IMG/VR virus record: IMGVR_UViG_3300030106_002579
Location: 1 to 23,852 of that record
DNA length: 23,852 nt
Source: a virus
Strand: one strand, 5' to 3'
The translations under genes and the position numbers were made by a program. Shown here piece after piece: positions 1 through 23,852 of the stretch; positions within the stretch are counted from its first letter, which is position 1; each line of letters begins with the position of its first letter. The notes under the pieces were generated by a model. It did no database searches and had not been told where the DNA came from. It saw nothing but the letters and a program-made list of their open reading frames with translations.

Positions 1-684
1 GCGGCATACGTCAACAACCAAAAGCAGAAGGATTTATATTCTTGCTTAACTGGTGCATTTGGATCTATCAATGCTAATGACAGCAACTCAGCTTTATTTA
101 GTTTGACTATTGATTCAGAATCTGGCGATACTCCAACAACTCTAAGTCCAAGACATATTGCAAAGGCAAAGTCTTTACTAGGAGATCAAGGTGGCAAGCT
201 TACAGCAATAGCAATGCACTCTAATGTTTATGGTGATTTGCTAGAGCGCAATATGATTGATCGTATCTACGACAACACAGGCGCACCAGATACAGGAGCA
301 ACTGCTGGTAGTACAACAAGAGCTTTTGATGGCCCTAATGTTGTTGAGAGCTTTGGTGGTCTCAGGATTATTGTTTCTGATGATATTCCAACAACAGGCT
401 CTGGAGCTTCAACTGAGTATTCAACATTCTTCTTTACACAAGGGGCAGTTGTTACAGGTGAGCAAGCACCAATAAGAACACAAACTGATCGTGATATCTT
501 AGCTTTGGAAGAAGCAATGGCAGTGGATCTTCACTACATCTATCACCCAGTCGGTTTAAAATACGCTGTATCAACAGTTAACCCAAACAGAACAGTTTTG
601 GAAACAGTTGCATCATGGTCGAAAGTGTATGAAACCAAGAATATAGGGATTGTAAGGGCTACAGTCGTGAGCAATCAGGATTAG
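1..684 (+). CDS. Major capsid protein, C-terminal part (5' end outside window)
   Basis: The frame is open from base 1 to the TAA-region stop at 684 (TAG at 682-684), giving 227 residues, so this is the C-terminal part of a longer protein. The stretch with FGGLRIIVSDDIP, then a strand ending in FFFTQGAVVTGE, then the TDRDILALEE and HYIYHPVGLKYA segments, has the order seen in HK97-fold phage coat proteins of the P22/gp13-like type (beta strand of the P-domain, glycine turn, acidic strand, then the HP.G..W/Y ending). It would form the icosahedral head. The gene directly precedes a decoration-like gene and head-tail connectors, which fits. The family is assigned by eye; coat protein is near certain from context, the exact subfamily less so. 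Confidence 0.82.
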   Translation, partial: AAYVNNQKQKDLYSCLTGAFGSINANDSNSALFSLTIDSESGDTPTTLSPRHIAKAKSLLGDQGGKLTAIAMHSNVYGDLLERNMIDRIYDNTGAPDTGATAGSTTRAFDGPNVVESFGGLRIIVSDDIPTTGSGASTEYSTFFFTQGAVVTGEQAPIRTQTDRDILALEEAMAVDLHYIYHPVGLKYAVSTVNPNRTVLETVASWSKVYETKNIGIVRATVVSNQD

Positions 685-718
685 CCGTAAACCCTTGCTA
701 TAACTAGGATTTTTAATC

Positions 719-1084
719 ATGCCATCATTATTTGAAGTAACTGCTGGGTCTTTGGTAGGCCCAACAACAGGTGGAACTGTAACTCAGGCCACAAACAAAT
801 CAACAGGTGTAACTCTTAATACAGAGTCAGGTCAGATCACAATGAACAATGCACAGCTTGACGCTGGCACAGAAGTATCTTTCACAGTAACTAACAGCAA
901 GATTGCAGCAACAGACGTTGTTGTAGCGTGTCATGGTTCTGCTGGAACTGCTGGTTCATATTTGGTAAATGCAAATGCGATTGCTGATGGCTCTTTTGCA
1001 GTAACAGTCTCAAACGTATCTGCTGGTAACTTAAGCCAAGCAATAGTTATTAACTTTGTTGCTCTAAAGGGTGCATCAAGCTAA
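719..1084 (+). CDS. Probable head decoration / capsid-associated structural protein
   Basis: This 121-residue protein is rich in Thr, Ser, Ala, Val and Asn, contains one Cys and almost no charged residues, and reads as alternating beta strands, as expected for a small beta-sandwich structural protein. It starts at ATG 719 with AGGA at 706-709. I recognise the type (GGTVTQATNKSTGVTLN near residues 18-34, then NNAQLDAGTEVSFTVTNS) as a common neighbour of capsid genes in marine phages. Its place just after the coat gene is where decoration or head-stabilising proteins lie. The role is inferred from position and composition, not from a diagnostic motif. Confidence 0.6.
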   Translation: MPSLFEVTAGSLVGPTTGGTVTQATNKSTGVTLNTESGQITMNNAQLDAGTEVSFTVTNSKIAATDVVVACHGSAGTAGSYLVNANAIADGSFAVTVSNVSAGNLSQAIVINFVALKGASS

Positions 1085-1221
1085 TGGCTATTTTCGCTTT
1101 TAGGCGAATGAGAGAACAAAATGAGGCTGCCAAAAAGGCAGCTTCACTTGTTCAAACTCTTGAAAAGCCGAAACCAAAATCTAAGCCCAAAAAGGTAAAA
1201 CTAAATGGCGATAACTCTTGA
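1084..1221 (+). CDS. Small Lys/Ala/Pro-rich protein, 45 aa
   Basis: The ATG shares its A with the TAA stop of the previous gene (1082-1084) and the frame runs 45 codons to TGA at 1219-1221, overlapping the next gene by 17 nt. The N-terminus is aromatic and basic (MAIFAFRRMRE), the middle is an EAAKKAASL helix and the tail is a KPKPKSKPKK repeat. Small genes of this build often sit between capsid and connector genes in siphoviruses, but I cannot name a function. The tight stop-start overlap and the phage-like basic Pro/Lys tail support a real gene. It could instead be a fortuitous open frame. Confidence 0.55.
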   Translation: MAIFAFRRMREQNEAAKKAASLVQTLEKPKPKSKPKKVKLNGDNS

Positions 1222-1765
1222 TGCAACTGTTGGTGGTGCAAGCGCAAACACTTATATAACTCTTGCTGATGCAAATTCATTTATTGAAGGTCTTGTCCTC
1301 AGTGATGACGCTGCTGCATGGGACGGCTCAAGCAATGATAATAAAAATCGTGCGCTTTTCACAGCAGCCCAGAGAATAGACAGAGAAAAGTTTTTAGGAG
1401 CTAGGGTGTCTGATACTCAAGCTTTAGAGTGGCCTAGATCAGGAGTAAGGAAACCTGATACATACACCAATTTATATGGATTAAGTTTTCCAAATAGATT
1501 AGTGGCTGATTATTATCTTGACACTGAAATCCCAGACAGGGTAAAACACGCACAAGTTATTTTGGCTGTATATCTTAACAACAACAGGAACGGGCTAGAG
1601 TTAAGTGGTTTGGAAGATTTTGAAACTGTAAGCATAGGCAATATAAACGCAACCCCTAGATTCTATGGGGCAGTAGGAATAGATAGAATTCCACCTATAG
1701 TTGATCATTACCTAATGGGTATTAGAATAGGTGGAAGAGCAAACTTATCAATCAAGAGGTCTTAA
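1205..1765 (+). CDS. Head-tail connector/adaptor (DnaT-like / gp6-like family)
   Basis: This is a 186-residue protein beginning at ATG 1205, with AAAGG near 1190-1194. The N-terminus (GGASANTYITLADANSFI), the central helix with ALFTAAQRIDRE, and then LEWPRSGV and IPDRVKHAQVILAVYL match the family often labelled putative DnaT-like ssDNA-binding protein in phage genomes. In practice that family lies at the connector position and resembles HK97 gp6-type adaptors that dock under the portal ring. The genes that follow (head closure, gp10-like neck protein, tail terminator) fit that use. The connector role rests mostly on synteny; the family pattern is clear. Confidence 0.72.
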   Translation: MAITLDATVGGASANTYITLADANSFIEGLVLSDDAAAWDGSSNDNKNRALFTAAQRIDREKFLGARVSDTQALEWPRSGVRKPDTYTNLYGLSFPNRLVADYYLDTEIPDRVKHAQVILAVYLNNNRNGLELSGLEDFETVSIGNINATPRFYGAVGIDRIPPIVDHYLMGIRIGGRANLSIKRS

Positions 1766-1766
1766 A

Positions 1767-2006
1767 GTGAACTACGGCTACCAGTACCCAGCAGGGTTAA
1801 TAATTACAAACACTGCAACCCATACAGGCAGATTTGGCAAGGTTCATTGTTTGGCAGATGCTGAAGCAACTTTTGTAGCTGAGAACCTAACAGAAAATGG
1901 TTCATCAACAATCAATGGTATTACGATGAAAGCATCAACAGAAGTTGAAGGTGTTATTACAAGTATTACTCTTGCAAGTGGTCAGGTCATAGCTTATTCA
2001 TTATGA
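1767..2006 (+). CDS. Small beta-rich protein in connector module, unknown
   Basis: This 79-residue protein starts at GTG 1767, two bases after the previous stop, with AGAGG at 1755-1759 seven bases upstream. An upstream in-frame GTG at 1731 would overlap the previous gene and lacks such a site, so I chose 1767. The protein begins VNYGYQYPAGL and continues with short beta segments (KVHCLADAEATFVAENL, then INGITMKASTEVEGVITSITLASGQVIAY). The second half reads like a small beta-barrel of the kind found in accessory capsid proteins of marine phages. It overlaps the next gene by ATGA. No function is assigned; a structural role in the head or neck is likely from position. Confidence 0.6.
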   Translation: MNYGYQYPAGLIITNTATHTGRFGKVHCLADAEATFVAENLTENGSSTINGITMKASTEVEGVITSITLASGQVIAYSL

Positions 2007-2356
2007 GCCTTGCTAACGCACTTAAAAAAGCAGCATCAAAAACTTTAAGCAAACTTGGAGGTGATGTAACTATCAGACAGGTAACGGCTGGCAGTTATAA
2101 CACAACTACTGGAGCTATCACAGAATCCACATCTGATACTACCGTCAAAGGTGCGTTAACAAATGTTAACAGATCTGAGGTAAATGATCTGATTGAATCC
2201 CAGGATAAAAGGTTAACAATATCAGCAGGGGATTTAACCTTTGTTCCGACCACAAAAGACAGGGTTGTTATAAGCAGTGTTGAATTTAAAATTATTCAAG
2301 TTGTAACAAATGAACAAAATAATACTGCTGTTAGTTTTGATCTTATCTTGAGGTAA
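2003..2356 (+). CDS. Head closure / head-tail joining protein
   Basis: This 117-residue protein starts at ATG 2003 in an ATGA overlap with the previous gene. After a basic amphipathic N-terminus it shows the beta pattern typical of head-closure (stopper) proteins of the SPP1 gp16 / HK97 head-tail joining group: GDVTIRQVTAGSYNTTTGAIT, then DTTVKGALTNV, a linker with IESQDKRLTISAGDL, the strand PTTKDRVVISSVEFKII, and a final strand pairing with FDLILR. These proteins seal the portal channel and provide the tail docking surface. The neighbours (connector before, gp10-like after) give the standard order. Confidence 0.75.
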   Translation: MSLANALKKAASKTLSKLGGDVTIRQVTAGSYNTTTGAITESTSDTTVKGALTNVNRSEVNDLIESQDKRLTISAGDLTFVPTTKDRVVISSVEFKIIQVVTNEQNNTAVSFDLILR

Positions 2357-2358
2357 CT

Positions 2359-2697
2359 ATGGCCAGAGAAATAAATTTAACTGATATTGGAGATCATTTT
2401 GGTGATAAGGTTCAAAAGACTGTAAGAAAAGCAACTTTAAAAGCAGAAAAAGATATAAAAGAATTTACACCAGTTGATACTGGTAATTTAAGAAACTCAT
2501 TTCAAAATAAAATTGAACCTTTTATTGGAGAAGTTTTTACAAACGTGGAATATGCTGAACCTGTTGCTTATGGAACTAACTTACCTCCAAGCTGGGGTGG
2601 TCAATATAGAACACGCCAAAATACAATAAAAGGATACCCAGAACTTATTGCAAAGCAACTTGAACAATTTATTAGAGATGAATTTAGGAGATCATAA
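2359..2697 (+). CDS. Neck / tail completion protein (HK97 gp10-like)
   Basis: This 112-residue protein starts at ATG 2359 with GAGG at 2350-2353. It carries the hallmark of the HK97 gp10-like family: a leading helix (KVQKTVRKATLKAEKDIKEF), then TPVDTGNLRNS, then a strand, NVEYAEPVAYGT and a C-terminal helix. Members join the finished tail to the head in siphoviruses. The length is typical. The gene ends in TAA sharing its A with the next ATG at 2697, so translation is probably coupled. Confidence 0.82.
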   Translation: MAREINLTDIGDHFGDKVQKTVRKATLKAEKDIKEFTPVDTGNLRNSFQNKIEPFIGEVFTNVEYAEPVAYGTNLPPSWGGQYRTRQNTIKGYPELIAKQLEQFIRDEFRRS

Positions 2698-3119
2698 TGG
2701 CAGCAATTGATTTAAACACTGTAAGATCAACAATTGAAGGCAGGCTTGCTACAGAATTGGCATCAAGTCCAGTTATCCCTGTCATATTTAACAACATGGC
2801 ATTTGACTCGACAACAGAAGACACTTTTGTTCAATGCCAAACAAGTTTTGGTTCTGGTAGTTATTTAACAATGGGTGGATCTGCTAACTCCACAAATAGT
2901 GTTGTTGGTTTACTTTTAATAAATATTTTTACAGAAGAAGGGATTGGTCCAGGGTCAAATCTTACAATTGGCAAAAGGTTGCGTGACCTTTACAATAATA
3001 TTACAGTTTCAAATGTTATTTTTGATTCTCCTATTGGCCCTGAGATATTAACCTTAAGTCCAGAAGGTAAGTTTCAAACACAACTTAGAATAACATTTGA
3101 AATATTTGAGGATCTTTAA
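2697..3119 (+). CDS. Tail terminator protein (DUF4128-like)
   Basis: This 140-residue protein starts at ATG 2697 with AGGAG at 2686-2690. It opens with a helix containing TVRSTIEGRLATEL, followed by PVIPVIFNNMAF, a beta strand with VQCQTSFGSG, then VVGLLLINIFTEEGIG, a helix with GKRLRDLYNNI and a C-terminal strand QTQLRITFEIFE. This order matches the DUF4128 tail-terminator-like family, which caps the tail tube and stops its growth at the length set by the tape measure. It lies between the gp10-like gene and the major tail protein, as expected. Confidence 0.75.
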   Translation: MAAIDLNTVRSTIEGRLATELASSPVIPVIFNNMAFDSTTEDTFVQCQTSFGSGSYLTMGGSANSTNSVVGLLLINIFTEEGIGPGSNLTIGKRLRDLYNNITVSNVIFDSPIGPEILTLSPEGKFQTQLRITFEIFEDL

Positions 3120-3121
3120 TT

Positions 3122-3274
3122 ATGCCAAAACTTGTAATTACAGAAGAAATGCTAGACGCGATAGAAGCTGTAAAAGGTAGGAGGGAAGCAAATTACTGGG
3201 ACAATAGGTGTAAAAGATATATGGAGAAACAACAAAATTCAAAAAAAGATGTGAAAAACACAGAAAAAGGTTAA
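3122..3274 (+). CDS. Small charged helical protein, 50 aa
   Basis: The frame runs from ATG 3122 (GAGGA at 3108-3112, nine bases upstream) to TAA at 3272-3274. The product begins MPKLVITEEMLDAIEAV, then GRREANYWDNRCKRYMEKQQ and a Lys/Asn-rich tail; most of it should be helical. It sits between the tail terminator and the major tail protein. I do not recognise the family. The good ribosome binding site and the absence of any overlap with neighbouring genes argue that it is real; the long minus-strand frame across this area is a shadow. Confidence 0.6.
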   Translation: MPKLVITEEMLDAIEAVKGRREANYWDNRCKRYMEKQQNSKKDVKNTEKG

Positions 3275-3300
3275 TATAAAATAAATACTTTCTTTTTGTT

Positions 3301-3717
3301 ATGGCTGTAAAAGGTGATGTAGGAAAAATCATGTTTGAAAATGCTGGCGGTACGGAAGCCGACATTTCAGACTTAAGATCATGGTCATTGTCTATTACTA
3401 AAGACACACAAGAAACCACAAAAATGGGTGATACATCAAAATCATTTGTTGGTGGCCTTATTTCTGGTGAAGGTTCTGCAACTTTACTTTATAACCCATC
3501 TGGCAATTCAGATTATCAAGCTTTTATTGATGATGTTCTTGTAACTGGTGACGCTGGTGACGCTCTAATTGAGTTATTTCCTGATTCAAATACTTCTGCT
3601 AAAAAAATTAGTTGTGCAATTATTATCAATAGTGCAGATTATGGGGCGACTCTTGGTGAGATTCAAGAGATAAATATTACGTTTATCACTAATGGTGCCA
3701 TTACATCAGCTATATAG
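3301..3717 (+). CDS. Major tail (tube) protein
   Basis: This 138-residue protein starts at ATG 3301. It shows the siphovirus tube-protein pattern: a short N-terminal strand (GDVGKIMFENAGG), then LRSWSLSITKDTQETTKMGD, a glycine-rich turn with FVGGLISGEGSATLLYNP, a helix around DYQAFIDDVL, and paired strands ending GEIQEINITFITNGAI. Copies stack as hexameric rings to form the tail tube. The upstream 26 bases are nearly all A and T and contain no Shine-Dalgarno sequence although this should be one of the most abundant products, so initiation may rely on an unstructured leader. The tape-measure chaperones follow directly. Confidence 0.82.
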   Translation: MAVKGDVGKIMFENAGGTEADISDLRSWSLSITKDTQETTKMGDTSKSFVGGLISGEGSATLLYNPSGNSDYQAFIDDVLVTGDAGDALIELFPDSNTSAKKISCAIIINSADYGATLGEIQEINITFITNGAITSAI

Positions 3718-3746
3718 TACATTAGAGTAACTAACCCCACTAAAAC

Positions 3747-4100
3747 ATGGCAACAAAAAGAACCGTTGATCTTATCACTGAGGCTTTCAGTGATGTAATG
3801 ACCGCAAGAAGAAAATATCAATTAAAAAAACCAAATGGTGAATTATTAAAAGAAATTTATTTCCCTCCTTTAACAAGATTTGACAGAATCCAAGCTCAAG
3901 CTGCTGCTGGGACTGATGATGCTTTAACAATTTCAACAAGACTTCTATGCCAATTAGCTCAAAACGAGGATGGTACAAAAGCGTTTGCTTCTGCTGATGC
4001 TGAAAATTTAAAAAGATTTTTACCAGAAAGTATATTAAATGAACTTGAATTTTTTATGATGGATATTCAGGTTGATATTAATACAGCAAAAAACGAATAA
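3747..4100 (+). CDS. Tail assembly chaperone, unshifted G-type product
   Basis: This 117-residue protein starts at ATG 3747 and ends at TAA 4098-4100. It is mostly helical and acidic toward the end, with a short beta part (KYQLKKPNGELLKEIYFPPLTRFDRIQAQ) and DALTISTRLLCQLAQNEDG. This is the layout of lambda gpG-like chaperones that coat the tape measure before the tube forms. The position between the major tail protein and the tape measure, and the slippery heptamer near its stop, identify it more firmly than the sequence alone. No clear Shine-Dalgarno sequence precedes it. Confidence 0.78.
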   Translation: MATKRTVDLITEAFSDVMTARRKYQLKKPNGELLKEIYFPPLTRFDRIQAQAAAGTDDALTISTRLLCQLAQNEDGTKAFASADAENLKRFLPESILNELEFFMMDIQVDINTAKNE

Positions 4101-4276
4101 AGCGAGATAACTGGATATATTTTGAGTTTTTTCTCGCAACAGAATTAGGCAAGACTTTACAAGAATTACGAAAATCAGTGACACAAGAAGAATTAATTTA
4201 TTGGGCTGCATATTATGAAGTTAAAAATGACAGAGAAAAACAAGAAATGAATCGTCAAAAGGCAAAATCACGGTAG
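3747..4276 (+). CDS. Tail assembly chaperone G-T fusion by -1 frameshift
   Basis: Reading frame 0 to AAC at 4092-4094 (116 codons), then slipping back one base and continuing from C4094, gives 60 more codons to TAG at 4274-4276, 176 residues in all. The added part begins RIKRDNWIYFEFFLATELGK and continues with TLQELRKSVTQEELIYWAAYY, which resembles T domains of lambda-type gpG-T proteins that bind the tube protein. This extension has no usable start codon of its own before a late Met, so frameshifting is the simplest way to make it. In lambda only a small share of ribosomes shift; the rate here cannot be read from sequence. Confidence 0.82.
4088..4137 (+). promoter_or_regulatory. Programmed -1 frameshift signal (slippery site plus stem-loop)
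   Basis: The heptamer A AAA AAC (4088-4094) lies in the correct zero-frame phase (GCA AAA AAC). Seven bases later GCGAGA (4102-4107) pairs perfectly with TCTCGC (4132-4137), leaving a 24-nt loop. Four of the six pairs are G-C in very AT-rich surroundings. The frame 0 stop is at 4098-4100, just after the slip site. Heptamer, spacer and structure match the known architecture of bacterial and phage -1 frameshift signals. Confidence 0.82.
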
Positions 4277-4300
4277 AATATAATAAAGGTTATTTTATAC

Positions 4301-6112
4301 GTGGCACAATCAACAGTTAAATTAATAGTTGATGCACAAAATGCCATTAGACCATTGCAACGTGTTAACCAGCAGACACAAAATTTAAATAAAAATACAA
4401 ACAAATTAAAAGATAGTTTAAATAAATCAAATACATCATTAAGAGCAACAGGAAGGGCTGCAACATCAGCGAGCGGTGGATTTAGAACACTTAACAAATC
4501 TCTTGGTCCATTATTGAAAGTCTTAGCTGCGATTGCTGCGGTTAAATTCGTTTTTGTTCAAAGTGCTGATATAGAAACTCAAAGAAAAAGTTTAGAAGTT
4601 CTTACAGGATCACTTTCTAAAACAAATAAAATTATTCAAGAATTACAAGATTTTGGTGCTGTTACACCTTTTACAAGTAGTGAATTAATAGAACAATCAA
4701 AAAGGTTAAAAGCTTTTGGATTTACAACTGATGAACTTTCAGATAGTGTAAAAAGGCTTTCCGATATTGCTGGTGCTACTGGTGCTGACTTATCAGGTAT
4801 TGCAACTGCATTTGGTCAGATAAGAGCAAAAGGTAAATTACAACAGGAAGAGAATCTTCAATTATTGGAAAGAGGAGTTGATATAACAACAGAACTTAAA
4901 AAAATAACAGGTTTGCAAGGAGAGGAATTTGAGTCAGCGATGCGAAAAGGTAAAATTGGCGCTGATCTTGTCAACGAAGCCTTTATTAACCTAACAAACG
5001 AAGGCGGTGCATTTTTTGGTGGTGCTACTGCTCAAGCTGATACTTTAAATGGAAAATTATCAACACTTATAGACTCAGTTCAAGGTTTAGCTAGAACAAT
5101 TGGAGAAGTTTTAGGACCAGCAATAAAAACGGCTTTATCGTTAGCAACATCGGCCGTACAAACTATTGATAAATTAATAAAAAGAGTTCAAAATATAACA
5201 CAACTTGGTTTAAAAAATGTTCTTCAAGCAGAAAATGCAGCGAAAAAAACTGCTGAAAGGTTAACAAAATTAAAATTTGGTGATGATGTAAATTTAGGTT
5301 TGTTTGGAAATAAAGAAGCTAAAAAGTTTCAAGAAGAACAATTTAATTTGTTAGTAAAACAAAATATAGAAAGAGAAAAGCTTAAAAATAAACAGTTTGA
5401 AGAAACTGAACTTATCAAACAAGCTAATCAACAACATTCTCAAACAGTTACAAAAATACAAGAAAAAAGCAATGCTACAGATCAATTTAATTTCAAGTTA
5501 GAAGAATCATTTTTTCAAATTCAAAAAATACAAAATGAAACGTCAAAATTAAATTCACAATTTTTAGAAATTGGAATGACTATTGAAAATGGTATTGTTT
5601 CTAATCTTACTGACACAATCATGGGCGTTCAATCGCTGGGTCAAGCAGCAATTGGTGTCTTAAATAGTTTAAAAAGAAAAATTATTGAGGTTGCTTTACA
5701 AAATGCTGTTTCTGGTCTTGGTCGAGGAATAGCCGGTAGTTTAGGAGGTTTGTTTGGTGGCGGTCTAGGTGGTGGATTAGTACCGTTTATACCAGGTCTA
5801 GGTGGAGCCGGTTTTGGTGGTGGCGGTATAAGTCCACTTTTAGGTTTTGCAAATGGTGGAAGACCTCCAGTAGGAAGAGCTTCTATCGTTGGCGAACGTG
5901 GTCCTGAGATTTTTGTTCCTGGTGTTTCTGGAACTATAATGCCGAATAGCTCTTTAGGTGGTTCAACAAATATCGTGAATGTTTCTGTTAATGCATCAGG
6001 CTCTAATGTTTCAGGTAATAATGCTGATGCAAATCAATTAGGACAACTTATAGGAACTGCCATACAAGCACAATTAATAAAAGAAAAACGCCCTGGAGGG
6101 TTATTAGCATAA
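4301..6112 (+). CDS. Tape measure protein
   Basis: This 603-residue protein starts at GTG 4301 with AAAGG at 4285-4289. Residues 1-60 are an Asn/Lys/Gln-rich helix; about 80-240 resemble the tape_meas_nterm domain (FTSSELIEQSKRLKAFGF, then LSDIAGATGADLSGIATAFGQ and ENLQLLERGVDI). Residues 300-420 are charged coiled coil. From about 475 a glycine-rich hydrophobic stretch follows, and near 525-550 lies the FANGGRPPVGRASIVGERGPE box common at tape-measure C-termini. It sets tail length and is thought to be ejected with the DNA. By the usual rule of about 0.15 nm per residue, it would give a tail of roughly 90 nm. It shares its last A with the next ATG. Confidence 0.88.
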   Translation: MAQSTVKLIVDAQNAIRPLQRVNQQTQNLNKNTNKLKDSLNKSNTSLRATGRAATSASGGFRTLNKSLGPLLKVLAAIAAVKFVFVQSADIETQRKSLEVLTGSLSKTNKIIQELQDFGAVTPFTSSELIEQSKRLKAFGFTTDELSDSVKRLSDIAGATGADLSGIATAFGQIRAKGKLQQEENLQLLERGVDITTELKKITGLQGEEFESAMRKGKIGADLVNEAFINLTNEGGAFFGGATAQADTLNGKLSTLIDSVQGLARTIGEVLGPAIKTALSLATSAVQTIDKLIKRVQNITQLGLKNVLQAENAAKKTAERLTKLKFGDDVNLGLFGNKEAKKFQEEQFNLLVKQNIEREKLKNKQFEETELIKQANQQHSQTVTKIQEKSNATDQFNFKLEESFFQIQKIQNETSKLNSQFLEIGMTIENGIVSNLTDTIMGVQSLGQAAIGVLNSLKRKIIEVALQNAVSGLGRGIAGSLGGLFGGGLGGGLVPFIPGLGGAGFGGGGISPLLGFANGGRPPVGRASIVGERGPEIFVPGVSGTIMPNSSLGGSTNIVNVSVNASGSNVSGNNADANQLGQLIGTAIQAQLIKEKRPGGLLA

Positions 6113-6681
6113 TGGCAACATTTCCCGATATTAGTCCTATTTATGGGATGAGAAAAGTAAGTCAACCAAAAATACGAAGCACATCATTAGGTGACGGGTA
6201 TGAATTTAGAACTTTACAAGGATTACCTTTAACACAAGATCCTAAAATTTTTGAATTAACTTTTGAAGTATCTGAAACTGAATCAGATATTATTGAAGCA
6301 TTTTTAAGAAGTCGTGTAAATGATCAAGCAAGTTTTGATTTTACCCCACCTGGGGAAGGGTCTACAAAAACTGGAACTTACTCACAATCAAGCAGTGCCA
6401 CAGTCACAATTACCATTACTAATCATGGCTTTGCTATTGGTGATGTAGTAACTATTGATTATACTTCAGGTTCTGCAACAGATGGTACATTTGCAATAGC
6501 CACTTCAGTTGATCAAAATACGTTTACAGTAACAGCAGCTTCAACTGGTACTAATAGTGGAAATGTATCGGTCACATTGTCAGGGGCTGGTAAATATGTT
6601 TGTGAACAGTGGGAAAAATCAATACCATATAATAACAGAGCAACTTTAAATTGTACTTTTAGAGAGGTATTTGAACCCTAA
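6112..6681 (+). CDS. Minor tail protein, lambda M-like, with inserted beta domain
   Basis: This 189-residue protein starts at ATG 6112. The N-terminal part (SQPKIRSTSLGDGYEFRT, then FELTFEVSETESDIIEAFLR and ASFDFTPPGE) and the last 30 residues (KYVCEQWEKSIPYNNRATLNCTF) correspond to the two halves of phage minor tail proteins of the lambda gpM family, which lie at the tail tip below the tube. Between them, about residues 89-155, an extra Thr/Ser-rich domain is inserted (NHGFAIGDVVTIDYTSGSAT). A similar unit recurs in the J-like protein downstream. Lambda gpM, at about 109 residues, lacks it, which accounts for most of the extra length. Confidence 0.78.
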   Translation: MATFPDISPIYGMRKVSQPKIRSTSLGDGYEFRTLQGLPLTQDPKIFELTFEVSETESDIIEAFLRSRVNDQASFDFTPPGEGSTKTGTYSQSSSATVTITITNHGFAIGDVVTIDYTSGSATDGTFAIATSVDQNTFTVTAASTGTNSGNVSVTLSGAGKYVCEQWEKSIPYNNRATLNCTFREVFEP

Positions 6682-7253
6682 TGGCAATACCAACAGCAGA
6701 ATTACAATCTTTGACAAATAAATCAATAATTGAATTATTTTCATTGACTTTAGTTTCAGATTTACATGGTTCAACAAGTGTAACTCGTTTTCATTCTGGG
6801 GTTGGAATGAATAGTAATGCTTCAATAATATGGCAGGGAAATACATATGATAAGTTTCCTATTATTGCAGAAGGTTTTGAATATACAGGAGAGGGTAAAT
6901 TGCCACGACCACAACTTACTGTATCAAACATTCTTGGAACGATTACTGCATTAATGGCAACAGTAAATGCTACGACACCATTTAATGATTTACAGGGTGC
7001 AAAAATTATTCGTCATAGGACGATGGCTCAGTTTCTTGATGCTGCAAACTTTCCTTCAAATCAAAATCCTTTTGGTACTCCATCAAGCACTACAGAACTT
7101 CCACAAGAAATTTATTATGTTGAAAGAAAAACATTAGAAAATAGACAAATCGTACAATTTGATTTAGTTTCTGCACTTGATCTTCAAGGAATTCGCGCAC
7201 CAAAACGTCAAGTTACAAGAAAAGATTTTCCTTCTATAGGTACTTTTACATGA
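6681..7253 (+). CDS. Minor tail protein, lambda L-like, lacking the cysteine domain
   Basis: This 190-residue protein starts at ATG 6681, whose A is the last base of the previous TAA. The motifs IIELFSLTLVSD, ASIIWQGNTYDKFPI, GKLPRPQLTVSNI and GAKIIRHRTMAQFLDAANFP, and the segment ending with APKRQVTRKDFPSIG, follow the lambda gpL family closely. Lambda gpL (about 232 residues) ends in a domain whose cysteines bind an iron-sulphur cluster; this protein stops before it and contains no cysteine at all. It overlaps the next gene by ATGA. It should act at the tail tip with the M- and J-like proteins. Confidence 0.8.
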   Translation: MAIPTAELQSLTNKSIIELFSLTLVSDLHGSTSVTRFHSGVGMNSNASIIWQGNTYDKFPIIAEGFEYTGEGKLPRPQLTVSNILGTITALMATVNATTPFNDLQGAKIIRHRTMAQFLDAANFPSNQNPFGTPSSTTELPQEIYYVERKTLENRQIVQFDLVSALDLQGIRAPKRQVTRKDFPSIGTFT

Positions 7254-7957
7254 CTTGGAAAACAAAAGCTGAAAAACACGCTATTGAATGTTTACCACAT
7301 GAATCTTGTGGTTTACTAGCAATAATAAAAGGAAAAGAAACATATTGGCCTTGTAAAAATATTGCTGATTCTAATTTTGAATATTTTGTAATTGATCCTG
7401 ATGATTGGGAAGAATGTGAAGATTCGGGAGAAATAATTGGTATTGTTCATAGCCACCCTGTTGGGCCTGTAACACCTTCAGATGCTGATAAAGCAAGTTG
7501 TGAACATTTAGGATTGCCTTGGTATATTTTTAGTCCTACTTTAAAGGGATGGTACAGTTTTGAACCAAGTGGATGGAAAACACCTTCATTAATCGGAAGA
7601 GTTTTTTTATGGGGAAAACATGATTGCTGGTCTATTATAAGTGACTGGTATTTACAAAAAAAAGGAGTAAAACTTATGGAATGGAAACGCCCTAAAACAC
7701 TTAAACAGTTCTTACAAAATCCAGAATTTGAAAAAGCATTACCGATGGGAGGATTTGTAAAGCAAAAAAATAATGATGATATACAAGTTGGTGATGTTTT
7801 ACTTTTTCAAACTGTTACAGGTAATCTAGATCATGTAGCTGTTTATATTGGCGATAATACATTATTAAATCATAATATAAGAAGATTAAGCTGTAGAGAA
7901 CCTTTTGATTTAAATTATCAACGTGCATTAAAAGGAGTTTATAGATATGAAGCTTAG
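7250..7957 (+). CDS. Tail tip protein, lambda K-like: JAB/MPN plus NlpC/P60 domains
   Basis: This 235-residue protein starts at ATG 7250. Residues 1-105 are a JAB/MPN metalloprotease-like domain with Glu18 in HESCGLL and the intact motif H67-x-H69-x7-S77-x2-D80 (HSHPVGPVTPSDAD), which would bind zinc. Residues about 117-235 are an NlpC/P60 domain with the nucleophile Cys126 in GKHDCWSII, His195 in LDHVAVYIG and a third polar residue near His208. Lambda gpK has the same two-domain form. The protein probably acts at the tail tip, with the NlpC/P60 part able to cut peptidoglycan stem peptides during entry. It overlaps the next gene by 11 nt. Confidence 0.88.
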   Translation: MTWKTKAEKHAIECLPHESCGLLAIIKGKETYWPCKNIADSNFEYFVIDPDDWEECEDSGEIIGIVHSHPVGPVTPSDADKASCEHLGLPWYIFSPTLKGWYSFEPSGWKTPSLIGRVFLWGKHDCWSIISDWYLQKKGVKLMEWKRPKTLKQFLQNPEFEKALPMGGFVKQKNNDDIQVGDVLLFQTVTGNLDHVAVYIGDNTLLNHNIRRLSCREPFDLNYQRALKGVYRYEA

Positions 7958-8675
7958 AAAAATTAAAGTTTATGGTAGATTAAGACAATTTTTGGGCAAA
8001 CCATATTTTGAAGCCGTTGTAAATAATCCATTGCAGGCATTTAGTTTTTTAATAAATAATTTTCCAGAAGTAGAAAATCATATAAATAATCAAATCTATA
8101 AAGTAAAAATGGGTGATTTAGAAATAACTGAAGATATTTTACAAATGAATGGTGATGGTGATATCAAAATAATTCCTATTGCTATTGGTTCAGCACCAGC
8201 AATTCCTATAATTGGTGGATTAATCACCGCAGGTGCTGGCGTTGCTATTGCTTCGTCATCGGCTGCTATTTTTACTACTGCAATACTTGGTACTACTGTT
8301 GGTGCGCTTGTTGGCGGTGGATTAATAGCAGCAGGAGCAAGCATGGCGATATCAGGTGTAAGTAGACTTATTGCTCCAACTCCAACAATTCCTGTTGTTC
8401 CAGCCACACCTGCTTATAGTCCCGCAGCAGTAGACGTTGGTGGTGGGGTTAGAGGTAGTAGTGGAGGCGGCGGTGGAGGCGGAGAGGGAAGCGCACCATC
8501 CTTAAGTCCTTTAGATCCAAGCCTACCAAGTGTTCAAGCAAACTTTGGTTTTAGTTCAATTTCAAATACTACAAGGGCTGGGGTTCCTGTTCCAATAATT
8601 TACGGTCTTGTATTTAGTGGTTCTGTAGTAATAAGCTCTGGTGTTGATACAGTTCAAGTAAAAGGTACTGCTTGA
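7947..8675 (+). CDS. Tail assembly protein, lambda I-like
   Basis: This 242-residue protein starts at ATG 7947 with AAAGGAG at 7931-7937. Residues 1-80 form a ubiquitin-like fold segment (KIKVYGRLRQFLG, then EVVE-type helices and DGDIKIIPIAIG). Residues 85-150 are a long Ala/Gly/Ile-rich hydrophobic stretch, followed by a Pro/Val segment, a polyglycine linker near 167-183 and a C-terminal part (NTTRAGVPVPIIYG, then VVISSGVD) conserved in lambda gpI homologues. The I proteins are needed for tail assembly, possibly as a chaperone for the J initiator. The JAB domain of the K-like neighbour and this ubiquitin-like part form the well-known phage pairing. Confidence 0.83.
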   Translation: MKLRKIKVYGRLRQFLGKPYFEAVVNNPLQAFSFLINNFPEVENHINNQIYKVKMGDLEITEDILQMNGDGDIKIIPIAIGSAPAIPIIGGLITAGAGVAIASSSAAIFTTAILGTTVGALVGGGLIAAGASMAISGVSRLIAPTPTIPVVPATPAYSPAAVDVGGGVRGSSGGGGGGGEGSAPSLSPLDPSLPSVQANFGFSSISNTTRAGVPVPIIYGLVFSGSVVISSGVDTVQVKGTA

Positions 8676-11600
8676 TGGGTTCAATAAAAAAAGCAATTGA
8701 TTCAACTGCAGGTGATTTTGGAATTACAAATCCGCAAATACCTAAAGATTCACTTGCCTCAAAGCAATTTCAACTTTTGATTGATCTTATTTCAGAAGGA
8801 GTTATATCAGGCTTCCCTTCTGCTACTGGTTCACAAGGTTCAGATGAATATAACAGAACTGCATTAAAAGATGTATTTCTTAACGATACTCAAGTACTTC
8901 AACAAAATAAAGATGGGACTGAAGAATCTCATTTTAATTTTAAAAATGTTACTTTTGAACCAAGATTTGGAACATCAGATCAAACTGCAATTCCTGGTAT
9001 TGTTGCAAGTGAATCTGAAACAATTGTAGGCACAGTAGTTACAGATTTTCTTTCAAGATCTATAACAAATACAGATGTCAATGCTGTAAGAATTACTATT
9101 GCTTTTCCTAGTTTGCAAACTTTTACAGATAGAGGAGATATTGAAGGAGCTAGTGTAAATTTAACTATATCTAGAATTGATGGTAATGGCACAGAAGTTA
9201 CGCCAATTAATGACGTTGTAACGGGAAAAACTGCCAATACATATTTTAGAGATTATGAAATAGATATACCTTCTGGAACTGTTTTTCCTGTAACTATAAA
9301 AGTAAATAGAATAACTGCCCAAAGTTTTGTAACAACGCTACAAAATGATTTTTTATGGAGTTCTTTTACAGAAATAATACATGAAGCAAGACCATATGCT
9401 AATTCGGCTCATGTTGCATTACGTTTTGATGCTGAAACTTTTCCATCGGTTCCATCAAGAACTTACAGGGTAAAAGGAACTCTTATAAAAATTCCACACA
9501 ATGGAACTGTTAGGGCTGATGGATCAATTGAATATTCTGGAACATTTAACGGTACTTTTAAAACTGACAAAGAGTGGACAAATGATCCAGCGTGGATTTT
9601 ATATGATTTGCTTACAACGAGCAAAGGTTTTGGAGATCAAATTGATACATCACAATTAGATGTTTACAGTTTTTATTCAGCATCTGTTTACTGTTCAGAA
9701 CAAGTAGATGATATGACAGGCACAGGAAATACAGAGCCTCGCTTCTCAACAAATGTCGTTCTAAATACTCAGCGTGATTCATATTCCTTGATAAATGATC
9801 TTTGCTCTGTGATGAGAGTAATGCCTTTTTATGGCGTTGGAACAGTTCAAATATCCCAGGATCGTCCCACAGACGTAAGCTATATCTACAATCTCAGCAA
9901 TGTTTCAGAAGAAGGCTTTAGTTATCAAAACTCAGGTAAAACAACAAAAGCAACAGTTGTAAATGTTGGTTTTTTTGATAATGATCTACAACAGATAGAC
10001 TATGAAACTGTAGAAGATACAGATTTAATAGCTAAATATGGTGTTGTTGTTTCTAATTTAAAAGGTTTTGCTTGTACTTCAAGAGGTCAAGCTAGACGTA
10101 TTGCAAAATGGTTTCTTTATACTCAATCAAACGAAGCCGAGGCAGTATCATTTAAAACAACGATAGAATCAGGAACTATTGTAAGAGTTGGAACAATAAT
10201 TAATATTCAAGACCCAATGAAGGCTGGGGTAAGAAGAGGTGGGCGTATAAAAACAGGTGTATCTACAACTCAAATTGTCGTTGATGATCAAAATAATACA
10301 GATTTAGCAACAACAGATTCTGCAACTTTATCTGTTATTTTATCTGATGGCACGTTAGAAACAAAAACAATAAGTAGCATTACAGGAACAACAATTACTG
10401 TATCATCTGCATTTTCTTCTGTACCACAAACAAATTCAGTTTGGGTGATAGAAAATACATCATTACAACTTCAAATTTTTAGAGTTATATCTGTTAAGGA
10501 AGTCAATGATGTTGAATATGAAATAAACGCTGTTGCACATAATCCTTCTAAATATAGTTTTATTGAAGATGGCTCGACCTTAGAAACTCGTACAATTACA
10601 ACCCTTTCAGATCCAAAACCAGCGCCAGGTAATTTACAAGCTACGGAACAAATTGTTGTAATAAATGGAAGAGCGGTATCAAAATTATTTATAACATGGT
10701 CACCAGTACAAGGCGTTACAGAATATATGTTGCAGTATAGATTTAATGATGATAATTTTATCACTGAAAGAATAACAAGACCAGATTTTACTATTTTTGA
10801 AACAAGTCTTGGAACTTATGAGGTGCGTGTTTTTAGTTATAATGCATTACAAAAACCAAGTATTGAACCTGCAACAATATCAGTTACCACAGTAGGTAAG
10901 ACAGCTTTGCCAGATGATCCATCTGGATTAACAATTGAACCTGTTTCAGATGAGTTTGTACGACTACGTTTCAACCCCTCTACCTCTGTTGATGTTTTAC
11001 ATGGAGGCACAGTTTCCGTAAGGCATACACCGAGTACTGATCCAACCATTGCAATTTTTCAAAATGCAACAGAATTAGTTCCTAAACTTGCTGGCAATAT
11101 TACAGAAACATTGGTCCCTGCATTATCAGGTACATATTTATTAAAATTTATTGATGATGGTGGTAGAAAATCAGAAAATGCAGCGAAAATAATTGTTTCT
11201 CAACCTGATCCACAACCAAATCAAGTAATACTTACTGAAAGAGAAGATACTGATTCACCACCATTTCAAGGCGAAAAAGTAAATACTTTTTATGATGTAG
11301 ATTTTGATGGATTGCTTTTAGATGGTGTTCTTTTATGGGATTCAATAACACAAAATATTGATGATTTATCAAATATAGATTTTGCTGGCCCAGTAAATTC
11401 AACTGGGTCTTATGAGTTTCAAAATGTTATTGACCTTGCATCAAAATTTAACTTAACACTTAAAAGAAGATTTGTTACCTCTGGTTTGCTGGTAAATGAT
11501 CTAATTGATTCAAGAACTGCAAACATTGATACTTGGACTGATTTTGACGGTACTTTACCAGAAGATGTAAATGCTTCTCTTTTTGTTTCTACGTGTGATT

Positions 11601-12247
11601 TAGATCCCGCAACATCAGTCTCAGCAACTTACGAGCAAAGTGGTACTACTATTACTATTACCAAAAACAATCATGGTTATAACACTGGAGATTTTGTTGT
11701 TATAGATTTTACTGCTGGAAGTGCCACAGACGGTAATTATGAAATTCAAACAATAACCACTAATACTTTTACAGTTACAGCAAGTGAAAGTGCAACAATA
11801 TCAAGTGGAACTTCTTGTACTTATGGAGCAAATTTTACTCAATTTAACACTTTTGCTAATGGAGAATATACAGCAAGAGGTTTTAAATTTAAAGTTGAAC
11901 TCACATCAAACGACCCAGCACAAAATATAAACGTATCCGAACTTGGCTTTGAAGCAAGCATCAAACGTAGAACAGAAACAGTAAACACATCTATAGCATC
12001 AGGAACTTCGGCAAAAACTGTAACTTTTACAAATCCCTTTTTCACGGGAACTGGTTCCCTTGGTGGATCAACAACAGCATTCTTACCAACTGTAGGTATT
12101 ACTTTAGAAGGTGCTGTAACAGGTGATTATTTCAAAATAACTTCTATTACAGGAACTCAATTTGTTATTGAAGTAAGAGATTCAAGTAATAATTTTAAAG
12201 ATCTTAATTTTAGATATACTGCTGTAGGGTTTGGTAAAGGAGGGTAA
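8675..12247 (+). CDS. Tail tip / host specificity protein, lambda J-like
   Basis: This 1190-residue protein starts at ATG 8675, overlapping the previous TGA by one base, with AAAGG at 8661-8665; the upstream TTG at 8672 is less likely. The N-terminal half follows the gpJ pattern (QFQLLIDLISEGVISGFPS, LKDVFLNDTQV, DPAWILYDLLTTSKGFG, YSLINDLCSVMRVMPFYGVG, and GQARRIAKWFLYTQ). A small insertion near 530-590 precedes fibronectin-like repeats at about 650-840. About residues 985-1040 are a beta unit like the one in the M-like protein. The C-terminus should make the receptor-contact region. Length is close to lambda gpJ (1132). Confidence 0.88.
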   Translation: MGSIKKAIDSTAGDFGITNPQIPKDSLASKQFQLLIDLISEGVISGFPSATGSQGSDEYNRTALKDVFLNDTQVLQQNKDGTEESHFNFKNVTFEPRFGTSDQTAIPGIVASESETIVGTVVTDFLSRSITNTDVNAVRITIAFPSLQTFTDRGDIEGASVNLTISRIDGNGTEVTPINDVVTGKTANTYFRDYEIDIPSGTVFPVTIKVNRITAQSFVTTLQNDFLWSSFTEIIHEARPYANSAHVALRFDAETFPSVPSRTYRVKGTLIKIPHNGTVRADGSIEYSGTFNGTFKTDKEWTNDPAWILYDLLTTSKGFGDQIDTSQLDVYSFYSASVYCSEQVDDMTGTGNTEPRFSTNVVLNTQRDSYSLINDLCSVMRVMPFYGVGTVQISQDRPTDVSYIYNLSNVSEEGFSYQNSGKTTKATVVNVGFFDNDLQQIDYETVEDTDLIAKYGVVVSNLKGFACTSRGQARRIAKWFLYTQSNEAEAVSFKTTIESGTIVRVGTIINIQDPMKAGVRRGGRIKTGVSTTQIVVDDQNNTDLATTDSATLSVILSDGTLETKTISSITGTTITVSSAFSSVPQTNSVWVIENTSLQLQIFRVISVKEVNDVEYEINAVAHNPSKYSFIEDGSTLETRTITTLSDPKPAPGNLQATEQIVVINGRAVSKLFITWSPVQGVTEYMLQYRFNDDNFITERITRPDFTIFETSLGTYEVRVFSYNALQKPSIEPATISVTTVGKTALPDDPSGLTIEPVSDEFVRLRFNPSTSVDVLHGGTVSVRHTPSTDPTIAIFQNATELVPKLAGNITETLVPALSGTYLLKFIDDGGRKSENAAKIIVSQPDPQPNQVILTEREDTDSPPFQGEKVNTFYDVDFDGLLLDGVLLWDSITQNIDDLSNIDFAGPVNSTGSYEFQNVIDLASKFNLTLKRRFVTSGLLVNDLIDSRTANIDTWTDFDGTLPEDVNASLFVSTCDLDPATSVSATYEQSGTTITITKNNHGYNTGDFVVIDFTAGSATDGNYEIQTITTNTFTVTASESATISSGTSCTYGANFTQFNTFANGEYTARGFKFKVELTSNDPAQNINVSELGFEASIKRRTETVNTSIASGTSAKTVTFTNPFFTGTGSLGGSTTAFLPTVGITLEGAVTGDYFKITSITGTQFVIEVRDSSNNFKDLNFRYTAVGFGKGG

Positions 12248-12251
12248 ATAT

Positions 12252-12272
12252 GTTTATATTAAAGTTATAAAC
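12252..12272. repeat. AT-rich inverted repeat between J-like and fibre genes
   Basis: GTTTATA (12252-12258) and TATAAAC (12266-12272) are perfect 7-bp arms around a 7-nt loop in the 56-bp gap between the two genes. It has no T run and only one G-C pair, so it is a poor terminator. A TATACT box at 12278-12283 lies just after it. It may be a regulatory site or an mRNA 5' structure for the fibre gene, or chance in AT-rich DNA. Confidence 0.3.
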
Positions 12273-12303
12273 TATCATATACTTATATAAAAAGGATTAA
12301 GTA

Positions 12304-14037
12304 ATGGCAACACATGATTATATCATTTCAAATCAGTCTGGGGCTGCATTTAGAACGGATTTGAACAATGCCCTTGCAGCAATCGTAAGTAATAACTCAA
12401 ACTCATCTAGTCCAGCAACTACATACGCCTATCAGTGGTGGGCAGATACCTCTGCTGGTGTTTTAAAAATAAGAAACTCTGCCAACAACGCATGGATAGA
12501 ACTTCTTCAACTTGACGGTACTTTAACTCTTGAAGATGGTAGTGCTTCAGCACCAGGTCTGGCTTTTCGTGACGATACAAATACAGGTATTTTTAGTTCT
12601 GATGCTGATACTTTTAACATAGCAACTGGTGGAACTGAAAGATTTCAAATAACTAGTACAGGACTAGCAGTAATATCAACAACTGCTGATGAAGCTTTTA
12701 GAATTAATTCAACAAATAGTAATGGCGGTCATATAAGAATACAAACAAGTGGAACTACTAAAAGTTTTATTGGACAAGCTGCTGGTATTTCTGGAAGTTT
12801 AGGTGGTGCTAACGATTTAGCAATTAGGTCTGCTGAAGATATTGTATTTTCAGCAAATAATGATAATACTGTAAATTTTAAAATTAATGCGGATGGTCAT
12901 GTTGATGTTATTGGAAATTTAGATGTAGGTGCGGGTGTTGATGTAACAGGAAATATAACAGTTACAGGCACAGTAGATGGTAGAGATGTAGCTGCTGACG
13001 GAACTAAATTAGATGGTATTGAGTCAGGTGCGACAGCAGATCAAACTGCAAGTGAAATAGTTGCATTAATAGCAGATCAAACCATTGCTCCTTCTACTAT
13101 TGATATGGAAGATAATGAGAAAATTAAACTTGGAACTGCGGATGATTTAGAGCTTTTTCACGATGGCTCCAACTCGCGGATTAAAGATGTAGGCACAGGT
13201 GTTTTAGCTTTAAGTGGTAGTGAAGTTCATGTACAAAATAGTGACAATAGCCAATCTGTTGCAAAATTTTTAGGCGGGACTACAAACTCAAGTGTTGAGC
13301 TTTATCACAATGATGTGAAGCGTATGAACACATCAAGTTCGGGATTAGAAATGGTTGGACTTATGTATTTCGGTCAAGGAAGTGCAGTAAACGTAATGAA
13401 TAGAGACAACGATGGTACATTACTTGAATTTCAAACAACAGGAACAGCTAGGGGTAGTATCACAGTATCAGGAAATACTGTTAGTTATAATGGTGGTCAT
13501 TTAAGTAGATGGTCACAAATAAAAGGACTTTCTACAACTGATACATCAGCTAGACCTACAATTTATCAAGGTACAGTTATGAGTAACCTAGATGATTTAT
13601 GTGCTTGGTCATATCCAGATCAGTTATATACTGAACAAGATAAAACAGATGGTAAAATCCCAGATGGTAAAGAGGTGGGTGACGTTAAAAAAGCTGCACA
13701 TACTGTAGACAATCAACAATTAAACATGACAAAAATATCTGATACTGAAGGCGAAAAAGATGTAGCTGGGGTTTTTTGGGCGTGGGATGATAACGGAAAT
13801 GAATATTATGCTAACGATTTCTTTGTTGCAATGACAGGGGATATGGTGATTAGAGTAGCAGCATCAACTACTGTTGCAAGGGGTGATTTATTAATTTCAG
13901 CAGGTGATGGAACGGCAAAACCACAATCAGACGATATTGTAAGAAGCTCTACTATTGCAAAAATAACATCTACTAATCATACGGCTACTTATGCAGATGG
14001 AAGTAAGGCATATCCTTGCTTGTTAATGGCTTGTTAA
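12304..14037 (+). CDS. Tail fibre protein, marine cyanophage type
   Basis: This 577-residue protein starts at ATG 12304 with AAAGGA at 12291-12296. The N-terminus (GAAFRTDLNNALAAIVSNN, then ATTYAYQWWADTSAG) is the conserved attachment head of many marine cyanophage fibres. The middle is a repetitive beta shaft with TNTGIFSSDADTFNIATGG, VAADGTKLDGIESGATADQT and LFHDGSNSRI units. From about residue 395 (GGHLSRWSQIKGL) a globular end with Trp/Tyr-rich segments (VAGVFWAWDDNGNEYYANDF) finishes with a GDLLISAGDG...PCLLMAC strand pattern. That end recalls tip domains of the peptidase G2 type, but I see no proof of self-cleavage. The tip would bind the host surface. Confidence 0.8.
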   Translation: MATHDYIISNQSGAAFRTDLNNALAAIVSNNSNSSSPATTYAYQWWADTSAGVLKIRNSANNAWIELLQLDGTLTLEDGSASAPGLAFRDDTNTGIFSSDADTFNIATGGTERFQITSTGLAVISTTADEAFRINSTNSNGGHIRIQTSGTTKSFIGQAAGISGSLGGANDLAIRSAEDIVFSANNDNTVNFKINADGHVDVIGNLDVGAGVDVTGNITVTGTVDGRDVAADGTKLDGIESGATADQTASEIVALIADQTIAPSTIDMEDNEKIKLGTADDLELFHDGSNSRIKDVGTGVLALSGSEVHVQNSDNSQSVAKFLGGTTNSSVELYHNDVKRMNTSSSGLEMVGLMYFGQGSAVNVMNRDNDGTLLEFQTTGTARGSITVSGNTVSYNGGHLSRWSQIKGLSTTDTSARPTIYQGTVMSNLDDLCAWSYPDQLYTEQDKTDGKIPDGKEVGDVKKAAHTVDNQQLNMTKISDTEGEKDVAGVFWAWDDNGNEYYANDFFVAMTGDMVIRVAASTTVARGDLLISAGDGTAKPQSDDIVRSSTIAKITSTNHTATYADGSKAYPCLLMAC

Positions 14038-14045
14038 TTGTAAAG

Positions 14046-14073
14046 TTGAAACATTTTTAATTTTTTGTATAAT
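14046..14073 (+). promoter_or_regulatory. Predicted sigma70-type promoter after the tail operon
   Basis: TTGAAA (14046-14051) and a perfect TATAAT (14068-14073) are 16 bp apart, in the 57-bp gap after the fibre gene and 21 bp before ATG 14095. It could start a separate transcript for the small genes 14095-15483. In very AT-rich DNA such boxes arise by chance, so this is moderate support. Confidence 0.45.
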
Positions 14074-14094
14074 TGAATAACTTAAAATAATTTT

Positions 14095-14301
14095 ATGGCA
14101 TCACCTCAAGAACTTTATGATGAAATAAAAACTCGTCTTGATTTAAATATTGCAAAAGCACAGATGTTGGACAAAGAAATAAAAGAAAAAGTAGCTGAAA
14201 AAAATAAGCTTATGCAACCAATAATGGAAGATCAGGGTGCATTAAAAGAATTTGCAAAATTACCTGATGTAGTAACTGAAACTGTTCAAATAGGATCTTA
14301 A
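14095..14301 (+). CDS. Small coiled-coil protein, 68 aa
   Basis: The protein is almost wholly helical: LYDEIKTRLDLNIAKAQMLDKE is followed by IKEKVAEKNKLMQPIMEDQG, with hydrophobic residues at heptad-like spacing, and a short C-terminal strand (VVTETVQIGS). No Shine-Dalgarno sequence precedes ATG 14095. Small coiled-coil proteins of this form often follow fibre genes in marine phages and may help fibre folding, but I cannot assign a function. A predicted promoter lies just upstream. Confidence 0.62.
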   Translation: MASPQELYDEIKTRLDLNIAKAQMLDKEIKEKVAEKNKLMQPIMEDQGALKEFAKLPDVVTETVQIGS

Positions 14302-14309
14302 TAAATTTA

Positions 14310-14438
14310 CTATTTATCTGTTAGTTGTCTAGTCATTAATCCTGAGATTAAATATATAGGAGCTATAGTTGGTATTATTAGCAGCATTGATATAATGAGG
14401 CTATGACTTATTGCTCGGAGGATAGCTTGTTTTACCAT
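14310..14438 (-). CDS. Possible tiny membrane protein, 42 aa, divergent
   Basis: On the minus strand a frame runs from ATG (14438-14436) to TAG, filling the otherwise empty gap 14302-14436. The product starts MVKQAILRAISHS and then has one hydrophobic span (IISMLLIIPTIAPIYLISGL) and a polar end (TRQLTDK), a clean single-pass membrane layout with positive charges before the span. Its ATG lies on the same CATG palindrome as the ATG of the plus-strand gene at 14437. It has no Shine-Dalgarno sequence. A 42-codon frame can occur by chance here; the membrane-protein pattern is the main support. Confidence 0.4.
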   Translation of the reverse strand: MVKQAILRAISHSLIISMLLIIPTIAPIYLISGLMTRQLTDK

Positions 14439-14655
14439 GTTTCAAAAAATTTCTAATGTATTAAGTATTATCTCTTTTATAATGGTAGCTTCAATGAGTG
14501 GAGGAGCATATTTTGGATATAAATATGTAACATCAGAACAATTTAAATCAAAAGTAATGAATGAAATTCTTGAAAATGTTTCTGCAATAATGCCAAAAGT
14601 ATTAGATCAAGAACTACCTAAAATTACTGGCCCATCAATGCCGATCATAAAATGA
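14437..14655 (+). CDS. Small single-pass membrane protein of marine cyanophage type, 72 aa
   Basis: This is a 72-residue protein with an N-terminal hydrophobic span (VLSIISFIMVASMSGGAYFGYKY), then VTSEQFKSKVMNEILENV, an amphipathic helix, and a Pro-rich end (ELPKITGPSMPIIK). I recognise this layout from small proteins widespread in marine cyanophages, function unknown. GGAGGA at 14417-14422 is 14 bases from the ATG, farther than usual. It overlaps the next gene by ATGA. A role in the host membrane, perhaps in lysis, is only a guess. Confidence 0.68.
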   Translation: MFQKISNVLSIISFIMVASMSGGAYFGYKYVTSEQFKSKVMNEILENVSAIMPKVLDQELPKITGPSMPIIK

Positions 14656-14873
14656 TCTTTGGGTTTATAAAAAAGTTAATAAAATATTACGTTGATAAAT
14701 TAGTTCATTGGATGCGAATGAAAAAATTTAATTTAGAGCTAGATAATCAAATAAAAAAATATCATGAAGAACTAAATAAAAAAGTAAAGAAACCAAAAAT
14801 CGTAGAAAAAGGTAAGTTTGGAGAAGATGGTTGGTCTGTTTCGATTGGAGAGTTTAAAGATGGAGATACCTGA
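14652..14873 (+). CDS. Small basic membrane-associated protein, 73 aa
   Basis: The ATG at 14652 overlaps the previous TGA (ATGA). The N-terminus MIFGFIKKLIKYYVDKLVHW is a basic amphipathic or membrane-binding helix. It is followed by a charged helix (LELDNQIKKYHEELNKKVKK) and a short C-terminal strand with WSVSIGEFKDG. It sits between two membrane-type proteins, so it probably belongs to the same complex or pathway. I do not know the family. Confidence 0.6.
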   Translation: MIFGFIKKLIKYYVDKLVHWMRMKKFNLELDNQIKKYHEELNKKVKKPKIVEKGKFGEDGWSVSIGEFKDGDT

Positions 14874-15483
14874 TATAAGTATTCCTGAAATTTATATTCC
14901 AGACATACCAGAGCCTTATACCACTCATTATTTAACTATTACAAAACCTCCTAGTATTGACGTCCCTGGTTGTACCTATCAACATCGTGATATAAAAAAT
15001 ACTGGTAATCGTAATTTATTACTGGAAGATCCAAATGGTGTATTTACAACGTGTGATTTTCCGTTCCCTAGTTTTATTCCTCTTGACTATACACCTGAGA
15101 ATATGGTCATTACAGAACAAGCACCTATAAATAGCGATCAGGGAGAAATGCCCGAAACAGAAAAACCAAAAATTTCCAAAAAAAAAGATGAAGAATTAGT
15201 TATACCACCTTGTCCTAGTAAAAAAGATCAAAAAATTGGAGATTTTCGTAACGATAAAAAATTGGAACGTGTCATTGGTTATGAAAGAGGGCAGAATGGT
15301 ATAGATTGCATTATCTTGTATGAATCTGTCCCGTTCGTCTCGCAGTACATTCCAAGTTTTAAGCAGTTTACTGGGGTTTTTAGTCTTGCTTTGGTCGGCT
15401 GTTCTGCTCCGATCATTCTTAATTTAGTAAAACCGCTAGTTAAAAATATAATAAAGAAGCTGACAAAGAAAAAAAAGATGTAG
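14860..15483 (+). CDS. Proline-rich membrane protein of marine phage type, 207 aa
   Basis: I chose ATG 14860, with GGAG at 14847-14850 nine bases upstream, over a TTG at 14818 that lies deep in the previous gene. The N-terminus is an Ile-Pro repeat (IPDISIPEIYIPDIPEP), then TTHYLTITKPPSIDVPGC and DPNGVFTTCDFPFPSFIP. A Lys-rich linker with PPCPSKKD precedes RVIGYERGQNGIDCIILYE, one membrane span at about 170-192, and a strongly basic tail. I recognise the CTYQH...NTGNR...DPNGVFTTCDFPFPSF pattern from marine cyanophages; function is unknown. Five cysteines could form disulphides if the N-part is outside the membrane. Confidence 0.7.
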   Translation: MEIPDISIPEIYIPDIPEPYTTHYLTITKPPSIDVPGCTYQHRDIKNTGNRNLLLEDPNGVFTTCDFPFPSFIPLDYTPENMVITEQAPINSDQGEMPETEKPKISKKKDEELVIPPCPSKKDQKIGDFRNDKKLERVIGYERGQNGIDCIILYESVPFVSQYIPSFKQFTGVFSLALVGCSAPIILNLVKPLVKNIIKKLTKKKKM

Positions 15484-15494
15484 AATAATTATCC

Positions 15495-15526
15495 GTAGAT
15501 GAGTTTAATACCCGTGACTTATCTAC
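15495..15526. terminator. Inverted repeat between convergent genes, possible bidirectional terminator
   Basis: GTAGATGAG (15495-15503) pairs with CTTATCTAC (15518-15526) as a 9-bp stem with one G-U wobble and a 14-nt loop. It lies between the plus gene ending at 15483 and the minus gene ending at 15523 and covers the latter's stop codon. The following bases are A/T-rich on both sides but no long T run is present. Confidence 0.4.
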
Positions 15527-16110
15527 TTAAATTTGTGAGTATGTGGGATAACTTGGTTTGGTGGGATATTAACAACAATATCTTCACAGGTAATAGCACT
15601 AGGAGTATTAGGTTTGAAAGTAACACCTAATTTTGCCTGTTTTGCACACATCTCCAAACGATAGAGGCTGATTTCCATTTTGGTTTTCTTTATCAATAGT
15701 TTTTGAGCTTCAATATTTACTGCTGTTGCTTCATGGCAAAGTGCTGGTGATTTCCCTAATGGAATGTTCAGTTGAGCCGAGACTCCATAATTTAAATTAA
15801 ATGTATCTTTTTCAAATCTTGGTATTTCTGAATAATATAAAACATCTCCTGTTTCTTCATCATATATTGGGGTTTTTGTTACTCTTTCTCTAGGTAAGGC
15901 AAAAGACCAGCTATCGGTTACATAGGGAGTAATTGTAAAGCTGGGAGAAGCACAGACTATTCCCTGACTCATTCTAAAACTTGGCATTGAGCTTGGAGTT
16001 ATCATAGTTGCATTATTATTAACTACTCCCTGTGCATTGCTGCTAGGAGAAGCAACTGTAGTATTAGCTAAAACCCTTGCAGGACAAAGAAGTAAAGCTA
16101 TTGCCCAAAG
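15523..16110 (-). CDS. Secreted protein of cyanophage type, start codon unresolved
   Basis: The supported part begins at the signal-like LWAIALLLCPARVLA (codon at 16110) and runs about 195 codons to TAG at 15523-15525. The mature part shows NNNATMITPSSMPSFRMSQG, TPIYDEETGDVLYYSEIPRF, FNLNYGVSAQLNIPLGKSP, a helical segment with several Cys (YRLEMCAKQAKLGV), and a PPNQVIPHTHKFK end. I recognise this pattern from marine cyanophages. There is no ATG, GTG or TTG near the signal region: the only upstream in-frame starts are TTG at 16236 and 16269, both deep inside the previous gene, and an ATA lies at 16101. Function is unknown; export to the periplasm or membrane is likely. Confidence 0.62.
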   Translation of the reverse strand, partial: LWAIALLLCPARVLANTTVASPSSNAQGVVNNNATMITPSSMPSFRMSQGIVCASPSFTITPYVTDSWSFALPRERVTKTPIYDEETGDVLYYSEIPRFEKDTFNLNYGVSAQLNIPLGKSPALCHEATAVNIEAQKLLIKKTKMEISLYRLEMCAKQAKLGVTFKPNTPSAITCEDIVVNIPPNQVIPHTHKFK

Positions 16111-16529
16111 GTAGTTGTAGTTTCTGTGGTTGTGCTTGTATTTATTTGACGACTTATGGTAGTTACTGTGTCTAGCCCTGGAGTTATCAGTGTCTCTTGA
16201 ATTGAAAAAGATGCTCCGTTGTTTACGACTGACCAACGAGGAATAGCTTCTAAGTTTGGTGAAGTCCAATGGAAGTTTACTCCCCCAACTGTTTGCTGGT
16301 TCGTAGTCGTAGGAGTAGGGTTGATATATCCTGTTTCAGATTTGATATTATGTCCTGATGCTGAGTATGAGTATCCTGTACGGTATTGATGGCTCGTAAT
16401 CGTTTCATTAATTATTGATTCAGAAATACTAGAAGTTTGAGAAGTTCCACTACGAAATTGAGGCACTACAGGAACAGCAAGTGTTCTTATAGGTAATGCT
16501 AATAAAACTAGTGGCCAAAGTCTAGTCAA
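16098..16529 (-). CDS. Secreted protein of cyanophage type, 143 aa
   Basis: The start appears to be TTG 16529, overlapping the previous gene by eight bases. MTRLWPLVLLALPIRTLA is a signal peptide with likely cleavage after Ala18. The mature part is Ser/Thr-rich and beta-type: QFRSGTSQTSSISESIINET, then YRTGYSYSASGHNI, VGGVNFHWTSPN and a Thr-repeat end (TSTTTETTTTFGQ). It belongs to the same cassette of exported proteins as its two neighbours, in the same order as I recall from marine cyanophages. Function is unknown. There is no cysteine in the mature part. Confidence 0.66.
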   Translation of the reverse strand: MTRLWPLVLLALPIRTLAVPVVPQFRSGTSQTSSISESIINETITSHQYRTGYSYSASGHNIKSETGYINPTPTTTNQQTVGGVNFHWTSPNLEAIPRWSVVNNGASFSIQETLITPGLDTVTTISRQINTSTTTETTTTFGQ

Positions 16530-17037
16530 TCGTAATAGTAACTTTGGTAGATCCTATGCAAGATGTACCAGACCCACCTGCGGTACAGGTATGGACTCCA
16601 GAACTCAATGACGTTAAAGCGAGAGATCCAGCAGTACCGCCTGATGCTACAGTAGTTGATCCTCCTAATACTGGTAATGCTGCAATACCCGAACTGGGAG
16701 TTACGGTAGATGGTGTAGCGTCACCCATGATTACCGATTCTGTTTTTGAGAAGGCCGAGCCACTTGTGGTTACTGAGGTATCAGTTTGTATCATTGCCGG
16801 AACGCCATTACTCAACGAACCAACATTAAGACCGCCAATCTTGCCTGATGTCGTGGTGTCTCCTACAGTTACAGATGGGGTAATATTGTTTCCGCTTAAA
16901 GAGTAGGTCGTACCAACTTTTTGTGTAGTTACAAATGGCATATCTACCGTGATCTGTGCAGAGGTAACAAACTCTTGTTTTATGTCCGCAAAAGCAGCCG
17001 TTGGTAAGAATAGAAGTAAAGTAAACAGTTTTTTCAT
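16522..17037 (-). CDS. Secreted Ser/Thr/Gly-rich protein, 171 aa
   Basis: It starts at ATG 17037 in an ATGA overlap with the upstream gene, with AGG seven to ten bases before. MKKLFTLLLFLPTAAFA is a standard signal peptide. The mature part has few charges and many short beta segments (QITVDMPFVTTQKVGTTYSL, GKIGGLNVGSLSNGVPAM), and ends with two cysteines (HTCTAGGSGTSCIG) that may form a disulphide. This looks like an exported structural or surface protein. It is slightly more GC-rich than its surroundings. A long plus-strand frame in the same place is a shadow. Confidence 0.68.
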   Translation of the reverse strand: MKKLFTLLLFLPTAAFADIKQEFVTSAQITVDMPFVTTQKVGTTYSLSGNNITPSVTVGDTTTSGKIGGLNVGSLSNGVPAMIQTDTSVTTSGSAFSKTESVIMGDATPSTVTPSSGIAALPVLGGSTTVASGGTAGSLALTSLSSGVHTCTAGGSGTSCIGSTKVTITID

Positions 17038-17303
17038 TTGATACCTACTTTGTTTTTACTATTATCTACTATTTTAGGACCATTACTGTTATTTGTGCCA
17101 CTTTTCTTGTTTCCCACGGAAATCCCGTAGCTTCCGAGGACACCACTGACTAAACCTGCGGTAAAGGCTCCGTCTATCCTTACCTTACCCATGTACCCCA
17201 AAGTCATCATTGATAAACTCCAAGTCAAAATTAAAAATCGGATAGCGTGACCAAATAGATCACCCCATTCAATACCTTCTTTTTCTTGCTTGTCTTCTTC
17301 CAT
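17034..17303 (-). CDS. Small two-span membrane protein, holin-like candidate, 89 aa
   Basis: It starts at ATG 17303 with AAGGA about seven to ten bases upstream on the minus strand. A charged N-terminus (MEEDKQEKEGIEWGDLFGHA) leads into two hydrophobic spans (IRFLILTWSLSMMTLGYMG and GAFTAGLVSGVLGSYGISVG), then a Lys/Asn-rich polar tail. Small size, two spans and charged ends are also features of class II holins, but many phage membrane proteins look alike, so this is only a candidate. It heads the operon of three exported proteins. Confidence 0.62.
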   Translation of the reverse strand: MEEDKQEKEGIEWGDLFGHAIRFLILTWSLSMMTLGYMGKVRIDGAFTAGLVSGVLGSYGISVGNKKSGTNNSNGPKIVDNSKNKVGIK

Positions 17304-17367
17304 ACGGGTTTCCTTTCTTGTTTTATACTACCAACTTAGCTATGTTAGGAAAAGAAAACAAAAATCC

Positions 17368-17529
17368 ATGTCAAAGTTTCTAATTAATTTATTTATCAGA
17401 TTCGGCAAGAGTGAGAGTCTACGCAAAGGTGTGCTTTCTATTTTGAAAGATTTAGTGTCCAAATCAGATAATGATATTGACGATGCCATCGTCAAGATGA
17501 TTGAAGAAAAACTCTTTCCAGTAAAATGA
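17368..17529 (+). CDS. Small helical protein, 53 aa
   Basis: I place the start at ATG 17368 (MSKFLINLFIRFGKSESL) rather than at a farther in-frame start at 17290, which would overlap the divergent gene and code for an unlikely N-terminus. The product has an amphipathic hydrophobic N-terminus and an acidic helix (DNDIDDAIVKMIEEKLFPVK). Its TGA overlaps the next gene's ATG (ATGA). Small proteins of this form occur in marine cyanophages; function is unknown. AGGA at 17347-17350 is too far upstream to be a normal ribosome binding site. Confidence 0.58.
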   Translation: MSKFLINLFIRFGKSESLRKGVLSILKDLVSKSDNDIDDAIVKMIEEKLFPVK

Positions 17530-17801
17530 AAATTACTAAATTCCTAAACATTGACATTGAGCCTGTTCCTCCAGAATTGGAATTGTCGGTTGAAATGCGT
17601 TGTAGAGAAATAATGGAAAGTGATGATTATGACAATATAAAAAGATACTGTACTCATCTAATAAGACATCAAATGAATCAAGATGTATTTCTTGCTTCTA
17701 TGTTAGGTAGATTAGTAGAACTTGAAGCAAATCTTGTCGTTAAACAAGTAAGACAAGAAAAAAAAATTAATCCGATAAAAAAGTTTTTTCGTATTCCTTA
17801 A
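17526..17801 (+). CDS. Conserved cyanophage-type small protein, 91 aa
   Basis: It starts at ATG 17526 in an ATGA overlap. The N-terminus (KITKFLNIDIEPVPPELELS) and core (VEMRCREIMESDDYDNIKRYCTHLIRH, then NQDVFLASMLGRLVELEANL) match a small all-helical family I recognise from marine cyanophages, without known function. The C-terminus is basic. Its last 35 bases overlap the convergent gene that ends at 17767, so the two transcripts are antisense over their ends. Confidence 0.66.
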   Translation: MKITKFLNIDIEPVPPELELSVEMRCREIMESDDYDNIKRYCTHLIRHQMNQDVFLASMLGRLVELEANLVVKQVRQEKKINPIKKFFRIP

Positions 17802-18063
17802 TTTCTTCATCAGTAAAATCTTTTATTAATAAGTTGTCAATTTTATCAATTTCATAATTAAATTTTAATATTGCAGTTCTTATATGTTCTGCCACCCAAC
17901 GGCCCTCTTGATAAACTACTTGAGCTTTTTTTCTTTCATTTATAAAAATATAATGATCTTGACCTCTCATTTGAATTTCTAAAAAATTTTTTTCTAAATT
18001 TTTACGTCTTATGTCTTTTAATTTTTGAAGTTTAAATCGTGAAGATTTTTTATCTTTTTTCAT
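17767..18063 (-). CDS. Small charged protein, 98 aa, unknown
   Basis: It starts at ATG 18063 with AGGA about nine bases upstream and overlaps the previous gene by 14 nt. A very basic N-terminus (KKDKKSSRFKLQKLKDIRRK) is followed by a mixed region (MRGQDHYIFINERKKAQVVY, then GRWVAEHIRTAIL) and an acidic C-terminus (DFTDEEIKEYEKTFLSD). It might bind nucleic acid, but no family is recognised. It is the last gene of the minus-strand early operon. Confidence 0.55.
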   Translation of the reverse strand: MKKDKKSSRFKLQKLKDIRRKNLEKNFLEIQMRGQDHYIFINERKKAQVVYQEGRWVAEHIRTAILKFNYEIDKIDNLLIKDFTDEEIKEYEKTFLSD

Positions 18064-18202
18064 TTTCCAATTCCTGTATCCTTTTGTTTATAGCATCATA
18101 TCTTACACAATATTCCTTAAGATCTAACCGTTCAAACCAGAATTGTTTCTGTAATTCTGCAAGCTGGTCATAATAATTTTTTATCAGATCTTTATTTTTC
18201 AT
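18050..18202 (-). CDS. Small helical protein, 50 aa, unknown
   Basis: I chose ATG 18202, which overlaps the end of the previous gene by 11 nt, over TTG 18232. The product (MKNKDLIKNYYDQLAELQK, then FERLDLKEYCVRYDAINKRI and QELENEKR) is likely one or two helices with coiled-coil character. GGAGGAG at 18221-18227 lies 18 nt upstream, more distant than usual. Function is unknown. Tight packing with its neighbours supports it as a gene. Confidence 0.52.
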   Translation of the reverse strand: MKNKDLIKNYYDQLAELQKQFWFERLDLKEYCVRYDAINKRIQELENEKR

Positions 18203-18524
18203 TTCCAATATAATAATTTTCTCCTCCACCAATTAATACCTCTCCACAAGAATTTTTGACAATAGCTCTTAATGGTTGGTTGAATTTAATTTTTGCTTGT
18301 GATTTCTTTGCAGATTCTGTAAATTCAAATTTAACACCTTCTTTTGTATGCCTTATAGCTTTAACCAGTTTTAAATAATATGTATTCAATCCTTTCGCTT
18401 TATAAACTTGATAAGTTAAAATTTGCGGTCTATCTTTAACGCCTAATGACCAATGATATTCAATATCATCAAAAAATACTTCTTTTCCATCTTCTATTGC
18501 TTGTTTTACTTCTTTAGCGTTCAT
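18192..18524 (-). CDS. Small unknown protein, 110 aa
   Basis: I chose ATG 18524, which overlaps the TGA of the preceding 27-codon frame (ATGA) and has GGAG six bases upstream; a further ATG at 18536 lies inside that frame and lacks a binding site. The product begins MNAKEVKQAIEDGKEVFFDD, then WSLGVKDRPQILTYQVYKAK, and finishes with FNQPLRAIVKNSCGEVLIGG. The pattern suggests a small alpha/beta fold. No family is recognised and no catalytic motif is seen. Confidence 0.58.
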   Translation of the reverse strand: MNAKEVKQAIEDGKEVFFDDIEYHWSLGVKDRPQILTYQVYKAKGLNTYYLKLVKAIRHTKEGVKFEFTESAKKSQAKIKFNQPLRAIVKNSCGEVLIGGGENYYIGNEK

Positions 18525-18604
18525 TTTTTGCTCCATAATTTTATAAGAAGTTCTAATTCAGCAACTCTTTTCTTAGCTGCTGCGATTTTTTCGGCTGTTG
18601 TCAT
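18521..18604 (-). CDS. Micro-ORF, 27 aa, coupled to next gene
   Basis: ATG 18604 to TGA 18523-18521 gives MTTAEKIAAAKKRVAELELL followed by IKLWSKK, a single amphipathic helix. It starts immediately after the terminator hairpin downstream of ssb and ends in an ATGA overlap with the next gene, so it could act as a leader peptide that couples translation. No Shine-Dalgarno sequence is visible. It might be a true small protein or just a leader frame. Confidence 0.42.
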   Translation of the reverse strand: MTTAEKIAAAKKRVAELELLIKLWSKK

Positions 18605-18659
18605 AAATAAAAAAGGGGTCTTATATGAAATCACATTCGGAAAAGATTTCAATGCCCCT
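18604..18659 (-). terminator. Rho-independent terminator after ssb
   Basis: Read on the minus strand: AGGGG (18659-18655), three bases, TGAAATC (18651-18645), a 12-nt loop, GATTTCA (18632-18626), seven bases, CCCCT (18618-18614), then TTTTTTATTT. Two paired segments around a small internal loop followed by a T run form a good terminator, five bases after the ssb stop. Genes farther along would depend on read-through or another promoter. Confidence 0.6.
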
Positions 18660-18664
18660 ATAAA

Positions 18665-18985
18665 TTAGGCTGGGATTGCTTCTGAGCTTCTACTTTTTAC
18701 AGGTAATGTAAAATCATTTACTCTCACCTGAATGGATGCTCCAGGGCTGCCATCTCTTTTCTCAAAAGTATTAAGGTTACCAGATCCTGTGACGGTAATC
18801 TGATTGCCTTTCTTTATGTAATCCATAACGACATCTCCTCGATTGCCCCATACAGTGCAATCAACTTGAACAGTCACATCTTGGATGTCTGTTAGTAGTC
18901 TAAAATTAGTAACTTTAGTACCTTGAGAAGTTTCCTTCTGTACTGGATCTGAGGCTAGGTTGCCAACGGCTGTAATGCTTAACAT
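18665..18985 (-). CDS. ssb: Single-stranded DNA-binding protein (OB fold), short form
   Basis: This is a 106-residue protein from ATG 18985. It matches the bacterial SSB pattern: MLSITAVGNLASDP, then a strand with VTNFRLLTD, VQVDCTVWGNRGDVVMDYI and KKGNQITVTGSG, and finally ASIQVRVNDFTL. It would coat single-stranded DNA during replication and recombination. It stops at EAIPA soon after the OB fold, without the long linker and acidic DDDIPF-type tip of host SSBs that recruits partner proteins. It is grouped with the Rad52-type annealase and the RecE-like nuclease. No clear Shine-Dalgarno sequence precedes it. Confidence 0.88.
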   Translation of the reverse strand: MLSITAVGNLASDPVQKETSQGTKVTNFRLLTDIQDVTVQVDCTVWGNRGDVVMDYIKKGNQITVTGSGNLNTFEKRDGSPGASIQVRVNDFTLPVKSRSSEAIPA

Positions 18986-18995
18986 GATAATTTAA

Positions 18996-19190
18996 TTAGT
19001 CAGGGTTGTTTGATTTGTTCTGCCAATCCTCAATATCTACTCGGTTGTACCGAATAGTGTTATTAAGGATAACAGTCCATTTTGGGCCACTGGGATGACC
19101 CTTGCGAGTTTTGGTTCTCCAAAGTCGCACAGTTTGAGGTTTTACACCAAGCTCTTCAGCTAATTGATCTGAGGTTATAAGTTCATTCAT
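18996..19190 (-). CDS. MerR/AlpA-type helix-turn-helix protein, 64 aa
   Basis: ATG 19190 overlaps the previous TGA and has a strong AGGAGG four bases upstream. The protein reads MNELITSDQLAEELGVKPQT, then VRLWRTKTRKGHP, with a short wing (WTVILNNTIRYNRVDIEDWQ). This is the HTH_17 excisionase/AlpA fold: helix, turn, recognition helix and a beta wing ending in DIEDW. Such proteins regulate transcription or bend DNA as excisionases. No integrase is present in this window, so a regulator of the early operon, or a partner in DNA replication, is more likely than excision. Confidence 0.75.
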   Translation of the reverse strand: MNELITSDQLAEELGVKPQTVRLWRTKTRKGHPSGPKWTVILNNTIRYNRVDIEDWQNKSNNPD

Positions 19191-19819
19191 GAATCCTCCT
19201 TCTCTAAAATAAGTGTTAGTAATCCATCTCTTTGATCTTCACTAATAGCATTAGTTTCATATCGTTTTGAAATGTTTTTCTTTAACAAACCGAGCTTGTT
19301 TTTGTTACTTGGTTTATTGATAAAGGCTTCACATTCTTTGATGAACTTATCACTTTCGGATCTATCAATTGGTTTGTTACTTGAGACAGTTGATTTACTA
19401 TCATCAGGTTTTAACCATGCCTTGTCCTTATCGTATAAAGACAAGCCAAATTGATCTCCAAACTGCATCAATGCTCGCTTCCTAGCATCAGATTCCGCTT
19501 CTTTTACTGCTGATTCGTACTTATCACCAATACTACCCATTCGACCATGACCAGCGCCTGTTCCTTCTCTAACAATATCACCAACGGTAATTCTTACTCT
19601 TGCAATGTAAGTAATACATTTGGGATCTTCAGAAACTAAAAAAGTTTCCAGTGTTTCAGAACTCCAACCATCAAAACCAAAGATGCGGTTGGCTTCTTGA
19701 ATAACGTGCCAGCTTTCAACATAAGCTAATTTCTGACCACCGCCACCTGGTCTAAAGGTGACATTTTTTTGATCAATTTTTTGATTAAGCAGTTTTTTTT
19801 GCTCTTCATTAAAACTCAT
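19187..19819 (-). CDS. Rad52-family single-strand annealing protein
   Basis: The protein is 210 residues from ATG 19819, chosen because it overlaps the previous TGA (ATGA); an earlier start at 19894 lies deep in that gene. After a short helix, VTFRPGGGGQKLAYVESWHV, IQEANRIFGFDGWSSE, ARVRITVGDIVREGTGAGHG and YESAVKEAESDARKRALMQF form the Rad52/Rad22 core, which anneals single strands and promotes strand exchange in phages. The C-terminus (after about 135) is a Ser/Lys-rich linker plus a helical domain with EAFINKPSNKNKL. It is coupled with a nuclease (upstream) and SSB (downstream). Confidence 0.87.
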   Translation of the reverse strand: MSFNEEQKKLLNQKIDQKNVTFRPGGGGQKLAYVESWHVIQEANRIFGFDGWSSETLETFLVSEDPKCITYIARVRITVGDIVREGTGAGHGRMGSIGDKYESAVKEAESDARKRALMQFGDQFGLSLYDKDKAWLKPDDSKSTVSSNKPIDRSESDKFIKECEAFINKPSNKNKLGLLKKNISKRYETNAISEDQRDGLLTLILEKEDS

Positions 19820-20619
19820 TTTTCTAAGGGGGTTGAAAATGCCCATCGGGGCAGGGATAACGATTGAACTCCTGTTTGACACCAGCTTGGCCAATCATCA
19901 AGCAGGCGACATTCGGCAATCTTATCTAAAGCTTCTCTAGACAGTTTTTGCCCTTCTTGCAACGCATCATCATCAAGTTCCCATAAACCAACATCAAATG
20001 GATATTCAGATTGCACTACAAGAAAAATAAATCTTTTCGCTGATGGAATGCCATTGAGATAATGTTTCGCCTGTAAATGGTAGGTAAAATTTGCAACAGC
20101 TTTTGCAAAATCTCTAGGGTTTGCTCCTGATCTACTGGTTTTTAAGTCAACAATAGTTTCTTTATTAAGCCAATCAGGTCTACACTTACAGGTTAACCCC
20201 GAAGTGGTGTCTTCCCACCAATATGATTTTTCTGCGATACCAAAACTCAGTAACTTCTTAGCATGAGGTTCTGCAAAGACCGCATCTCTCATCTTGATTG
20301 CATTTTCCATATCAGATTCTGTTACAGCAGTAAGACCTTTTGCCTCAGCCTCCTTTGCTTCCTCTTTGCCTTTTTTGGTTGTTCTGGATGATACTGCAAC
20401 AAACCTTTTTGTAAGCTCATCAGGTTCTAAAACCGCACAATGAGTCAATGTTCCCAAGAGCATTGCACTTGTCGGTTTATGTTGTGGCCTCTCAGGGTTC
20501 AAAAATGAATTCCAGTAAGCTTTTGGGCCATGCTTTACCATTGTTTTTTGCATGGATGCTGAGATTGCATCATCAGCATGGTATTTTTCATTTGAAATCT
20601 GGATTGATCCTGTTGTCAT
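19816..20619 (-). CDS. PD-(D/E)XK exonuclease, RecE / exodeoxyribonuclease VIII-like
   Basis: The protein is 267 residues from ATG 20619, which overlaps the previous TGA (ATGA) and has AAGGAG at 20632-20637; a farther start at 20673 lies inside the upstream gene. SMQKTMVKHGPKAYWNSFL and LLGTLTHCAVLEPDEL form the N-terminal part. The catalytic core has KCRPDWL, then TIVDLKTS (D-x-K of PD-(D/E)XK), then YHLQAKHYL. It resembles the RecE C-terminal (DUF3799) group, which chews one strand to give single-stranded DNA for the Rad52-like partner coded next. Confidence 0.82.
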   Translation of the reverse strand: MTTGSIQISNEKYHADDAISASMQKTMVKHGPKAYWNSFLNPERPQHKPTSAMLLGTLTHCAVLEPDELTKRFVAVSSRTTKKGKEEAKEAEAKGLTAVTESDMENAIKMRDAVFAEPHAKKLLSFGIAEKSYWWEDTTSGLTCKCRPDWLNKETIVDLKTSRSGANPRDFAKAVANFTYHLQAKHYLNGIPSAKRFIFLVVQSEYPFDVGLWELDDDALQEGQKLSREALDKIAECRLLDDWPSWCQTGVQSLSLPRWAFSTPLEK

Positions 20620-20903
20620 GAGTCTGAATATCTCCTTGTGTGTGGGCCATACTGCATCATTAAACGTGGCCATGTTTTTAAAATTAGTGCCTTGTCTTGT
20701 GGCATTGCAACAAGACCAGCCTGTGCTAATCGTTTTAAAAAAGGTGATGCGTCTGGAGAATCAATAACAGATGCAAATGTATTAAAGATTTCTTTCTCAG
20801 TCATAGTTAAGATTGGGTTGCCGAGGTCGGAGCGTTCAGGGGTTGGTCGCTTCTTCCTCGGTTTTTTATGGAAGCGTAAACCAAGATCATATTCACTCAT
20901 CAT
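20616..20903 (-). CDS. Small unknown protein in recombination operon, 95 aa
   Basis: It starts at ATG 20903 (with a second ATG next to it) in an ATGA overlap with the 44-codon frame upstream and with GAGGAG at 20915-20920. The N-terminus is basic (RFHKKPRKKRPTPERSDLGN); the rest is helical (MTEKEIFNTFASVID, then FLKRLAQAGLVAMPQDKALI). It is translationally coupled to the nuclease gene, so a role in the same recombination or replication step is plausible. The family is not recognised. Confidence 0.6.
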   Translation of the reverse strand: MMSEYDLGLRFHKKPRKKRPTPERSDLGNPILTMTEKEIFNTFASVIDSPDASPFLKRLAQAGLVAMPQDKALILKTWPRLMMQYGPHTRRYSDS

Positions 20904-21034
20904 TTTCTGGCAAGCTCCTCACACGCAGCCTGTATATTATTAAGGCAATGGATTTCAGTAGAGCGTGTCAATGAATCCGTGAGCGAGATATATCCAATGC
21001 CAAAAATGCAGAGGTAAAGAAATAAATGTTTCAT
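20900..21034 (-). CDS. Possible small membrane-anchored protein, 44 aa
   Basis: ATG 21034 to TGA 20902-20900, overlapping the next ATG (ATGA). The N-terminus MKHLFLYLCIFGIGYISL is a short hydrophobic span like a signal or anchor, followed by TDSLTRSTEIHCLNNIQAAC and a short charged end. It is the first frame after the predicted promoter at 21059-21086. No Shine-Dalgarno sequence is visible, so it may be a coupling leader. The ATGA link is the best support for real translation. Confidence 0.45.
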   Translation of the reverse strand: MKHLFLYLCIFGIGYISLTDSLTRSTEIHCLNNIQAACEELARK

Positions 21035-21058
21035 GGGGTTGGGTTCAGGGGCTTTCTA

Positions 21059-21086
21059 ATATTAACTTACGGTCAACACTTGTCAA
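21059..21086 (-). promoter_or_regulatory. Predicted promoter with tandem operator-like repeat
   Basis: On the minus strand a perfect TTGACA (-35, 21086-21081) is followed 16 bp later by TAATAT (21064-21059, four of six to TATAAT). The sequence GTTGAC occurs twice exactly 10 bp apart (plus-strand GTCAAC at 21072-21077 and 21082-21087), covering the -35 box. It lies in the gap between the RHH gene and the recombination operon. The repeat phase of one helical turn is what dimeric or tandem regulators need; RHH proteins often bind such direct repeats. Confidence 0.5.
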
Positions 21087-21091
21087 CGATT

Positions 21092-21322
21092 TTATAATAA
21101 AACCTTTGTATCTTTTTTTGCTTCTTCCTTTAGTCTGTCTAAATCTTTCATCATTTTTTCTACAAAATCTTTTCTCTCAATATCCCATTCTTCTTTCAAA
21201 TATTTATTTATAGCTTTTCTGATCAAACCTGATATTGATACTCCTGGTCTGACACTTGATTTTAACAGTTCATATTGACCTGGAGTGATTTGTATTGAAA
21301 TTCTATGTAGCTTTTCACTCAT
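21092..21322 (-). CDS. Ribbon-helix-helix (Arc/MetJ/CopG-type) DNA-binding protein, 76 aa
   Basis: It starts at ATG 21322, overlapping the previous gene by eight bases, with GAGG about 10-13 bases upstream. The ribbon strand HRISIQITPGQYELL is followed by helix A and the turn GVSISGLIRKAINKYL (helix B), the classical RHH layout, then a charged helix (IERKDFVEKMMKDLDRLKEE) for dimer contacts or partner binding. RHH proteins are usually repressors. The operator-like GTTGAC repeat and promoter begin just beyond its stop, so it may control the recombination operon; that link is inferred. Confidence 0.75.
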   Translation of the reverse strand: MSEKLHRISIQITPGQYELLKSSVRPGVSISGLIRKAINKYLKEEWDIERKDFVEKMMKDLDRLKEEAKKDTKVLL

Positions 21323-22298
21323 AAGAAAAAACCTCTTTTGATTTTATTTTAACGATGTTTGATTGATCATAATAATCGTTTGTGCTTTTCAGCGTTTGAA
21401 AGTCACTAAATGGATCAATATCCGTTTTTTGTATTCTTTTTGGAGAATCACCTTTTAAAAATTGAAATCCAGCTTTTACACAAAGTTGCAAAGTATCTAT
21501 TTCCCATGTAGCCTCTTTCTTTTCCTTTTTCTCTAAAATAATTTTCTTCAAAACAAGTGGTGCTAAATCAGTTGAATTGTTTGTTTGAAATCTTTGGGAA
21601 TAACCATTACGACATAAATCAAGCCAAAAAACACTTCTGTCAAAAGGACTCATTTGATGTTTATATGCTTTCCTGGAGTTACAAAGCTCAACATAAATTT
21701 TTAACGCAACAGCAGAAAAAAATGTGGTATATCCACTAGACAAATATCCTAAAGAATCTAATTTTTGAAAATATTTTTGATGTTTTTTATATATTTCAGA
21801 TATTAATTTGTCATATCTGCTGTTTCCATAAAGATAAGTTCCAGCGTATGGTGTGTTAAGTTTGCAAATTGCATTTTTAACCATCGCACATTCTTTTTGT
21901 TTCATCAAAATCCCACCAACAGTGATTCTTTCTGATTGGGTTCTTTTTTTGCCATTATCTAAAAGTTTTGCAACTTTATGAGGCATATTTCTTACAACAC
22001 AAAAAGCAACTGTTTGGTTTGATTCAATTACTGCGTGTAATCTATGTTGTCCATTTATTAAAATTCCATTTTCATTAAAACAAAGACAATCCCAACTTAG
22101 ATAAAATTCTTTTTTTCTCATCAACGTGGCCAATTCTTTAATCCACATTTTTTTTACAATCCTGTTGTTTTTAAAATTGCAAGTCAAATAATTTTTGGCT
22201 TTTTCAGGACTTATTAATTCAATTTGAAAATCAATAGAGTCTAAATTTACTTTGAGATCTTTGTATTGAAAAAGTTTTGATGGGGTTTGTATCATCAT
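21315..22298 (-). CDS. ParB-like (DGQHR-type) domain protein, 327 aa
   Basis: I chose ATG 22298; a GTG at 22322 lies in a repeated motif upstream. About residues 10-115 form a ParB/sulfiredoxin-fold domain: VNLDSIDFQIELISPEKAKN, a helix with MWIKELATLM, then WDCLCFNENGILINGQHRLH (motif NGQHR at about 82-86) and TVAFCVVRNMP. The rest is helical and without a known motif (TQSERITVGG, YKKHQKYFQKLDSLGYLSSG). Phages often carry such proteins; activities proposed include nuclease or regulator. No Shine-Dalgarno sequence is seen. Confidence 0.7.
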   Translation of the reverse strand: MMIQTPSKLFQYKDLKVNLDSIDFQIELISPEKAKNYLTCNFKNNRIVKKMWIKELATLMRKKEFYLSWDCLCFNENGILINGQHRLHAVIESNQTVAFCVVRNMPHKVAKLLDNGKKRTQSERITVGGILMKQKECAMVKNAICKLNTPYAGTYLYGNSRYDKLISEIYKKHQKYFQKLDSLGYLSSGYTTFFSAVALKIYVELCNSRKAYKHQMSPFDRSVFWLDLCRNGYSQRFQTNNSTDLAPLVLKKIILEKKEKKEATWEIDTLQLCVKAGFQFLKGDSPKRIQKTDIDPFSDFQTLKSTNDYYDQSNIVKIKSKEVFSYE

Positions 22299-22315
22299 AA
22301 TTTGATGCTGATGTA

Positions 22316-22345
22316 ATGTCACTATAGCAACATAATGATGTCACT
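22316..22345. repeat. Tandem 8-bp direct repeat upstream of ParB-like gene
   Basis: ATGTCACT occurs at 22316-22323 and 22338-22345, start-to-start distance 22 bp (about two helical turns), in the leader region between the VRR-NUC gene and the ParB-like gene. The spacing places both copies on the same face of the helix. No clear -35/-10 pair is found around them. They may be operator half-sites; chance cannot be excluded. Confidence 0.35.
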
Positions 22346-22354
22346 TTTATTTTG

Positions 22355-22591
22355 TTAAGGTTTGTTAACTTCGACATGGAATCCAGCCTCTCTAAGTTCT
22401 TCAATTCTATATTTCTGAATCTCACTCAATCTTCCCTTCGGCCCTTTGACCTCAATAAATTTAACCTCATCTGGTTTCATACAGATCAAATCCGGCAAGC
22501 CAGCCTTGTTGCACATTATTAGTTTTATTACTGTCCACCCTTCTTTCTCGTGCTTGTCGATCAGCTTCTTCTGATATTGAGCCTCTGTCAT
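22355..22591 (-). CDS. VRR-NUC (PD-(D/E)XK) nuclease, stand-alone phage form
   Basis: This 78-residue protein starts at ATG 22591. It has all parts of the small VRR-NUC fold: an N-terminal helix with Glu and Gln (MTEAQYQKKLIDKHEKEG), strand WTVIKLIMC, catalytic GLPDLICM, then VKFIEVKGPKGRLSEIQ (E-x-K) and a final helix and strand (RIEELREAGFHVEV). Stand-alone members are known in phages and act as structure-selective nucleases, for example on branched DNA. The N-terminal half overlaps the end of the helicase gene out of frame, which suggests coupled expression. Confidence 0.88.
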   Translation of the reverse strand: MTEAQYQKKLIDKHEKEGWTVIKLIMCNKAGLPDLICMKPDEVKFIEVKGPKGRLSEIQKYRIEELREAGFHVEVNKP

Positions 22592-23804
22592 TTCTGTAGT
22601 GCTTGATCGTATAGCTTTCCTTTGATTGTACTACCTGATAAACTTTTAGCTCAATTCCCTTGTCTGCAAAAATATAGTGTATTTTATTCTTTCTATCCCT
22701 GCCAAGAAAACTTGCTCTCTCTCTACCCTGCAAATAACTTAAAGCAGAATAATCTATTCCAAGAAATATAAGATGATCGGCACTGCTTAAGTTAACACCT
22801 TCACGACAACTCTTAACCTGACCAATAAAAACAGAATCGCTTACAGCATTAAATATATCAGGATCATCTGTTGCCCTGTCACCAAAATATTCTCTAAGCA
22901 TTTTACCTTCAGCAATGAAGCAATATAAGATGGCAATCCTTCCACTAAAGTTATTTTTTATATATTTAATCTTGCTTTTATCAAATACAACTGCACCATG
23001 TCTTTCGGTTATTACATGACCATTGTAAATTTGCCTTAACTTACTCATTACTTTCGCTCCTGTATCAGCTACAACTGATCTTCCCAATGGGCTACCTATA
23101 ACACCATTTTTAATAATCCTCAACGCCAACCTATATGTTCTCTTTGACATCTTCACCATATGGACTTCTTCTTCCACCTCTTGAGTAAAACCAGCTTCCT
23201 TCTGAGTCATTTGTACTGTAAGAGGTTCAATATCTTTTAAAATTCTGCTTTGTTTGGCATCTGAATAATCTTTAATTACAATGCCTGTTCCAACTCTTTT
23301 CTCCTTCACATCCACATAATCACTGGCCCATCTGTAAAAGTTCTGATAATGACTCCATAAAAATGGGGTCAATGACCATTGATGATAAAGTTGGCTGAAG
23401 CTCTCAGGGCTTGGTGTCCCACTCATCAAAATGATACTGTTGTATCTAAGTTTCAAAATATTCAAATATCTTTGTGACGGCTTTGGAAATGCACCTACAC
23501 TGTGGGCTTCATCAACAATGATCATATTCCAACTTGAACCTCTGAACTTTTTTAACATCTCAAAGTTAGTTATGGATACTACCTTTTCAAGATTCATCTT
23601 TTCAATATCATTTTTTATGCTTGGTATTGCTTTCTTTTTAGTAATAACCAAGACTTTTTCAAGTGCCATATTCTTAACAACAGATAGTGCCACCATTGTT
23701 TTACCTGTTCTACATTCACCACTTAAATATGCACATTTTTTGATCTGACAAAGCCTTGTCAACTTTCTGCTTGCTACTTTTTGATAGTCTCGTAATTGAA
23801 CCAT
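22467..23804 (-). CDS. SNF2-type superfamily 2 helicase
   Basis: This 445-residue protein starts at ATG 23804. It shows the Q-motif-like LRDYQ (4-8), Walker A SGECRTGKT (28-36), motif Ia region VLVITKKKAI, DEAH box in MIIVDEAHS (about 93-100), motif III LMSGTPSPES, and in the second domain IFIGQVKSCREGVNLSSADH (motif V type) and LQGRERASFLGR (motif VI arginines). This is the phage SNF2/DEAD-like helicase often found beside VRR-NUC. It would unwind or remodel replication or recombination intermediates. The last 41 codons are shared with the VRR-NUC gene. An inverted repeat precedes the ATG. Confidence 0.87.
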   Translation of the reverse strand: MVQLRDYQKVASRKLTRLCQIKKCAYLSGECRTGKTMVALSVVKNMALEKVLVITKKKAIPSIKNDIEKMNLEKVVSITNFEMLKKFRGSSWNMIIVDEAHSVGAFPKPSQRYLNILKLRYNSIILMSGTPSPESFSQLYHQWSLTPFLWSHYQNFYRWASDYVDVKEKRVGTGIVIKDYSDAKQSRILKDIEPLTVQMTQKEAGFTQEVEEEVHMVKMSKRTYRLALRIIKNGVIGSPLGRSVVADTGAKVMSKLRQIYNGHVITERHGAVVFDKSKIKYIKNNFSGRIAILYCFIAEGKMLREYFGDRATDDPDIFNAVSDSVFIGQVKSCREGVNLSSADHLIFLGIDYSALSYLQGRERASFLGRDRKNKIHYIFADKGIELKVYQVVQSKESYTIKHYRNDRGSISEEADRQARERRVDSNKTNNVQQGWLAGFDLYETR

Positions 23805-23806
23805 TG

Positions 23807-23823
23807 ACCATACTGTATATGGT
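23807..23823. promoter_or_regulatory. Inverted repeat just before the helicase start, operator candidate
   Basis: ACCATA (23807-23812) and TATGGT (23818-23823) form perfect 6-bp arms around CTGTA, two bases before the helicase start codon. On the minus strand it would be in the leader or over the promoter. Suitable as an operator for a dimeric repressor or as an mRNA hairpin limiting initiation. No Shine-Dalgarno sequence is visible, and the upstream promoter is unclear because the window ends at 23852. Confidence 0.4.
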
Positions 23824-23852
23824 GCTATCTTACCCTATAGTTACACATAAAC

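Follow-up and report, generated by a model that had tools for sequence, protein, structure and literature searches.

We report that a tail assembly chaperone gene (G) and the open frame that follows it (T) in a stretch of viral DNA are almost certainly expressed in part as one protein, through programmed −1 frameshifting on the ribosome, of the kind known from lambda G/GT. Comparisons of homologous DNA clearly indicate that the frameshift signal is kept by selection in this virus group. Recoding sites of this kind are already known, and our analysis confirms the observation and supports its interpretation; what is new is the site itself, which is apparently unannotated in related records, in marine siphoviruses that have many environmental relatives. 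The window, as we call the whole stretch analysed here, comprises 23,852 nt (positions 1 to 23,852 of IMG/VR record IMGVR_UViG_3300030106_002579) and is part of a virus record of 31,761 bases. It appears to come from a marine bacterial virus with relatives that infect picocyanobacteria, and these relatives suggest its host. Its genes run in the order major tail protein, G, T and tape measure protein, with further minor tail protein genes downstream (Table 1). Searches for Rfam families and tRNA genes in the window gave no matches.

Table 1. Coordinates of the G/T frameshift region and its neighbors in the window
Feature	Position	Strand	Evidence
Major tail protein, upstream neighbor	3301..3717	+	Major tail protein family phrog_10528, E 2e-38
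G, tail assembly chaperone, 117 aa, 0 frame	3747..4100	+	phrog_20784, phrog_344, predicted fold match 2ob9
Slippery heptamer A AAA AAC	4088..4094	+	In phase with G; conserved; synonymously frozen
Spacer, 7 nt, contains G stop TAA 4098-4100	4095..4101	+	Same spacing in clades A and C
Putative stimulatory stem, 5′ arm GCGAGA	4102..4107	+	Pairing kept in all 41 distinct sequences, with one G.U
Loop, 24 nt, with predicted inner helix 4109-4112/4125-4128	4108..4131	+	Minimum-free-energy fold
Putative stimulatory stem, 3′ arm TCTCGC	4132..4137	+	Leu codon CTC in all 68 distinct sequences
T domain, −1 frame, 60 codons post-shift + TAG stop 4274-4276	4094..4276	+	phrog_337; dN/dS
Tape measure protein, downstream neighbor	4301..6112	+	PF20155 TMP_3 E 7.5e-22; phrog_9959

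A canonical −1 signal consists of a heptamer of the form X XXY YYZ, followed after a spacer of 5-9 nt by a structure. G starts at ATG 3747, and the 0-frame codons of its heptamer are AAA AAC. Since the −1 frame opens at 4082 (and runs to TAG 4274-4276) and G stops at TAA 4098-4100, a shift must fall between 4082 and about 4100, and the heptamer does lie within the only 19 nt where both frames overlap openly. The two arms, GCGAGA and TCTCGC, pair perfectly over 6 bp across 24 nt. A first-pass annotation, made by a model from the sequence, had described this in-phase heptamer, the 7-nt spacer and the stem, and its coordinates check exactly; its count of 60 codons past the shift and a 176-residue fusion (116 + 60 aa) is likewise borne out. 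The loop it described as 24 nt has that length but is predicted not to be fully open, because AACU at 4109-4112 can pair with AGUU at 4125-4128 in the ViennaRNA fold. With the same program, the hairpin region 4095-4145 is predicted to fold at −13.5 kcal/mol (z = −3.9).

How often such a signal would arise by chance can be gauged from the surrounding sequence. The tail genes have a canonical heptamer in phase at 33 of 4219 codon positions, which gives a chance of about 4% of finding one among the few codons that permit a shift, and a comparable GC-rich stem of 6 bp, correctly spaced, follows only 25 of 13300 positions. As heptamer and stem are both rare, their combination at the sole place where a shift would be useful is unlikely by chance. 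Moreover, none of 3000 synonymous recodings of the start of T in the window folds as stably as the native hairpin.

To follow the signal among relatives we used homologues from IMG/VR scans, which fall into five clades: A (that of the window), B (with Prochlorococcus phage MED4-184), C (with Synechococcus phage S-H1), D (with cyanophage KBS-S-2A) and E (with the single-cell virus AG-345-A17). T lies at −1 relative to G throughout clades A, B and C. A check of the heptamer among homologues, as the first-pass annotation had proposed, found it kept at 81/81 loci of clade A, as AAAAAAC at 78/81 and AAAAAAA at 3/81, and as AAAAAAC at 81/81 loci of clade C, where the G proteins are only about 50-57% identical to those of clade A. 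In clade A there is no synonymous change at all in GCA AAA AAC across 68 distinct sequences. The leucine codon of the 3′ arm is CTC in all 68 (CTC makes up 8% of Leu codons) and the arginine codon of the 5′ arm is CGA in 67 of 68, AGA being twice as common, whereas leucine and glycine codons a few codons away from the signal are freely variable. The corresponding lysine codon in clade C is AAA in 62/62 sequences (32% of lysine codons in that clade are AAA), and the stem codons CAG and TGC are invariant there.

All six pairs of the clade A stem are intact in 41/41 distinct sequences, with one G.U, and all five pairs of the clade C stem (GCAGG/CCTGC) in 47/47. Random synonymous recoding leaves the clade A stem in place in only 3 of 2460 trials; the clade C stem survives in 623 of 2820, so that its pairs alone are less telling, but no more than 15 of the 2820 recodings fold as well as the native sequence. 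The two-part hairpin of clade D keeps 92% of its pairs and has changes on both sides in three of them, and its covariation score exceeds those of all 500 shuffles and all slid versions. Because the stem hardly varies within clade A, the structural evidence for the window comes from synonymous freezing and from the comparison between clades, in which the stem stays intact between A and C though its sequence differs, and covaries in the KBS-S-2A clade.

Transcriptional slippage, in which RNA polymerase stutters on the A run so that some mRNAs gain or lose one base and join G and T, would give the same fusion, and RNA polymerase can realign on A runs. The run here has only six A, however, and is not lengthened in most relatives, and the selected downstream stem, rebuilt in sister clade C, and a reading-frame phase kept exactly as a ribosomal heptamer needs it are further features at odds with slippage. 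One clade even lacks the A run (A AAG GAA) and yet has T at −1. We therefore consider slippage very improbable.

T is, judging from its substitution patterns, a real domain, with purifying selection confined to the −1 frame. There its dN/dS is 0.16 for clade A and 0.10 for clade C, and the −1 frame is free of stops where the two other frames have stops in every sequence. T matches the phrog_337 tail protein family in 56/56 relatives, Pfam and NCBIfam searches with T returned chance matches only, and its predicted structure comprises three helices (pLDDT 88). The conserved T residues start soon after the shift site. This last point, together with the scarcity of start codons, weighs against T being a separate gene translated from an internal start or by reinitiation at the G stop. 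Such an arrangement might be expected from the overlap of the G stop with the T frame, which resembles that of coupled genes, and the S-H1 annotation does have a separate short ORF in T. Between the opening of the T frame and its conserved block, however, there is no ATG, GTG or TTG at 80/81 clade A loci (one has a TTG) or at 82/82 clade B loci, in agreement with the earlier claim that T lacks a start of its own, and we regard this possibility as less probable still than slippage. That G was split by sequencing error or decay, leaving T a dead remnant, is a reading open to any frame break known from one contig. Here, however, some 80 separate clade members share the identical break on contigs of their own, and with a dN/dS of 0.16 and a stop-free −1 frame in T this reading can be practically dismissed.

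The assignment of G and T as tail chaperone genes, made in the first-pass annotation, is upheld by matches to chaperone and tail protein families and by a predicted fold like that of the HK97 chaperone. The G protein of the window by itself has no Pfam match. Among its relatives, 51/51 match phrog_20784, 24/51 match the tail assembly chaperone family phrog_344 and 7/51 match Phage_TAC_13 with weak E-values. For the structure models, rows from the phage record collection were left out of the alignments. The best PDB fold match of the G model (pLDDT 84) is 2OB9, the HK97 tail assembly chaperone (probability 1.00, E 3e-4, TM 0.50-0.60), yet the two share 11-12% sequence identity, and a sequence-level search of the PDB with G and T profiles found nothing credible, including no match of G to 2OB9. 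By family and predicted fold, then, G is probably a tail assembly chaperone. Separately, the models of G and of T each have a fold match to the same viral protein, BFVD entry D6PII1 (179 aa), which suggests that this entry is either an in-frame G-T fusion that occurs naturally or the annotated product of a shift.

For phage lambda, a programmed −1 frameshift in G/GT was reportedly described by Levin in 1993 and by Xu in 2004, 2013 and 2014, and the lambda slippery site is G GGA AAG. Lambda resembles the window in having the chaperone gene between the major tail and tape measure genes, a −1 shift near the end of G and a short T extension without a start; it differs in its slippery site, where the window uses A AAA AAC with a 3′ hairpin. 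In lambda, where the mechanism is established, the tape measure protein is bound by gpG and gpGT, which are in a molar ratio of about 30:1; T binds the major tail subunit, and the virion retains neither gpG nor gpGT (reviewed by Atkins and colleagues, PMC5009743). Low-level g-t frameshifting is widely conserved among long-tailed phages (PMC5009743), and in an HK97-related tail chaperone cluster it was measured at 6-7% (PMC3711429). As far as sequence can show, the window agrees with the lambda scheme throughout. In E. coli the heptamer A_AAA_AAC induces less shifting than A_AAA_AAG (PMC5009743). It is also the proposed g-t site of the haloarchaeal virus HCTV-2 (PMC5009743), which thus shares its proposed site with the window, as far as the description of that site goes, but has an archaeal host.

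With a ribosomal frameshift in the window, most ribosomes would translate G and terminate at its TAA. The hairpin at 4102-4137 would hold up a minority of them at A AAA AAC, where the lysine and asparagine tRNAs could re-pair one base back (AAA AAC to AAA AAA), and the shifted ribosomes, presumably few, would read the −1 frame to 4276 and produce the G-T fusion. If the proteins act as in lambda, G would coat the tape measure protein, the few G-T molecules would recruit the major tail protein through their T domain, and neither G nor G-T would stay in the virion.

The heptamer is shared by clades A and C but not by all relatives. Members of the S-H1 clade have homologous G and T, the same heptamer and the same spacing as the window, but their stem is GCAGG/CCTGC, with its 3′ arm a few nucleotides further downstream. 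The Prochlorococcus siphoviruses MED4-117, MED4-184 and P-HS2 also have homologous G/T (53% identity, tblastn) and a −1 shift, but carry NNA_AAG GAA instead of the heptamer and a weaker, G.U-rich downstream stem, which in MED4-184 folds no better than shuffles. NNA_AAG GAA stands at the corresponding place in 82/82 clade B loci (L082, from MED4-184; L083, from MED4-117; and L087-L166 among them); A_AAG is a minimal −1 site (PMC5009743). In some clade D members (L300, L303, L304, L308, L311 and L316) C CCA AAA replaces the heptamer, T is still at −1 and the G stop lies one codon after CCA AAA NNN, so that C CCA AAA is apparently the −1 site of these KBS-S-2A relatives.

Clade E (L327-L406) has T at +1. 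Here AAA is found in 71/71 and AGC in 70/71 distinct sequences, whereas the preceding leucine codon varies at its third base and the codon that follows AAA AGC varies too, and a +1-frame stop codon lies directly upstream of AAA. A subset of clade D (L318, L320-L323, L325 and L326) has the same AAA AGC and T at +1. The locked AAA AGC and the upstream +1-frame stop point to +1 frameshifting at AAA_AGC. A −2 shift in clade E was considered and rejected, given the +1-frame stop just before AAA and since neither tRNA would be able to re-pair two bases back. One clade E locus, L370, seems to have G and T in one frame and proved to be a copy carrying a deletion inside G. A limited literature search turned up no paper that names AAA AGC as a shift site of tail chaperones.

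In a FastTree phylogeny of concatenated G + T, clade A groups with B+C, and D groups with E apart from these, with low support for B itself. It seems quite likely that one chaperone family of marine and freshwater phages has kept its G-T fusion while its recoding signal was rewritten several times, in both the −1 and the +1 direction. The series would include A AAA AAC/A with clade-specific hairpins (in the clades of the window, S-H1 and KBS-S-2A), A_AAG, apparently C CCA AAA, and AAA_AGC for +1 shifts (in the AG-345-A17 clade and the small KBS-S-2A subset). If so, it would be a natural series in which a frameshift changes its mechanism, and even its direction, without loss of the product, and the family would offer a comparative set with two constant domains, at least three shift signals, two directions and hundreds of environmental sequences.

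The T domain is lost to annotation pipelines that take no account of such sites. The region was said to be left empty by gene callers, which is true of the GenBank records of MED4-184, MED4-117 and KBS-S-2A but not of that of S-H1, with its short separate ORF there. A frameshift would account for the apparent non-coding gap in the records of these related phages.

Two observations concern other tail genes of the window. JAB (Prok-JAB) and NlpC/P60 domains are fused in one tail protein (7250-7957), which matches the minor tail family phrog_30. The minor tail protein at 6112-6678 contains a beta-barrel-like segment with a weak match to End_beta_barrel (PF12195), which is repeated in the 1191-aa protein at 8672-12247 (56% identity over 43 residues, E 8e-11) as though a domain had been copied from one tail protein into another.
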